A stretch of DNA of 57,514 nt, taken from contig CANOET010000003.1 of the NCBI GenBank assembly GCA_947564835.1, positions 1 through 57,514 of the forward strand, in the 5' to 3' direction. A program made the translations under genes and the position numbers. Source of the DNA: an uncultured Eubacterium sp. (lineage in GTDB: Bacteria > Bacillota > Clostridia > Lachnospirales > Lachnospiraceae). Positions 1 to 57,514 of this stretch are shown piece by piece. Position 1 is the first letter of the stretch, and every line of letters begins with the position of its first letter. The notes under the pieces are model-generated. The model saw only the letters and a list, made by a program, of their open reading frames with translations. It had not been told where the DNA came from and ran no database searches.

Positions 1-62
1 ACCAAAATTTCCCAAATGAAAACAACAATTTATTCACCGTTAAATGCACAACGCATTACTAG
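1..62. repeat. MITE-1 copy, right part (continues from 57419-57514 if circular)
   Basis: The stretch from TTATTCACCGTTAA to the CTAG at 59-62 is the right terminal repeat of a MITE-1 element. The matching left end is not in this part of the window but begins at 57419. The two pieces add up to about 158 bp, close to the usual 165 bp of the family. This is part of the evidence that the molecule is circular. Confidence 0.7.
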
Positions 63-223
63 TACTGCATTGTGCATTTAATGGTGAATACAATACCTGA
101 GTTTTGTGTCAACGTAAGGCGGAGGAAAGAAGCGATGTGGCCCCATCGCTGACTGACGACAACGCAATGCTGGCACAAAAGGCAGATGCTGTATTCACCG
201 TTAATTGCGCAATACAATACTAG
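59..223. repeat. MITE-1 copy
   Basis: Complete 165-bp element from CTAG (59-62) to CTAG (220-223). Its ends are imperfect inverted repeats: TACTGCATTGTGCA on the left, and on the right the reverse complement of a closely related sequence, followed by TTAA.GGTGAATAC on both sides. It shares the CTAG with the preceding copy, so the two are adjacent insertions. No coding capacity. TA/CTAG targeting is typical of IS630/Tc1-mariner transposases, which probably moved it in trans. Confidence 0.75.
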
Positions 224-294
224 CTAAAATATTATCGCCGCAATGATGCGGAGCAGGCAAAATATAAGTACAATTTTTAACCAGATGAAGCACT
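222..294. repeat. MITE-2 copy, right half (left half at 57325-57418)
   Basis: This segment matches the right half of the intact MITE-2 at 54620-54785, including the AAGTACAATTT.TnACC.GATG.AGCACT end. The left half is missing here and is found at 57325-57418. The split is at a CTAG that another copy (28163-28327) carries intact in the same place. Left and right halves sum to about 167 bp, as expected for one element opened by TA-duplicating insertions. Confidence 0.7.
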
Positions 295-450
295 GGTACT
301 TCGTTATGCAATTAACAGTAAATACAACACCTGAATCTTGTGTTATAGCAAGGAGGAGATATGGTACCATCAATGACTGACGACACGTAGTACTGAAGCA
401 AAATTCAGGTATTGTATTTACCATTAATTACATAACGCAACACTATATAG
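292..450. repeat. MITE-1 copy, diverged
   Basis: Starts at CTGGTACTTCGTTATGCA and ends near ACGCAACACTATATAG. The internal order of segments (GTGAATAC-like arm, AGGAGGAGAT, TGACTGACGACA, mirrored arm) follows the family, but both ends and the centre have drifted more than in the copy at 59-223. Probably an old, immobile copy. Confidence 0.6.
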
Positions 451-734
451 ACGGTAATTTATTATTGGAAAATCCACTTGTATTTTCTTCTAAGTAATAT
501 ATACTCTTCTCATTAATATTTTGGAGAAAAATCAAATGGATAACCAGCCTATTAACAGTGAAATAGAAAAATTTGGCGTGTTTCAAATTGATCATTTTAT
601 AGTTGACAAGTTTTGAATTTCTATACTCTCAAAAATCAGACTTTATGTGTTGATCGACATTAAACATATGTTTGTCATCTTATAGAAATACGCCGAAAAA
701 TTTGTACAGCTTTCCATAAATGAAAAAACGTTAA

Positions 735-1676
735 ATAAAAAACGGGTATGATGCTGTGCTGCTTTATCTGGAAGGACGTTCCCGACGTGAACTTTCTGAG
801 GCTCTCCACATTCCGCGCAGGATCGTATCCGGATACATATCCCTTTATTCGAAAGGCGGTGCCAAGCCCTCCTCATTCACAAACAACCGGGCCGCACTAA
901 ATTTTTAACAGATGAGCAAGAAAAAAAACTTTTCTATATCATTTCCACTTGCACGCCGGAAGAAGCCTGCGTAGGAATTTTTGCAAACTGGACAGCCTCG
1001 CTGGCCTGTCGCTTGGCGGAAGAACGTGAACGTTTCTGGGTAGAATTCTCGGAATGCGTAATGAGGGATCTTATTTACAGGATCGGACTGAGCTATATCA
1101 GGCCAACTTATACACTTGATAAGGCTGACCAAGACAAACAGGATACATTCCGCCAGCAGTATGAAAATTTAAAAAACTTTTCAGCGGGGAGATTGATATA
1201 ATGCTTTTTGAAAATGAATCCATGATCCGTGATTACCAGGCTATCATGAAAACCTGGTTCCCAGTGGGGAAGCAGAGCATCATCCCGGCATACAGAAAAC
1301 ATGAGGGCGTGAAACTGATCGGGTTCCTGGATTATGAAACGGGCAATGTTTATGTAGAGTAACATAAAAAATACGATGCTGATGTATTTCTCAGTTTTTT
1401 GAAAACAGTCCTCCAGAAATACCCATACGGCAAAATTGTTATAATATTAGATCATGCAAAAATACATCACGCAAAGCTGCAGCAGGAATTTCTGGAAGAA
1501 AACAGTGAACGCCTGGAGTTTGTTTGCCCGCCGCCATACAGTTCAAACCTTAACAAAATCGAAGAACTGTGGGGCTGGCTTAAGAATTGGTGATTAATAA
1601 TGATTTCTTTAGCTGCAGGGATGAAATTAAAGCGGCTATTGCGAAATTTATCGTCTGGGTAAATACCATACTATAA
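735..1676 (+). pseudogene. IS630-family transposase remnant (frameshifted)
   Basis: A decayed IS630-type transposase is readable only by switching frame several times. From about 747 comes the helix-turn-helix start YDAVLLYLEGRSRRELSEAL. The reading continues in another frame through GRTKFLTDEQEKKL (about 890-1200), then DIMLFENESMIRDYQAIMK, KHEGVKLIGFLDYETG and a stop after NVYVE near 1360. The DDE endonuclease part follows with IVIILDHAKIHHAKL and PPYSSNLNKIEELWGWLK (Asp and Glu visible), and a last frameshift leads to INNDFF and the stop at 1676. At least four lesions make it non-functional. I could not define terminal inverted repeats. IS630 elements target TA within CTAG, the same target as the MITEs here, so a relative of this transposase may have moved them. 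Confidence 0.8.
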
Positions 1677-1820
1677 ACAGTAAATGACAAACTGTGCTTA
1701 TAAATATAGTTGACATTATTCAAATATCGAATATATAACATGCAAATTATAAATACTATACGCTTTCTAAGCGGATGAAGTAGTATTCCGTCGTAAAACG
1801 ATACTAACTTCAGATATCAG

Positions 1821-1877
1821 AAACTCTTATAAAAATCTATATAATTATATGTATACATAGGTTTTCTATAAGAGTTT
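1821..1877 (+). terminator. Hairpin, probable terminator downstream of the IS remnant
   Basis: AAACTCTTATA (1821-1831) pairs perfectly with TATAAGAGTTT (1867-1877), with an inner ATCTAT/ATAG pairing, and is followed by a T-rich run. It separates the transposase remnant from the origin region. Confidence 0.5.
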
Positions 1878-1928
1878 TGAATTGTATTTTTTTACAAGTT
1901 ATCATGTCTTTTTGATACTACATAGTAT

Positions 1929-1978
1929 AAGTAGTATGGTAGATATGGTTAGTATGGTTAGTATGGTATAGTATGGCA
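1929..1978. repeat. Short tandem repeats of TAGTATGGT type
   Basis: About five imperfect units related to TAGTATGGT lie head to tail immediately left of the 22-bp iteron array. Function unknown; the position beside the origin is the only hint. It could be simple slippage. Confidence 0.5.
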
Positions 1979-2040
1979 ATGAGAAAAATGCCGTAAAATC
2001 AAGTATTTAAGAGCTTAAGAACTGAGAACTTGGCGGTTTT

Positions 2041-2150
2041 GATACGAGAAAATGGCAGTAAAGGTACGAGAAAACAGCGTTTAATATACGTGCAGATAGC
2101 GGTGGTGATAAGAAAAAACGGCTGTATAGATACGAGAAAATAGCTGTAGA
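2041..2150 (+). other. Replication origin core: five 22-bp iterons
   Basis: Five direct repeats start at 2041, 2063, 2085, 2107 and 2129, exactly 22 bp apart. They share the core TACGAGAAAATAGCTGT with variations; the third is the most diverged. Iterons of about 22 bp in strict phase are the classic binding array of Rep_3-family initiators, and such an initiator is encoded at 4355. An AT-rich stretch with a strong promoter follows (2160-2270) and could be the unwinding region. I saw no clear DnaA box. The origin assignment is inference from the pattern. Confidence 0.75.
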
Positions 2151-2175
2151 AAAGATGAGAGAAGAGAAAACAATA

Positions 2176-2204
2176 TTGACATATTCGTATCTTTTTATTA
2201 CAAT
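2176..2204 (+). promoter_or_regulatory. Strong sigma-A-type promoter beside the iterons
   Basis: TTGACA at 2176-2181, a 17-bp spacer, and TACAAT at 2199-2204. It reads right, away from the iterons. No gene starts in the next 2 kb; the expected transcript runs into two miniature elements and the second iteron array. Possible roles are a replication primer, an untranslated leader for rep, or a relic whose gene was destroyed by insertions. Confidence 0.55.
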
Positions 2205-2270
2205 GTAGATGAGCTTTTCAAAATTTTGATGATTCTTTGTTTTTATTTAGCATATAATATGATGGTTTTA

Positions 2271-2392
2271 CTAGTGCTGCATTGCATAAATAACGGTGAA
2301 TTAAACTGCAAGAGGTATTCCTGCATATGTCCATTTAAACGGATGTGTCGCAAGGTTATACTGTTCTATAAAACGGCGGATACTTTTTCTAG
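2271..2392. repeat. MITE-1-related element with a different interior
   Basis: Begins with the MITE-1 end CTAGTGCTGCATTGCATAAA, but the interior differs from ordinary MITE-1. It contains a small hairpin (GCAAGAGGTATTCCTGC) and CATTTAAACGGATGTG. The same interior occurs at 57450-57514, so this is a sub-family. The right end up to the CTAG at 2389 does not match the usual terminal repeat, so this copy is probably truncated by the next element. Confidence 0.55.
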
Positions 2393-2554
2393 TACTGCAT
2401 TGTGGAAATAACAGTGAATACAGCACCCGCTATTTGTGCCATCGCTACGTTGTCGTCAGTCAACGATGCACCCGGCATCGTCTCCTTCCTCACCCTTACG
2501 CTGACACAAATATCGAGCACTGTATTCACTGTTATTTCCACAATGCAGTACTAG
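2389..2554. repeat. MITE-1 copy, well preserved
   Basis: 166 bp from CTAG to CTAG. The left 50 bp (TACTGCATTGTGGAAATAAC, then AGTGAATACAG and CTATTTGTG) are closely mirrored at the right end, so the element is a long imperfect palindrome. Closest relatives in the window are at 27107-27272 and 28324-28439. Confidence 0.8.
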
Positions 2555-2718
2555 ATTTAAATGATGGATAAATAGATTTAAGATAAGAATGATTTGTTTT
2601 TTAGCGGGTTAAAGAGAAATTGCAGATATTTTTTGAGAATAAAGAAGAAAAATAACATATGCGATAAAAAAATAGACATAAATAGGTATATAGGAAAAGA
2701 AAACTGCCCGATTAAAAA

Positions 2719-4190
2719 AGCTAAGAGAACATGGCGGCAGATTATTTAGAAAGCTAAGAGAGAATAGCGGTAAATATCGTGATAAGGGAAGTTTTTTAGC
2801 TGTTGGAAGGTAAGAGAAATTAGCGGTAAATCTAAGCAAAAGACGGTTGTTTCTCATATTTGTATATTCCAAGCAAAAAAATAGAAAAAAACAGGATATA
2901 TCAGAAAAAGATAAGAGAAAATGGCTGTTTTTTTAGTTGATATAAAAGAAAAATATTAATAAATCAAAGGTAAGAGAAAATAGCTGGTTGATTTTATCAT
3001 GTGCCAAGAGAAAATAGCGATGAAATTCCCAGTAGAAATGGCAGAAGAACCTAAATATTAAAAATGCTAAGAGAAATTTGCTGTATAATTAGAAGTTTAT
3101 GAGACAGATATTAGAGAAAAATAGGTAAAAAGAGTGAAAATTATCAATTTATGAGTGATAAGCTAAGAGAAAATGGCTGTAAATATTCAGAAAAAAAAAA
3201 TAAATGCATGTTTTAGTTGTATAAATTAAAAAGCTAAGAGAAAATAGCTGTATAATATTTGAAAAGCTAAGAGAAAACAGCTGTGAAATCTTTAAAAAGC
3301 TAAGAGAGAATAGCTGTGAATTATCTGTAAGAGCTAAGAGAGAATAGCTGTGAATTATCTGTAAAAACTAAGAGAAAACAGCTGTGAAATCTTTTGCAGA
3401 AGATGAAATTTTTTTAAATTTAAAATATTTAGAAAAGCTAAGAGAAAATAGCTGTAATAAATGCAAAAAAATATGAAAACAGCTATGAAATAGCAGAAAA
3501 GCCAAGAGAGAATGGCTGCTAAATAGCAAAGTAAACTTTGTGTAAATAGTAGATGTATCATTCAGAACAGCTAAGAGAAAATGGCTGTTAAAAACCTAAG
3601 AAATTAAGGGCAAATAGTGATTAAATACGTGAAAATTTCAGCGACAGAAGCGTTTAAATATACGAAAAAAGAAAAAAGCTGCAATGAATTGGAATTGAAA
3701 AGCTAAAAGAAAAAGCGATCAAATGCTCCAAAAAGGTAAGAGAAAACAGCTGTATTATTTGCAAAAAGATACGGAAAACGCAGGTATCATTTACAAAGAA
3801 AGATACGAGAAAACGGCTGTAAAACGCACAAAGGAGGTTAAGAGAAAATGGCAGTAAAATTCACAAAAAAGATACGAGGAAACAGCGGTATCATTTAGAA
3901 AAAAGGTATGAGAAAACGGCCGTAGGATTGATAAGAAAGGTACGAGAAAACGGCCGTAGGATTGATAAGAAAGGTACGAGAAAACAGCTGTAGGATTGAT
4001 AAAAAATTACGGGAAAACAGATGTAGGATTGATAAAAAAGATACGAGAAAACGGCTGTAAGATTAATAAAAAAGATAAAAAAAGTTACAAGAAAAAGGTA
4101 GTGAAATTTCTTTAAAAGGTAAGAGAAAACAGCGGTATCCTTATCAGGAAAATTATTTTTGTAATAAAAGAAAAGATATGAAGTAACAGC
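2719..4190 (+). repeat. Dispersed iteron array (about 30 copies)
   Basis: The 22-bp iteron core recurs about 30 times in one orientation. Units starting near 3235, 3268, 3301, 3335 and 3369, and ten units from 3737 to 4042, are spaced 33-35 bp apart, about three helical turns. The left part favours GCTAAGAGAAAATAGCTGT and the right part GATACGAGAAAACGGCTGT. The array sits directly before the initiator gene. It most likely binds the same Rep protein, either for initiation or for copy-number control by titration and handcuffing. The minus-strand reading frames across it are low-complexity and are not genes. Apart from the miniature elements at 2271-2554, nothing else is seen between 2205 and 4354. 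Confidence 0.8.
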
Positions 4191-4354
4191 GGTAAAAATA
4201 TACAAAACAAGTAGCATATATGTAGAAAATAAAGAATGGCTGCAGATATAAAAAATAGAATAGGCGAAAACGAATGATATATATAAGTCGGAAAATTTAA
4301 AAAGAAATACGGATGCAATTAAAACATAAGTAGAAATGAAGGGCGGGAGAAATT

Positions 4355-5641
4355 ATGGCAAAAAAGTCTGAATCATCACAAAATGAAAAAAAGAAAGTAC
4401 GTAAAAAAGGTGGCAACGAGGTAGCTTTCCGGCCGCAGAGCATCGTTGAAGCAAGGTATAATCTGGATCGGAGACAAAATGATATTATGGATATTGCATT
4501 TGGGATGATTGATGATCAAGTGGATAAAAAGGAATATTCCATTCGGGTTGCAGATGTAAAGGAATATTACAATATCGAAGATAAATCGCATGCATATCGT
4601 TTTTTAAAACAGGCAGTAGAATCTTTGGAAGGCAAAGGATTTAAATTGAAAAAGGATGAGGATACGTCGATATTTTATCCATGGTTTTCTAAAATAACCT
4701 ACGTTAGGGCTAAAGACGAGGAAAACAGCCACATTGATTTTAAAATGGATGATGACTTGAAAAGGATGATTGTGGAATCCAGGCGTGGTGCATATTATTC
4801 CATCCGATATGCAATCAATCTGAGCAATAAGTATGCAAAACGGCTGTATTATTTATTTCAGGATCGGAAGAACTGGAACCAGAAGAATCCGGATATGGAG
4901 ACGGGGGTATTTACAATTGCAATTGAAGAATTGCTCAGGATGCTGGATTGCCCAAAGTCATACAAATATACAGATTTTAAACGCTACGTGATTAAACCGT
5001 CTATGGAGCAAATTAATGGCAGCACAGATATTTACTTTGAGTATGAAGAGAATAAAGGGAAATTAAGGTCCGGACAGAAAGGTGTATTGAGCCTTACATT
5101 TCATGTGACGCAGTTGAATCCAAATTCTAAAATAGTTGCGGATGCTGCATTTTATGAGATTACGAGTCAGCATGTAGAGATCCGTAAGAGGGGATATTTG
5201 GATGCTGAAGTTAGGGATATCCTTTCGATGGCTAAGAAACATGGGCGTGATGATACGTACATACAAGAAGCTTTGGATGTGGTTGACCATACCAAGTGTG
5301 ACAGTCGGGTGGGGCTGGCATGCTATTTTATGAAAAATGGTTATAATCAGATTTCTACGGAACGTCAGATAGAAAAAAAGAATTTGGAATCACCAGAACC
5401 AGTTTCTGCCTATTATGGATTCCATCAGCGTGATTATGATTATGATGAGCTTGAGAGAAATCTTTTGAATCAGGATGGAATTACAAAGGAGACGCACAGA
5501 GAGGAGATTGTCAAAGAGCCGGAATCTGCCGGAAAAAAAGAAATTACTGTAGAAGAATTGCAGAGTTTGATGGCTGGAAATCCGCAATTGCAGCAGGAAA
5601 TTGCCAGCTTATTACAAAAAATGAACGGTGAGGATAAATAA
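4355..5641 (+). CDS. Replication initiator protein, Rep_3 family
   Basis: 428 aa. Starts the replicon by binding iterons. The start is supported by GGGCGGGAG seven bases before the ATG. After a basic N-terminus (residues 1-25), residues about 28-255 fit the tandem winged-helix fold of Rep_3/RepB initiators: ARYNLDRRQNDIMDIAFGMI opens WH1, YYSIRYAINLSNKYAKRLYY lies mid-domain, and TDFKRYVIKPSMEQIN opens WH2. The C-terminal 170 residues are less conserved and end in a Glu/Gln-rich helix. The iteron array lies directly upstream, as usual for this family, and may also make the gene autoregulated. A perfect hairpin terminator follows. It is the only gene on the plus strand in this part apart from a small membrane protein. 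Confidence 0.88.
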   Translation: MAKKSESSQNEKKKVRKKGGNEVAFRPQSIVEARYNLDRRQNDIMDIAFGMIDDQVDKKEYSIRVADVKEYYNIEDKSHAYRFLKQAVESLEGKGFKLKKDEDTSIFYPWFSKITYVRAKDEENSHIDFKMDDDLKRMIVESRRGAYYSIRYAINLSNKYAKRLYYLFQDRKNWNQKNPDMETGVFTIAIEELLRMLDCPKSYKYTDFKRYVIKPSMEQINGSTDIYFEYEENKGKLRSGQKGVLSLTFHVTQLNPNSKIVADAAFYEITSQHVEIRKRGYLDAEVRDILSMAKKHGRDDTYIQEALDVVDHTKCDSRVGLACYFMKNGYNQISTERQIEKKNLESPEPVSAYYGFHQRDYDYDELERNLLNQDGITKETHREEIVKEPESAGKKEITVEELQSLMAGNPQLQQEIASLLQKMNGEDK

Positions 5642-5651
5642 AAGCAGGAAG

Positions 5652-5707
5652 AGGCGGGCAATAACTATTCGCAAAACAAGTATTTTGCGAATAGTTATTG
5701 CCCGCCT
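5652..5707 (+). terminator. Long perfect hairpin after rep
   Basis: Perfect 25-bp arms (AGGCGGGCAATAACTATTCG... at 5652-5676 and its complement at 5683-5707) with a 6-nt loop, starting 11 bases after the rep stop. It should end rep transcription. The 25-bp stem is unusually long for a simple terminator. A second 9-bp hairpin (TACTGCGCA/TGCGCAGTA, 5774-5797) lies between it and the convergent DUF4317 gene. Confidence 0.75.
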
Positions 5708-5892
5708 TTGGATATATAAGAACGAATGTTCTTCCACTCTGCTTTAGTTGTTTTTTCTTAATAGCTCAGACAATACTGCGCAATAAAATGCGCAGTAAAA
5801 GAAAAAGAGAAATATATACAATGTGAATGCGGATCTGAATCAAGATTTCTGCACAGTTTCTAAGATGATATGCATCGTACAGATCTGTTTTA

Positions 5893-7032
5893 TCACACAG
5901 TTGTATGTATTCCGTTTACATTAATATTTTCGTTTGAGTCCATAGGGATCACCAGACATTTCTGCCCATCAATTATCTGAGATTTGATTTGTGCGGCCTT
6001 TTCTGGCTTCACATGTAATACGACATCATAGGTCTTTACTTCGAATCTGCGTTGGTCAACTACATTTTCTGCATAGAGCTTTGCTTCGCCGACCTTTTTT
6101 TCATATTCGTGTTCTGCTTGCGTAATTTTTTCTTCAGATATGCCGCTGTCATTTAAGATCTCTTTGATCGTTTCTTTGGAAAGCTCCAGGGGTTCCGGTT
6201 CTTCATTTTTTCCAGTGGTATCTGTATGGATAGTAATTTTTTCCTGTATTTTATCATGAATCTCTTTGATTGTTTCATAACTGCTCTCTTCCCCCAGAGC
6301 GTCTTCCAAAATCGAGCGGAATATTTCTTTCTGTTCGGTTGCTGTCATTTTTTTGTCACAGCCTAAGACGCCTTCTATTAATTCGACCGGAGGTTCTTTC
6401 GCATTTTTTGTATAAAAAAGAGCTGCATGGATATCCGTACTGCGTTCTGTAAAAGCAGGAAATATAAATCCGGCATCTGGAACACCGACGACCCAATCAC
6501 GTAGACGAAGACCGATTTCATTGGATTCTTCCAGATAACCGAGCCCGGGTTTGGATAAAGTGACCGGGCAGATTGCGCAGAGCAGATATTCATAGATTTC
6601 TTCTGATTCATCTAGGTTTCGATGATCTTTGGTTTTGAGTGGAACATCATAAGCATCGTGAAAGATCAAGATCAGATAATTACCAGCATAGTAATAGTTT
6701 TCTATGATCAAGTCATAAAATCGTTCTAACAATTCTTCATTTTTTAGTTTACTTTCACGCAATCCCAGCAAAAATTGTTGTTTTCCACCCTGCGCTTCCT
6801 CCGTCAACGGAAATTCCAGTTCCAGAAGATTATTTCCGGCAGTACCGGATAGTACTTTTTTGGCAAGCTCCAGATATTTAAAAAATTCTTCTTCGTCCAG
6901 GTTCAAAAAGGTTTTTCCCAGGCGGGTTACGCGGTTATGTTCACCGTCTACATAACAGCCGCACATGCGTGTAAAAGTACAGCCTTCTTTTTTTAGGCGT
7001 CGTTTGATTTCTAATATTTCTTTTTTGTTCAA
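5893..7032 (-). CDS. DUF4317 family protein
   Basis: 379 aa from a TTG start (7030-7032) that has AGAGGAA seven bases upstream and gives the usual family N-terminus NKKEILEIKRRLKKEGCTF; an upstream ATG at 7104 has no ribosome binding site. The sequence matches DUF4317, a cytosolic family of unknown function that is common in Lachnospiraceae and related Clostridia. There is no signal peptide or membrane segment. The centre contains the family-typical LILIFHDAYDVPLKTKD and GVPDAGFIFPAFTERSTD, and the C-terminus is Glu/Lys-rich. A good promoter lies at 7096-7124. It is convergent with rep. Function cannot be given. Confidence 0.8.
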   Translation of the reverse strand: MNKKEILEIKRRLKKEGCTFTRMCGCYVDGEHNRVTRLGKTFLNLDEEEFFKYLELAKKVLSGTAGNNLLELEFPLTEEAQGGKQQFLLGLRESKLKNEELLERFYDLIIENYYYAGNYLILIFHDAYDVPLKTKDHRNLDESEEIYEYLLCAICPVTLSKPGLGYLEESNEIGLRLRDWVVGVPDAGFIFPAFTERSTDIHAALFYTKNAKEPPVELIEGVLGCDKKMTATEQKEIFRSILEDALGEESSYETIKEIHDKIQEKITIHTDTTGKNEEPEPLELSKETIKEILNDSGISEEKITQAEHEYEKKVGEAKLYAENVVDQRRFEVKTYDVVLHVKPEKAAQIKSQIIDGQKCLVIPMDSNENINVNGIHTTV

Positions 7033-7095
7033 AGCATTTTCCTCTGTTTCTTTTTTATTTTTGTTACAGCACAGATATTCACGCTGTATGGTCTT

Positions 7096-7124
7096 ATTAT
7101 ACACGCTGCAAAAGACACAGGCAA
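7096..7124 (-). promoter_or_regulatory. Promoter of the DUF4317 gene
   Basis: On the minus strand TTGCCT (7119-7124), a 17-bp spacer and a perfect TATAAT (7096-7101), about 60 bp before the TTG start. Confidence 0.65.
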
Positions 7125-7153
7125 ATCATTTTTATGAAAATATTGGAATTTCA

Positions 7154-7183
7154 TTGTATTATTTAGCGGTTTTATGCTAAAAT
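7154..7183 (+). promoter_or_regulatory. Promoter of the 50-aa membrane protein
   Basis: TTGTAT (7154-7159), 18-bp spacer, TGCTAAAAT extended -10 (TAAAAT at 7178-7183), about 35 bp before the ATG at 7219. Divergent from the DUF4317 promoter. Confidence 0.5.
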
Positions 7184-7218
7184 AAATAAGAAATGGAAAA
7201 ATGGAAGGAGAAGCTTTT

Positions 7219-7371
7219 ATGAATGAAAAATTATACAAAGCAATTAATGCAACTGCCGTTTCCAGTCTGGTGCTGGGAATCTGTGTACTTGCAACCGGTA
7301 TTGTATCGGGAGTCTTGCTGATCATTAATGGTGCAAGACTGCTAAAACACAAATCTGTTATTTTATTATAA
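7219..7371 (+). CDS. Small single-pass membrane protein (50 aa)
   Basis: Reads MNEKLYKAINATAVSSLVLG and then a hydrophobic stretch up to about residue 40 (VLATGIVSGVLLIINGARLL), ending KHKSVILL. The ATG is preceded by GGAAGGAG with good spacing, a promoter lies just upstream and a terminator just downstream, so it is a real monocistronic gene. Topology is probably one membrane helix with the basic Lys-His-Lys tail in the cytosol. No function can be assigned; small membrane proteins of this kind are frequent next to housekeeping genes in Lachnospiraceae. Confidence 0.65.
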   Translation: MNEKLYKAINATAVSSLVLGICVLATGIVSGVLLIINGARLLKHKSVILL

Positions 7372-7410
7372 ATGACAAGACTGCATAAATACAGATGGCC
7401 TGCAGTTTTT

Positions 7411-7454
7411 AAAAGCCAGCAGCCTGTTGTGTATCCGACAGGTTACTGGCTTTT
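7411..7454. terminator. Bidirectional terminator
   Basis: AAAAGCCAG (7411-7419) pairs with CTGGCTTTT (7446-7454), with an inner CCTGT/ACAGG pairing. U-runs form on both strands, so it can serve both the 50-aa gene (plus) and the convergent CarD gene (minus). Confidence 0.7.
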
Positions 7455-7462
7455 GCATTCGT

Positions 7463-7984
7463 TCAAATCGTCTGCAGTTTTTCAGCGCTTTTTACTTTTT
7501 CGGTAATAAAATCCCGTACCTGATCCCGTTCAATTCCAAGTATAAAAGCAAATTCTCCGTATAAGTGTTCTTCAGCAAGATGAAAATATTTTTCATCTGA
7601 TGCGGTAATCTTTTTTCCCTCGGCAATGCGGGCCTGCATCCGGAAATATATGGTTTTGATAATACGGATCAGTTCCCGGCAGTCACATTTACGCAAGGTT
7701 TCTTTATACTGGGTTTCGCGCTGCTTTTCATCTTTTACCCAAATAGGTTCCAAATCCGGAATTTCATCAAGAAGCTGCAATATGCATGCTTTTTGGATGA
7801 GGGGCCGCATCACATTTTTCGAACTGTCCACAGGTGTAAAAATCTGGCTATCCTTTTTATAATAAGGAACAAGTGTATAATAGATCCGTTCCTGGGGAAT
7901 CCCCGGTATGTCCAGTGGTCCGATTTCCTGGATCCTGCAGACACCGTTACTTCCGTAAATCACATAATCATTTTTTTGAAACAT
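7463..7984 (-). CDS. CarD family transcriptional regulator
   Basis: 173 aa. CarD/CdnL proteins bind the RNA polymerase beta subunit and stabilise open promoter complexes. The N-terminal 60 residues form the Tudor-like RNAP-interaction domain (KNDYVIYGSNGVCRIQEIG, then YYTLVPYYKKDSQIFTPVD), and the helical C-terminal half would contact upstream DNA. The start chosen is the ATG at 7984, which has GGAAGG seven bases upstream; the ATG two codons earlier is too close to that site. The gene stands alone between LarC and a terminator. A weak promoter (TTTACA - 18 bp - TAGAAT) lies just upstream. Confidence 0.85.
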   Translation of the reverse strand: MFQKNDYVIYGSNGVCRIQEIGPLDIPGIPQERIYYTLVPYYKKDSQIFTPVDSSKNVMRPLIQKACILQLLDEIPDLEPIWVKDEKQRETQYKETLRKCDCRELIRIIKTIYFRMQARIAEGKKITASDEKYFHLAEEHLYGEFAFILGIERDQVRDFITEKVKSAEKLQTI

Positions 7985-8139
7985 AGACATTCCTTCCTTT
8001 CTGTCAAGTGAAAAATCTGGTGTCAACCTTATTCTACCAATTTATTTTTGACAATGTAAATACTTTTTATGCAGGAAGCGAATATTTCGTGATTTTAACC
8101 GATAGCAAGGGGATAAAACTTGTGCAAATTGCCTACAAT

Positions 8140-9459
8140 TTACGTGCATTGTTTGCGGCAGGTTTCCAAGAGTTTACAATAAACATCAGGAAAGGATCTG
8201 CCCGTCTGCTGACAAATTTGTACAACGGAATCATACTCTGGATAAATGCGCTGGCTTCCGTTCAGATCGCAGAGCTTCACGCGGATGTCTCCAAAACTTG
8301 TCTGGAGTACTTTCGTACTGCGCGGCAGGATCGAACGTTCCATTCGTTGTCTTCGGATACCTATGGTGGTTGTCTGGGTAAAAACAATATGTTCCAGTTT
8401 TGGTATATCTGCTTCGCAGCAGATGATATTTAATTGGTAAGCCGGCCTGTTTTTTTTCATATAAATCGGAAAATAATGAACATCTTTGGCGCCGGCCTGC
8501 ATCAGGCAATCCATAACATATCCCATCATTTCACCTGTGCAGTCATCCATGTTTGTTTCCAGTTTATAGATGGTATCTTCTTGAAGAGAAGATGCTTGTA
8601 CGCTGTTTGTTTCAATCAGCATAGCACGCAAAATACTTGGACGATCATAGGTACGTTTTCCTCCTCCCAGTCCGGTACGAAGAATACGGAAGTGTTCCGG
8701 AAGCTGTTCTCTGGTACGGATGGCGGCTGTAATAGCAGCACCGGTCGGGGTGACAAATTCACCCTGCGTATCGGTAATTCGAAGCGGAATTTGATAAGTT
8801 TGCAAGATATTTGCTGTTGCAGGAACAGGAACTGGAAGTATGCCATGCTGACAGCGGATCGTACCCGCTCCTTCATACAATACAGGAACAATGACGTCTG
8901 AAATTCCAAGATTATCCAGACATACAGCTGCAGACAAAATATCTACAATAGAGTCGACAGCGCCTGCTTCGTGAAAATGCACTTCGTTAATGGAAGTGCC
9001 ATGTGCCTGAGCTTCTGCTTCACCGAGAATCTGAAAGATCTTTACTGCAATTTGTCTTGCACGGTCTGTCATATCTGCTTTTTGGATGATGGATAGAATC
9101 TCAGACAGACTGCGATGTTCATGCGTGTGATCGTGCCGATGCCCGTATCCATATGAGGTATGTGACGTTTCCTGGTGATGCATGGCATATGCATCATCTG
9201 TATGATGTGCAGATTGTGAAGTTTGCGGATGCAGATACGCCATATCATGGTCATGATTTTCGTTTTCCAGAATAACATGAAAGTCGCATACGTCCAGACC
9301 GGCTTTTTTTACCCGGCTAACTTTTACAGAAAAACCCTGAACCGGAAGGCTGTTTAACACATTTTCCAGAACAGACTGGTCAGCGCCGAGATCAAGAAGT
9401 GCAGCAACCATCATATCACCGCTGATTCCGCTGTAGCATTCTAAATATAATGAGTTCAT
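8140..9459 (-). CDS. larC: Nickel insertase LarC (nickel-pincer cofactor synthesis)
   Basis: 439 aa. LarC inserts Ni into the pincer-nucleotide cofactor of lactate racemase and related enzymes in a CTP-dependent reaction. The N-terminus LYLECYSGISGDMMVAALLD, VHFHEAGAVDSIVDI in the middle, FVTPTGAAITAAI and the C-terminal LETNMDDCTGEMMGYVMD are family signatures. A His-rich loop at residues about 69-117 (HDHD, HHTDD, HRHDHTHEH) should bind metal. In some lactobacilli larC needs a programmed frameshift; here it is a single frame. It starts at an ATG with AGGA upstream and follows the MoxR gene by 31 bp, so it is probably the last gene of a four-gene operon. larB, larE and a lactate racemase are absent from the window. 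Confidence 0.88.
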   Translation of the reverse strand: MNSLYLECYSGISGDMMVAALLDLGADQSVLENVLNSLPVQGFSVKVSRVKKAGLDVCDFHVILENENHDHDMAYLHPQTSQSAHHTDDAYAMHHQETSHTSYGYGHRHDHTHEHRSLSEILSIIQKADMTDRARQIAVKIFQILGEAEAQAHGTSINEVHFHEAGAVDSIVDILSAAVCLDNLGISDVIVPVLYEGAGTIRCQHGILPVPVPATANILQTYQIPLRITDTQGEFVTPTGAAITAAIRTREQLPEHFRILRTGLGGGKRTYDRPSILRAMLIETNSVQASSLQEDTIYKLETNMDDCTGEMMGYVMDCLMQAGAKDVHYFPIYMKKNRPAYQLNIICCEADIPKLEHIVFTQTTTIGIRRQRMERSILPRSTKVLQTSFGDIRVKLCDLNGSQRIYPEYDSVVQICQQTGRSFPDVYCKLLETCRKQCT

Positions 9460-9490
9460 ACCGGATTCCTTTCAAGTAAAGTGGTTTTGA

Positions 9491-10996
9491 TTATATAAAT
9501 TGTTCCGTATCTCTTTCAAGTTCGGATAACAGTTGCTCCCTGCGTGTTCCGATCAAGAGCTGGCTGTTATAACGCGTGTATCGTTCGCTTGGATGTTCAG
9601 CTAAAAAAGCAGAAGATTCTATGCCAATTGTCAGATCGGTAATAAAAACAACCATTTCCTGACCACCTGCGAATGCCTGTTCCATAAAATCAAACGCATG
9701 TTCCAATGCGATACCAGCCGCAAGCTCTGTCTGCTCCAGAACTTCCTGCTGAAGGTCGAATCCAGACCTTGCATAAGCAAAAGCTTCTTGTGAACCCATT
9801 CCATTTTCGGGAATGCTGTTTTTTAATTCTGTAAACAGCCATTCTTTATTTTTGCATTGCGTTCGGTTTAATAGATTTCCTTTTTGTTCTAATGAAAACT
9901 GTTCTTCTTCCTGTTTGAGCAATCTCGAATAGCAAATGCGGGAATCTTTTGCATCAGATAATTCGCTGCGGTATTTTTTTAAAAACGCATACCACAAATC
10001 TGTCCGCTCCTTTTCTGCGGCTGCCCGGATAAAATAATTTGACAGACCGTCAGAAAGTAAATTCGTAACACTTAAACGTTCGTCAAAAGCAGCGCGGCTG
10101 ATGCGCGCAAATACTTGCGGACGGGTATTTCCAGTCAGAATATCCGAAATGCCATAATCATCCTGATATTTATAAAACAGTTCAAAATATGAAGCAGCAT
10201 CCATTGCAGTTTCTTTGTGATGCAAAAATTCAGAAACAACTGCTTCATTTACAGGAATATGTAGTTCCTCATAGGTTTTCATCAGGCAGCTGAGGTCTTC
10301 CCATCCCCGGGCAGTTACAAACTGCATGCCGTCAACATCTGCTTCTACCCGGTAAAAATTGTGCGGGCGCAGTTCCAGGTAACTTAAAATGGCACGATGG
10401 ATATGTACTGCTTTTGCGTATGCCTTCCATACAGAAACATCAGCTTCTATTTCCAGATATCGGACCCGGTCCAGTGTTACCATATCAAAATTCCGCACAG
10501 ACCGGTTATATTCCGGAGGGTTTCCTGCGGCGGCAATGATCCAGCCTGCAGGTATGGACTGGTTGCCAAATGTCTTACATTGTAAAAACTGAAGCATCGT
10601 AGGGGCTAAAGTCTCGGAAACACAGTTGATCTCGTCAATAAACAAAATGCCTTCGCGCAGTCCGCTGTCGCGCATTTTTTGATAGATACTGGCAATAATC
10701 TCGCTCATCGTATATTCTGTAACAGAATAAGTATGGCCAAGAAAAATTTCTTCCTTTATATAAGGCAGTCCGACAGCGCTTTGCCTGGTATGATGTGTAA
10801 TGGTATAGGAAACGAGAGCAATCCGGCATTCTCTGGCAATTTGTTCCATGATCTGTGTTTTGCCGATGCCGGGAGGCCCGATCAGAAGGATTGGCCGCTG
10901 CCGGATTGCAGGAATACGGTATGTACCGGTTTCGTCTTTTGCCAGATATGCATGTACAGTATTTTTAATCTCTTCTTTCGCCTGTCTGATATTCAT
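9491..10996 (-). CDS. MoxR-type AAA ATPase
   Basis: 501 aa. Start ATG (10994-10996) with GGGAGG upstream; it overlaps the stop of the preceding VWA gene as ATGA, so translation is coupled. Walker A is GPPGIGKT at residues 40-47 and Walker B ILFIDEIN at about 117-124, followed by sensor-1-like WIIAAAGNPPEYN and an arginine-rich RNFDMVTLDRVR segment. This is the MoxR/RavA arrangement. The C-terminal 250 residues are helical and not recognised. MoxR ATPases work with VWA-domain partners as chaperones for metal insertion or complex maturation. The VWA partner here is adjacent. The LarC nickel insertase next in the operon suggests, by inference only, a link to metallo-enzyme maturation. Confidence 0.85.
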   Translation of the reverse strand: MNIRQAKEEIKNTVHAYLAKDETGTYRIPAIRQRPILLIGPPGIGKTQIMEQIARECRIALVSYTITHHTRQSAVGLPYIKEEIFLGHTYSVTEYTMSEIIASIYQKMRDSGLREGILFIDEINCVSETLAPTMLQFLQCKTFGNQSIPAGWIIAAAGNPPEYNRSVRNFDMVTLDRVRYLEIEADVSVWKAYAKAVHIHRAILSYLELRPHNFYRVEADVDGMQFVTARGWEDLSCLMKTYEELHIPVNEAVVSEFLHHKETAMDAASYFELFYKYQDDYGISDILTGNTRPQVFARISRAAFDERLSVTNLLSDGLSNYFIRAAAEKERTDLWYAFLKKYRSELSDAKDSRICYSRLLKQEEEQFSLEQKGNLLNRTQCKNKEWLFTELKNSIPENGMGSQEAFAYARSGFDLQQEVLEQTELAAGIALEHAFDFMEQAFAGGQEMVVFITDLTIGIESSAFLAEHPSERYTRYNSQLLIGTRREQLLSELERDTEQFI

Positions 10997-12315
10997 AGTT
11001 TCCTCCCGTGCGTGACCTGTGCAGGGCCAAATTCTTCCGGTTCCAACTGAAGGCGCATGGCCCATGGCGGAACCTTGGATGTATCATAATCGCCCAAAAA
11101 TAAAAATGCAGTTTGATATGCCGGGCGATTTTTAGGATAAGTGCCCTCTCCATCGGTAAAATACAGCAGTCCACCAAGATTTTGTAAAATATGTTGTTTG
11201 ATTAAGCTGTTGACATAAGCAAATGCCGGGCGAAAATCCGTCCCGCCGCCTCCAAGCAGGGTAAACTGGCCAAGAAATTGTTCGCTCTGATCCAAATGAC
11301 AGATTTCCTGGTCGGAACGCACACGATCATCGCATTGCAGGATGTGGATTTTGCAGGAAGTAAAAAAATGTTCCCGTTGATGCAAAATCTGAAAAGTTTC
11401 ACGTAAAAAGTTTTTAACCAGATCTCCGCTTGTGGAATCGCTGGTGTCTATTACGATTACAAATTCCTGTATCTTTTTGATTTCCCTTGTTTCCAGAGAT
11501 TCGATTAAAGGCAGATTGCCGTAAAGGCGAAGTCCGTATGTATAATAATTCAGGTCAAATTCATCCGGGTCTGCATGCAGTTCTTCCCTCAGAACCGAAA
11601 ACTTTCTTAAAAAATCACAATAGCTCCGCCTGCTGCGTTCAGCTTTGATCTTTGCTGAAAACAACTGACTTTTATCGTCTGAGCCACTGCCGTGCAGTTC
11701 CTGCTGCATGTGCGTCTGTCTTGCAATTTTTTCCCATCGTTTTTTTGCATTTTGATGAATAGATGCCCGTGCGTTCTCAAATGGCCAGTATCGGTGATCA
11801 TCTGTATAAAACTCTGTCTGAAGAGATATGCGTACGGGTTCTTCTAATTGTATCAGCTGCTGGTAAATAACCGATGCACTGATATAGGAACATTCATCCT
11901 TCAATTTTTTATAAACCTGGCTGCGCAGCCAGGACAATATCCGTTTTGTGGAAGCATTTTCCATATGGTCAATGGTAAATTCCACCATAATATCGCAGGC
12001 AAGATTCCAAAGTGGGCGTTCCCGGCGGCCCATCATCCATAAATGGGAAAAGATACAATGCAAAATGCTATGCAGACAGGCCCGTGCTAAAAATTTTGGA
12101 TTGTTTTGAAATACTCGCAAAACCTGTTCGGAACTATAACACAAATACACTCCATCTGTCGCTAATGTATGAAGGGAATCATCTGCTTTTGGAATGAGCG
12201 AAGAAAGGGCAAGATGAAAAAATCGCAGATCCATATATAATTCCTGCTTTGTAAAGTCAAGTATTTTAACAGCCATTTCATTTTGCCATTCTGTTTGTGT
12301 TTTTTTATGAGCCAT
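10993..12315 (-). CDS. VWA-like protein with metallopeptidase-like N-domain (DUF2201 type)
   Basis: 440 aa. The N-terminal half resembles the putative metallopeptidase domain of DUF2201 proteins. The usual HExxH is HSILH here (residues 82-86, with a further His at 91), so the catalytic Glu is lost and peptidase activity is doubtful. The C-terminal part is a von Willebrand A-like domain: FVIVIDTSDSTS carries the metal-binding D-x-S-x-S (D290, S292, S294), followed by GGGGTDFRPAF and GLLYFTDGEGTYP. Such proteins pair with MoxR ATPases, and the moxR start overlaps this stop by 4 bp. The ribosome binding site is only fair. No signal peptide. Confidence 0.82.
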   Translation of the reverse strand: MAHKKTQTEWQNEMAVKILDFTKQELYMDLRFFHLALSSLIPKADDSLHTLATDGVYLCYSSEQVLRVFQNNPKFLARACLHSILHCIFSHLWMMGRRERPLWNLACDIMVEFTIDHMENASTKRILSWLRSQVYKKLKDECSYISASVIYQQLIQLEEPVRISLQTEFYTDDHRYWPFENARASIHQNAKKRWEKIARQTHMQQELHGSGSDDKSQLFSAKIKAERSRRSYCDFLRKFSVLREELHADPDEFDLNYYTYGLRLYGNLPLIESLETREIKKIQEFVIVIDTSDSTSGDLVKNFLRETFQILHQREHFFTSCKIHILQCDDRVRSDQEICHLDQSEQFLGQFTLLGGGGTDFRPAFAYVNSLIKQHILQNLGGLLYFTDGEGTYPKNRPAYQTAFLFLGDYDTSKVPPWAMRLQLEPEEFGPAQVTHGRKL

Positions 12316-12373
12316 TTCATTCTATGTCCATCCTTATTCGATTCTGTAAATTGTTTTTCAGAAATATTTCATG

Positions 12374-13369
12374 CTAAAAATCGTCAAATTCATATCGTTT
12401 CTGCTTTCCGGATTGGATAAACGTCTGTTTCCAGCGCAGCATAGATGCATTTCCTTCGCTCCATCCCGCTTGCGCGGCAAGAGATAATAAGTATCGGATC
12501 ATCTGGCTGGTTAATAGGTTTTCCTGAAACATAAATGCAAGATCCTCAAGTTTGCGTTCCCGGACCAGTTGTTCGCAAAGTGGCTGGCCGTGCGTCAAAA
12601 TGTAACTGGCATATTGCTGTTTTGCGGAAGGCATCAGGCGGTATGGATATCTTATCCGGCAAAAAGCAAGATGACTTAGCGTTTGTTCAGATTCATCCAT
12701 ACAAGCTTTAGAAAAAATCTGGTCATATTGTGCAAAATCTATGGTTCCTTCTGAAAAACACTGTCTGGCGCGAAAGCCTTCACCGATAATTTTGCGACCA
12801 AATATATGTGCAGGTGCAATTTCGTCATATGCTTCGTAAAATTCAGGATAAAAAACAACTGCTTCAGGTTCTTTGCTTTGTATACGGTTTTTTCCGAAAA
12901 AAGAAACTTCCATATCCCAGGAAATTTGTGCGAGAGCCTGGCGCAGCCCGCTGTTTTCATCGGGATCACATAGAAGGAACATCTGATGCAGATGATCACA
13001 ATTCATAAAAGCGTCACTTCCAATGGATCGAAGCTTGTCTGAAAACCAGAGTACGGATAAATGCCTGCAATTATAAAAAGCATAGTCACCAATTTTCTGT
13101 AATGTATCTGGCAGACGTATCACTTGCGGATAATTGCCGCAAAATTCCGTCAATACCATATGCAGGGTATCCAGATCCGCAATCTGATATTGATTCGGCA
13201 GGTGACAGTCAGGTGCAAAACAATAGCTGCCAAGTTCTGTAACCGGATATCCTGCAATCTGTGCCGGAAGCTGCAGTACTGGAAGCTTGGAAAAAACACG
13301 AAGAATCTTTGCGCTTTGGGAATCTGTTTTTTCCCAGAAAATGCGGCAGCTCTGCTCTTCGATCTGCAT
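12374..13369 (-). CDS. Leucine-rich repeat (BspA-like) protein, first gene of the VWA/MoxR operon
   Basis: 331 aa from the ATG at 13367-13369 (AGGAACTGG upstream; the promoter at 13444-13472 rules out the longer frame). Residues about 30-150 hold BspA/LRR_5-type repeats, for example GYPVTELGSYCFAPDCHLPN, LPDTLQKIGDYAFYNCRHLS and LRSIGSDAFMNCDHLHQMFL. The C-terminal half is helical and not recognised. There is no signal peptide, so unlike most BspA proteins it is probably cytosolic. It precedes the VWA gene by 58 bp and may supply substrate recognition to the VWA-MoxR machine (inference). Confidence 0.72.
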   Translation of the reverse strand: MQIEEQSCRIFWEKTDSQSAKILRVFSKLPVLQLPAQIAGYPVTELGSYCFAPDCHLPNQYQIADLDTLHMVLTEFCGNYPQVIRLPDTLQKIGDYAFYNCRHLSVLWFSDKLRSIGSDAFMNCDHLHQMFLLCDPDENSGLRQALAQISWDMEVSFFGKNRIQSKEPEAVVFYPEFYEAYDEIAPAHIFGRKIIGEGFRARQCFSEGTIDFAQYDQIFSKACMDESEQTLSHLAFCRIRYPYRLMPSAKQQYASYILTHGQPLCEQLVRERKLEDLAFMFQENLLTSQMIRYLLSLAAQAGWSEGNASMLRWKQTFIQSGKQKRYEFDDF

Positions 13370-13443
13370 AATTGCCAGTTCCTTTCTATTTTCGCTGCTT
13401 CTGGCAGCATCATTTTGATGCATGCCAGTGAAAATGTATTTCA

Positions 13444-13472
13444 AGTATAGCAGAAAATGGTACAATGTGCAA
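13444..13472 (-). promoter_or_regulatory. Promoter of the LRR-VWA-MoxR-LarC operon
   Basis: On the minus strand TTGCAC (13467-13472), 17-bp spacer, TATACT (13444-13449), about 75 bp before the LRR start. Confidence 0.65.
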
Positions 13473-13493
13473 GCTTTAAAAAAAGAATATTTA

Positions 13494-13546
13494 AAAATCC
13501 CCCTGAAACAAAACACCTTTGCGTTTTGTTTCAGGGGGATTTTTAA
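13494..13546 (-). terminator. Terminator of the chemoreceptor gene
   Basis: AAAAATCCCCCTGAAACAAA pairs with its complement around 13530-13546 with flanking A and T runs on both strands; it lies 13 bp after the chemoreceptor stop and ahead of the LRR operon promoter, insulating the two units. Confidence 0.8.
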
Positions 13547-13559
13547 TATGTTCCTGTTG

Positions 13560-14834
13560 CTATCCAAGTTTGCGGATATTATGAATCAACTCATTGGAAA
13601 CAGAAGTTACGTGATCCGTCGCGTCACGGCACTTGGAAATAATCTGTTCAAAATGATATACATTTTCAAGCGTCGTTTTTGCGCTTTCTTCATTCTCATT
13701 TGAGAAATCTGCGACATCCTGCACTTTTGATAAAATCGAAGTTTTATTATCATTCAGGATGCGGACATCTGATTCAATGCCGCTGATGGCATTTGCAACC
13801 TGGCTGACTTCTGTTCGTAAGGAATCGAACAGGCTGCTTGTAAAATTAATTTTCTCGGTCTGTTCGGCAAAGGATGTCGTAACCTTTTGTGTAATTTCAA
13901 CACTGAACTGGGCATTGTCGATCAATTCATTAACGCTTTCATTGATCTGTTCAGTGGATTCCTTGGACTGATCCGCAAGCTTTCTGATTTCTTCTGCAAC
14001 AACAGCAAATCCTTTTCCTGCTTCTCCTGCCCTGGCAGCTTCAATGCTGGCATTTAAAGCGAGCAGGTTCGTCTGGTTTGAGATGCTGGCAATGATTTCT
14101 GTTGCCGTGCGGATGTTCATGGCTGACTTGTTGGTCAGTTCCGTCTGTTCCCGGACTTTTTCAATGGATTCACTGTTTTCCCGGTTTAATTTAATCAATT
14201 CTGAAATATAGGTTTCTACAGATTGATTGCATTCCTGCATTGTGTCGGCGCTTGCCGTCAGATTCTCCACATTGGAGGAAATATGTTCAATTTCCTGGCT
14301 GACAGAGTCCAATTCCGAAGTAATCATCTGCATCCGGTCAGCCTGTGACATAATATTTTCAGAAATGGCATTGACGTTGCTGCTCATGTCCTCTTCTGCT
14401 GTTGTCATTTCAAGAAACAGGCTGTTAAAGCTTTCCGTAACTTCGCCTAGTTCTGCCGTGGCATGCTCAATCGACGAAATGACTTTCGCATAAGAAACTG
14501 CTATTTCATTCACAGTCTGCATAATTTCGCTGACTTTGCCGTTGTTCTGGCTGACTGGTACTGACAGGTCATCCAAAGACACGGTACCGTCGGCGATATC
14601 GGATACATTTGATAAAAATTTATGTACTACATCTGCCGCGATTTTTGCTACAATCAAGGACGCAGCGTATCCAATGAAAGCACCGACACAAATCAATATG
14701 ATACCGAGCATACTGCTCTTTGATACAAGAATGGTTATCAAAGCCGCCCAGACACCAACAGCCAGAACCGGCAGGCTGATAATGACTGCCAGCGCTGTCA
14801 GCAATTTTTTCTTTTGTTCCTGATCCATCTGCAT
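13560..14834 (-). CDS. Methyl-accepting chemotaxis protein
   Basis: 424 aa. Two membrane helices (about residues 10-34 and 41-63) are separated by only a few residues, so there is no external ligand domain; it may sense an internal or membrane signal. The rest is a long coiled-coil signalling domain. The hairpin tip that contacts CheA/CheW is clear: [20 protein letters not shown] followed by [15 protein letters not shown]. Flanking Glu/Gln-rich helices would hold methylation sites. Start ATG has GGAGG and GGAAG upstream. It has its own promoter (14903-14931) and terminator, so it is monocistronic. No other chemotaxis or flagellar gene is in the window. Confidence 0.88.
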
Positions 14835-14902
14835 ATTCTTCCATCCTCCATGCTGAAAATTAGATTGCCTGCCAGACTGCCCTGGTACAGACTCCTAATA
14901 CT

Positions 14903-14931
14903 ATAATAAATAGAATATCGTCCGTTGTCAA
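14903..14931 (-). promoter_or_regulatory. Promoter of the chemoreceptor gene
   Basis: Perfect TTGACA (14926-14931, minus strand), 17-bp spacer, TATTAT (14903-14908), about 70 bp before the start codon and right after the end of the DHHW gene. Confidence 0.7.
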
Positions 14932-14937
14932 TGGATT

Positions 14938-16068
14938 CTATTTTAAAATTTTAAAAAAATTTGTATCCTGGGCAAAATTACTTATTTCATATAGAATCAG
15001 CGTTTCATCCGGGTGGATTTCCCGGATCAGTTCGGAAACAGGCTTATTAAAATACCGGAAATCGATCATGGAGATCTGTGCATAGTCAGCCATAAGAAAT
15101 GGAACCAGGCTGTTTGCAAAGGAATCTTTTATTAAGAGCAGCGTCCTTTGATTCTGGCTGTTTTTCATATGGATATCGATCCTGCCGAAGTTTCCGCCGA
15201 AATAGACAGCATATTTATCTTTTGTATCCAGTTTATCCAGGTCATAAATCGTATCGTGGCTTTTTCCATCAATCGTGACGGCAGCTTCCGGTACTTTGGA
15301 CGGCAGGTTAAAATGATCCGGCTGCGCACGGAAATCCGGTGCTTTGGAATAGAGTGTGCCAAAAAAAGCATCACTTGCACATTCTGGTGCGAACTGTGCA
15401 AGAGGAGCTGCTGTGCGGTTATGTATTTTGGACCAGGCTGTGTATGCCTGATAAGCGCCGTCCATCGTCCAGTGATGGTCTGTCTTAAAAAACAGCTGGC
15501 CAGCCTGCTGTTCTGGTCTGAATAACGGACGCAGGTCGGACAGGCCAGCCTGCTGGAGTATTTGTCCGGCCTGGGTATACAGTTTGTCAGCCTGATATAA
15601 GACAGCATTTGCAGGAAGCAGATCTGCCAGAACATAGCCTTTGGATGGTACCGGCAGAAAACAGACGTCCGTTTGATAAGAACAGGCAAATTGTTCGATA
15701 CTGCGCAGATTGTTAGCGTAGCGGGATTCAGACAAATGGCTGTCCAGTACGCGTTCAAAATAATAGCCGTCTTTTCCAAAGTAGACACCGCCTATATCCT
15801 GAAATCCGACAGCACGCTGCAGAGCAGTCGCAAACTTCATCCAAAGGTCGCGCCCCGCAAACTGGTCGCTGGCGCCGTCAGTCAGATTCTGCTGCATGGA
15901 AGTATCAAGAAAACTGGAAACCGCAGGCGGCTGAAATGTCGTCAGATAGCGGTTTTCATTTTCTGAATAGGTACGCTGCGGCAATGCAAATAATAAGATG
16001 CCGCCCAGCGCGAACAGCAGCATGGATAAGATAAAAAATATAACAGAAGATGTTTTTTTCGCTTTCAT
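14938..16068 (-). CDS. DHHW family (AlgJ/AlgX-like SGNH) envelope protein
   Basis: 376 aa. An N-terminal membrane anchor (residues about 8-30) is followed by an extracellular domain. The family motif is KTDHHWTMDGAY (Asp-His-His-Trp near residue 197), and LLLIKDSFANSLVPFL supplies the SGNH-like serine block. Relatives of AlgJ/AlgX take part with a membrane O-acyltransferase in acetylating extracellular polysaccharide. The MBOAT gene lies 38 bp upstream in the same operon, as is typical. The acceptor polymer is not known. Start ATG has AAGAAGAA upstream. Confidence 0.85.
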   Translation of the reverse strand: MKAKKTSSVIFFILSMLLFALGGILLFALPQRTYSENENRYLTTFQPPAVSSFLDTSMQQNLTDGASDQFAGRDLWMKFATALQRAVGFQDIGGVYFGKDGYYFERVLDSHLSESRYANNLRSIEQFACSYQTDVCFLPVPSKGYVLADLLPANAVLYQADKLYTQAGQILQQAGLSDLRPLFRPEQQAGQLFFKTDHHWTMDGAYQAYTAWSKIHNRTAAPLAQFAPECASDAFFGTLYSKAPDFRAQPDHFNLPSKVPEAAVTIDGKSHDTIYDLDKLDTKDKYAVYFGGNFGRIDIHMKNSQNQRTLLLIKDSFANSLVPFLMADYAQISMIDFRYFNKPVSELIREIHPDETLILYEISNFAQDTNFFKILK

Positions 16069-16106
16069 ATCCGTTCTTCTTTCTTAAGTGAAATCTGTCA
16101 ATTCCA

Positions 16107-17534
16107 TTAAAACCTGAAATATAAGAATGGATTGTAACTTCCGCTTACAAGCATAGCCATGCTTAGCAGCAATATGGTCAGGCACCAGATACTTTTCAGC
16201 CAGAAGGCAGCAGCTTCTCCTATACGGCCGGAAATAATTTCCAGCAGGCGGACAGAGGCTTTTTTCATCAGCTGCGTAGAGGCAAGTATCAGAATGAGCA
16301 GAAAAACCGCATGGGTGCTCCATTCATAAAGCGCCAGCTGGTTGACGGCTGGTGTACCGATGCCTGCCAGCAGCTTCAGGTAATTTTGCAGTCGTGACAG
16401 ATCGTCGCAGGCAAAAATTACCCAGCCAAGTACAATCCAGAATAACGCATAAATATGCTGCAGGACAGATGGCAGGCGGTGTAACAGCTTTAGGAGGAAT
16501 GATTTTTCCAGTACAAGCAGCAGAAAAAAATACAGTCCCCATAGTATAAAATTCCATCCGGCGCCGTGCCACAATCCAGTCAGAAACCAGACAATCAGCA
16601 GGTTTAAGATCTGCCTTCCTGCTCCGCAACGGTTGCCGCCCAGCGGAATATACAAATATTCACGGAACCAACTGCCCAGTGTGATATGCCACCGCCGCCA
16701 AAATTCTGTAATGCTTTTTGCCTCATAAGGATACCGGAAGTTTTCCGGAAAATGAAATCCAAACATTTCCCCAAGCCCGATCGCCATATCTGAATAGCCG
16801 GAAAAATCAAAATAAATTTGAAAGGTAAAGGCAAATGCACCGAGCCATGCAAGTGACATGGAAAGGTCGGCAGCTTTCAGTCCATAAATTTCATCCCACA
16901 ATGCTCCGATTTGATTGGCGAGCAGCACTTTTTTTCCAAGTCCAAGCAAAAAACGCTGCATACCCGCCGCACAGAGGGAAAAAGATGTCCGGCGGGTGTG
17001 TACTTCCTGCTGTACGTCGCTGTAACGGACAATCGGCCCTGCGATCAGCTGCGGAAACATGCAGACATACATGCCGAAGGAAATGATGTTATGCTGCGCT
17101 TTGACATTTCCGCGATAAACATCAATCGTATAGGACATTGTCTGGAAGGTATAAAAGGAAATCCCGATCGGCAGGGCGAGTCCCAGCAGCGGGATGTCTC
17201 TGCCCGTCAGTGAGCCGATGTTTGACAGAATAAAATCGGTATATTTAAAAAAGCATAAAATTCCCAGATTGCCAACAACCGAAACAGCCAGGACGATTCT
17301 GCCTGCAGTATATTTTTTGCCGTTTCTCTCAAAAAACTCCAAAAGTCTGCCGTTACAGTAATCAAAAACCGTGGAGAACAGCATAATCGTAATATATTTA
17401 GGCTCACCCCATGCATAAAACAGCAGGCTTGCCAGCAGCAGAAAGAAATTACGCAGCCGTTTCGGACACAGATAATAAAGGATCAGGACTGCAGGGAAAA
17501 AGATGCATAAAAATACGATACTGCTAAATACCAT
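16107..17534 (-). CDS. Membrane-bound O-acyltransferase (MBOAT, AlgI/DltB-like)
   Basis: 475 aa, about 11 membrane helices. It moves acyl (usually acetyl) groups across the membrane for transfer to a surface polymer. Signatures: FDFSGYSDMAIGLGEMFGF, ITEFWRRWHITLGSWFREYL and the catalytic His in LTGLWHGAGWNFILWG. The N-terminus MVFSSIVFLCIFFPAVLILY is family-typical. It is followed by the DHHW protein and preceded after 15 bp by the DUF4358 lipoprotein, a set often found together in Clostridia. Since no alginate or D-alanylation genes are present, the substrate is left open. Confidence 0.9.
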   Translation of the reverse strand: MVFSSIVFLCIFFPAVLILYYLCPKRLRNFFLLLASLLFYAWGEPKYITIMLFSTVFDYCNGRLLEFFERNGKKYTAGRIVLAVSVVGNLGILCFFKYTDFILSNIGSLTGRDIPLLGLALPIGISFYTFQTMSYTIDVYRGNVKAQHNIISFGMYVCMFPQLIAGPIVRYSDVQQEVHTRRTSFSLCAAGMQRFLLGLGKKVLLANQIGALWDEIYGLKAADLSMSLAWLGAFAFTFQIYFDFSGYSDMAIGLGEMFGFHFPENFRYPYEAKSITEFWRRWHITLGSWFREYLYIPLGGNRCGAGRQILNLLIVWFLTGLWHGAGWNFILWGLYFFLLLVLEKSFLLKLLHRLPSVLQHIYALFWIVLGWVIFACDDLSRLQNYLKLLAGIGTPAVNQLALYEWSTHAVFLLILILASTQLMKKASVRLLEIISGRIGEAAAFWLKSIWCLTILLLSMAMLVSGSYNPFLYFRF

Positions 17535-17549
17535 ACCCCTGATCTCCTT

Positions 17550-18047
17550 TTATTGAAAACTTGACTCAAATGCTTTTTGCACCAGGCCATTTTTGGAACT
17601 GATGATCAGTGCGACATAGTTGCCTTCTCTTGTGACAACTGCCTTTTCCGTCATGCTGACCTGTGCAGGGTCATATTCCTGAAACGTTCCTTTACGGTTT
17701 TTGACATGCTCATGCAGTGCCTGCATCATGGAAGATGCATCACTTTTATCCTTTAGCCGGATTACAGCGATTTCCTCGGCAGTGCCTTCCGTTGCATATG
17801 CATAAAAATAGGAATCTACCAGGTCATAGCTTAAATCACTCAGATAAGTAAAATTAAGTTCCGCCTGTTCATCCTCACTGGATGTTTTTGTCATTTCCGG
17901 CAGTGTCGTATCTGCAGAAAGCATCGTTTCCTGCAGCTGTGTGATAGATACAGCCGGATCCGGTGTATCTTTTGCGTCTGTACTGCCGCAGGCGGCTGCC
18001 ATGGTAAGCATTGCTGTCAGCAGTACACAGCGGATGTATTTTTTCAT
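17550..18047 (-). CDS. DUF4358 lipoprotein
   Basis: 165 aa from the ATG at 18045-18047 (AAGG upstream). A lipoprotein signal peptide ends in the lipobox MAAAC (Cys20), so the mature protein is probably lipid-anchored outside the membrane; Lgt for this modification is encoded nearby at 19504. The remainder matches DUF4358 (YLSDLSYDLVDSYFYAYATE, then EIAVIRLKDKSDASSMMQAL). The family is regularly found beside MBOAT and DHHW proteins, which suggests an accessory role in polymer acylation (inference). A longer upstream frame to 18182 lacks a ribosome site and is not used. Confidence 0.82.
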   Translation of the reverse strand: MKKYIRCVLLTAMLTMAAACGSTDAKDTPDPAVSITQLQETMLSADTTLPEMTKTSSEDEQAELNFTYLSDLSYDLVDSYFYAYATEGTAEEIAVIRLKDKSDASSMMQALHEHVKNRKGTFQEYDPAQVSMTEKAVVTREGNYVALIISSKNGLVQKAFESSFQ

Positions 18048-18130
18048 AGTTTTAAACCTTTCTGTATATAGTTTATATTTACAAAGGATAATCAAGAACG
18101 AACTGGTATCCGTATGACCACAAGATCCTG

Positions 18131-18163
18131 GCTGCCAGTCAGCATTTGCTGCTGACTGGCAGC
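18131..18163. terminator. GC-rich hairpin between the transglutaminase-like and DUF4358 genes
   Basis: Perfect 13-bp arms GCTGCCAGTCAGC / GCTGACTGGCAGC with a 7-nt loop, 12 bp after the transglutaminase-like stop. There is no strong U-run on the minus strand, so it may act as a partial terminator or mRNA stabiliser rather than a full stop. Confidence 0.5.
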
Positions 18164-18174
18164 AGGAAGGGTAT

Positions 18175-19407
18175 TTAACCAACGACCTTTTCCACTTCTA
18201 CTGTTTCAGATACGGCAACATCCCGTGCATTACTGTTGTTTTCTTCATCCTGACCGCCTTCTGACGGGGTATCGGTACCGAAGGCTTTGCTGACTGCCTC
18301 CACCATTTTCTTTCCTTCTGGCGAGGATTCGTCAAATACAGATTCTTCCATATCACCATAATTGCGGATAAAGATGCCCAGAATATACTGATCGTTTTCA
18401 TCCTGATACCACATACCACCAATGTTATAGTTTTCAAAGCCTTGCATGGAAGACAGGGCCATATTCATTTGGTTCACCAGTAAGTCAGCAATCGGAAGCT
18501 CTTCCCTGCTAAGCGATTTTTTAAATTTGTAATAAGCGGAAGATTTTTTCTTATCCAGTGCTTTTTTGATTTTTGCAGGAACTTTGTAGATATCTGCCAG
18601 TTCCTTGCTGCTTTGCACTGCATAGGAATATTTTATGCCTTTGGCGGCCGGAAGGGCGGAATCATCCCAATCGTGGGAATTTCTGGATATTTCATCCGTC
18701 ATATTGAAGTTCTGATACTGACATCTGCCGGAGACATCCGAGTAGACATCCACCTGATACCATTCCTGATCATCCAGCTGGACCATATCCCAGGAATGAT
18801 ATTCATTATGTACAATATGGCAGTCCATGCCGAGCATATTCATAAACAGGCGGAATGTGGTTGCGTAACCGACGCATACGGTGCTTTGGCCAGATAACGC
18901 CCCATGTGGTGTAAATGCGCTTGTATTGCTTCCGGGAAGCGTGACGGAGGAACCGTGGCCCTGGCCGACATTTTTAAACATCCACCGGTAAACAGCCAGT
19001 TCTTTTTCATAATCGCTCATGCCGTCTTTAATGACTTTTTTTAGCACATCAGAAGCCATCTTCAGGGTTTCTTTATCTTCCTCGTCAAGCGCGCTGTCAT
19101 CTCCGTTTTTGTATGCGTCTGAGATATGCGTTGTACTGCGGATCTCGTATTGATTTCCTACTTTGTAGCCATCCTCCTGGTACGTATTTTCTTTTTCCTC
19201 TTCCTTTGCCTGACGTTCCAGCTGGTTGTCTATGAATTTATTTACCTTCCGGTTTTGGGAGGCAGATTCATTGGCCTGGTAAATATTCAGGCCCAGACTG
19301 GCGATCAGACACCCGGAAAGTGCAACAGAAACTACTGCTTTTGCAGCTTTGCCGCCATTTTTTTTTCTGTTTCTGGAAACTTCTGCTTCGTTCCGTTCAT
19401 CGTTCAT
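18175..19407 (-). CDS. Transglutaminase-like domain protein, membrane anchored
   Basis: 410 aa. One N-terminal membrane helix (about residues 24-44, SVALSGCLIASLGLNIYQA) and a Glu/Lys-rich linker precede an extracellular transglutaminase-like cysteine peptidase domain. The catalytic triad is visible: Cys in GQSTVCVGYATTFRLFMNML, His in HNEYHSWDMVQLD and Asp in EWYQVDVYSD. The C-terminal 150 residues are unassigned and end in an acidic tail. Such proteins are thought to process or crosslink wall proteins. Start ATG has AGGAGG upstream. It may be transcribed with the DUF4358-MBOAT-DHHW block through the hairpin at 18131. Confidence 0.84.
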   Translation of the reverse strand: MNDERNEAEVSRNRKKNGGKAAKAVVSVALSGCLIASLGLNIYQANESASQNRKVNKFIDNQLERQAKEEEKENTYQEDGYKVGNQYEIRSTTHISDAYKNGDDSALDEEDKETLKMASDVLKKVIKDGMSDYEKELAVYRWMFKNVGQGHGSSVTLPGSNTSAFTPHGALSGQSTVCVGYATTFRLFMNMLGMDCHIVHNEYHSWDMVQLDDQEWYQVDVYSDVSGRCQYQNFNMTDEISRNSHDWDDSALPAAKGIKYSYAVQSSKELADIYKVPAKIKKALDKKKSSAYYKFKKSLSREELPIADLLVNQMNMALSSMQGFENYNIGGMWYQDENDQYILGIFIRNYGDMEESVFDESSPEGKKMVEAVSKAFGTDTPSEGGQDEENNSNARDVAVSETVEVEKVVG

Positions 19408-19503
19408 GTTAGCATTCCTCCTATACTTTTCTGCCAGTGGCAGAGTATCTCTACTTAATATAGACGTAAGTTCCGGCAGAAAAGTTTCATATTTATTTTA
19501 AAA

Positions 19504-20274
19504 TTAATCAGTTTCTGCTGCAGCGTTCCTCTTTTTTTGCCTGGTATATATCTGCATAAAAAGGATACCGAGAAAAAGTACTGCGATGGAAATCAGCTGT
19601 GAGGTGGACAGGCCGCCCCACTCTCCGCGGAAATCATTACGGAAAATCTCAATAAGGAATCTGCCAATACTGTACAGGATCATATACATGGCACCGACCA
19701 TGCCATCTGTCTTTGTTTTGGAAGAATACCAGAACAAGATGCCAGCGATCAGAAAATTCCCGGCGCTTGATAGCAGCTGGGTTGGAAGCAAAGGTACATG
19801 ATTTGGTGCAAAATTGGAGTGGGTATATACAATATGAAGCCATGAATCAGTCTGTCTGCCATAACAGCACCCTGCAAAGAAGCATCCGATTCTGCCAAAA
19901 CCCTGTGCGACAGAGACGGACGGCATTACAAGATCAAAATACTGCCGAAAGGCAACCTGTTTTTTTCTGCAGTAAAGATAGCTGAATAAGACTCCAAAAA
20001 TAATACCGCCATAAACAACATAGCCATTTTTAAAATTCCACACGATGGAAGGATCTTCTACAATCTGCGGGATGCTGACCAGATAATATAACAGCCTTGT
20101 TCCGATGACAGCGCCTGCAATCGAACAAAGCAAAATGCCCCATAAAATGTCTTCGCTCAGATTTTTTTTCTTTGCACGGGTACAGCAGATCAGATAAGCT
20201 GCTGCAAATCCGATGCCAATCATCAGCCCATACATATGAATGGTGACCGGGCCGATTTTAATATCATTTAACAT
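19504..20274 (-). CDS. lgt: Prolipoprotein diacylglyceryl transferase
   Basis: 256 aa, about seven membrane helices. Lgt transfers diacylglycerol from phosphatidylglycerol to the lipobox Cys of prolipoproteins. Signatures: KNGYVVYGGIIFGVLFSYLY, the Lgt box AQGFGRIGCFFAGCCYG, and GRFLIEIFRNDFRGEW near the C-terminus; length is normal. Start ATG has AGGAGAAAA upstream. Genes for two predicted lipoproteins (17550 and 20384) flank it. Lgt is usually chromosomal and single-copy, so its presence here means either a second copy or an essential gene on this replicon. Confidence 0.92.
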   Translation of the reverse strand: MLNDIKIGPVTIHMYGLMIGIGFAAAYLICCTRAKKKNLSEDILWGILLCSIAGAVIGTRLLYYLVSIPQIVEDPSIVWNFKNGYVVYGGIIFGVLFSYLYCRKKQVAFRQYFDLVMPSVSVAQGFGRIGCFFAGCCYGRQTDSWLHIVYTHSNFAPNHVPLLPTQLLSSAGNFLIAGILFWYSSKTKTDGMVGAMYMILYSIGRFLIEIFRNDFRGEWGGLSTSQLISIAVLFLGILFMQIYTRQKKRNAAAETD

Positions 20275-20303
20275 ATTTGTTTTCTCCTGTCAGATTTGTT
20301 GAT

Positions 20304-20350
20304 AAAACCCGGTCCGGACGCTGTAATTGTGTCATCCAGATCGGGTTTTT
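20304..20350 (-). terminator. Bidirectional hairpin terminator
   Basis: On the minus strand AACCCGATCTGGA pairs with TCCGGACCGGGTT (one mismatch) and T/A runs flank both sides. It follows the lipoprotein gene at 20384 and separates it from lgt. Confidence 0.7.
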
Positions 20351-20383
20351 AACCTTGCTGCATAGATCATGGATACATGATCC

Positions 20384-21463
20384 TTATTTGATTTTAAAAG
20401 TAACTGTTTTCTTATTCCCTGCCTGATCCGTAACAGATAATCGATATGTCCCTTTTTTGGATACCTTTTTTCCTGAACGGATGGATGTTCCATTCAGGGT
20501 TGCTTTTTTGATGCCGCTGCCTTTGTCTGAAAAACGGATGGTGCAGGTACCGTTGTAGCTTTTTCTGTCTTTGACACCGCTTATGGAAGGCTTTGTAGTG
20601 TCAATACGGAATTTTATGCTGCTACTGTTCCCATTGATATCTGTCGCAGTGATCCGGTAAATCCCTTCTTCAGAAAGGAACAGCTGGTTGGACGATGTTT
20701 TTTCGCCATTGACATCTACACTGTTCAGCAAATTTTCACAAGCAATGGATACGGACACGCCTGTATTATAAGCTTTTCCGTTGACAACGCCTGTATATTC
20801 CGGTGTTGTTAAAGAATTAGAGGTCTGAAAAAGCGCATAGAGACGTTCTGTCTGGTCCATCTTTTTCATATCCCATATTACAGTTTTGCCGTCTTCCTGA
20901 ATGGAACCATTGGAATCTGTGACAGCATATGGGAATGTGATTGTCATAATGACATCCAGGTTCTGCATTTCAGCGATGAATTTCCCCATTGCTTCCTGGT
21001 CAACACCGGATGCCGGATCCAGCAGCTGCTCCAGTTCTTCCGCAATGCCGGAAACCATCTCGTTTTCTTCTTCCAATGGCATAAAGATTTTTGATCTTGT
21101 ATAATAATTCTGATTGTAAGTGACAGATACGATTTCAGAATTAGAACTCATCTGCTCGTACTGTGCAAGATCTTTAAAATCCATTTTCAAATGAAACATC
21201 TTATGGAGAACGCCGTCAACGTCCTGATCGGACAGCGTGATTTCTGCCTGCGGATAAAGCGCCTTATAATAAGAAAGAACTGCTTCATCCGATAATTCTC
21301 CGATCAAAGCATCCCAGAGGTCTTTTTGTACAGAAGCAGTTTCTTCATAATGGCCGGAACCATTTTCCTTAAACTGAATATTCGTATGGTCTGAACATCC
21401 TGTCAGCAGCATTGCTGTCAGCGTAATGACCAGAAACAGGCTGAATCTTTTTTTTACATGCAT
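20384..21463 (-). CDS. Lipoprotein with C-terminal Ig-like domain
   Basis: 359 aa. Signal peptide with lipobox LLTGC (Cys23), so a lipid-anchored surface protein. Residues about 25-230 form a domain I cannot name (FKENGSGHYEETASVQKDLW, DVIMTITFPYAVTDSNGSI) that resembles uncharacterised clostridial lipoproteins. The C-terminal 110 residues look like Ig-like modules (GIYRITATDINGNSSSIKFR and TYRLSVTDQAGNKKTVTFK, each with Asp-Thr-Thr-Lys-Pro-type links). Start ATG has GGGAGGAAC upstream. It is probably a single-gene unit ended by the hairpin at 20304. Confidence 0.75.
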   Translation of the reverse strand: MHVKKRFSLFLVITLTAMLLTGCSDHTNIQFKENGSGHYEETASVQKDLWDALIGELSDEAVLSYYKALYPQAEITLSDQDVDGVLHKMFHLKMDFKDLAQYEQMSSNSEIVSVTYNQNYYTRSKIFMPLEEENEMVSGIAEELEQLLDPASGVDQEAMGKFIAEMQNLDVIMTITFPYAVTDSNGSIQEDGKTVIWDMKKMDQTERLYALFQTSNSLTTPEYTGVVNGKAYNTGVSVSIACENLLNSVDVNGEKTSSNQLFLSEEGIYRITATDINGNSSSIKFRIDTTKPSISGVKDRKSYNGTCTIRFSDKGSGIKKATLNGTSIRSGKKVSKKGTYRLSVTDQAGNKKTVTFKIK

Positions 21464-21544
21464 GACAGTTCCTCCCTTATTGATATTTTATCTATAATAA
21501 CACAATTTTAACCAGTCTACAAGACTTTTTTTGTTTCTTTTCGC

Positions 21545-21719
21545 TAAGGAACGTTACAGTTCACACCTGTCCAAAAAGCAGGACAGCTGCGAACTGTAAC
21601 GGCATCCAGCCCATGGAAAGTTCGCCTTCGGCGAAGGGCTGGATGCTTGGCAGGCCACATTTTTTGGTCTTGTCCAAGCAGCAAGTGCTTGAACAAGGTG
21701 TGAACAGTAACTAAGGAAC
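21545..21719. mobile_element. MITE-3: 159-bp element with 8-bp target duplication
   Basis: The core 21553-21711 has 15-bp terminal repeats (GTTACAGTTCACACC left; GTTACTGTTCACACC read from the right, one mismatch) and an internal hairpin CCAGCCC...GGGCTGG. It is flanked on both sides by TAAGGAAC (21545-21552 and 21712-21719). That is an 8-bp target duplication, so it inserted by transposition, but not by the TA-targeting enzyme that moved MITE-1 and MITE-2. It carries no gene. The 8-bp duplication would fit ISL3- or IS256-like transposases. Confidence 0.75.
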
Positions 21720-21793
21720 TGCCTAAAAAATGCAGGAAAATCTTTCATAAAAATAAAATCATGACAATTTTCCTGCATAATTTACAAATGATT

Positions 21794-22624
21794 TCATTCT
21801 GCGCCGGTGCTTTCTTCGATCAGATGAGATAATGGCTGAAAGAAATATCCCATACCTTCCCATTTTGTCAGCAGTTCATCTAAAATTTCCCCGTTTGTCT
21901 TAGACGTACTGTGAAGCAGTACAATTGCACCTGGATGGATACGTCCGGTCAGCTTTGCAAAAGCTTCTTCATGAGAGGGCTGCTGGTCTTCATACCAGTC
22001 TACATAAGCCAGGCTCCAAAAAAAAGTATGGTAGCCAAGCTCTTTTGCCATCTTTAAATTTACGGCACTGTATTTTCCCTGAGGCGGACGGTAATAATGT
22101 GACATTTCTTCTCCGGTGACTTGTTTGAATAAAGCAGCATTGTCATCCAGTTCTTTTTGGAAGGATTCCAAAGTTGCAATCGAAGACATATCCGGATGGT
22201 GATAAGTATGATTGCCGACCGCGTGGCCTTCCGCAATCATCTGTTTTGCAAGTTCCGGGCTTGATTCCAGAAAATGCCCTACGACAAAAAAGGTCCCTTT
22301 GGCTTTATGCTTTTTCAAGGCTTTTAAAATCGATGCTGTATTGCCGTTTTCATAGCCGCAGTCAAATGTCAGGTAAATGACTTTTTCTTTGGCATCACCG
22401 ACATAGTAGGCATCATATTGCTGCAATTCCTGCGCAGTTACATTTCCGGAAGGCTGCTGTTGGGAACCGTTTTCACCAAATCCAAGCCCCCAGTTATCCG
22501 CCTGTGGTACGATAGCGTATGTACTCTGCCATTGTTTTACGCCTGACGCAGTCGTACGTCCGGCCCAAAATGCGGCTGCAAGTATACAGATAGCCAGGAA
22601 TGCATATCTTTTTTTCTGTTTCAT
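21794..22624 (-). CDS. Polysaccharide deacetylase (PdaA-like, NodB domain)
   Basis: 276 aa. The N-terminal hydrophobic segment (residues 7-24) is a signal anchor; the NodB domain is outside the membrane. Metal and catalytic motifs: TFDCGYENGNT (motif 1, Asp-Asp replaced by Asp-Cys as in the PdaA group), GNHTYHHPDM (His pair) and RPPQGKYS; LLHSTSKTN gives the late His. PdaA-type enzymes remove acetyl groups from N-acetylmuramic acid during spore-cortex delta-lactam formation, so a wall role is likely. Length and order fit the delta-lactam-biosynthetic group. It is encoded alone, between MITE-3 and a hairpin. Confidence 0.87.
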   Translation of the reverse strand: MKQKKRYAFLAICILAAAFWAGRTTASGVKQWQSTYAIVPQADNWGLGFGENGSQQQPSGNVTAQELQQYDAYYVGDAKEKVIYLTFDCGYENGNTASILKALKKHKAKGTFFVVGHFLESSPELAKQMIAEGHAVGNHTYHHPDMSSIATLESFQKELDDNAALFKQVTGEEMSHYYRPPQGKYSAVNLKMAKELGYHTFFWSLAYVDWYEDQQPSHEEAFAKLTGRIHPGAIVLLHSTSKTNGEILDELLTKWEGMGYFFQPLSHLIEESTGAE

Positions 22625-22689
22625 GGTTTTCCCATAATCCTGTTCTTATTTTATATATATGCCTTTCGGATTGCTTTTATGCAACAAGC

Positions 22690-22730
22690 AGCCAGGAAAT
22701 CATTGGTATAAAACCATTTGTTTCCTGGCC
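22690..22730 (-). terminator. Hairpin after the SDR gene
   Basis: AGCCAGGAAA / TTTCCTGGC arms with an inner ATTGGT/ACCAT pairing, 8 bp after the SDR stop. U-run is weak, so termination strength is uncertain. Confidence 0.5.
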
Positions 22731-22737
22731 GTCTGTG

Positions 22738-23502
22738 TTATGGATAAATTTTTTTCTTTTGCTGATGGGAAATAAGCCGGATATAAAAATTCTTCGGCAG
22801 AAAACGTCCCAACAGCACAGCCGCTTTTATATGCACGGCAGGTATAATAACAATTTGTCGCTTTTTCATCTGTTTTAAGGCGTATTCAGCGCAAAAGCTT
22901 GCCCGGATGCCCTTCAGCCTGAATTGTACATTTGCAACTTGGTTGAACTCGGTATCCACCGGTCCCGGGCACAGGCATCCTACATAGACGTGGCTGCCGC
23001 ATTCACGCAGTTCCATAGCCGCTGCCTGTGTCAGGCTTGCCACATAGGATTTTGTGGCATAATAGACAGCCATATATGGTCCGGCAGGAAGCAGGCCGGC
23101 GCAGGATGCAACATTTAACAAATAGCCATGATCCGCTTTCTGCATTTTCTGAAGGATACATTTTGTAAAAAAATGGACGGCCCGCACATTAAGATCCAGC
23201 ATTTGCAGCTCCTTGTCCAGGCTGCCAGTCAGAAACGGCCCGCAGTCTCCGATTCCGGCGTTATTAATAAAAATTTCTATGTTTTTATCTGCCAGTTGCT
23301 GCCAGATCTGTCTGCAGGTTTTAAGGCTTGTCAGATCTGCAGGGATAATTTCACATTCGGTCTCAAGCTGTCTGGCCAGATTTTCCAGACGTTTTTTTCT
23401 TCGTGCGATTAAGATCAGGGGATAGCCCTGTCTGGCCAGATTTCTGGCAAACGCTGCGCCAATGCCGGAGCTTGCGCCTGTAATTACTGCATATTTTTTC
23501 AT
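22738..23502 (-). CDS. Short-chain dehydrogenase/reductase
   Basis: 254 aa, classical SDR fold. NAD(P)-binding TGASSGIGAAFARNLA at residues 8-23 (with Arg residues after beta-2, ARRKKRL, favouring NADPH), the NNAG motif (INNAGIG), and catalytic Ser...Tyr-x3-Lys (NVASCAGL ... YYATKSY). The C-terminal basic helix FLPKNFYIRLISHQQKKK resembles membrane-associated relatives such as the DltE/3-ketoacyl type. Substrate unknown. Its ATG overlaps the stop of the upstream permease as ATGA, so the two are translationally coupled. Confidence 0.85.
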   Translation of the reverse strand: MKKYAVITGASSGIGAAFARNLARQGYPLILIARRKKRLENLARQLETECEIIPADLTSLKTCRQIWQQLADKNIEIFINNAGIGDCGPFLTGSLDKELQMLDLNVRAVHFFTKCILQKMQKADHGYLLNVASCAGLLPAGPYMAVYYATKSYVASLTQAAAMELRECGSHVYVGCLCPGPVDTEFNQVANVQFRLKGIRASFCAEYALKQMKKRQIVIIPAVHIKAAVLLGRFLPKNFYIRLISHQQKKKIYP

Positions 23503-24653
23503 AACTCCTCCTTTTTTTGTTCCTGTCCGGTATCTATTTTACAAAATTCCCGGATGTCGTTTGCGACTTCCCGGATACACCAAATCTGATGGTCAAATGC
23601 ACCTGCTTCGTAAAATGTTGTCAGGATCATGCCGATAGGAATAGCAATAATCATCCCGATAACACCTTTGATTTTATACCCGATAAACATAAAAAATAGT
23701 GTCGTAAACGGATCCAGTCCGACGGACTCACCGACCAGCTTGGGCTGGATCAGCTGATGGACGACTAACGATACTGCATATAAGATCAGCATTCCGACTG
23801 CAGTCGGTAAATTTCCGGAAAAAATTTTGACCACAGCCCAGGGAATCAGAACGGTTCCGGTGCCAAAAACAGGAAGCATGTCCAAAAACGCAATTCCAAA
23901 GCCAATCAGCCAGGCATAATTTACCCGCAGGATCATCAGGCCAACCATAATAACAAGATAGATCACAAGCATTATTTTAAATTGGGCTTTGAAATATCCG
24001 CCGACAGCAAGCAGCATATGATCATAAATTAAACGGCTCTTTTCATGTATGGAAACAGGGATATGGCGTCTGCACGCGGTCAGAATGCGTTCTCTGTCCG
24101 CAATGAAAAAGTAAGTTGCCAAAAGCCCCATAATTACACTGACCAGAATATCCGGAATGCTGGTTGCGAAACCGCTGATCGCGGAAAATGTCGGTTCTTT
24201 GTAATCATCGAACAGGCTGCCCAGCGTATCCTGAAGCACTACGCCCAGTTCAGCCATATCCAGGTTTGTAAAGGCAGGAATACGGCGCAGCAAAGACTGC
24301 AGCTGGTCCAGGGCTGCTGCAATTTCAATGCCGGCGTTTTCATACATGGTCGGCAGATAGTCCATAAATCCGCGGATTCCGGCTGCCAGCAGCGCACAGA
24401 TCCCATAACAGGCAAACACCAGCAGCGCAATCACAAGCACGATCGTTAAAAATGTCCCGTATTTGCGTTTGATCTTTAGTTTTTTTTCCAGGAACCGGAC
24501 CAGCGGATTTGCAATCAGAGATAAAATAAATCCAATCACAAACGGCATAAAGAAGACCAGCGCCTTGGGCAGGAGAAAGACCAGCACAAAGAAAATCAGG
24601 ATGCATGCGGCAAAATTGCACAGGATCTTTAAATATTTTACAGATTGCTTCAT
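23499..24653 (-). CDS. AI-2E family permease, YtvI-like
   Basis: 384 aa from the ATG at 24651-24653; AGAGG lies somewhat far upstream. Seven to eight membrane helices in the AI-2E/UPF0118 pattern: two N-terminal helices, a long soluble region (residues about 110-215) and the conserved C-terminal block with FGIAFLDMLPVFGTGTVLIP, VHQLIQPKLVGESVGLDP and FMFIGYKIKGVIGMIIAIP. Length and sequence are closest to YtvI, a sporulation membrane protein of unknown transport substrate. Coupled to the SDR gene by a 4-bp overlap. Confidence 0.83.
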   Translation of the reverse strand: MKQSVKYLKILCNFAACILIFFVLVFLLPKALVFFMPFVIGFILSLIANPLVRFLEKKLKIKRKYGTFLTIVLVIALLVFACYGICALLAAGIRGFMDYLPTMYENAGIEIAAALDQLQSLLRRIPAFTNLDMAELGVVLQDTLGSLFDDYKEPTFSAISGFATSIPDILVSVIMGLLATYFFIADRERILTACRRHIPVSIHEKSRLIYDHMLLAVGGYFKAQFKIMLVIYLVIMVGLMILRVNYAWLIGFGIAFLDMLPVFGTGTVLIPWAVVKIFSGNLPTAVGMLILYAVSLVVHQLIQPKLVGESVGLDPFTTLFFMFIGYKIKGVIGMIIAIPIGMILTTFYEAGAFDHQIWCIREVANDIREFCKIDTGQEQKKEEL

Positions 24654-25036
24654 AAGTATCTTCAATCCTCTCTTTCTTTCAGCTGGCGGGCTGCAGCTGT
24701 CAGACCCGTCGTTGGCATAATGGGAGTATAGCATAAAACTGGCCTGCTGCCAATGTCTGTCAGGCTGAATTTTCATGTTTAAGCAATTCTTCATATATAT
24801 TTTAGACTTTCCTAATGATTCTTTAACATGTATTTGCAAAAGCGATTCTATTGAATAAATGGGAGATCACAGTTACTATACAGATACAAAAGAATTGCTT
24901 GCGTATGTCGCATTTGACTAATGCAGTATTTCTTTCTGTAAAAGGCGCAGGATCTGTTTCGGGATTTGTTTTCATCTGCGGCATGCAGACAGCAGTCTGT
25001 GAAGGCTGTGCATCAATACTAAGGAGGAAGTATCAA
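24654..25036. other. Intergenic region between divergent ytvI-like and recombinase genes
   Basis: 383 bp without a convincing gene. On the plus strand TTGCAA (24834-24839) with TAAATG 16 bp later is a weak promoter candidate for the recombinase. The in-frame extension of the recombinase upstream of 25037 has no ribosome site. Nothing else is seen. Confidence 0.5.
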
Positions 25037-25612
25037 ATGGTAACATCACCAATCAGAACAAAAGAGGAAATTGAAAGCATGAAAGAATACTATTTAAAAA
25101 GAAAAAGTTACCGTGACTATACATTATTTGTGATCGGGATCAATACCGCGCTCAGGATCAGCGACCTTTTAAACCTGAGATGGCAGGATGTCTATGATAC
25201 ACAAACACGCAGGTATAAAAATCACATTGACATTTATGAGCAGAAAACAAAAAAACATGCTGTGATCGCCTTAAATTCCAGCTGTATGTCAGCATTTAAG
25301 CTGCTTAAGAAAAACAAACCGTTTCAACGCTGCGATGAATATATTTTCTGCAGCAATAAGAACCGCTACCAGCCGCTATCCAGAAACCGCGCATATCATA
25401 TTATCCGGGAAGCCGCTAAAGCAAGCCATGTGGAAGGCAACATCAGCTGCCACTCCCTTCGCAAGACATTTGGATATCATGCGTGGAAAATGGGGACACC
25501 AACAGCACTGATTATGAATATCTATAACCATTCCAGCATAGAAATCACAAAGCGCTATTTATCGATTTGCCAGGATGATAAGGATGCTTTGTACAATTCC
25601 ATGAATTTATGA
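25037..25612 (+). CDS. Tyrosine recombinase (compact XerC/D-like)
   Basis: 191 aa from the ATG at 25037, which has AAGGAGG eight bases upstream. It consists of a catalytic domain only; the N-terminal DNA-binding clamp of full Xer proteins is missing. Catalytic residues: Arg in NTALRISDLLNLRWQDV, Lys in EQKTKKHAVI, His-x2-Arg in CHSLRKTFGYHA, His in YNHSSIEITKRYLS and the nucleophile Tyr in the same segment. On this small replicon the likely job is dimer resolution, but integrase relatives of this size also exist in Clostridia. It is one of few plus-strand genes and is followed by a perfect inverted repeat (25711-25745). Confidence 0.82.
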   Translation: MVTSPIRTKEEIESMKEYYLKRKSYRDYTLFVIGINTALRISDLLNLRWQDVYDTQTRRYKNHIDIYEQKTKKHAVIALNSSCMSAFKLLKKNKPFQRCDEYIFCSNKNRYQPLSRNRAYHIIREAAKASHVEGNISCHSLRKTFGYHAWKMGTPTALIMNIYNHSSIEITKRYLSICQDDKDALYNSMNL

Positions 25613-25710
25613 TCTGCTGATCCTGTCAGGGACCAGGATAACATACAAGCACGGCTTTTAGACCCCGAAACAACCTGAAACCAATACACCTGATAAGGCG
25701 TCAGCCTATA

Positions 25711-25745
25711 GCTGGTACAGCGTGAGTTAAAAACGCTGTACCAGC
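25711..25745. repeat. Perfect inverted repeat between recombinase and aroB
   Basis: 13-bp arms GCTGGTACAGCGT and ACGCTGTACCAGC around a 9-bp centre. There is no U-run, so it is not a standard terminator, though it lies between convergent genes. The layout of two arms around a short core also fits a crossover site for the adjacent recombinase (inference). Confidence 0.6.
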
Positions 25746-25790
25746 CAGACGAATCAAAACGGCGTGCTGCTGACTGTTTTTGGGAAATAC

Positions 25791-26915
25791 TTACGGCATT
25801 CCTGGCAGATCCATGATAATCCTGCGCGCCAGTTCTTCTTCGACCGGAATAGCAAAAATACCTTCTTCATATTCTACAATTTTTCCGATTCCCTGTTGGA
25901 CAACAAAACGAAGCTTCCCATTTTTGACCTTTTTATCGGTATATAGTTTTTGAACAAGCTCTTCACGGTTGATATAGGATGGAACCGCTACGGGCAGATT
26001 TGCTTTTTTCAGCAGCCGGATCACAGCCTCCCGTTCGTTTTGGGTCATATAGCCCAGATAACAGGAAAGCGCTGTTTCAGCAACAAGGCCAATGGAAAGC
26101 GCTTCGCCGTGAAGCAGCTGGTAGTCGCTGACAGTCTCAATAGCACGTCCGACCGTATGGCCAAGATTTAAAATCTCGCGCAGCCCGCTTTCCCGTTCGT
26201 CTTTCATAACGACGGAATATTTGATCCGGCAGTTTTCCTGTGCGATATGTTTGCATACATCGGGATCAAATGTCAGGATTCTGTCCATATGCTTCTCCAG
26301 ATAATGAAAAAATCCCTGGTCTGCCAGACATGCATGCTTGATGGTTTCTGCCAGGCCGCTTGCAAGCTGGCGTGGCGGGAGCGTCTGCCAGGCTGCGATA
26401 TCCAGATATACTTTTTCCGGCTGGTTAAACAGTCCGATCAGGTTCGTCGCAAGCGGTGTATCGACAGCCGTTTTGCCGCCGACAGAAGCATCCGCAGCGG
26501 CAAGCAATGTCGTCGCATAATTGATAAATGGAACACCACGGCCATAGGTTCCAGCCACAAAGCCAGCCAGATCTGTGACAACACCGCCGCCAACAGCGAT
26601 AATACAGCAGTCTCTGCGGTATCCTTTTGCCAGCATGGCATCTTCCATATCCGCTTTTGTCTGACGCGTTTTGCTTTTTTCGCCGGCTTCGAACACAAAC
26701 AGGTCCGTCTGGTATCCTGCTTCATGGAGCAATTTTGCAAGATTTCCTGCATACAGGTCTTTTACGATACTGTCTGTGATAATGGCGAATTTTTGGATGT
26801 TTTTAACCAAACCGTTTTGGATATCACGGATCAGCGTGTGTTCCAGGTGATATCCGGTTTCGATCTCGTAGCTGTCGTCTACGGTTTTTTTTAACGTGAC
26901 ATGAAATGTACTCAT
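25791..26915 (-). CDS. aroB: 3-dehydroquinate synthase
   Basis: 374 aa from the ATG at 26913-26915, with AAAGGA nine bases upstream. Converts DAHP to 3-dehydroquinate, the second step of the shikimate pathway, using NAD and Zn. The NAD site is GGGVVTDLAGFVAGTYGRG; DASVGGKTAVDTPLATNLIG is the active-site loop; Zn ligands are Glu in SGLAETIKHA, His in ILNLGHTVGRAIE and His in LLHGEALSIG. All key residues are present, so it should be active. A deoxy-inosose synthase is less likely given the full DHQS signatures. No other shikimate gene is in the window. Confidence 0.92.
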   Translation of the reverse strand: MSTFHVTLKKTVDDSYEIETGYHLEHTLIRDIQNGLVKNIQKFAIITDSIVKDLYAGNLAKLLHEAGYQTDLFVFEAGEKSKTRQTKADMEDAMLAKGYRRDCCIIAVGGGVVTDLAGFVAGTYGRGVPFINYATTLLAAADASVGGKTAVDTPLATNLIGLFNQPEKVYLDIAAWQTLPPRQLASGLAETIKHACLADQGFFHYLEKHMDRILTFDPDVCKHIAQENCRIKYSVVMKDERESGLREILNLGHTVGRAIETVSDYQLLHGEALSIGLVAETALSCYLGYMTQNEREAVIRLLKKANLPVAVPSYINREELVQKLYTDKKVKNGKLRFVVQQGIGKIVEYEEGIFAIPVEEELARRIIMDLPGMP

Positions 26916-27106
26916 CTGTTTGTTTCCTTTCACTCTGTATGATGTCTTTTCAATAGCATCTGCTGTTTTACGATAGGTGCGGAATATAAAAATAAAACGC
27001 AGCCTGCTTTATTATACCATAAATTGTAGGAATTGGAGTTAAAAACTTTGAACTTCGGATTAAAATTAGAGGTCTGTGGTTGCTTTTCACGGGTCAGGAA
27101 CGCACA

Positions 27107-27272
27107 CTAGTACTGCGTTGTGGAAATAACAGTGAATACAGTGCTCGAAATTTGTGTCAGCGCAAGGCGGAGGAAGGAGGCGATGCCGGGTGCATCGTAG
27201 ACTGACGACAACGCAGCGATGGCACAAATAGCTGGCGCTTTATTCACTGTTATTTCCGCAATGCAGTACTAG
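27107..27272. repeat. MITE-1 copy, well preserved
   Basis: 166 bp, CTAG to CTAG, with TACTGCGTTGTGGAAATAAC at the left and the mirrored TATTTCCGCAATGCAGTA at the right. It is very close to the copies at 2389 and 28324. Its centre contains AAGGAGGCGATG, which looks like a ribosome site plus start codon but leads to no frame of note. Confidence 0.8.
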
Positions 27273-28162
27273 TACTGGGTTGTTCAATTATTGGATGAAA
27301 ATTCCGGTAATCAAGTCATGCGGTTGTTACTATTTTCCTTGCCGGGAGAAATTTTTGGACAATAATTGCGCTGCAATTATTGTAGAGATGAAGTTACAAT
27401 TGTTTAATTGTTCCTGTAAAATTGCGAAAAGGAGATTTCGTTGCGCATTGTTTGTATCTATACACTACTTATTGCACAACAAGTGTTAACTGGACAACTC
27501 CGGGCAAAAGCACCTATTGCGCTTATATGGAAATGACAGACAGTTTATTTGCGCAATGGATTTTGACTGCTATGATCCGGATCTGGATTCTGAAAGAACA
27601 CTGGAAAAATCCTCAATCCCATCCCTCTATACCCTGTTTTAATAAAGTATTTCAAAAAAAGCTGCCAGAAATTGTAAAAGCAGATGCTCTATATTTTCTA
27701 AAGAATTATTAGAAGACAAATTGCTGCGATTTCTTATATGAAATTTTTAGACAACCTCATGAGAAATATACATCCTTTTTATTGTTCAAAGATAGAAATG
27801 GGCAATGGAAACAGTCCATATTGCTTTCGAGCGTGTCAGATTTGTAAGTTTTTGTACAAGCTGTATATTGGCGATAGGGTGTATTGTTCTGCAATAGTCC
27901 CAAACTTTCCCTTTTCTTCTTTTTTACATTATTTATTGCGGAATCCAAATGGGCCTGTTGCGCAACAATGCTTTTAAATAGGCTGATTATCCTAAAGTTT
28001 TTCTTAGATTCTAAGAATATATGATTTTAAAATGTACATTAAAAACCGTTGCGAAACCATTCATCACAACTTTGTTGCGCAAATAATTTTTCTTCTAAAG
28101 AAGTTTCACCGTCCTGCTGTCCTCTGGATGCAAATTAATAAGATGATATTTTATATGTGTTT
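27273..28162. other. Gene-free region with possible decayed coding sequence
   Basis: About 890 bp, lower in GC than the neighbours. It begins with CTAGTACTGGGTTGTTCAAT, which may be the left end of another worn MITE-1. A stretch near 27500-27650 reads LRLYGNDRQFICAMDFDCYD and onward in one frame without an obvious start or ribosome site, so it may be the remains of a gene. Sites resembling TTGCGCAA recur (for example near 27440, 27550, 27955 and 28070). No intact gene is supported. Confidence 0.5.
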
Positions 28163-28327
28163 CTAAGCTCCATCCAGTCAGAAATTACAGTTTAGTGCAG
28201 CTTGATATGCATTAGTGAAAGGCACAATTTCCAAGGCGATGTGGATCCCATCAGCTAGAAACTATAACGCCACAATAGTGCGGGCTGATAGAGTGCAAGT
28301 GCTATTTCTAGCCGGATGGAGCACTAG
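28163..28327. repeat. MITE-2 copy
   Basis: 165 bp from CTAAGCTCCATCC to GGATGGAGCACTAG. It keeps an internal CTAG (CATCAGCTAGAAACT). The split copy at 57325/222 was broken at exactly this position, so this copy shows the pre-insertion state. The right-hand CTAG is shared with the following MITE-1 derivative. Confidence 0.75.
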
Positions 28328-28439
28328 TACTGCGTTGTGGAAATAACAGTGAATACAGCACCCGCTATTTGTGTCAGCGCAAGGCGGAGGAAGGAGGCGA
28401 TGCCGGGTGCATCGTTGACTAACGACAACGCAGTACTAG
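28324..28439. repeat. MITE-1 copy with internal deletion (116 bp)
   Basis: The left 105 bp match the copy at 27107, but the sequence jumps from GACAACG directly to CAGTACTAG, removing about 50 bp of the right arm. The ACGCAG/ATGCAG similarity at the join suggests deletion between short repeats. The right CTAG is kept. Confidence 0.75.
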
Positions 28440-28681
28440 GAGGAGAGTTGGTATCTTCTAATAGGTATTCGGTAATATACATTAGATGCGGAAATCCGTA
28501 TATACGTATCTGAATTTTTAAATTGTGATAAAGCTGCTTGAATCAGAGTAAATTTTCAAATATATCTCATAAAGATAGTTGACAAAATTGTAAATAGGAT
28601 TGTGGCTATATAAACGGCTGACATACGAACCATTTGTAAAAATACTGGCGAATCAATAATGATAATCTTATTTTAGAAAAC

Positions 28682-28729
28682 AAAAACCTGCAATTTTAAC
28701 CAAATAAAAGGTTAAAATTGCAGGTTTTT
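28682..28729 (-). terminator. Terminator of the PPK2 gene
   Basis: Perfect stem AAAACCTGCAATTTTAACC with its complement around an 8-nt loop, flanked by A and T runs; 30 bp after the PPK2 stop. The 240 bp to its left (28440-28681) show no gene. Confidence 0.85.
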
Positions 28730-28759
28730 ATATTTTCTTGCAAGATTTTATTCACATAA

Positions 28760-30232
28760 TTATTTTAGTGACTGTTCTAATGCATTTACGACGATCTGAA
28801 GTGCTTTAATTCGTGCATATTTTTTGTCTACAGACTCTAAAATGTACCATGGAGCATAAACCGTACTTGTTTTTTGAATCATTTCATTTACTGCTTCTTC
28901 ATATTGATCCCATTTTTCACGGTTGCGCCAGTCCTCGTCTGTGATTTTCCACTGCTTTTCCGGCGTATTTTGCCGATCGGTAAATCGTTTCAGCTGGGTA
29001 TCCTTGTCAATCTGCACCCAGAACTTGATAATAACGGCACCCCAGTCATACAGTTCTTTTTCAAATTCATTCATTTCATTATAAGCACGCATCCAATCAT
29101 TTTCACTGCAGAACCCTTCCAACCGTTCTACCATAACACGTCCATACCAGGTACGGTCAAAGATCGCAATATGCCCGTCTTTTGGCATACGGTTCCAAAA
29201 CCGCCATAAGTAATGCCGTGCTTTTTCATGAGGTTCCGGACTGGCGATCGGATGTACTTCATATCCCCTTGGATCTAAAGCTTCAGTCAGACGTTTGATA
29301 TTGCCACCCTTCCCTGCTGCATCCCATCCTTCATAAGCGATGATCACAGGAACTTTTTTACGGTATAACCGGTTATGTAATTCTCCCAGGCGCCGCTGCA
29401 GCTGTTTTAACTGAATTTTATAAGTCTCATCGTCAATAGTGGCAGTATCCAATGGAATATCAGACAATTTTGGCATTGGAACCAGCGGAAAAACATTCTG
29501 CAGCAATGGAACTGATAATGCATGATTGTTCAGTGCAATTTCAATTCCCTGTGTCAGTGTTTCCAGTATCTGCAGTTCTGTCCATTTTCTGGATTTGGCA
29601 TCTATGATGTACCATGGCGCTGATGGCATATTCGTATCTTCCAGATAGCTGTCATATACATCCAGACATTTATCATAGTGTGCATTCTGCCATTTATCTT
29701 TTTTGCCGACACGCCATTTTGCATCTTTATTTTTTTGCAGGTTTTCAATACGTTTTTGCTGCTCTTTCCTGGAGATGTGAAGGAAAAATTTCATTACCAG
29801 ATAACCGTTATCTGTAAGCTGGCGTTCAAACCGTTTGATGCTGTCAATTCTATTTTTATAGTCTTCTTCGCTCAGATCTTGATGAAGTTTTGCTTCTACA
29901 ACTTCGTCCATCCATCCAGAATCCAAAAACTGGAATTTCCCTGCCTCCGGAATTTTTACAAAATGACGGTATAAAAATGGTTTTCTTAATTCTTCTATCG
30001 TCGGTTCTTCCATAGAAGCTACTTTGAAAAATCGGGGATCGATACCTTTGATAATCTTCCCGATCGAAGAACCTTTTCCAGATGTTCCCCACCCTTCAAC
30101 CAGTACAAGTACTGGCAGTTTCATTTCCTTTAACTGCATCTGCTGTCTGGCAAGCTTTTCCCTTGCTGTCTGAAGCCTTGCTGTCAACACTTCATCCGAT
30201 GGTTTTTCTGTTCCGTTCCATTGCTTTAACAT
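28760..30232 (-). CDS. Two-domain PPK2, polyphosphate:AMP phosphotransferase type
   Basis: 490 aa from the ATG at 30230-30232 (AGAAGGG upstream). Two PPK2 domains in tandem: domain 1 at about residues 20-240, domain 2 at about 265-485. Domain 2 has the full set, Walker A EGWDAAGKGGNIKRL and Walker B FDRTWYGRV. Domain 1 has Walker A EGWGTSGKGSSIGK, but its B motif is FLDSGWMDEV, without the usual Arg and Tyr. Tandem PPK2 proteins phosphorylate AMP to ADP with polyphosphate, with activity mainly in one domain; domain 2 is the likely active one here. A polyphosphate synthase (PPK1) is not in the window. Monocistronic, with a strong terminator. Confidence 0.87.
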   Translation of the reverse strand: MLKQWNGTEKPSDEVLTARLQTAREKLARQQMQLKEMKLPVLVLVEGWGTSGKGSSIGKIIKGIDPRFFKVASMEEPTIEELRKPFLYRHFVKIPEAGKFQFLDSGWMDEVVEAKLHQDLSEEDYKNRIDSIKRFERQLTDNGYLVMKFFLHISRKEQQKRIENLQKNKDAKWRVGKKDKWQNAHYDKCLDVYDSYLEDTNMPSAPWYIIDAKSRKWTELQILETLTQGIEIALNNHALSVPLLQNVFPLVPMPKLSDIPLDTATIDDETYKIQLKQLQRRLGELHNRLYRKKVPVIIAYEGWDAAGKGGNIKRLTEALDPRGYEVHPIASPEPHEKARHYLWRFWNRMPKDGHIAIFDRTWYGRVMVERLEGFCSENDWMRAYNEMNEFEKELYDWGAVIIKFWVQIDKDTQLKRFTDRQNTPEKQWKITDEDWRNREKWDQYEEAVNEMIQKTSTVYAPWYILESVDKKYARIKALQIVVNALEQSLK

Positions 30233-30350
30233 AAGCACTGCCCTTCTTTCTGTGATTGTTTAACTGTAAATAATAGCTAATATTAATGTAACAAAAAAAT
30301 TGCCGTTCGTCAATACTGTCAAAAATCTTACGAATGATTTCTTCGTATAA

Positions 30351-30385
30351 AAAGGAAGCTTATGTCATATCATAAGCTTCCTTTT
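30351..30385 (-). terminator. Terminator of the 60-aa gene
   Basis: AAAGGAAGCTTATG pairs with CATAAGCTTCCTTTT around a 6-nt loop, directly after the stop at 30393. It also carries T-runs for the plus strand. Confidence 0.8.
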
Positions 30386-30392
30386 GGATCAT

Positions 30393-30575
30393 TTACAGCC
30401 AGTTTCCACTCAGGCGGTCAATGATTCTGTCCATTTCTGCTTTACTCTTTGCATCGCGGCATTCATTAAGAACCCGTTCTTTCTCTGCTTCTGTTAGTTT
30501 ACTGTATGCATCCAATGCATCTCCATGCATGGACATTCCTAATGCGAATCCGATCGGCAGATTGTTCATATCCAT
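30393..30575 (-). CDS. Small conserved-looking protein (60 aa)
   Basis: Starts MDMNNLPIGFALGMSMHGDA and continues with an amphipathic helical C-terminus (LTEAEKERVLNECRDAKSKA, then a second helix ending in SGNWL). The ATG has AAAGGAGAG upstream and a strong terminator follows, so it is a genuine gene. The helix-rich tail resembles small cytosolic clostridial proteins of unknown role. It is too long and not basic enough to be an obvious toxin, and it has no antitoxin partner. No function assigned. Confidence 0.72.
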   Translation of the reverse strand: MDMNNLPIGFALGMSMHGDALDAYSKLTEAEKERVLNECRDAKSKAEMDRIIDRLSGNWL

Positions 30576-30709
30576 AATACTGACTCTCCTTTCAGGCAGT
30601 CTGGTCTGTTATTCTTCCAAACTGTAGTCTTTTGACAACTCATTACACTGTAACAGTGTCAGTATTTGTAGATTTTTCTGTTTTATGCAATCTGACCCGA
30701 TTCATCTAT

Positions 30710-32134
30710 TTATTTTTTACTTGGCCTTCCAATAAATTGAATACTATCACTGGCGTAATACATACGCTCTGTGACGGTATTGCTGGAGCTGCTTGCTTCG
30801 ATGACGGTGCCATAATAACCGATAGATGTATCATAAGCATAACCGGCAAAGATAGCGGTATGGTCAATATTTCGATAACGGCCGTTATTACCGTTAAAAG
30901 AATAATAAATGGTATCACCAGGAACCAGTTTACAATCGAAAACCGGAACAGCCTGTTGAGCGACCAAATGATTTGTTGTTACACACCAGCGTCCTTCCTC
31001 TGCTGCTGTTGGTGCCCAAGTTGGATGTGTATATCCAAATCGGAGGCCGTATGTACGGTAACAGCGGTATACAAGCGAACTGCAATCATAATAATTTCTT
31101 GACATACGTTTTTGCTGGCTGTATTGAATATTTTTCTTTTCTGTAATTGCACGGGCATCTTTTACAACACGATAAGCCGTGCGGCTGCTGACAGATACGA
31201 TACAAAGAACTTTTCTTCCATTTACTTTTGCTGTAATTTTTGTTGTGCCAATGCCATGAATCGTTACAATTCCTGTTTTTGATACAGAAGCTACCCGTTT
31301 ATTTCCTGTTGTCCAGGTTACCTTATGACTGCCTGCACCTTTTAACTTCAAATTTTTTATACCACTGCCCAAATAAGTATTGATCGTGTATTTGTTCAGC
31401 GTATAATGATGGACAGTCACCCGTATGGATTGCTGAACACCATATATATTTATTTTTAGATTTGTAATTCCTTTGGACTTTCCACTAATATGTATCGTAC
31501 CATCACTAAAATATGCATCTGCTACTTTGGGGTTTCCTACTTTGATCGAACAACCGGTTTCATAAATCATTGCATCCCGGATACTTGTGTCTGTCCATGT
31601 ATCGCCGCTTCCATAGTAAACAGTATCCAGTTCGATACCTTCTACCGCAATGTCTTCTGATGGATCTGGATCGTTCAGATAAAGTTCAACGGAATCTTTT
31701 TCCAGGAACAGTTCGGATACCATGATCCGGCATGTCAAAATTATCTGAGATCCATCCGCTGCAACTGCTGTTACAGATAACACTGTTTGTCCTGCTGCAA
31801 CAGGTGTAATAGTTACAGATTGCGCTGATTCCTTTGATAGTGTAACAATTGGTGCCTGGAGCTCCTCTGCTAATAATTCATAACTTGCACTAACTGCATT
31901 TTCCACCTGAAGTTCATAAGGATTTCCACTAGCAAGAAGATATAGAATTTCTGTATGCAATTTAGGGATACTGTTTGGATCTGCAGGCAAAATAGAGATT
32001 TCCGATTCTGTTGCTTCTGGATGATTATAAGGTTCGTAACTGGCAGCATAAACAGTCTGGTCAGATGCCAGACTGATCAACAGCAGAACAACCAATAACA
32101 AACAGATTTCCATTCTAACTCTGTTTTTGATCAT
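30710..32134 (-). CDS. Secreted NlpC/P60 cell-wall hydrolase with Ig-like repeats
   Basis: 474 aa. A signal peptide (residues 1-30, cut after VYAA) leads to a secreted protein. The middle contains two to three Ig-like BIG2-type modules (GKSKGITNLKINIYGVQ; TWTTGNKRVASVSKTGIVTI; TTKITAKVNGRKVLCIV). The C-terminal 130 residues are an NlpC/P60 endopeptidase domain with Cys in NYYDCSSLVYRCYR and His in NIDHTAIFAGYAYD, a pair that cleaves peptidoglycan stem peptides. AGAGGAAAA precedes the ATG. It follows nrdD by 57 bp on the same strand, but the functions are unrelated and a separate promoter is likely. Confidence 0.85.
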   Translation of the reverse strand: MIKNRVRMEICLLLVVLLLISLASDQTVYAASYEPYNHPEATESEISILPADPNSIPKLHTEILYLLASGNPYELQVENAVSASYELLAEELQAPIVTLSKESAQSVTITPVAAGQTVLSVTAVAADGSQIILTCRIMVSELFLEKDSVELYLNDPDPSEDIAVEGIELDTVYYGSGDTWTDTSIRDAMIYETGCSIKVGNPKVADAYFSDGTIHISGKSKGITNLKINIYGVQQSIRVTVHHYTLNKYTINTYLGSGIKNLKLKGAGSHKVTWTTGNKRVASVSKTGIVTIHGIGTTKITAKVNGRKVLCIVSVSSRTAYRVVKDARAITEKKNIQYSQQKRMSRNYYDCSSLVYRCYRTYGLRFGYTHPTWAPTAAEEGRWCVTTNHLVAQQAVPVFDCKLVPGDTIYYSFNGNNGRYRNIDHTAIFAGYAYDTSIGYYGTVIEASSSSNTVTERMYYASDSIQFIGRPSKK

Positions 32135-32191
32135 GGGTTCTTTTCCTCTTTAATTATTCTTTGTGCAAATACTCTTATGTTTCCGCTTATC

Positions 32192-34363
32192 TTATAAATG
32201 TACTACCCTGGAGCGTATTTCTTTTGTTTTTCCAACGTTCCAGAAATTTTCACCAAGATACCCGCATGTTCTGCGAACTACATTCATTTTTGCGTGATCT
32301 TTATTTCTGCATTGCGGACACTCCCATTCAAAGTCGCTATTAATGATAATCTCACCATCAAATCCACAACATTGGCAGTAATCTGACTTTGTATTAAATT
32401 CCGCATACTGGATATTATCATAAATATACTGAATCGCAGCTTCCAGGGCTTCTAAATTATGCCGCATGTTGGGAATCTCTACCAAAGAGATCGCACCGCC
32501 GGACGACAGATTCTGAAAAGCGCTTTCAAATGTCAGTTTCGCAAATGCATCGATTGGTTCACGCACATCTACATGATAGGAATTGGTATAATATCCTTTA
32601 TCCGTTACATTTTCAACATCGCCAAACCGTCTCCGGTCAATACGTGCAAAACGGTAGCACAAACTTTCTGCAGGTGTGCCATATAAGGCAAATCCCAGCC
32701 CCGTATCTGCTTTCCACTGATCAGCTGCTTTCCGCAAGCGATGCATCAGCTGACAGGCAAACTCCCTTCCTTCTGGTGCCGTATGGCTGCAATGGCGCAT
32801 CAGTATTGTTGTTTCATATACGCCAATATAACCAAGCGACAAAGTGGAATAACCATCTTTCAACAGTTTGTCGATCGTTTCTCCCTTCTGGAGCCTTGCA
32901 ATTGCACCATATTGCCAGTGGATCGGACTGGTATCTGATTTTATGCCTAATAAAGCCTGATGACGGCACATTAACGCTTCAAAACACAATTGAAGACGTT
33001 CATCCAGCAGTGTCCAAAATTTTTCTTCATCTCCTTCTGCAATCAGTGCAATCTGTGGAAGATTCAAACTCACTACTCCCTGATTAAACCTGCCTTCAAA
33101 TTTATAATTACCAGATGCGTCCTTCCATGGTGAAAGAAAGCTGCGGCAGCCCATACAGCTGAATACATTCCCTTCATAATTTTCCCGCATTTTTTTCGCA
33201 GAAATATAATCCGGATACATACGTTTAGCAGAACATGCAGCTGCCAGTTTTGTCAGGTAATCATATTTTCCGCCTTTCAGACAATTATGTTCATCCAGCA
33301 CATACACCAGCTTTGGAAATGCAGGTGTGACATAAACACCTTTTTCGTTTTTAATTCCCTGGTAACGCTGACGAAATACTTCTTCTATTATAAGTGCATT
33401 CTCTTTCACATATGGATCATTTTCATCAATATGTAAAAACAACGTTACAAATGGAGATTGTCCATTTGTTGTCATCAGCGTATTAATCTGATACTGCATG
33501 GTTTGTACACCCGCCTGCAGTTCTTCTTTTGTCCATAAATCTACAATCCGGCTGATTTGTTCTTTCGTAAAACTGTCATCTAATTCCTGTTCTGCTTTCC
33601 GCTGAAATTTTTCTCTACTGTAACGCAGATACTTTCCCAGATGGATCAGGTCTACCGATTGTCCGCCGTACTGATTGGACGCCACCGAAGCAATAATCTG
33701 AGTTGTAACCGTACATGCTACACGAAAACTTTTTGGCGTTTCAATCAATTTCCCATTTATCACGGTACCATGGTCAAGCATATCTCCGATATTAATCAGA
33801 CAACAGTTAAAAATCGGCTGTAAAAAATAATCCGCATCATGAAAATGGATCGCACCGCTTTCATGCGCTTTTACGATTTTATCTGGCAGTAACACCCGTT
33901 TTGTCAAATCTCTGGATACTTCTCCCGCAATATAATCGCGCTGCGTGGATGCCAGTAATGTATTTTTATTGGAGTTTTCTTCAGCAAGTTCCTTATTATC
34001 ATTACGGATCAACGATAATATCGATTCATCTGTTGTATTCGCTTTACGCACCAAAGCATGTTTGTAACGGTAAATAATATATTTTTTTGCAAGCTCATAT
34101 TTTTGTTCCTGCACAAGGCTGTGTTCGATCATATCCTGGATTTCTTCCACCTGGATTTGACTGCGGGCCAGTTCCGAAATCAGGCGCTCAATTTCTTCCA
34201 TCTTTTGATCTGTAATCTGGTCATGCAAATGTACTTCATGATTTGCTTTTTTCATCGCCATAATGATCTTGGCACCATCATAGTCTACGACTCTTCCATC
34301 CCGTTTAATTACTTTCACTCTATTTTCCTCCGTGTTCAAGTATCCTATGTTTGTGTCTGTCAT
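32192..34363 (-). CDS. nrdD: Anaerobic ribonucleoside-triphosphate reductase
   Basis: 723 aa. Makes deoxyribonucleotides under anoxia with a glycyl radical. An N-terminal ATP-cone (about 15-105; VIKRDGRVVDYDGAKIIMAM) controls overall activity. Catalytic Cys regions include NCCLINIGDMLDHGT and FSCMGCRSFLSPW. A C-terminal Zn site uses YCQCCG and ECPQC, and the radical site is RRTCGYLGENFWN (Gly701). All parts are present, so it should be active once NrdG, its radical-SAM activase, acts on it. nrdG normally lies next door but is absent from the window. The ATG overlaps the stop of pncB by 4 bp, coupling NAD salvage and deoxynucleotide synthesis in one operon. Confidence 0.93.
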   Translation of the reverse strand: MTDTNIGYLNTEENRVKVIKRDGRVVDYDGAKIIMAMKKANHEVHLHDQITDQKMEEIERLISELARSQIQVEEIQDMIEHSLVQEQKYELAKKYIIYRYKHALVRKANTTDESILSLIRNDNKELAEENSNKNTLLASTQRDYIAGEVSRDLTKRVLLPDKIVKAHESGAIHFHDADYFLQPIFNCCLINIGDMLDHGTVINGKLIETPKSFRVACTVTTQIIASVASNQYGGQSVDLIHLGKYLRYSREKFQRKAEQELDDSFTKEQISRIVDLWTKEELQAGVQTMQYQINTLMTTNGQSPFVTLFLHIDENDPYVKENALIIEEVFRQRYQGIKNEKGVYVTPAFPKLVYVLDEHNCLKGGKYDYLTKLAAACSAKRMYPDYISAKKMRENYEGNVFSCMGCRSFLSPWKDASGNYKFEGRFNQGVVSLNLPQIALIAEGDEEKFWTLLDERLQLCFEALMCRHQALLGIKSDTSPIHWQYGAIARLQKGETIDKLLKDGYSTLSLGYIGVYETTILMRHCSHTAPEGREFACQLMHRLRKAADQWKADTGLGFALYGTPAESLCYRFARIDRRRFGDVENVTDKGYYTNSYHVDVREPIDAFAKLTFESAFQNLSSGGAISLVEIPNMRHNLEALEAAIQYIYDNIQYAEFNTKSDYCQCCGFDGEIIINSDFEWECPQCRNKDHAKMNVVRRTCGYLGENFWNVGKTKEIRSRVVHL

Positions 34364-35808
34364 TCATTTCTTGCCTCGTAAAGCAGATTCATTTTTTCTT
34401 CGTATAATTCCGGCGTCATATCCATATAGTGGTTATGAGGATTTTCAAAACGTTGTTCCTCTTCCCAGATTTCCTCTTCCAGCTGCTGCCTAACATAAGC
34501 TGCAATCTCGTCAATAGAGGGCTGTTCATATACCAGCCTGCCGTCAAGAAAAATCGGAATTTGGAGTTCTTTTGCCGTACATCCTTCAAAAAACCGGTTT
34601 TTCCACGGTTTAGCCGGATCGACATAACGAAGCGGTTTTGAAAAATCCAGTGTCTGGCCGGATTTTGCCAACAGATCCGCAATTGCGTTTCCTTCCTGAT
34701 CATATACCCGGTAAACTTTTTTCAGTCCAGGATTTGTAATCTTTTCCGTATTCTCAGATATTTTGATGCGTGGTTGAAATATACCGTCTTCTTCCACTGC
34801 CACAATTTTATATACGGCGCCAAAAACCGGTTCTGATTTTGATGTAATCAAGCGTTCGCCAACACCAAAGCTATCAATACATCCTCCCTGATCCAAAATC
34901 GAAGTAATTGTATATTCATCCAGACTATTGGATACAATGATTTTACAATCATTCAGCCCGGCTTCATCCAGCATTTTTCTGGCCCGTTTTGATAAATAAG
35001 CAAGATCCCCGCTGTCCAGACGGATTCCCTTCAACCGTTTTCCCATCGGCTCTAATACTTCCTTTGCCGTACGAATTGCATTCGGTACACCGCTCTCCAG
35101 TACATCATACGTATCCACAAGCAATACAGCAGCATCCGGATACGTCTGTGCATATTTTTGAAATGCTGTATATTCATTTCCAAAATACATAACCCAGCTA
35201 TGTGCCATTGTACCGTTGATTGGGATCTGAAACATTTGTCCTGCCAGTACAGTCGCTGTCGCAGATGCACCACCTATATAAGCCGCACGTGCGCCATAGA
35301 CAGCAGCATCCATATTGTGCGCACGCCTGGCACCGAAGTCAGAAACGATACGCCCCTTAGCGGCTTTTACAATCCTTCTTGTTTTAGTCGCAATCAGAGA
35401 CTGATGGTTAATCTCCAGCAATATTGCCGTTTCAATTAGCTGTGCATCAATCAATGGCGCAATTACAGTAAGCACTGGTTCATTCGGATACATCACTGTT
35501 CCTTCCGGAAATGCATAAATATCCCCTCTAAAATGGAAATCTTTTAAATAAGATAAAAAATCTTCCGAAAATAGATTCTGTGTGCGCAGATAGTCAATGT
35601 CCGCGTCTTCAAAATGAAGATTCGTAATATATTCGATAATCTGGGCTAACCCCGCAAAAATTGAAAAGCCTGCTTTATCCGGATTTTTTCTGTAAAATAC
35701 ATCAAACGCAACTTTTGCATTGTAACTTTGATCTGCAAAATAACCATTGCTCATAGTCATTTCATAAAAATCCATGACCATAGATAAATTCCTCTCATTG
35801 TGCTGCAT
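34360..35808 (-). CDS. pncB: Nicotinate phosphoribosyltransferase
   Basis: 482 aa from the ATG at 35806-35808 (AAAGGAG upstream). Forms nicotinate mononucleotide from nicotinate and PRPP in the NAD salvage pathway. Signatures: TMSNGYFADQSYNAKVAFDV at the start, GRIVSDFGARRAHNMDAAVY in the nicotinate site, PINGTMAHSWVMYFG with the conserved His, KGIRLDSGDLAYLSK for the phosphate, and VSNSLDEYTI. Length is normal for the clostridial form. First gene of the pncB-nrdD operon, with a good promoter at 35861-35889 and a palindrome just downstream of it that could be an operator. Confidence 0.93.
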   Translation of the reverse strand: MQHNERNLSMVMDFYEMTMSNGYFADQSYNAKVAFDVFYRKNPDKAGFSIFAGLAQIIEYITNLHFEDADIDYLRTQNLFSEDFLSYLKDFHFRGDIYAFPEGTVMYPNEPVLTVIAPLIDAQLIETAILLEINHQSLIATKTRRIVKAAKGRIVSDFGARRAHNMDAAVYGARAAYIGGASATATVLAGQMFQIPINGTMAHSWVMYFGNEYTAFQKYAQTYPDAAVLLVDTYDVLESGVPNAIRTAKEVLEPMGKRLKGIRLDSGDLAYLSKRARKMLDEAGLNDCKIIVSNSLDEYTITSILDQGGCIDSFGVGERLITSKSEPVFGAVYKIVAVEEDGIFQPRIKISENTEKITNPGLKKVYRVYDQEGNAIADLLAKSGQTLDFSKPLRYVDPAKPWKNRFFEGCTAKELQIPIFLDGRLVYEQPSIDEIAAYVRQQLEEEIWEEEQRFENPHNHYMDMTPELYEEKMNLLYEARNE

Positions 35809-35825
35809 GTGCTTTTCTCCTTTTT

Positions 35826-35846
35826 TGTAATATATCAAATATCACA
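35826..35846. promoter_or_regulatory. Possible operator in the pncB leader
   Basis: Imperfect palindrome with arms TGTAATAT and ATATCACA around 5 bp. It lies between the predicted transcription start and the pncB ribosome site, a common place for a repressor of NAD-salvage genes. The regulator is not identified. Confidence 0.35.
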
Positions 35847-35860
35847 CTTATATTTGCTCT

Positions 35861-35889
35861 ATTTTAGCCTTTCCGGAGACATTTTGCAA
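35861..35889 (-). promoter_or_regulatory. Promoter of pncB-nrdD
   Basis: Minus strand: TTGCAA (35884-35889), 17-bp spacer, TAAAAT (35861-35866), about 50 bp before the pncB start. Confidence 0.65.
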
Positions 35890-35966
35890 GCTTTTTCTCA
35901 ATATTTATCTGTTTTATTCTGTCCTGTTTTTCAGACTAAAACAGTTTGGATATTATTTTACTATTT

Positions 35967-36305
35967 TTAGCTGTTTTTATAGTCTTCCATTGCTTTTTGG
36001 AAACGACTCAAACGGTATTTGGATATCAATACCGTATCCGCATTTTTGAGATATACTTCCCGTCTGTCATAATTTGCAATGTAACGAAGATTGACCAGAT
36101 ATGCTCTGTGCGTGCGAAAAAAGAAAGGATACAGCTGCACCTCCAGTTCGCTGATTTTTGCACAATATTCAATAACTTCATCTGACAGGTGAAGTACGGC
36201 TTTGCGACCGATGCTTTCTATATAAAGAATATCCTGCATATCGACCAGGCGGATTTTACTGCCTTGTTTTACGGTAATTTTAATCTCATCCTGTTTATGA
36301 TCCAA
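35967..36305 (-). CDS. LytTR DNA-binding protein, stand-alone
   Basis: 112 aa from a TTG start at 36303-36305, with GGAGG ten bases upstream; the nearer ATG is out of frame. It is a LytTR domain without a receiver: LVDMQDILYIESIGRKAVLH, then FFRTHRAYLVNLRYI and YRLSRFQKAMEDYK match the beta-sheet DNA-binding fold of LytR/AgrA regulators. Proteins like this often regulate an adjacent membrane protein or themselves. No histidine kinase or typical LytTR partner is nearby, so its target is unknown. It sits between pncB and the sulfite reductase terminators. Confidence 0.82.
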   Translation of the reverse strand: MDHKQDEIKITVKQGSKIRLVDMQDILYIESIGRKAVLHLSDEVIEYCAKISELEVQLYPFFFRTHRAYLVNLRYIANYDRREVYLKNADTVLISKYRLSRFQKAMEDYKNS

Positions 36306-36343
36306 TGTCTTTCATCCTCCGTATTTGATGCATTTTCCCAAAC

Positions 36344-36392
36344 AAAAAAGCGCCTGATCAACAATTGCCATTCCGTTGGCCTTCAGCGCTTT
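36344..36392 (-). terminator. Second terminator after the sulfite reductase gene
   Basis: On the minus strand AAAGCGCTGA...GTTGATCAGGCGC followed by TTTTTTG. It backs up the hairpin at 36470 and insulates the LytTR gene. Confidence 0.65.
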
Positions 36393-36469
36393 CCCTAGCC
36401 TTTATTCCTAATTTGTTTATGTCTGTTAAATATTTTATCGGATCATCTCTCTATTTTGTTAATAAAACA

Positions 36470-36492
36470 GGGACATATTTTCCATATGTCCC
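36470..36492 (-). terminator. Terminator of the sulfite/nitrite reductase gene
   Basis: GGGACATAT / ATATGTCCC with a 5-nt loop, followed on the minus strand by TGTTTTATTA; 22 bp after the stop codon. Confidence 0.75.
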
Positions 36493-36514
36493 TAAGCTTC
36501 TAACCATATTTTGC

Positions 36515-38053
36515 TCAGCTTGTAAATTCCGCTGCGATTTGATCAAATTTTTCTGTGTTTTTTTCCATCCATGCATCAAATGTCAATCCGCTTTCTGCCA
36601 CCGTCTTTCCGATTTTCACAAGAAATGGAGGGATCCGGGTTTCGAGAATTGCACCGACTTCGCGCCCCATTGCTTCTTTCCCCTGCTGTTCACATCCATT
36701 AACATATAGGATAAATGCTGGCTGTGGCTTCCCATCTACCTTCTTTACTCCGCCGCGAAAACCGATTCTGCCAGTCTGATGGGTTCCGCAGGAAGACGGG
36801 CAACCAGAAATATGAATCTGCGGAAGTACGCCATCTGGAATGTGGGCATCACGGACTGCTTTTATGCAACTGGCAAGCAAAGCCTGAGAATCCCGCATGC
36901 CTACCTGACAAACAGACGCCCCAATACAACTTACAGACGTTTCAAATATACTAGCTGCACTATCTTTGGTGATCTCTGCCACAGTTTGCGCTTCTTCAGC
37001 TGTTAAATTAATCATATATACCGTTTCGTCCGGCGAAAGTCTTAGTTCTACCTCTTCCATCCCTGCAATTGCATCACTTAACGCACAAAATACGCCTGCT
37101 TCTGGCATCCCGCCAGGCGGATGCCATGCAACAGTATAAAGCCCTTCCTGCTTTTGCTGCAGGATCCGATGGCTGGATACTTTACCAGCATTTCCTTTTT
37201 TTGTTACAGGCTGCTCTGTTACATAGATATGAAGATCTTCACCGGACGCAAAAACTTCTTCCAATTTTTCCTGGTATGCGGCTGCATATTTTTCCGGGCC
37301 GCCCAAAGCTTCCTGCATATAACGGGTGCGTGCTTTTACCCGGCTTTCATAATTCCCATAAGCAAGAAATGTCAGCCACATTGCCTTGATGTAATACAGT
37401 ACCATCTCAGGTTCAATGCCATTAGCCACCCGGACACCAAAACGCGGATTTGTCCCCAGTCCGCCTGCACTGTATACATCGAATTTTCCTTCTTTCGTGG
37501 CAGCAAATCCAAGATCCCGGTATGTTGCGTGCGTTACATTACGGGCGGAACTGGAAAATCCAACTTTCAGCTTTCTAGGCATTTTTTCAGCTGTTATGAA
37601 GTTCATCAGATATTCACCTGCCGCTTCCGCCCACGGCAGAACATTGAAATATTCGTCTTCTTCCACTCCGGAAAGCGGCGGACACATCACGTTCCTTGGA
37701 TAATCCCCTCCTCCGCCAATCGTAATAATTCCTGCATCCAACGCCTGTTCCATAATCTGATAGACGGCCTCTGGCTGAAGATCATGCAGCTGTATTGTCT
37801 GGCATGTTGTAAAATGCAATCGTGTTATTTGATACTTTTTCACCATGTCTGCTGTAAACGCCAACTTTTCTTTTGTAACTCGTCCGGCAGTCATCCGCAA
37901 CCGCAGCATATTGGCTTGTCCGCCTCTTTGGGCATAGCTTCCATAAAACCCGGAAAATTTTTTATAATCGCCCTGGCTGAAGCTGCCTTCATAAAAACGG
38001 GCTGTCGTCTCCCGGAAGGCAGGCAGATATTGTCTCCATTCCTGTGTATCCAT
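36515..38053 (-). CDS. Siroheme nitrite/sulfite reductase
   Basis: 512 aa. Six-electron reduction of sulfite (or nitrite) at a siroheme coupled to a 4Fe-4S cluster. The ligating cysteines are complete: C-x5-C in SCIGASVCQVG and C-x3-C in SGCPSSCGTHQ. Ferrite-like half-domains are seen as LHFTTCQTIQLHDL and IGGGGDYPRNVMCPP, and the central SSSARNVTHATYRDLGF is typical. Size and sequence fit single-subunit ferredoxin-type enzymes of anaerobes; whether sulfite or nitrite is the substrate cannot be told. A TATAAT lies only 16-21 bp before the ATG. No siroheme synthesis gene is in the window. Two terminators follow. Confidence 0.88.
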   Translation of the reverse strand: MDTQEWRQYLPAFRETTARFYEGSFSQGDYKKFSGFYGSYAQRGGQANMLRLRMTAGRVTKEKLAFTADMVKKYQITRLHFTTCQTIQLHDLQPEAVYQIMEQALDAGIITIGGGGDYPRNVMCPPLSGVEEDEYFNVLPWAEAAGEYLMNFITAEKMPRKLKVGFSSSARNVTHATYRDLGFAATKEGKFDVYSAGGLGTNPRFGVRVANGIEPEMVLYYIKAMWLTFLAYGNYESRVKARTRYMQEALGGPEKYAAAYQEKLEEVFASGEDLHIYVTEQPVTKKGNAGKVSSHRILQQKQEGLYTVAWHPPGGMPEAGVFCALSDAIAGMEEVELRLSPDETVYMINLTAEEAQTVAEITKDSAASIFETSVSCIGASVCQVGMRDSQALLASCIKAVRDAHIPDGVLPQIHISGCPSSCGTHQTGRIGFRGGVKKVDGKPQPAFILYVNGCEQQGKEAMGREVGAILETRIPPFLVKIGKTVAESGLTFDAWMEKNTEKFDQIAAEFTS

Positions 38054-38136
38054 ATCATGTTCCTTTCCATTATATAGTAATATAGAAATCAGTGATTCCT
38101 ATTATTTTTACGAAAAACGGGTAAATCTATACATCC

Positions 38137-39300
38137 TTACCGGAACATTTTTTTCGTCACAAAAGCTACAGCATGATAAATCGGATTCTCCATATGTTTT
38201 ACGACATGCTCCAGTTCTTTACGTACAGCAATTCCCTGCGGACAATGTTTTTCACATTTCCCGCATTTTTGGCAAAGCGAAGCATTGGTTCGTTTTGCCC
38301 GCATCGTTGTACACATAAGATATTCACGCATGCCTGTAAAATAATTTTCTGTATAACGTACATTGTAGCACCGGAATACACCTGGAATATCCACACCAGC
38401 CGGGCATGGCTGACAATAGCCACATCCGGTACACGGCACCTTTATTTTTTGGTTAACCGCCTGACGCACTTTGGTAAAAATATGGTCTTCTCTTCTTCCA
38501 AACTCTCCGACCCGTACCGATCTGGCAATCCGGATATTTTCCCGTAACATTTCCATGGAATTCATTCCGGATAAAACAACGGATACGCCGGGCTGGTTCC
38601 ATAACCAACGCAAAGCCCACTCCGCCGGGCTGCGTTTTGGATCTGCACGCCTGAAAATTTCCTTTGCTCTCGCCGGAAGGCCATTGACCAGCCTGCCGCC
38701 CCGGAGCGGTTCCATAATAATGACCGGAATCCCTTTTTTTGCTGCATATTCCATACCCTCACGCCCTGCCTGGCTGTGTTCATCCATATAATTATACTGC
38801 ACCTGACAAAAATCCCATGCATAAGCATCCAGGATTTCTATAAATTGACAAGTATTCCCATGATAAGAAAAACCTATTTTACGAATTTTTCCTGCTGCTT
38901 TCATTTCCAAAAGCCAATCTAAAATACCCATATGTACCATATTTTCCCATACATGTACATCCGGCAGCATATGCATCAGATAATTATCAATATAATCTGT
39001 CTGAAGACGCGCAAGCTGTTCAGCGAATATTTTCTGTGCGCCTTCTACCGAATGAATCAAGTAATGGGGCAGTTTGGTTGCAATTACTACTTTTTCCCGC
39101 CATTGATTTTTTGCAAGCAAAGTTCCCAGAGCTTTTTCACTTCCCCGGTACACATAAGCAGTGTCAAAGTAATTGATTCCATGCCTGATTGCATATGCCA
39201 GCTCCCGCTCTGTTTCCTTCATATTAATACGTCCGCTTTTTACAGGAAACCGCATACACCCAAATCCAAGAATCGACCAGTTGTTTTTTCTTTTCTCCAT
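38137..39300 (-). CDS. Aldo/keto reductase with C-terminal 4Fe-4S domain
   Basis: 387 aa. An AKR barrel occupies residues about 5-280 with the catalytic Asp and Tyr in NYFDTAYVYRGSE, Lys in IATKLP and His in YLMHMLPDV. The C-terminal 100 residues carry two ferredoxin-like clusters (CTGCGYCQPCPAG and CQKCGKCEKHCPQG), so electrons may come from or go to ferredoxin. This fused form is frequent in gut Clostridia; its substrates are unknown. The gene lies 83 bp upstream of nothing related: sulfite reductase on one side and acylphosphatase on the other, all on the minus strand. Confidence 0.87.
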   Translation of the reverse strand: MEKRKNNWSILGFGCMRFPVKSGRINMKETERELAYAIRHGINYFDTAYVYRGSEKALGTLLAKNQWREKVVIATKLPHYLIHSVEGAQKIFAEQLARLQTDYIDNYLMHMLPDVHVWENMVHMGILDWLLEMKAAGKIRKIGFSYHGNTCQFIEILDAYAWDFCQVQYNYMDEHSQAGREGMEYAAKKGIPVIIMEPLRGGRLVNGLPARAKEIFRRADPKRSPAEWALRWLWNQPGVSVVLSGMNSMEMLRENIRIARSVRVGEFGRREDHIFTKVRQAVNQKIKVPCTGCGYCQPCPAGVDIPGVFRCYNVRYTENYFTGMREYLMCTTMRAKRTNASLCQKCGKCEKHCPQGIAVRKELEHVVKHMENPIYHAVAFVTKKMFR

Positions 39301-39380
39301 AAAATCTCCTTTTCTACAGGTTTCGGTTTTTCAATTCTTTGAACCGTATTCTGTTTTGACTTTCTTCTTTAAACGAATTT

Positions 39381-39659
39381 TTAATATCCTCTTACATGAA
39401 ATCCATGTTCGCTTTCTGTGACCGGAATTTCCATTGTTTCGATCCGATCAATCCTGATATATGCATCATGATTCAACATAGAAAGCATCCGGTTTATCTG
39501 TTCTTCACTTCCCTGCACTTCCATCTCTACCGATCCGTCTGGCTCATTACTGACCCACCCTGTCAGACCGATACTTCTTGCCACATAAGATGCACGATAT
39601 CGAAATCCTACTCCCTGCACCCTTCCGGTAAATTTCAAATGCCTGCGCACATGTTCCAT
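39381..39659 (-). CDS. acyP: Acylphosphatase
   Basis: 92 aa, normal length. Hydrolyses acyl phosphates such as acetyl phosphate or carbamoyl phosphate. The catalytic Arg20 is in GRVQGVGFRYRA (phosphate loop) and Asn38 in GWVSNEPDGSVEMEVQG. Start ATG has AAGGAAGGGATGG upstream. It lies 80 bp from the aldo/keto reductase gene and divergent from thioredoxin. Confidence 0.92.
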   Translation of the reverse strand: MEHVRRHLKFTGRVQGVGFRYRASYVARSIGLTGWVSNEPDGSVEMEVQGSEEQINRMLSMLNHDAYIRIDRIETMEIPVTESEHGFHVRGY

Positions 39660-39865
39660 TTTCCATCCCTTCCTTTCTAAACTGTTACCAACGTATCATG
39701 ATATTTGCTTTTTGTCAAACTAAACTGCTTGCTTTTCAAACAAACGTGTGATAGTCTGGTCATAGATCAAAATTAGATCATCCGGCGCACGCTTATAAAC
39801 TTCCACATGTTCATTCATTTTGGAATGGCATTTGCCGGACAACAATGAGAAAGGAGAATTTAAAT

Positions 39866-40174
39866 ATGGAAGTAATTACAATCACCAACGAAAATTTTGA
39901 AACGGAAGTCGTCCAATCTGACAAACCTGTCATTATAGACTTTTGGGCAGACTGGTGCGGACCTTGCAAACGTCTTTCGCCTGCAGTCGATGAACTCGCA
40001 GAACAAACCCCGGAAATAAAATTTGGTAAGGTAAATGTTGATGAACAACCGGATCTTGCTTCCCGCTTTCAAATTATGAGCATTCCAACATTAATTTCAT
40101 TTCTGCAGGGCAATGTTCATAAGACTTCTGTGGGCCTTGTGCCAAAAAATACCATTTTAGATTTAGTAAAATAG
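39866..40174 (+). CDS. trxA: Thioredoxin
   Basis: 102 aa from the ATG at 39866 (AAAGGAG eight bases upstream; an in-frame ATG seven codons earlier lacks a site). Disulfide reductase with active site WCGPCK (Cys31, Cys34), the cis-Pro loop in SIPTLISF and the KVNVDEQPDLASRF segment. It ends slightly short but complete. No thioredoxin reductase is in the window. One of only three plus-strand genes within the cargo. A hairpin terminator follows at 40227. Confidence 0.93.
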   Translation: MEVITITNENFETEVVQSDKPVIIDFWADWCGPCKRLSPAVDELAEQTPEIKFGKVNVDEQPDLASRFQIMSIPTLISFLQGNVHKTSVGLVPKNTILDLVK

Positions 40175-40226
40175 AAAGCACTGCCAGATATTAAGCTGTG
40201 CCACTAGAAATTAAATTAAAATATAC

Positions 40227-40273
40227 AAAAGCAAGCACTCTTTTTTAGTTAGCAGAAAAACAGTGCTTGCTTT
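40227..40273. terminator. Bidirectional terminator between trxA and ttcA
   Basis: AAAAGCAAGCACT pairs with AGTGCTTGCTTT with U-runs in both directions. It serves the convergent trxA (plus) and ttcA (minus). Confidence 0.8.
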
Positions 40274-40326
40274 CACTTCAAGATTGTAAAATCCGCATTA
40301 TATTTCTTTTATTTTCCCTTTTAACG

Positions 40327-41178
40327 TTAATCTTTCTCATATGTTTCAAGAAAATGATGTCTTTTTCCATCTTTTTTGTAAGCGATAACTGTACTTAAAT
40401 TAACATTCTCAACACTTTTAAACAAATTGCTTTCTATATAAGGATTTGTTTTTTTTAATGACTGGATCAATTTTTTTATCTCCTGCCTTTTAGATGTCAT
40501 TTCACCTTCACTGCCCTTCTGGCATAAGTCCGTAAAATGGCAGGCACATTGTAAAAATTGAAGTCCATGGTAATCTCTCCAACGCCTAATATCATCTTCC
40601 CGCACAAGATATAAAGGGCGAATCAGTTCCATACCTTCAAAATTAGTACTATGAAGTTTTGGCATCATTGTCTGTACTTGTCCGCCATAAAGCATACCCA
40701 TCAAAATAGTCTCTATTACATCATCGTAATGATGTCCGAGCGCAATTTTATTACAGCCAAGTTCTCTTGCCTTACTATATAAATATCCCCGGCGCATCCG
40801 CGCACACAAATAACATGGGGATTTTTGAATCTGATCAACCACATCAAATATCTGCGTAGTAAAAATGGTCAAAGGAAGATTCATGATTTTTGCATTTTCT
40901 TCTATCCTTTTGCGATTTACTGTATGATATCCGGGATCCATTACAAGAAAAACCAGTTCAAACGGAAACTTCCGGTGTCTTTGTAATTCCTGAAAACACT
41001 TCGCCATCAACATGGAATCCTTTCCGCCTGAAATACAGACTGCCACCCGGTCCCCTTCTTGTAACAGCTTATAAGTACTGACTGCCTTTGCAAAGGGGCT
41101 GAAGATTGTTTTATGAAACTTTTTACGGATACTGAGTTCGATCTGCTGCGCAAGGCTGCTGCTCTGTGCAACTTTCAT
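40327..41178 (-). CDS. TtcA-like tRNA 2-thiolation protein (PP-loop ATPase)
   Basis: 283 aa from the ATG at 41176-41178 with GGAGG upstream. A PP-loop SGGKDS at residues 50-55 activates a tRNA base with ATP. The Fe-S/sulfur-carrying CYLC (Cys122, Cys125) and GHHYDDVIETILM follow, with a further Cys in QCACHFTDLC. This order is that of TtcA, which makes 2-thiocytidine at tRNA position 32; related TtcA/TtuA proteins of anaerobes may modify other bases. Its start lies inside the 3' end of hydE (56-bp overlap). Last gene of the run that begins upstream with gltX. Confidence 0.82.
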   Translation of the reverse strand: MKVAQSSSLAQQIELSIRKKFHKTIFSPFAKAVSTYKLLQEGDRVAVCISGGKDSMLMAKCFQELQRHRKFPFELVFLVMDPGYHTVNRKRIEENAKIMNLPLTIFTTQIFDVVDQIQKSPCYLCARMRRGYLYSKARELGCNKIALGHHYDDVIETILMGMLYGGQVQTMMPKLHSTNFEGMELIRPLYLVREDDIRRWRDYHGLQFLQCACHFTDLCQKGSEGEMTSKRQEIKKLIQSLKKTNPYIESNLFKSVENVNLSTVIAYKKDGKRHHFLETYEKD

Positions 41179-42310
41179 GAAAATCCTCCTTCTTTTTTTC
41201 CGAAATACAAGTCTGCATTTTGCTGTCACCGCGATCCATACACAGCTTATAGCCCAGCAGATGGATTCTTTCTGCAAGCTGCTGCCTTGCCTGAGCCGAT
41301 TCGCAGCCAGTATGGATTTTGTCATTATACAGAAGATATTTTCCCCGTACATTAACAGGTGACAAATTCGGCATAACTACATTTGCACCAGACAAAATCC
41401 CCATTTCCCGTCCCTGCGGATGGATCGTTCCTAATGCGGTTGTAGATGGCAGCAACACTTTGGGGAACATCAGCCGCAGAACAGACAATAACTTCCTAGT
41501 CATGGACAGTGTTCCGCTTGCCTTTCCTGCAAATGGAGTATCTTTTTGCGGGATAAATGGCCCAATTCCGATCATATGCGGCTGAAATTTTTCCAGAAAC
41601 CGCAAATCCTTAACTAATGTCTCAACTGTCTGCCCCGGCGAACCGACCATAAATCCAGCCCCAACTTGATAACCGGTCTCCTTTAACTGTTCCAGACAGT
41701 TCATACGATGAAAATAATTCATTTCATGTGGATGCAATCCCTGATAATGGATTTGGTCGGCCGTTTCATGTCGCAGCAGATAACGATCCGCGCCACAACG
41801 ATGCCAGTATTGATACGTATCATAATCCCATTCTCCAAAGGAAAGCGTAACCGCGCATTCTGGGTAGAATTTCTTAATCTGTGTAATAATATGCCCCAGT
41901 TTCTCTTTTGTATAATATATATCTTCCCCGCCCTGCAGGACAAAAGTACGAAACCCAAGCGCATAGCCTTCCTTTGCACAATTTATAATATCCTCTTCAG
42001 TCAGCCGGTACCGCTCTGCTTTACGGTTTTCCCTCCGTATGCCGCAATAATAGCAATTATTCCTGCAGTAATTCGTAAATTCAATCAGGCCGCGTGCATA
42101 TATGTTTTTCCCATAATGTATATCGCATACCTGCCTTGCATTTTGATATAAATATTCCAAAGATTCTTCTTCTTGCGTCTGCAAAATCTGCTGAAATTCA
42201 GCATCTGTCAATGTCTGGTTCCTCCGTAAACGATCTGTCAGACTGTTTGTCGTTCTTATTATGCTTTCCTGAGAACTTGCCATACAATTATGGGAATTAT
42301 TATTGATCAT
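41123..42310 (-). CDS. hydE: Radical SAM protein HydE ([FeFe]-hydrogenase maturase)
   Basis: 395 aa. HydE helps build the diiron H-cluster of [FeFe]-hydrogenase. The radical-SAM 4Fe-4S ligands are C-x3-C-x2-C in YCRNNCYYCG (Cys82, 86, 89), within the HydE/BioB-type sequence GLIEFTNYCRNNCYYCGIRR; then TFVLQGGEDIYYT and IGPFIPQKDTPFAG. The accessory C-terminal Cys cluster of some HydE proteins is not present (only Cys in KIHTGCESA). The last 18 codons overlap ttcA in another frame. AAAGGCAGG precedes the ATG. hydF, hydG and a hydrogenase gene are not in the window. Confidence 0.85.
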   Translation of the reverse strand: MINNNSHNCMASSQESIIRTTNSLTDRLRRNQTLTDAEFQQILQTQEEESLEYLYQNARQVCDIHYGKNIYARGLIEFTNYCRNNCYYCGIRRENRKAERYRLTEEDIINCAKEGYALGFRTFVLQGGEDIYYTKEKLGHIITQIKKFYPECAVTLSFGEWDYDTYQYWHRCGADRYLLRHETADQIHYQGLHPHEMNYFHRMNCLEQLKETGYQVGAGFMVGSPGQTVETLVKDLRFLEKFQPHMIGIGPFIPQKDTPFAGKASGTLSMTRKLLSVLRLMFPKVLLPSTTALGTIHPQGREMGILSGANVVMPNLSPVNVRGKYLLYNDKIHTGCESAQARQQLAERIHLLGYKLCMDRGDSKMQTCISEKKKEDFHESCTEQQPCAADRTQYP

Positions 42311-42337
42311 ACCTGCCTTTATACTCCAGTTCCTTTG

Positions 42338-42934
42338 CTATCCTTCTTTCATCGTTCCTTTTTCTACATTCGCGTCAATCCAGTTTCTTTTTGCATAATC
42401 CCACAAATCCTTAGAGCCTTCAGCGGTATGCGCATTTCTTGCCAACACCTGTGACACTTTTACTTCATGTTCTATCCAGGATTTTCCATTTGTTGCATCA
42501 TTCAGCATCATTGGCTGAAGGTGGTCCATCGCTCTTGCAAATTTTGCTTCCGGCGTCTTCGCCTCTTCAAATTCCTCCCACAAAGCGCGCAGTTCCTGCT
42601 TCTGATCATCCGGAAGCAATCCATATATACGGTCTGCAGCACGCTCTTCCCGTTGACGCTGTGTCTTTTTTCCTATTTCATCATATGCATAAGTATCCCC
42701 CGCATCTATCTCGACTACATCATGCAGTAAAATCATAGAAACCGTTTTTAACACATCAATTTTTTCATTTGCATATTCATTTAACAGCACAGCCATCACC
42801 GCCGCATGCCAGGCATGTTCTGCATCGTTTTCCTTACGGGACGCATCCGAAATGTAGGTCTGGCGTCCAATCATTTTTTCCCTGTCAATTTCCCGTATAA
42901 AATCAAATTGTCTGTCCAATCGTTCCTGATTCAT
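42338..42934 (-). CDS. HD-domain hydrolase, YfbR-like 5'-nucleotidase group
   Basis: 198 aa from the ATG at 42932-42934 (AGGAGAA upstream). The metal-binding HD signature is present: His40 in NDAEHAWHAAV, His71-Asp72 in LLHDVVEIDAGDTYAYD, and a later Asp in FARAMDHLQPMM. This pattern matches YfbR/HDDC2-type 5'-deoxynucleotidases, which dephosphorylate deoxynucleoside monophosphates. It lies 39 bp after the CDF gene and 27 bp before hydE, so probably one transcript. Confidence 0.84.
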   Translation of the reverse strand: MNQERLDRQFDFIREIDREKMIGRQTYISDASRKENDAEHAWHAAVMAVLLNEYANEKIDVLKTVSMILLHDVVEIDAGDTYAYDEIGKKTQRQREERAADRIYGLLPDDQKQELRALWEEFEEAKTPEAKFARAMDHLQPMMLNDATNGKSWIEHEVKVSQVLARNAHTAEGSKDLWDYAKRNWIDANVEKGTMKEG

Positions 42935-42973
42935 ATTTCTATTCTCCTGTTTCTTCCCAATACTTATCAATAG

Positions 42974-43894
42974 TTATTGTTTCTTCTCCTCATCCGGATT
43001 CACATGTACCATAATATGTTTTACATTTGGAAATTCCTTCTCAATCCGGTTATGAACGGCTTCCGCAATTGCATGTGTTTCCCTGAGTGTCTTTTTTCCA
43101 TCTGCTGCAATTTCCACATCTACATAAACACGGTTTCCAAATTCTCTTGTAATCAAATCATCTACACGGATCACACCCTGCTCTCCTGACACTGCATTTC
43201 TCAGCTGTGCAATCATTCTGTCATCACAAGATTTATCCACCATTTTATCCACTGCATCTTTAAAAATCTCATAAGACGCTTTCACAATAAAAATACAGAT
43301 AACCACACTTGCTGCCGGATCCATTACCGGAAATCCCAGCCTTGCACCCAGAATGCCGATAAATGAGCCGACTGAAGACAGGGCATCTGAACGATGATGC
43401 CATGCATCTGCCATTAAAGCCCCGCAATTAACTTTTTTCGCATAATATTTCGTATACCAGAACATACCTTCCTTAACAATAATGGAAATAACCGCAGCAA
43501 CAAGCGCAACTGCACCGGGAATTGTCAATTCCCCATAGCTTTTTGCCGCAATTTTTAACATTCCGCTATAACCGATCCCGAGACCTGTCAGAAATAAAAC
43601 CACAGCCAATAATATTGCTGCTACGCACTCCATGCGCTCATGACCATAAGGATGTTCTTTATCAGCTTCTTTTCGCGAAATCTTTACCCCTATCATCACA
43701 ATCACCGTGCTGAACACATCAGAGGCAGAATGTACCGCATCAGAAACCATTGCTCCGGAAGATGCAATGATGCCTGAAATCATCTTGAATACAGATAAAA
43801 TCAGGTTGGAAACAATACTGACTCGTGAAACTTTGATTACAACCTGCTCCGTCAAATCCATTCCCTGTTCCTTGTTTTCAATGATCAAATCCAT
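42974..43894 (-). CDS. Cation diffusion facilitator (Zn/Mn/Fe efflux)
   Basis: 306 aa with six membrane helices and a cytosolic C-terminal domain. The metal site is made of two H/D-x3-D pairs, SDAVHSASDV in helix 2 and ADAWHHRSDALSS in helix 5. The His/Asp arrangement allows Zn, Fe or Mn. The C-terminal region (DVEIAADGKKTLRETHAIAE) is the ferredoxin-like dimer domain. An AAGGAGGG lies almost on top of the ATG at 43894; an alternative start 11 codons later (MDLTEQVVIKVSR) is also possible. Confidence 0.87.
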   Translation of the reverse strand: MDLIIENKEQGMDLTEQVVIKVSRVSIVSNLILSVFKMISGIIASSGAMVSDAVHSASDVFSTVIVMIGVKISRKEADKEHPYGHERMECVAAILLAVVLFLTGLGIGYSGMLKIAAKSYGELTIPGAVALVAAVISIIVKEGMFWYTKYYAKKVNCGALMADAWHHRSDALSSVGSFIGILGARLGFPVMDPAASVVICIFIVKASYEIFKDAVDKMVDKSCDDRMIAQLRNAVSGEQGVIRVDDLITREFGNRVYVDVEIAADGKKTLRETHAIAEAVHNRIEKEFPNVKHIMVHVNPDEEKKQ

Positions 43895-43960
43895 CCCTCC
43901 TTCTACACGCCCGGCTTTTCTGCCCTTATAATACTTTTCCCTGCATGCGTTAATCTGATA

Positions 43961-45334
43961 TTATATGCTGTCTATACCTGTCACGTTACTTTCCAACAGA
44001 TTATTTTTCCATTTTCCCTGCAAAATCCGCACAACATTCACAGCGCCCGTCAAAGCCCAGGTTAGCCCATTTGCATACCAAATGCCCCATATTCCAACAG
44101 CTGGAAGCAGCATCATAAGCCATGCAAATCCAACTCTTCCGATTACTTCAGTTACACCATTAGCCATTGCAAAAGCTGCATCCCCAGCTCCGTTCAAAAT
44201 GCCCCGGGTCACATAAATCAATCCCAGCCCAATATACATCAAGCTTGTAATTTGGAGTCCTTTTGCACCAATAGCAACTACTCTAGGGTCATTTACAAAC
44301 AATCTTACGATTGTGTTCCCAAATAAGAACAAAACAGCAACCATAATCATACTGAATATAACCACAATTCCAACACTGACCTTACAGCCGGCAGATACCC
44401 GGTCATAACGCTCTGCCCCTATATTCTGACCGGCAAATGTAGATACTGCCGTACCTAAAGACCCAAATGGCTGCTGCACAAGCTGTTCCACACGGCTGGT
44501 TGCAGTATAAGCAGCCATAACTACTGCACCATATCTGTTTACAACGCTTTGCAGTGCAACACAGGAAAACGCGATCATTGCATTTTGTGCAGCAATTGGA
44601 AGACCCAGGCGCAGACTGTCTTTTAAAATTCCTTTTTCGAAAGAAAAATGGCGCTTCTCCAATTGCAAATACGGATTTTTCCGCACTCCAAACCATATCG
44701 ATCCGGTCATTGCCGCAACCTGGGCAATCACAGTTGCCCAGGCAGCACCTGCTGTGCCTAATTGAAACACCAGCACAAAAATCAAATCAAGCGCAATGTT
44801 TAATCCGCATGCAACTATAAGAAAAATTAACGGTGTCTTTGAATCTCCTAACGCCCTTAATACAGCCGAAATCATATTATATCCAGCAACCACGACCGTA
44901 GCTCCGCAAACAATCTGCATATAAATAAGCGCATCTGAGAAATTTTCCTTCGGTGTATGCATCATCCCCAAAATCGGTTCTGCGAAAAACACACCGCATA
45001 AACTCATCAAAATACCTGCAGCTGCTGTAATATACACTGCGTTTGCAATAATTTTTTTTACATAATCATCCTGCCCTGCACCAAAATACTGTGAAATCAA
45101 AATTCCTAATCCTGCTCCTAATCCCATGCAAAGAGAAAAAAACATGAAATTCAGACTTCCTACAGAGCCTACCGCCCCTAATGCCTCTGCACCAACAAAT
45201 TTTCCCACGATGACGGAATCTGCCATATTATAAAACTGCTGAAAAATATTTCCCACTAACATTGGAAATGCAAACCGCAACAATAATCCTGTAGTATTTC
45301 CCTCCGTCATATCACATATATATTTCTTTTCCAT
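43961..45334 (-). CDS. MATE family efflux transporter
   Basis: 457 aa, twelve membrane helices in two six-helix halves. N-terminus DMTEGNTTGLLLRFAFPMLV, then NIFQQFYNMADSVIVGKFVG, are typical of the DinF/NorM-like MATE proteins of Clostridia, which export drugs or metabolites by Na+ or H+ antiport. The second half repeats the pattern (LRLGLPIAAQNAMIAFSCVA). Substrate unknown. It follows dus after 210 bp containing a strong hairpin, so it may have its own promoter, and precedes the CDF gene by 66 bp. Confidence 0.88.
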   Translation of the reverse strand: MEKKYICDMTEGNTTGLLLRFAFPMLVGNIFQQFYNMADSVIVGKFVGAEALGAVGSVGSLNFMFFSLCMGLGAGLGILISQYFGAGQDDYVKKIIANAVYITAAAGILMSLCGVFFAEPILGMMHTPKENFSDALIYMQIVCGATVVVAGYNMISAVLRALGDSKTPLIFLIVACGLNIALDLIFVLVFQLGTAGAAWATVIAQVAAMTGSIWFGVRKNPYLQLEKRHFSFEKGILKDSLRLGLPIAAQNAMIAFSCVALQSVVNRYGAVVMAAYTATSRVEQLVQQPFGSLGTAVSTFAGQNIGAERYDRVSAGCKVSVGIVVIFSMIMVAVLFLFGNTIVRLFVNDPRVVAIGAKGLQITSLMYIGLGLIYVTRGILNGAGDAAFAMANGVTEVIGRVGFAWLMMLLPAVGIWGIWYANGLTWALTGAVNVVRILQGKWKNNLLESNVTGIDSI

Positions 45335-45441
45335 CGTTTTTCCGGTCCTTTACAAATCTAATTTTAGATCATTTTCCTGAATCCATCCCTTTTCCGAAAG
45401 ACATATCCAAACAATCCTGTTACATATAGACCTATCTGTCC

Positions 45442-45479
45442 GGCAGTTGCTGCAGGTTCCCATACCTGCGGCAACTGCC
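45442..45479. terminator. Strong hairpin between dus and the MATE gene
   Basis: GGCAGTTGC-T-GCAGGT pairs with ACCTGC-G-GCAACTGCC around a 6-nt loop. U-run is absent on the minus strand, so it may attenuate rather than stop transcription from gltX-dus. Confidence 0.5.
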
Positions 45480-45544
45480 TCTCCATTCTTTTCCGAACCC
45501 AGATGCCAAAATCAATTTAAGCAGCACTGCCAGAGGCCATCTGT

Positions 45545-46612
45545 TCATCCCATACATGATCCTGCCCAAGCTTCATTGGACATTCCGTCCAGCAGCCTTT
45601 GTTCTGTGCATAATGCCAAAACAGCCGTGTCAAAATCAGACAGGCTTTGCGCCTTCTTTATCTTTTTCCAATATCGTTGTGGTTCCGTAAAATCCTGACA
45701 CATGTAAAACCATAATTCTTTCATTTTAAATAAAACATTTTTGTCACCAGATAACACGACCGAATATTCCTTCTGTATCTGCCGATACATTGCATACCGC
45801 CGTTTTCTCTCATCTTCTTCTGCTGCATCACTCTGAAAACGTTTGAAATAAGGCGTTTGCCCATCCTGCATATCACAACCGCCATTTCCTCTTACCTTTA
45901 ATTCATCTGCGAGCATCGGATTCTTCAAAAGCCCCCGTCCCATCATAACTGCTTTCAGATTTGGAAATTGCGCACAAAGCTTCACATAATCTGAGACACA
46001 AAAAAGATCGCCATTGTAGCACAGCTGACAATCTGCGTCTGCAAAAATTTGATAAGCCTGTACGAAAGCCTCTTTTCTTGGATCATGCTCATAATAATCA
46101 CTCTGCACACGCGGATGGACTATAAGCTCCGACAATGGAAATTGTGCAAAAATATCCAGTAAGTTTAAAAATTCATCTGGCTTGTCCTTTCCAATGCGTG
46201 TTTTAACCGATAATTCTGCCCCAAAAGCTGCAAGACCATTGCATACTTCTTCCAAAAACTCTCTCAGCTGATCCGGTACCGATAAAAACCCGGAGCCACG
46301 TTTTTTGGAAACGACTGTTTTAGACGGACATCCCAAATTCAAATTAATCTTCGTGTATCCGTATTCCTGGCAAAGAAATTTTGCCATCCGAAGAAATTCT
46401 TCTGCTTTATTTGTCATGATCTGAGGAATTGCGTTTATCCCGCAATTGTGTTCCGGCAATACATCTTCACGTTCTTTTGCACTCAGACACTTTTTCTCCT
46501 TTGGAACGATAAATGGTATGTAATATCGATCCAGACCAGGATAAAACGCATAATGCACCCGCCTGTATATATAGCCTGTTATGCCCTCCATAGGCGCAAA
46601 ATAATAGTTCAT
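45545..46612 (-). CDS. dus: tRNA-dihydrouridine synthase
   Basis: 355 aa from the ATG at 46610-46612, four bases after the gltX stop. FMN-dependent reduction of uridine to dihydrouridine in tRNA. The start MNYYFAPMEGITGYIYRRVH, the catalytic Cys in NLNLGCPSKTVVSKKRGSGF, Lys-Arg in SVKTRIGKDKP, His in LIVHPRVQ and CYNGDLF and MMGRGLLKNP follow the Dus barrel order. Which tRNA position it modifies cannot be told. Co-transcribed with gltX, so two translation genes share an operon. Confidence 0.9.
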   Translation of the reverse strand: MNYYFAPMEGITGYIYRRVHYAFYPGLDRYYIPFIVPKEKKCLSAKEREDVLPEHNCGINAIPQIMTNKAEEFLRMAKFLCQEYGYTKINLNLGCPSKTVVSKKRGSGFLSVPDQLREFLEEVCNGLAAFGAELSVKTRIGKDKPDEFLNLLDIFAQFPLSELIVHPRVQSDYYEHDPRKEAFVQAYQIFADADCQLCYNGDLFCVSDYVKLCAQFPNLKAVMMGRGLLKNPMLADELKVRGNGGCDMQDGQTPYFKRFQSDAAEEDERKRRYAMYRQIQKEYSVVLSGDKNVLFKMKELWFYMCQDFTEPQRYWKKIKKAQSLSDFDTAVLALCTEQRLLDGMSNEAWAGSCMG

Positions 46613-46616
46613 ATTT

Positions 46617-48269
46617 TTACAGCTGCTCCAGAAAGTGATCCAGACGCCGTTGAACCGTCTCTTCACCAAGTACTTTCATAATCGTATACAGATCAGGCGA
46701 ATTTTTATGCCCGGTAACTGCAACCCGTACAATGGTACATAAATCTGAGATAGACCCCCGGTACGCCTCTGGATTCTTCTTATATTCTTTCATATTTGGA
46801 CAATATCCCATTGGTTCGCCTAAAGCTTTCATCTGTTCAAACCACTGGTCTGTATCCAAAAATAAATTCTTCTTATATGCGCAAACCGCTTCTCTTAATT
46901 GATCCTTGGTATATTTTTCGTCTATTTCATAAGTTACCGACTGTTCAAATTTTTCCTGTGGCTGATACAAGTAATCAAACATCTGTATTAAGTCGCTCCA
47001 TTTTGCTACATCTTTGCGTACTTTTTTTCCAGACATTTTCCATAGGCTAATCGTTTCCTGAAACTGTTCTTTATGCAAATCCGCAAACTGATACAGATCC
47101 GGTTCATATTCTTTTGCCCATGTCAGGATCTTACGCTCGCATTCTGCAATTGAAAAGCCCGCAATAATCTCTTTACTGACATTTTTCAGCTTTATCAAAT
47201 CAAATAATGCGCCGCTGACAGGCATTTTATGAAAAGATAATGAAAACTCTTCTTCTTTTTTATCTGGATTCTTCATATGCCATTCTTCATAATCAGAATT
47301 TGCAATCGTCAGCAGATATTCCCTGACACTTTCAACCGGAAATCCCTGTTCCAAATAATAACTGGCACCCGCTTCCGGATCTTTCCGCTTGCTCAGCTTT
47401 CGCTTTGCGGTACCATCCATCTTCATAATCGGAGAAATATGCAAAAAATCCGGTTCCTCAAAGCCACATAAATCAAACATCTGCTTATGAACCGGATAAG
47501 AGGCCATCCATTCATCTCCACGCACAACAAGGTTTGTCCGCATAAAATGATCATCCACAACGTGTGCAAAGTGATAGGTTGGAATACCATCTGATTTTAA
47601 CAGCACTATGTCCATCCGGTTCTCAGGCATTTCGATTTTTCCGCGTATCGGATCGGTATATACAATATGTTTTTCCTCTTTGCCGGGAGATTTTAAGCGA
47701 ACCACATACGGAACCCCCGCATCCACCTTCTCTTTTATTTGTTCATACGTCAGATTTCTGCAAGATGCATAGGCCCCGTAATAACCAATATCATCTTTTT
47801 TTTCTTCCTGCTCTTTCCGGACCTGTTCCAGTTCTTTGGCAGTGCAAAAACACGGATAAGCGAAACCTGCACGCATAAGTTCTTTTACGCAAATCTGGTA
47901 AATTTCTTTTCTTTCGCTTTGTTTATAGGGTCCATATCCTTTCTCACCGCCAGGAAACGGTCCTTCATCAAAGGCTATGGCATATCCTGCCAGGGACTGG
48001 ATAATTTCATCCACCCCACCTTCTAATTCCCGTTTTTTATCCGTATCTTCTATGCGAAGATAGAAAGCACCTCCGGTCTGACTGGCAAATCTACTGGAAA
48101 TCATGGCTGCATAAAGCCCTCCGATATGCATGTATCCGGTCGGGCTTGGTGCAAATCTAGTCACATAGGCGCCTTCTGGCAGATTACGCTTCGGAAAACG
48201 TACTTCCAATTCTGCCACAGTACCTGTCAAATTTGGAAAAATTAATTCAGCTAATTTATTCTGATCCAT
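46617..48269 (-). CDS. gltX: Glutamyl-tRNA synthetase
   Basis: 550 aa. Charges tRNA-Glu (and often tRNA-Gln, later amidated) with glutamate. HIGH-like motif in RFAPSPTGYMHIGGLYAA (His48-Gly50), IEDTDKKREL after it, and the KMSKS-like KRKLSKRKDP near residue 295; the C-terminal anticodon-binding helical region is full length. All class I signatures are intact. Length matches the longer clostridial type. gltX is normally essential and chromosomal, so here it is either a second copy or makes the replicon indispensable. A good promoter lies at 48312-48339. Confidence 0.94.
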   Translation of the reverse strand: MDQNKLAELIFPNLTGTVAELEVRFPKRNLPEGAYVTRFAPSPTGYMHIGGLYAAMISSRFASQTGGAFYLRIEDTDKKRELEGGVDEIIQSLAGYAIAFDEGPFPGGEKGYGPYKQSERKEIYQICVKELMRAGFAYPCFCTAKELEQVRKEQEEKKDDIGYYGAYASCRNLTYEQIKEKVDAGVPYVVRLKSPGKEEKHIVYTDPIRGKIEMPENRMDIVLLKSDGIPTYHFAHVVDDHFMRTNLVVRGDEWMASYPVHKQMFDLCGFEEPDFLHISPIMKMDGTAKRKLSKRKDPEAGASYYLEQGFPVESVREYLLTIANSDYEEWHMKNPDKKEEEFSLSFHKMPVSGALFDLIKLKNVSKEIIAGFSIAECERKILTWAKEYEPDLYQFADLHKEQFQETISLWKMSGKKVRKDVAKWSDLIQMFDYLYQPQEKFEQSVTYEIDEKYTKDQLREAVCAYKKNLFLDTDQWFEQMKALGEPMGYCPNMKEYKKNPEAYRGSISDLCTIVRVAVTGHKNSPDLYTIMKVLGEETVQRRLDHFLEQL

Positions 48270-48311
48270 ATTTTATTCTCTCCTGCTTCTCTTAAATTTG
48301 GCTGTCCTCAC

Positions 48312-48339
48312 ATTATACTATTTTCTGGAAAAAATGCAA
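48312..48339 (-). promoter_or_regulatory. Promoter of gltX-dus
   Basis: Minus strand TTGCAT (48334-48339), 16-bp spacer, perfect TATAAT (48312-48317), about 40 bp before the gltX start. Confidence 0.65.
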
Positions 48340-48625
48340 TTCTTTCTTTGTAAGATCTGAAATTTTTTTGACGTATCATTATAATGTTTCAATATAAATG
48401 GGAATCTGATCATGACTTTGAAAGTTCCTTATGATCGGGGAGTGCCGCATGAGTGTTACCTCATGCGGCTTGAGTTATGAAAAATTATATCAGCCTGTCA
48501 GCTAATACGTATATTAGCATAACGCATTCTTGTGATCATTTTGTGAACACTATCTAAAAAAAGCCTAAATTTTATAAACAAATGTTCATTCTTTTCTGAA
48601 AATATATATTATGGTCATCGTTATT
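48340..48625. other. Intergenic region with hairpin between M24 peptidase and gltX
   Basis: Contains a perfect 10-bp hairpin GCCGCATGAG / CTCATGCGGC (48444-48469) with a 6-nt loop but no U-run, and a TTGACG near 48370 with TATAAA 19 bp later on the plus strand. A small plus-strand RNA is possible but unsupported otherwise. No gene seen. Confidence 0.45.
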
Positions 48626-50506
48626 TTAAATTTCTGCTGTAACTTCTTTAAGCCAGGATAGTTCGTCCGTCTCTAAATATTTGCCTACTTTTTTTATGAT
48701 ATCCGCATGATACCGGTTCAGCCATTCTTTCTCCCATGCTTCAAGTTCTTCAACGAGAATGGCATCCCTCTCAAACGGCACAAGTGTTAATGTCTCAAAT
48801 CCTAAAAACCGCCCAAACTCATTTTTTTCCAATTCCGTACAAACGATAAGATTTTCCAGTCTTATGCCAAATTTACCCGGAAGATAAACGCCTGGCTCAT
48901 CAGATGTAATCATTCCCGGCTCCAGCTTCATACATTCTTCCCTGCCCCCGCTCACCATACGTCGAAAACTGTTCGGTCCTTCATGGACACTCAAAAGATA
49001 TCCGACTCCATGTCCAGTCCCATGCTCATAATCCATCCCTTCCTTCCATAAAGCCTGCCTTGCAAGACAATCCAGACCAATTCCTGTACATCCATATCTG
49101 AATTTCGCAGCCGCAAGTCGAAGATTTCCTTTTAGTACGAGTGTATAACAATGCTTTTGTTCCCGTGTCAGTTTACCAAGTGCGATTGTTCTTGTAATAT
49201 CCGTTGTTCCTTCCAAATAATGTCCTCCGGAATCAATCAGTACCAGATTCTCTGCTTTTAGTGGCAGATCTGTTTCCGGTAATGCATGATAATGTACAAT
49301 AGCTCCGTGATGTGCATATCCGACAATCGTGTCAAAACTCGGGCCCAAATAATGTTTCTGCGCAGCCCGGAATTCCTCTAATTTTTCGGCCGCTGAAATT
49401 TCCGTAACCCAGCCAGTCCTTCTGCCCTCCTCTCTGATATGCATGGCTGTCCCCTGCTGCAAATCTTTCTGATTTTCCGGATTACCATTGACTTGTTTCT
49501 TTAACCAATAAATAAATTTAATACAAGCTACAGCATCTTTGATATGTGCCAGACGCATATTTTGAATTTCTGTTTTATTTTTAACTGCCTTTTCAACCAG
49601 AGTTAAATTCTTCCCTTCCAAAATCTCCCTATATACGTCTTTTCTTTTTGTTAACATCTGATAAATACTCATATTCGTTCGATCCGGATCCAAATATAAA
49701 GTTTGATCGTCTTTTTTTTCTAGTAAAAAATTGCTAATTTCATGATAATTATGTAAAATAATCCCATCGCCGTTCAGTTTTTTCTGCAAAGAATGGTCAA
49801 CTGCTTCCATTTGCACAAACCACAGAACATTTGTTTTTTCTATTATTAAATAGCTAATTGCAACCGGTGTACATGCAATATCATTCCCACGAATATTTAA
49901 TGTCCATGCGATATCTTCCAGGGATGATATAATTGTATAATCAGCCCCTTCTCTGTGCATTTTTGTCCGAATTAATTCTATCTTTTCTTTTCTGGATACA
50001 CCTGCATAACATAATTCCAGTTCCCATACCGGCTGGCAGGACATTTTGGGCCTTTCCTGCCAAATATCTCCAACAAGATCTGCATCCAAGCGAATACCGA
50101 TTTGTTTTCGATTCAGTTTCTTTTTTAATTTGCGATACGCACTTATACTAATTGTTCTGCCATCCACACCAAAAAGCGATTGCTTCTGCAATTTTTCAGC
50201 CAGGTATTCTTCTAATTCAGGTACATGATCTTCTCCATTTCGAAATAGTCTAATCCCACTGCCCTCTAATTCTTTTTCTGCCTGAAGAAAATATCTTCCA
50301 TCTGTCCATAAACCGGCTTCATCTTGAAAAATCAATATGCTTCCTGCAGATCCAGTAAAACCTGATATATATTCTCTGCATTTAAAATACTGTCCGACAT
50401 ATTCAGAATTATGATAGTCACTGCTTAATACAAGCCATGCATCTATTTTTTCTTCCTGCATTCTCTTACGGATTTTCTTCAGCTTTAATTGTATTAAATT
50501 CTCCAT
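48626..50506 (-). CDS. Aminopeptidase P family (M24B) metallopeptidase
   Basis: 626 aa from the ATG at 50504-50506, which has AAAGGA seven bases upstream; TTG and ATG codons slightly upstream are less well placed. It removes an N-terminal residue before proline. The three-domain build is that of long, eukaryote-like AMPP: two N-terminal creatinase-like domains (about 5-300) and the pita-bread catalytic domain (about 315-560). Metal ligands: Asp in LVLIDSGGHYLEGTTDITRT (two), His in YEHGTGHGVGYLLSVHEG, Glu in ITSDEPGVYLPG and Glu in FGIRLENLIVC. All are present. Cytosolic; no signal peptide. Monocistronic. Confidence 0.9.
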   Translation of the reverse strand: MENLIQLKLKKIRKRMQEEKIDAWLVLSSDYHNSEYVGQYFKCREYISGFTGSAGSILIFQDEAGLWTDGRYFLQAEKELEGSGIRLFRNGEDHVPELEEYLAEKLQKQSLFGVDGRTISISAYRKLKKKLNRKQIGIRLDADLVGDIWQERPKMSCQPVWELELCYAGVSRKEKIELIRTKMHREGADYTIISSLEDIAWTLNIRGNDIACTPVAISYLIIEKTNVLWFVQMEAVDHSLQKKLNGDGIILHNYHEISNFLLEKKDDQTLYLDPDRTNMSIYQMLTKRKDVYREILEGKNLTLVEKAVKNKTEIQNMRLAHIKDAVACIKFIYWLKKQVNGNPENQKDLQQGTAMHIREEGRRTGWVTEISAAEKLEEFRAAQKHYLGPSFDTIVGYAHHGAIVHYHALPETDLPLKAENLVLIDSGGHYLEGTTDITRTIALGKLTREQKHCYTLVLKGNLRLAAAKFRYGCTGIGLDCLARQALWKEGMDYEHGTGHGVGYLLSVHEGPNSFRRMVSGGREECMKLEPGMITSDEPGVYLPGKFGIRLENLIVCTELEKNEFGRFLGFETLTLVPFERDAILVEELEAWEKEWLNRYHADIIKKVGKYLETDELSWLKEVTAEI

Positions 50507-50687
50507 TCTCATTTTCCTTTCCAAATAAAATGTATATTTCTTTTTCTTAGTTTAAATAACATATTTTTCTTTGACTTTACTATTTTCTCTATACCCGTAT
50601 ATCATCATAACGTCATTTTAATTGTTATATACCTTCCTTTCATAATGATATGGTTCATAGAATTTAAAAATATGCTATTTATTGAAC

Positions 50688-50852
50688 CTGGTGCTACGTT
50701 GTGCAATTAATGGTGAATACAGCACCTGCCTTTTGCACCGGCACTGCGTTGTCGTCAGTCAGTAATAGAACTACATCTCTTCCTTCCTCCGTCTTATGCT
50801 AACACAAAATTCAGGCACTGTATTCATCTTTAATAGCGCAATAGAACACTAA
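50688..50852. repeat. MITE-1 copy
   Basis: About 165 bp, from CTGGTGCTACGTTGTGCAAT to GCGCAATAGAACACTAA. The order of internal blocks (CACTGCGTTGTCGTCAGTCA, CTTCCTTCCTCCGTCTTA) is the reverse orientation of the copy at 59. Marks the right edge of the cargo block. Confidence 0.7.
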
Positions 50853-51459
50853 CGCGTGTCTTAAAATTCTATATAATTGTACAATTTACCGAAAAACGTT
50901 ATGATTTCCCAAACAATAATGATGTTTTTATATCTCAATGGATGCCTAAATGAATGAAAATCCGTATTATAGAAACTTGTTTCAAAATACGAAAAGTTCA
51001 AAATTGTACAATATTTTATTTTAAGGTACGCTTTAACGATAATACCCAATTATTATATATGATTTATCTAATTTTTTAAATAATAATTTTTATTTTCTTT
51101 GAAATATTTCAAATTTTGTTAAATTGCCAACCTTTTTTGAAAAAAAGACGACATTCTAGCTAATATATTAATTAGAGTATCACATGCATTATAATTAACG
51201 CTGCGTTATATAATATTTTAGATAATCCATAAGACCTTCGGAATTTTCAATTTCCTGTTCTTCTATAATTGTTTGTATTTATTTACATAAATACCGTTAA
51301 AATTTTTCACTCCTTTACCTTCATCCAATATCTTCATAGAACGTGCTAATACATACTATTCTACATATATTTTTATTTTTTCGATCTGTATAAAATTAAT
51401 CAAATATAATCTATTTTCTATAGTTGTCTATTTTTATGTTGTTTAAATATTACTTCAGG

Positions 51460-51471
51460 TGAAATACTTCA
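51460..51471. promoter_or_regulatory. Candidate centromere site, one mismatch
   Basis: TGAAATACTTCA, one base from the perfect palindrome found four more times to the right. A related AAAGTACTTT palindrome lies at 51511. Confidence 0.45.
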
Positions 51472-51555
51472 CTTCTTCAATGTAAATCTGTTGTTAAAAT
51501 AATTCAATTGAAAGTACTTTTCAAAAAATAAATTTTTTATAATTAATTAAAGTTA

Positions 51556-51721
51556 CTAGTGCTCCATCCGGGCAGAAATTAGAGTTTATTACAGCCTGAT
51601 TCATGCCATTGCTGTGTTAAAGTTTCTGGTCGATGGAACCACATCGCCGTCGAAATTTTGCCTTGCACTGACGTGAATCAGACTGCACTAAACTCTAATT
51701 TCTGCCTGGATGGAGCACTAG
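51556..51721. repeat. MITE-2 copy, well preserved
   Basis: 166 bp, CTAG to CTAG, with terminal repeats starting TGCTCCATCCGGGCAGAAAT on the left and its near complement on the right (AATTTCTGCCTGGATGGAGCA). Nearly identical to the copy at 53455-53620, so one of them moved recently or was copied. Confidence 0.8.
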
Positions 51722-52185
51722 TTATTTCTAATTTCAGATCAGATGCGTTCTATTCCAATAATTTCAGATCCCACGTTTTGTTTTATTTGAATTTATTTTT
51801 AATAGATTATTGTTAAAAACATGATCATTTGATTAGCGCCAATTGTTTCGTCACAATCACTTTTTGAATTATAAAACCTGTACAAAGCCATTATTCATGC
51901 ATTAAGGAGATTATTATATTACTTAAAAATGCTTGAGACGAATTGCAAGTAGTTAGCAAAGTTGAAAAGTATATCAAAAATATATACAGATCAATTATTA
52001 CTTCTAACCTGGATGAATCAGAAAAGAAACACTTTTGACATTGTGTTGCGTTTTTGAGTTTCCCGATAGATCTTGATTGGCCAAGGGCTGTGACTAACCG
52101 GACAACTTTGCGAGCTTCACAATACTTGAATTTGCGTTTCATGGAAAGCCAGTGAAAACCAGCTGGATAAGGTGGAAAAGGGCCC

Positions 52186-52382
52186 GACTTCTGGCGACAT
52201 TGGAAGAATGTTTAGAAGTCCTTGGTATTCTGCTCGTTAAAGCAGGGGACGGAGCCCAGCGACGCCTTTAGCTTCTGGCGTTTAGCCAAGGCAAATCAGG
52301 CAACGCGCCCGGACGGTGCCACTGTGTAAATGCAGAATATCTAGGGATTCTTTACATTCTGGAACAGGAGCCGGAAGCCAGC
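52186..52382. repeat. GC-rich inverted-repeat island
   Basis: In otherwise AT-rich DNA, the stretch 52140-52410 is markedly GC-rich. GAATGTTTAGAAGTCC (52206 onwards) and GGGATTCTTTACATTC (ending about 52359) are the outer parts of a 28-bp imperfect inverted repeat, with weaker pairing further out. A run of ten C follows at 52382-52391. It has no recognised gene. It could be a miniature element of another family or a structured RNA; I cannot decide. Confidence 0.5.
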
Positions 52383-52610
52383 CCCCCCCCCTCACTCGGC
52401 GTCTTCATAGCCGCTAAAAAGTGCAAAATAATGTCAATTCTATCACCCAGAGTACAGAATTTTGCCACTTTGTGCATAAAATCATTTATAAGTGGTCTAA
52501 TAACTAAGAAAACTACTTTTTAATTTTCGTAGTTTAGTCAGAAAATATATTTAAACTTTACATCTTACTCGTACCTTGCTTATTTAATTTTTATATTTGT
52601 CCTTATGAAG

Positions 52611-52622
52611 TGAAGTACTTCA
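52611..52622. promoter_or_regulatory. Candidate centromere site (TGAAGTACTTCA)
   Basis: Perfect 12-bp palindrome preceded by a further GAAG. One of four perfect copies within 1.7 kb upstream of parA. Confidence 0.6.
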
Positions 52623-53013
52623 TTGCAAAAGATATTAAAGAGAAATATTCATTAGGAGTCTTACAGTCCCTCTATAAAAAATTACTATTTTTAAATATTA
52701 GTCGCATCAACTTCAATTATTTAAATCTTTTCAAGTTATTTTTCATTTTTAATAATTTACTTTTTAAGCTCAGCAAAATTCTGCATAATTATTTAATAAT
52801 AAAATGTTATATTTTGTGCAATGTTTTATATATTTGCCTAATAATAGTTTGATTACGCATAAATAGATGCATTTTATCTTATTGACAATCAAATATGAAT
52901 ATTTCATTACACTATAAATGATATATTATGTTTTATTAATATTCTTCTCTTTTACATTAAAAAAAATAATCTTGATATTTACGTAATATATTGTATTTTT
53001 CAAGAAAAAAAGA

Positions 53014-53025
53014 TGAAGTACTTCA
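53014..53025. promoter_or_regulatory. Candidate centromere site (TGAAGTACTTCA)
   Basis: Perfect copy, extended by one base pair on each side (ATGAAGTACTTCAT). Confidence 0.6.
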
Positions 53026-53332
53026 TTTTATTAATTATGTACAACAAATAAAACTTTATTAATTTTTTTACCTTGACTTTAATTTTTGTAAAGTTTTCTT
53101 AATAATTATTTGAACATTATGCGAAACTTTCATCCACCTTCATTCTTTAAATAACATTGTAGTCTATATCAACACAAAACAATAAAGACAAAATAGATTA
53201 TATATTTATTCAAAACTAATTTTCTAACAAGCCAACTAGATGAAATTCTTTCTAACGTTTAATTTTTTTCGAAATCAATAATCATCCTAACCACGGCATG
53301 ATATGCTCAAATAAAAAGGAGTGAATGTATTT

Positions 53333-53458
53333 TTGCCAAAGAAAAATTATCAGGTACGATTAACAGAAAAAGATATTGAAATTCTAAAGCATATCCGTAA
53401 AAATGGTTATACATCTACAAAATATTTTGACCTACTTTTAAACTCTACAAGGCACTAG
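53333..53458 (+). pseudogene. IS630-like transposase N-terminus cut off by a MITE-2
   Basis: TTG start with AAAAGGAGTG upstream gives MPKKNYQVRLTEKDIEILKH and then a helix-turn-helix-like stretch. The frame ends where MITE-2 begins: the stop TAG is part of the element's CTAG. The N-terminus resembles the DNA-binding start of IS630-type transposases, a different lineage from the remnant at 735. After the MITE the sequence does not continue the gene, so the rest has been lost. Confidence 0.55.
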
Positions 53459-53620
53459 TGCTCTATCCGGACAGAAATTAGAGTTTATTACAGCCTGATT
53501 CACGCCATTGCTGCATTAAAATTTCTAGTCGATGGAACCACATCGCCGTCGAAATTTTGCCTTGCACTGACGCGAATCAGACTGCACTAAACTCTAATTT
53601 CTGCCCGGATGGAGCACTAG
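53455..53620. repeat. MITE-2 copy, well preserved
   Basis: 166 bp, nearly identical to 51556-51721 in the same orientation. It interrupts the IS630-like frame at 53333. Both ends are CTAG. Confidence 0.8.
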
Positions 53621-53622
53621 CA

Positions 53623-53656
53623 CTAAGCTGTACAATTAACAATAGATACAGTGCTC
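53623..53656. repeat. MITE-1 left-end fragment
   Basis: CTAAGCTGTACAATTAAC followed by AATAGATACAGTGCTC matches the first 34 bp of MITE-1; the rest is missing. Confidence 0.45.
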
Positions 53657-54076
53657 TAATTTTCAATATAAAATAAATCAAGAACATAATATAATATAAT
53701 ATAATATAATGTTATTTTATTTTTGAATAACTACAATGCATTACTAATGAAACTCTATTCGAATTATATTACTTGCATAAAATTTTCAAAATACTATCAA
53801 GATATCCGTTAATAAACTAATTTAAAAATAGCTTTATATACTTTTCTAAAGGTTAAAGTGTTAAAATAGTCTCTGCCATGAAGTAACACTATGTTTGGCT
53901 TAAACTATTGGATCTAAAATAAATCAATTAATTTTTAATCATCTCCTGCACTTTTATGTACTATTATAATAAACTTTTTTGATATCCTGATTTAAATGTT
54001 TAATAATTCATTCTTTTATTGTTTCATCCTTTTTTCAAAAATAGAATGAAGAAATTAACAAAATAACATTATTTGA

Positions 54077-54088
54077 TGAAGTACTTCA
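54077..54088. promoter_or_regulatory. Candidate centromere site (TGAAGTACTTCA)
   Basis: Perfect 12-bp palindrome, about 1 kb upstream of parA. Confidence 0.6.
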
Positions 54089-54213
54089 ATTATAAGAATC
54101 TTAAGTTTTTAATTCTTACGATGTTGTTTTTTGAAATAAAGAGAATAAAATATAAATACATTACGTTTTTTCTTAAACTAAAAATTCATGCATTTCAAAG
54201 ACGTCAAATAAAT

Positions 54214-54231
54214 AAGTGAAGTACTTCACTT
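54214..54231. promoter_or_regulatory. Candidate centromere site, extended 18-bp palindrome
   Basis: AAGTGAAGTACTTCACTT, the longest version of the palindrome and the one nearest to parA. Confidence 0.65.
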
Positions 54232-54619
54232 CAAAAATTTTTGAAATATAAATACCTTATCAAATCTATATCTCATATAAAATTATAATAAAAATTATCA
54301 TATATAAAATTTCAATTTTCCTCACCTTCATCCTAACATATAAGTTTATCAATAAATCACACCCAGTTTTTAATACATATGAACTAATTGAATCTCAAAA
54401 ATAGCTCAAATAATGTTCATTAATTGAAACCGTATGCATAATTCCATTATTACTTTTGTGTTAATCATCGCATTGTTAAATATCTCAAATAATAAAAAAA
54501 GAAACTCTAAAAAATTACAAATCAAACACCACAATTATAGCAAAGACTTTACACTAAAATACTTTAAATACTGTCTTAACTGTGCCTATTAGTAGAGTAC
54601 ACCTAACAAATATTGTACT

Positions 54620-54785
54620 CTAATACTCCGTCCGGTCAAAAATTGTACGTGTACTATGCATGATTCATGCCAGTACAAGGCAAAATATCGGCAGTAATGT
54701 AGATCCATCAACAAAAAATTATAACGCCGCAATAGTGCGCAGCAGACAGAGCACAAGTACAATTTCTGACCGGATGGAGCACTAG
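54620..54785. repeat. MITE-2 copy, diverged
   Basis: 166 bp from CTAATACTCCGTCCGG to CCGGATGGAGCACTAG. It belongs to the sub-group with AATTGTAC at the ends and is the best match for the split copy at 57325/222. Confidence 0.75.
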
Positions 54786-55044
54786 CTTTAAAATAAAATG
54801 CTAAAGCATAATAGTTATCAAGGTTAACTTCCAAAAGTTTCTATACATTCTTTTTTTAATACACCAAATTTACAATCTTTTATCTCCATTTCTTTTAACA
54901 ATGATCCCGCCGTTCATTTTTCAATAATTACTATAAAACTATTTCCTATAAAATTCTAATACTGCTTAATCTGTAAATAACGCCAAATAAATTCTCTAAT
55001 TTTTTAGCAAAACTTACAATTTTCAAATTTTAGTAATATAATGT

Positions 55045-55073
55045 TTGTAAAAATCTTTTAATTTAGGTATAAT
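55045..55073 (+). promoter_or_regulatory. Promoter of parAB
   Basis: TTGTAA (55045-55050), 17-bp spacer, perfect TATAAT (55068-55073), about 36 bp before the parA start. Confidence 0.7.
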
Positions 55074-55109
55074 AAAGAAAAGAATAATAAACAGAAAAGG
55101 AGAAAAAAA

Positions 55110-55934
55110 TTGGCCGATACAATCAGTATAAATAATTCAAAAGGTGGTGTAGCAAAATCTACATCCGTAATTACAATTTCACAAATACTTGCAATTGCAG
55201 GTTATAAAATTCTTATTATTGATCTTGATCCACAGATGAACACCACAAAAATGTATGGACAAGATGAAAATCCAGATGTAAATATTGAACATTTATTTTG
55301 CACAAAACAATTAAGGAAAACATCTGTAGAAGAATTTATTACCCCTACCATTCAGCCTGGTATTTCGATCATATCTGCAAGCAGAGATTACTATGAATTA
55401 ATATATAAAATTCATGCTGCAAATAAAGAATATCCCGTTGAATTGACATTTCGTAACAATCTTGAATACATTAAGGAAGATTACGACTACATTATTATTG
55501 ATAATTCCCCTTTTAAATCAGCTTTATCAAATTGTTCCCTTTGTGCCAGCGATGGGGTACTAACCCCTATAAATGCAGATAACTTTTCCTATGATGGTTT
55601 AATGGATTTGATCGAAACGATCCAGCACTTAAATGATACTTATTCCTTATCAATCAACTTCACTGGTATTTTTATGACAAGGGTATCCAGTCGTACTAAT
55701 TTGTTCAAACAAATGTTTGAAAGCTATGAAGAAATGTTTGAAGAAAAATTTATTCCAGTATCAATCCGGCAAACAGATGCTGTAAACCAAAGCAACACAT
55801 CGTTTATTCCTTTACTTACATACGACAAACGATGTACTGCTGCACAAGATTATATTGAACTTGTAAATTATCTTGGACTAATGGATAACAAACACTACAA
55901 AAAATTAGTCAAATATATGAAAGGAGAAAAATAA
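55110..55934 (+). CDS. parA: ParA partition ATPase
   Basis: 274 aa from a TTG start with AAAGGAG upstream. ParA dimerises with ATP on the nucleoid and moves the replicon together with ParB-centromere complexes. The deviant Walker A KGGVAKST (residues 11-18, signature Lys11) and Walker A' LIIDLDPQMN are clear; Walker B is YIIIDNSPF, where most ParA proteins have D-x-P-P. There is no N-terminal DNA-binding extension, so it is a short type-I ParA and autoregulation would fall to ParB or the promoter site. The stop overlaps the parB start by one base (TAATG). Confidence 0.9.
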   Translation: MADTISINNSKGGVAKSTSVITISQILAIAGYKILIIDLDPQMNTTKMYGQDENPDVNIEHLFCTKQLRKTSVEEFITPTIQPGISIISASRDYYELIYKIHAANKEYPVELTFRNNLEYIKEDYDYIIIDNSPFKSALSNCSLCASDGVLTPINADNFSYDGLMDLIETIQHLNDTYSLSINFTGIFMTRVSSRTNLFKQMFESYEEMFEEKFIPVSIRQTDAVNQSNTSFIPLLTYDKRCTAAQDYIELVNYLGLMDNKHYKKLVKYMKGEK

Positions 55935-57136
55935 TGGCTGCAAAAAAAATATTTAAGCCCGGACAAACTGCATCTGGGATTCTGAATACAAATGGCGGTG
56001 ACAGATTAAAACAAATGCAGGCAAACTCAAATTATAATTTTAAATTTATTCCAAAAGAAAAAATAACACCTAATGAAAAAAATAAAAATTATTCTCAAGA
56101 CAATATTGAAGCCCTCAGCGAATCAATTATTATAAACGGCCTTCGACACAACCTATCTGTTATACCAGACAGTGATACTGACATGTATCGGATTGTATCA
56201 GGAGAACGACGTTATCATGCCATTAATCTCATGGATGAAAAAACCTATAAAGAACTGTTTCCTACCGGTATTCCATGTAAAGTTGAAAAATCAAACATTT
56301 CAGAAATCGATGAAGAAATCATGTTAATTTCCGCCAATCATGATATTCGTGAAACCTCCGTTGAAGAGAAACGCTGGGAGATACGCAGACTAAAAGAACT
56401 GTATGAAGCAAAAAAGTTAAGTGGTGAAATAACAAACATTTCAAAAGAAATTGCTAAACAATTAAATATTTCCCAAAGACAAGCTATCAAATATGTAAAT
56501 GCAGAAAAACTGATTCCAGAACTAAGTGATCTTCTGAATCAAAATGGTATTAGTTTGGAAGATGCTAACAAATTCAGCCGTCTGGATGAATGGGCTCAGC
56601 TCAAAATTGTGGAACTGTTAAGCGCAAAAGGAAGTGTCAATGCTGAAGAACTAGAAAGCATAAAAAAATTTTCACAAGAAAAAGAACTTGAAAGCAAAAG
56701 AAATCACCAGGAATTAGAACGTACTTTACAAATGCTCTCTGAGCGTGATAAAAGCATAGAAGCGTTGGAGCGCAGAATTGAATCTCTTCAAAACAACACT
56801 CCAGAAAATCAACAAAACGATTTAAAAGAAGAATTACAATACATAGCAAATGCAAAAGAAAAAGCTGAACGCGAAAAACAGCGATTGGAAAATCAATTGG
56901 AGAAAATGAAACTTCAACAAAAAGAACGGGAAGCCAGGAATACATCTATTTCTGACAACGAACTGAGACGAATCTCTCAAATAGCAAAAACAGAACAAGC
57001 ATTAAAGCTATTTGAAACCAATTTTTCCACATTGAAATCAAACAAAGGTTTGATTAAAACCGATCCAGATTTAAAAACGCGACTTGAAATATTAAATGAA
57101 CGCATTTCGGATTTACTTAAAGAATTAAATAGTTAA
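55934..57136 (+). CDS. parB: ParB centromere-binding protein
   Basis: 400 aa. The N-terminal ParB/sulfiredoxin-like CTP-binding domain (about 35-135) has IVSGERRYHAI with GERR at residues 90-93, the CTP box. A helix-turn-helix (about 169-189, ISKEIAKQLNISQRQAIKYV) should bind the centromere. Residues about 240-335 form a long charged coiled coil, unusually long for ParB, before a short C-terminal dimer domain. Coupled to parA through TAATG. The TGAAGTACTTCA palindromes upstream of parA are its likely binding sites (inference). Confidence 0.88.
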   Translation: MAAKKIFKPGQTASGILNTNGGDRLKQMQANSNYNFKFIPKEKITPNEKNKNYSQDNIEALSESIIINGLRHNLSVIPDSDTDMYRIVSGERRYHAINLMDEKTYKELFPTGIPCKVEKSNISEIDEEIMLISANHDIRETSVEEKRWEIRRLKELYEAKKLSGEITNISKEIAKQLNISQRQAIKYVNAEKLIPELSDLLNQNGISLEDANKFSRLDEWAQLKIVELLSAKGSVNAEELESIKKFSQEKELESKRNHQELERTLQMLSERDKSIEALERRIESLQNNTPENQQNDLKEELQYIANAKEKAEREKQRLENQLEKMKLQQKEREARNTSISDNELRRISQIAKTEQALKLFETNFSTLKSNKGLIKTDPDLKTRLEILNERISDLLKELNS

Positions 57137-57160
57137 ATGTTTTTTTAGTAAGTTTTTATC

Positions 57161-57324
57161 CAGTACCATATAATACAATTAACGGTGAATACAGCACCTG
57201 GATTTTGTGTCAGTGCAAGACGGAGGAAGAAATTGATGTAGTTCTATTGCTGACTGATGACAACACACTGTAAGAGCAAATTTCAGGTGCTGTATTCACC
57301 GTTAATTGTATAATACAGTATCAG
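57161..57324. repeat. MITE-1 copy, diverged
   Basis: About 164 bp from CAGTACCATATAATACAATT to TTAATTGTATAATACAGTAT. Terminal GGTGAATACAGCACCTG/CAGGTGCTGTATTCACC arms are perfectly mirrored. Lies 25 bp after parB and could also act as its terminator. Confidence 0.7.
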
Positions 57325-57418
57325 AGCGCTATATGATCAGAACTTGTACTTCTACTTATACTCGTGTTTTACATAATTCGTGTCAGTGCATGGCATAATT
57401 TCAACGACAATGGTTCCA
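57325..57418. repeat. MITE-2 copy, left half (right half at 222-294)
   Basis: Left terminal repeat GCGCTATATGATCAGAACTTGTACTT matches the right terminal repeat at 265-294 read in reverse, and CGTGTCAGTGCATGGCATAATTT matches the MITE-2 interior. It ends at GGTTCCA, where a MITE-1 has inserted. Together with 222-294 it rebuilds one 165-bp element across the window boundary. Confidence 0.7.
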
Positions 57419-57514
57419 CTAGTACTGCATTGCATAAATAACAGTAAATTAAACTGCAGGAGGTATTCCTGCATATGTCCATTTAAACGGATGTGCCGCA
57501 AGGTTATACTGTTC
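57419..57514. repeat. MITE-1-related copy, left part (continues at 1-62)
   Basis: Begins CTAGTACTGCATTGCATAAA. The interior, with the hairpin GCAGGAGGTATTCCTGC and CATTTAAACGGATGTG, is shared with 2271-2392. The right end is missing at the window edge and is supplied by positions 1-62 if the molecule is a circle. Confidence 0.65.

Follow-up and report, generated by a model that had tools for sequence, protein, structure and literature searches.

Small secondary replicons with plasmid-type maintenance have been described among the rumen Lachnospiraceae in Butyrivibrio and Pseudobutyrivibrio. BhuII (91,776 bp, listed as circular) and then PxyII (88,942 bp) were each called the smallest chromid reported, according to the accessible parts of the two articles (PMC5716241, PMC7523725). 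For the altered Schaedler flora (ASF), the accessible part of PMC9600240 states that there was no evidence of plasmids in the genomes and gives the chromosome of ASF492 as 6 contigs. We analysed contig C3, whose entire 57,514 bp are called the window below; it belongs to an assembly that is 92.26% complete and comprises 385 contigs totalling 4,119,001 bases. This contig is most likely a small circular secondary replicon from a gut-dwelling relative of Eubacterium plexicaudatum. With a probability of about 0.9, we read it as a linearised circle of about 58.7 kb with Rep_3/iteron replication and ParAB partition, opened inside an IS630-like transposon. A 57.5-kb contig of a fragmented assembly would then be, in effect, a whole replicon.

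The junction, where the two contig ends would meet, lies between iterons and a Rep_3 gene on one side and parAB on the other. The Rep_3-family replication initiator is encoded at 4355-5641 (+ strand; Pfam Rep3_N, 1.1e-20, and Rep3_C, 1.2e-15). Upstream of it, at 2032-4194 (+), we found an array of 18 copies of a 24-nt iteron family plus variants and other repeats. Iterons upstream of rep are the usual anatomy of Rep_3 iteron origins, and the array is likely to be the replication origin, judging by its sequence. The iteron pattern matches 22 times in the window, on one strand, and not at all in six 20-kb control pieces of the same genome. Matches also occur in the parB-rep interval of four relatives (6 in G002, 11 in G004, 9 in G011 and 4 in G003), with two stray matches elsewhere in G003 and one in G009:C50, and none in G008:C31. 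Near 2270-2555, between the repeats at 2148 and 2716, the array of the window is interrupted by the left end of an insertion sequence (IS) followed by a miniature element, MITE-1. The ParA partition ATPase (55110-55934, +; AAA_31, 7.7e-39) and the ParB-like partition protein (55934-57136, +; ParB_N, 4.2e-6) are encoded at the opposite end. When Rep was compared with PLSDB, identities were only 22-31% among the matches listed (20 of 177 records).

Between the initiator and parAB, our own gene list has 34 further genes, most of them named by eye. Among those tested, gltX, nrdD, hydE, larC and the genes for nicotinate phosphoribosyltransferase and polyphosphate:AMP phosphotransferase score above the NCBIfam cut-offs. 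Scans of the window with Rfam (gathering threshold) and for tRNAs gave no matches. Within 40327-42310, the open reading frames of HydE and of a TtcA-like protein (so named by eye) run in the same direction and share 230 bases; the true TtcA-like start is probably further in than that of the open reading frame.

A ParB search of 61 genomes gave matches in 19 at an E-value of 0.001. Eight are strong (E <1e-130): G000, which is the genome under study, and G002, G003, G004, G008, G009 and G011 belong to the genus, while G020 is outside it. The window was aligned with the ParB-bearing contigs and later with others, and contigs spanning the junction were found in six genomes of the same genus. Three of these contigs are circularly permuted versions of the window, opened at three points that differ from its own. 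G002:C4 follows the window from 13574 up to 57128, continues for 2.1 kb and then resumes from 4346 on to 13152. G004:C28 starts at window position 26915 and ends at 28739, with 6.9 kb from rep to parAB; its sole run of N (42417-42606) lies away from the junction. The ends of G010:C18 correspond to 19869 (start) and 24846 (end), leaving some 5 kb of the window (19.9-24.8 kb) uncovered, and this contig crosses the junction with a different rep/par module. The fourth contig, G003:C6 of E. plexicaudatum ASF492 (NZ_AQFT02000006.1; 77,782 bp), goes more than once round: its first 12.4 kb are repeated at its end with 97.5-99% identity (L069-L072), and from this terminal direct repeat the circle would measure about 65.4 kb. 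It starts about 0.5 kb past parB and also spans the rep-parB interval (9.4 kb) internally. G011:C51 and G008:C31 span the junction as well, the latter without rep beside parB. G009:C50 ends 1.8 kb beyond parB and speaks neither for nor against a circle, and in G020 the match was confined to parA-parB within the 35 kb compared.

Three permutations and one overlap are hard to explain other than by a circle, which these alignments strongly support. It is only through the contigs of relatives that circularity is seen; the window itself has no exact terminal overlap of 8-399 bases. At an E-value of 1e-3, none of the four repeat elements of the window was found in the junction intervals of G002, G003 and G004. 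These intervals, being free of the repeats, support the circle and not the nested set of insertions described below.

The module of G010 comprises another Rep_3 gene, another ParA gene and an adjoining gene that looks ParB-like by eye. The replication and partition module thus seems to have been exchanged in G010 on the same gene backbone. It was located at L176 14773-15972 and 19146-19922, and on to G010:C18 20883. At positions 697-1547 the window resembles, with 78% identity, part of the corresponding module gap of G010:C18; by eye, this segment is probably a decayed transposase remnant and not a gene of the replicon.

The ends of the window carry the two halves of one miniature element, MITE-2, as the initial annotation had proposed. 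An nhmmer model was built from two intact copies in the window (28164 and 54621) and searched against 321,680 bases, consisting of the window and 32 pieces of its own genome, 20 of which had been chosen for related repeats and hence form a non-random sample. The left half (57325-57419, +, from nhmmer and alignment) is interrupted at its central CTAG and gives a weak match, model 15-80 of 167 at 57335-57412 (E 1.1e-4). The right half (223-295, +) matches model 93-166 of 167 (E 3.5e-8). Both halves are thus on the same strand and cover complementary parts of the model. We aligned the rebuilt element with the copies at 54620-54785 and 28163-28327, and obtained scores of 51 and 32, against at most 10.5 for 100 shuffles of the rebuilt sequence; the left half scored 16 and the right half 36.5, compared without shuffles of their own. 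A CTAG at the break point is present in the copy at 28163-28327, in agreement with the annotation, and absent from that at 54620-54785.

MITE-2 is about 165 bp long, has short inverted ends and is multi-copy. Five unbroken copies were found in the bases searched, including the two seeds: four in the window (28164, 51556, 53455 and 54621) and one in C118. Three copies are partial, namely the two window halves (57335-57412 and 223-295) and one in C323 (model 8-54). MITE-2 is dense on the replicon, whose 57.5 kb hold four unbroken copies besides the split one, versus one unbroken copy in 264 kb of the other pieces, which are a non-random sample. The reasoning from the split MITE-2 stands, and the two halves remain a good clue to the circle.

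The sequence between the halves turned out to differ from the initial description, in which a 158-bp MITE-1 (57419-57514 plus 1-62) spanned the boundary and the nested set demanded that base 57514 be joined to base 1. The last 93 bases of the window (57422-57514, +), where the contig is broken, are 82% identical to the left end of an element at locus L092 of G003, and its first 59 bases (1-59, +) match the right end of that element at about 76% identity. This full-length relative copy (L092, 1504-2885) is 1,382 bp long and flanked by TA. Counterparts of both window pieces bound the element in G003 (loci L092 and L090), and its transposase, in two reading frames, matches DDE_3 (PF13358, 7.7e-21) and HTH_32 (1e-12). 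With the transposase type seen in the relative's copy, a TA duplication and inverted ends, we take the boundary transposon to belong to the IS630 family, on the strength of DDE_3 and TA. The two window pieces are most likely a full-size IS630-like transposon minus its middle, and copies sharing the left piece run into the transposon interior, which removes the MITE-1 across the boundary and, with it, the demand for a direct join. Judged by the 1,382-bp element in the relative, some 1.23 kb of interior would be lacking between 57514 and 1, and the circle would measure about 58.7 kb rather than the 57.5 kb of the annotation, whose proposal of a whole circular replicon is otherwise upheld by the contigs of relatives that cross the junction. 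The contig ends therefore seem to belong together, yet with about 1.2 kb of unassembled transposon between them and not by direct joining.

Among the copies of the left piece in this genome (all candidate copies scored), those in C136, C2, C6 and at C3:2270 continue into the transposon interior, and those in C39, C118 and C258 stop before it. The copy in C136 extends to position 161, and the copies in C2 and at C3:2271 to position 129. The longest exact window suffix is the last 55 bases in both C136 and C2 and 46 bases in C6, and no suffix of at least 20 bases is found at C3:2270; the contig stops exactly 55 bases past its last private variant. Nine other contigs begin or end in the same element, five on its left side (C6, C39, C118, C136 and C258) and four on its right side (C2, C55, C88 and C147), the latter breaking within or just past the right piece (1-59). 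On the start side, inspection by eye puts the first mismatch against C55, C147 and C2 at position 56, close to the element's outer end. The first 55 bases are shared in full with none of the other contigs; the longest common stretches span 38-47 bases, since C55, C147 and C2 start later and an inner base is different in two of them. The 55-base pattern agrees with a k=55 de Bruijn assembly halted at a collapsed repeat. When the full IS of the relative was used as query (40 of 62 candidates scored), no complete copy was found in this assembly, only ends and, in C48 and C191, two short matches to its interior. Pattern searches beyond the contig ends led to 4 places from the left piece and 1 from the right, and none of them yielded the whole interior.

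A complete MITE-1 of 159 bp with inverted ends lies beside the transposon at 62-220 (+), as the initial annotation had placed it near the start of the window. It is repeated many times in the genome, the fuller copies being about 77-90% identical, and like MITE-2 it is a short multi-copy element. The dinucleotide TA occurs at 57420-57421, to the left of the nested insert, at 60-61, between IS and MITE-1, and at 221-222, to the right of the insert. These three steps, read as target duplications, fit two successive insertions into the single TA of the CTAG of MITE-2. The IS630-like transposon would have jumped into this CTAG and MITE-1 would have inserted beside it at the same TA, the order of insertions being our reconstruction. 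Confronted with several near-identical transposon copies, the short-read assembler would then have gone about 55 bases into the common sequence from either side before stopping, and would have dropped the middle. The contig ends would in this way fall between the replication module, in which the Rep_3 initiator presumably acts on the iteron array as origin, and the partition module, with segregation presumably carried out by ParAB.

We examined whether the replicon carries genes that the cell may need. Its gltX gene, for glutamyl-tRNA synthetase (46617-48269, - strand), reaches 306 bits with TIGR00464, above the cut-off, and is the only such match above cut-off in this incomplete assembly. The only other TIGR00464 match, on C172, is a glutaminyl-tRNA synthetase (GlnRS; 708 bits to TIGR00440). 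The control for this search matched in all 14 genomes, in 10 of them above the cut-off; of the 13 genomes of the genus, 7 exceeded the cut-off. The gltX ortholog is present in 8 of these 13: in G000, in six others at 74-82% identity, and in G003, where the match is in pieces because of several stops in the sequence. In none of the eight does a second glutamyl-tRNA synthetase (GluRS) rise above the GlnRS score level; the second-best matches reach 90-100 bits, that of G000 alone having been compared with the GlnRS model. The 6.35-Mb contig of ASF492 contains a GlnRS-type match only. Six of the eight orthologs share their contig with a rep or par module; the other two, G011:C63 and G012:C70, have the gene order of the replicon without rep or par. 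G008 carries only a 42-45% identical GluRS, on a 219-kb contig. Matches in G005, G006 and G007 do not exceed the GlnRS level and G001 has none, so that 4 of the 13 genomes lack a GluRS match above the GlnRS-type level. A replicon fragment was found in G006 (C126). The replicon may have been lost in binning from these four genomes.

We then considered whether the replicon can be called a chromid. It has plasmid-type replication and partition (Rep_3, iterons, ParAB), and it is conserved across the genus, where gene order is kept and the gltX ortholog occurs in 8, a strong ParB in 7 and the Rep ortholog in 5 of 13 genomes; the absences may reflect loss or binning. As to core genes, gltX is the sole copy by sequence in an incomplete assembly. 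The nrdD gene was considered as a second sole gene and rejected, as a 54% paralog lies in C19; G010 is without the replicon nrdD. The G+C content of the window is 0.397, and 0.418 in its gene-rich part (5.9-50.5 kb). Twelve pieces of the same genome, assumed to be chromosomal, average about 0.443 (range 0.363-0.499): the gene-rich part falls about 2.5 points short of this mean and the whole window 4.6 points, both within the range of the 12 pieces. In ASF492, C6 has a G+C content of 0.356 versus 0.403-0.548 in eight pieces of C1, nearly 10 points lower. Dinucleotide distances are 52-58 between the window and pieces of its own genome versus 45 (sd 17) among these pieces, and 54-55 versus 58 in ASF492. 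Because of the nrdD paralog elsewhere and the lower G+C, we call the replicon only chromid-like, on grounds of sequence.

The reading of a circle opened inside a transposon has to be weighed against other explanations of the same ends. If bases 57514 and 1 were joined directly, the boundary element would be a 152-bp MITE with an internal deletion; the two pieces do have matching inverted ends, and their summed length is near that of MITE-1. We rejected this joint, which was found in no other copy, the copies in C136, C2 and at C3:2271 continuing instead into the transposon interior. The stop exactly 55 bases after the last private variant also speaks against it, as does the smaller chance of a contig breaking at a direct, unique joint, and we regard direct joining as improbable. 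Still less probable is that the window is a linear piece of chromosome ending at two copies of one transposon, its Rep and ParAB derived from an integrated plasmid. Breaks in a multi-copy transposon are indeed normal, as the nine other contigs illustrate, and most of the genes tested are chromosome-like. However, three relatives have permutations with an intact junction, a fourth shows the 12.4-kb terminal overlap in a 6-contig isolate assembly, and chance alone would hardly place matching halves of MITE-2 at the two ends. For the genus, this reading is largely refuted.

A circle opened inside a transposon might still be an ordinary dispensable plasmid, its single gltX being an artefact of the incomplete assembly (92.26%). 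G008, with its distant GluRS on a large contig, would agree with this, as would the second nrdD copy in this genome, the missing replicon nrdD in G010, and a G+C content below the mean of the other pieces and, in ASF492, below all eight. Against it stand the ortholog in 8 of 13 genomes, none of which has a second GluRS above the GlnRS level, the GlnRS-type match as the only one in the 6.35-Mb contig of ASF492, and the gene order kept across the genus. We consider dispensability unlikely. We give somewhat better than even odds to the genus keeping an obligatory circular replicon of about 57-65 kb, with its sole GluRS, about 34 largely shared genes and an exchangeable rep/par module, as in G010. 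The cell would then depend on the replicon through its only gltX. If the replicon indeed carries the only gltX, the cell cannot do without a secondary replicon of very small size, and an essential gene goes missing from metagenome bins that leave it out. An obligatory replicon would also lie unnoticed in ASF492, a strain of the altered Schaedler mouse flora, and the minimum size of an obligatory secondary replicon would become testable in a cultured strain.

Finally, we compared the replicon with known systems. Among openly accessible papers on chromids, plasmids or gltX in Lachnospiraceae, E. eligens or ASF492, we found no published title that describes it. The transposon resembles IS630-family transposons and their derived MITEs in its DDE_3 transposase, TA flanks and short inverted ends, with the difference that the interior of the window's own copy lies outside the contig. 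The closest counterpart is NZ_AQFT02000006.1 of ASF492, which has the same gene order (40,768 of the 46,155 bases of window 4346-50500 aligned) and rep and parAB flanking the same junction. It differs in its size, about 65.4 kb, and no MITE-2, MITE-1 or IS ends were found in its junction interval. The terminal overlap of this sixth contig speaks against the plasmid-free statement in the accessible part of PMC9600240. In [Eubacterium] eligens NC_012780.1 (626,744 bp), ParA (65% identity), ParB (56.6% over 100%), a DUF4317 gene (46%) and gltX (46%) lie within 41 kb; this replicon is about ten times larger, and few other window genes were matched in the 82 kb compared. BhuII and PxyII are likened to ours by description and not by homology; they are larger, and carbohydrate genes are stressed in what is accessible of their descriptions. 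The 72-kb replicon of Dinoroseobacter shibae is likewise a small one that is called a chromid, but it is curable and belongs to an unrelated bacterium, according to the accessible part of PMC4373377. By the sizes given in the accessible parts of these publications, and with pYEE4 of Paracoccus yeei (a 'smallest chromid') outside the comparison, the replicon described here is smaller than the chromids compared.
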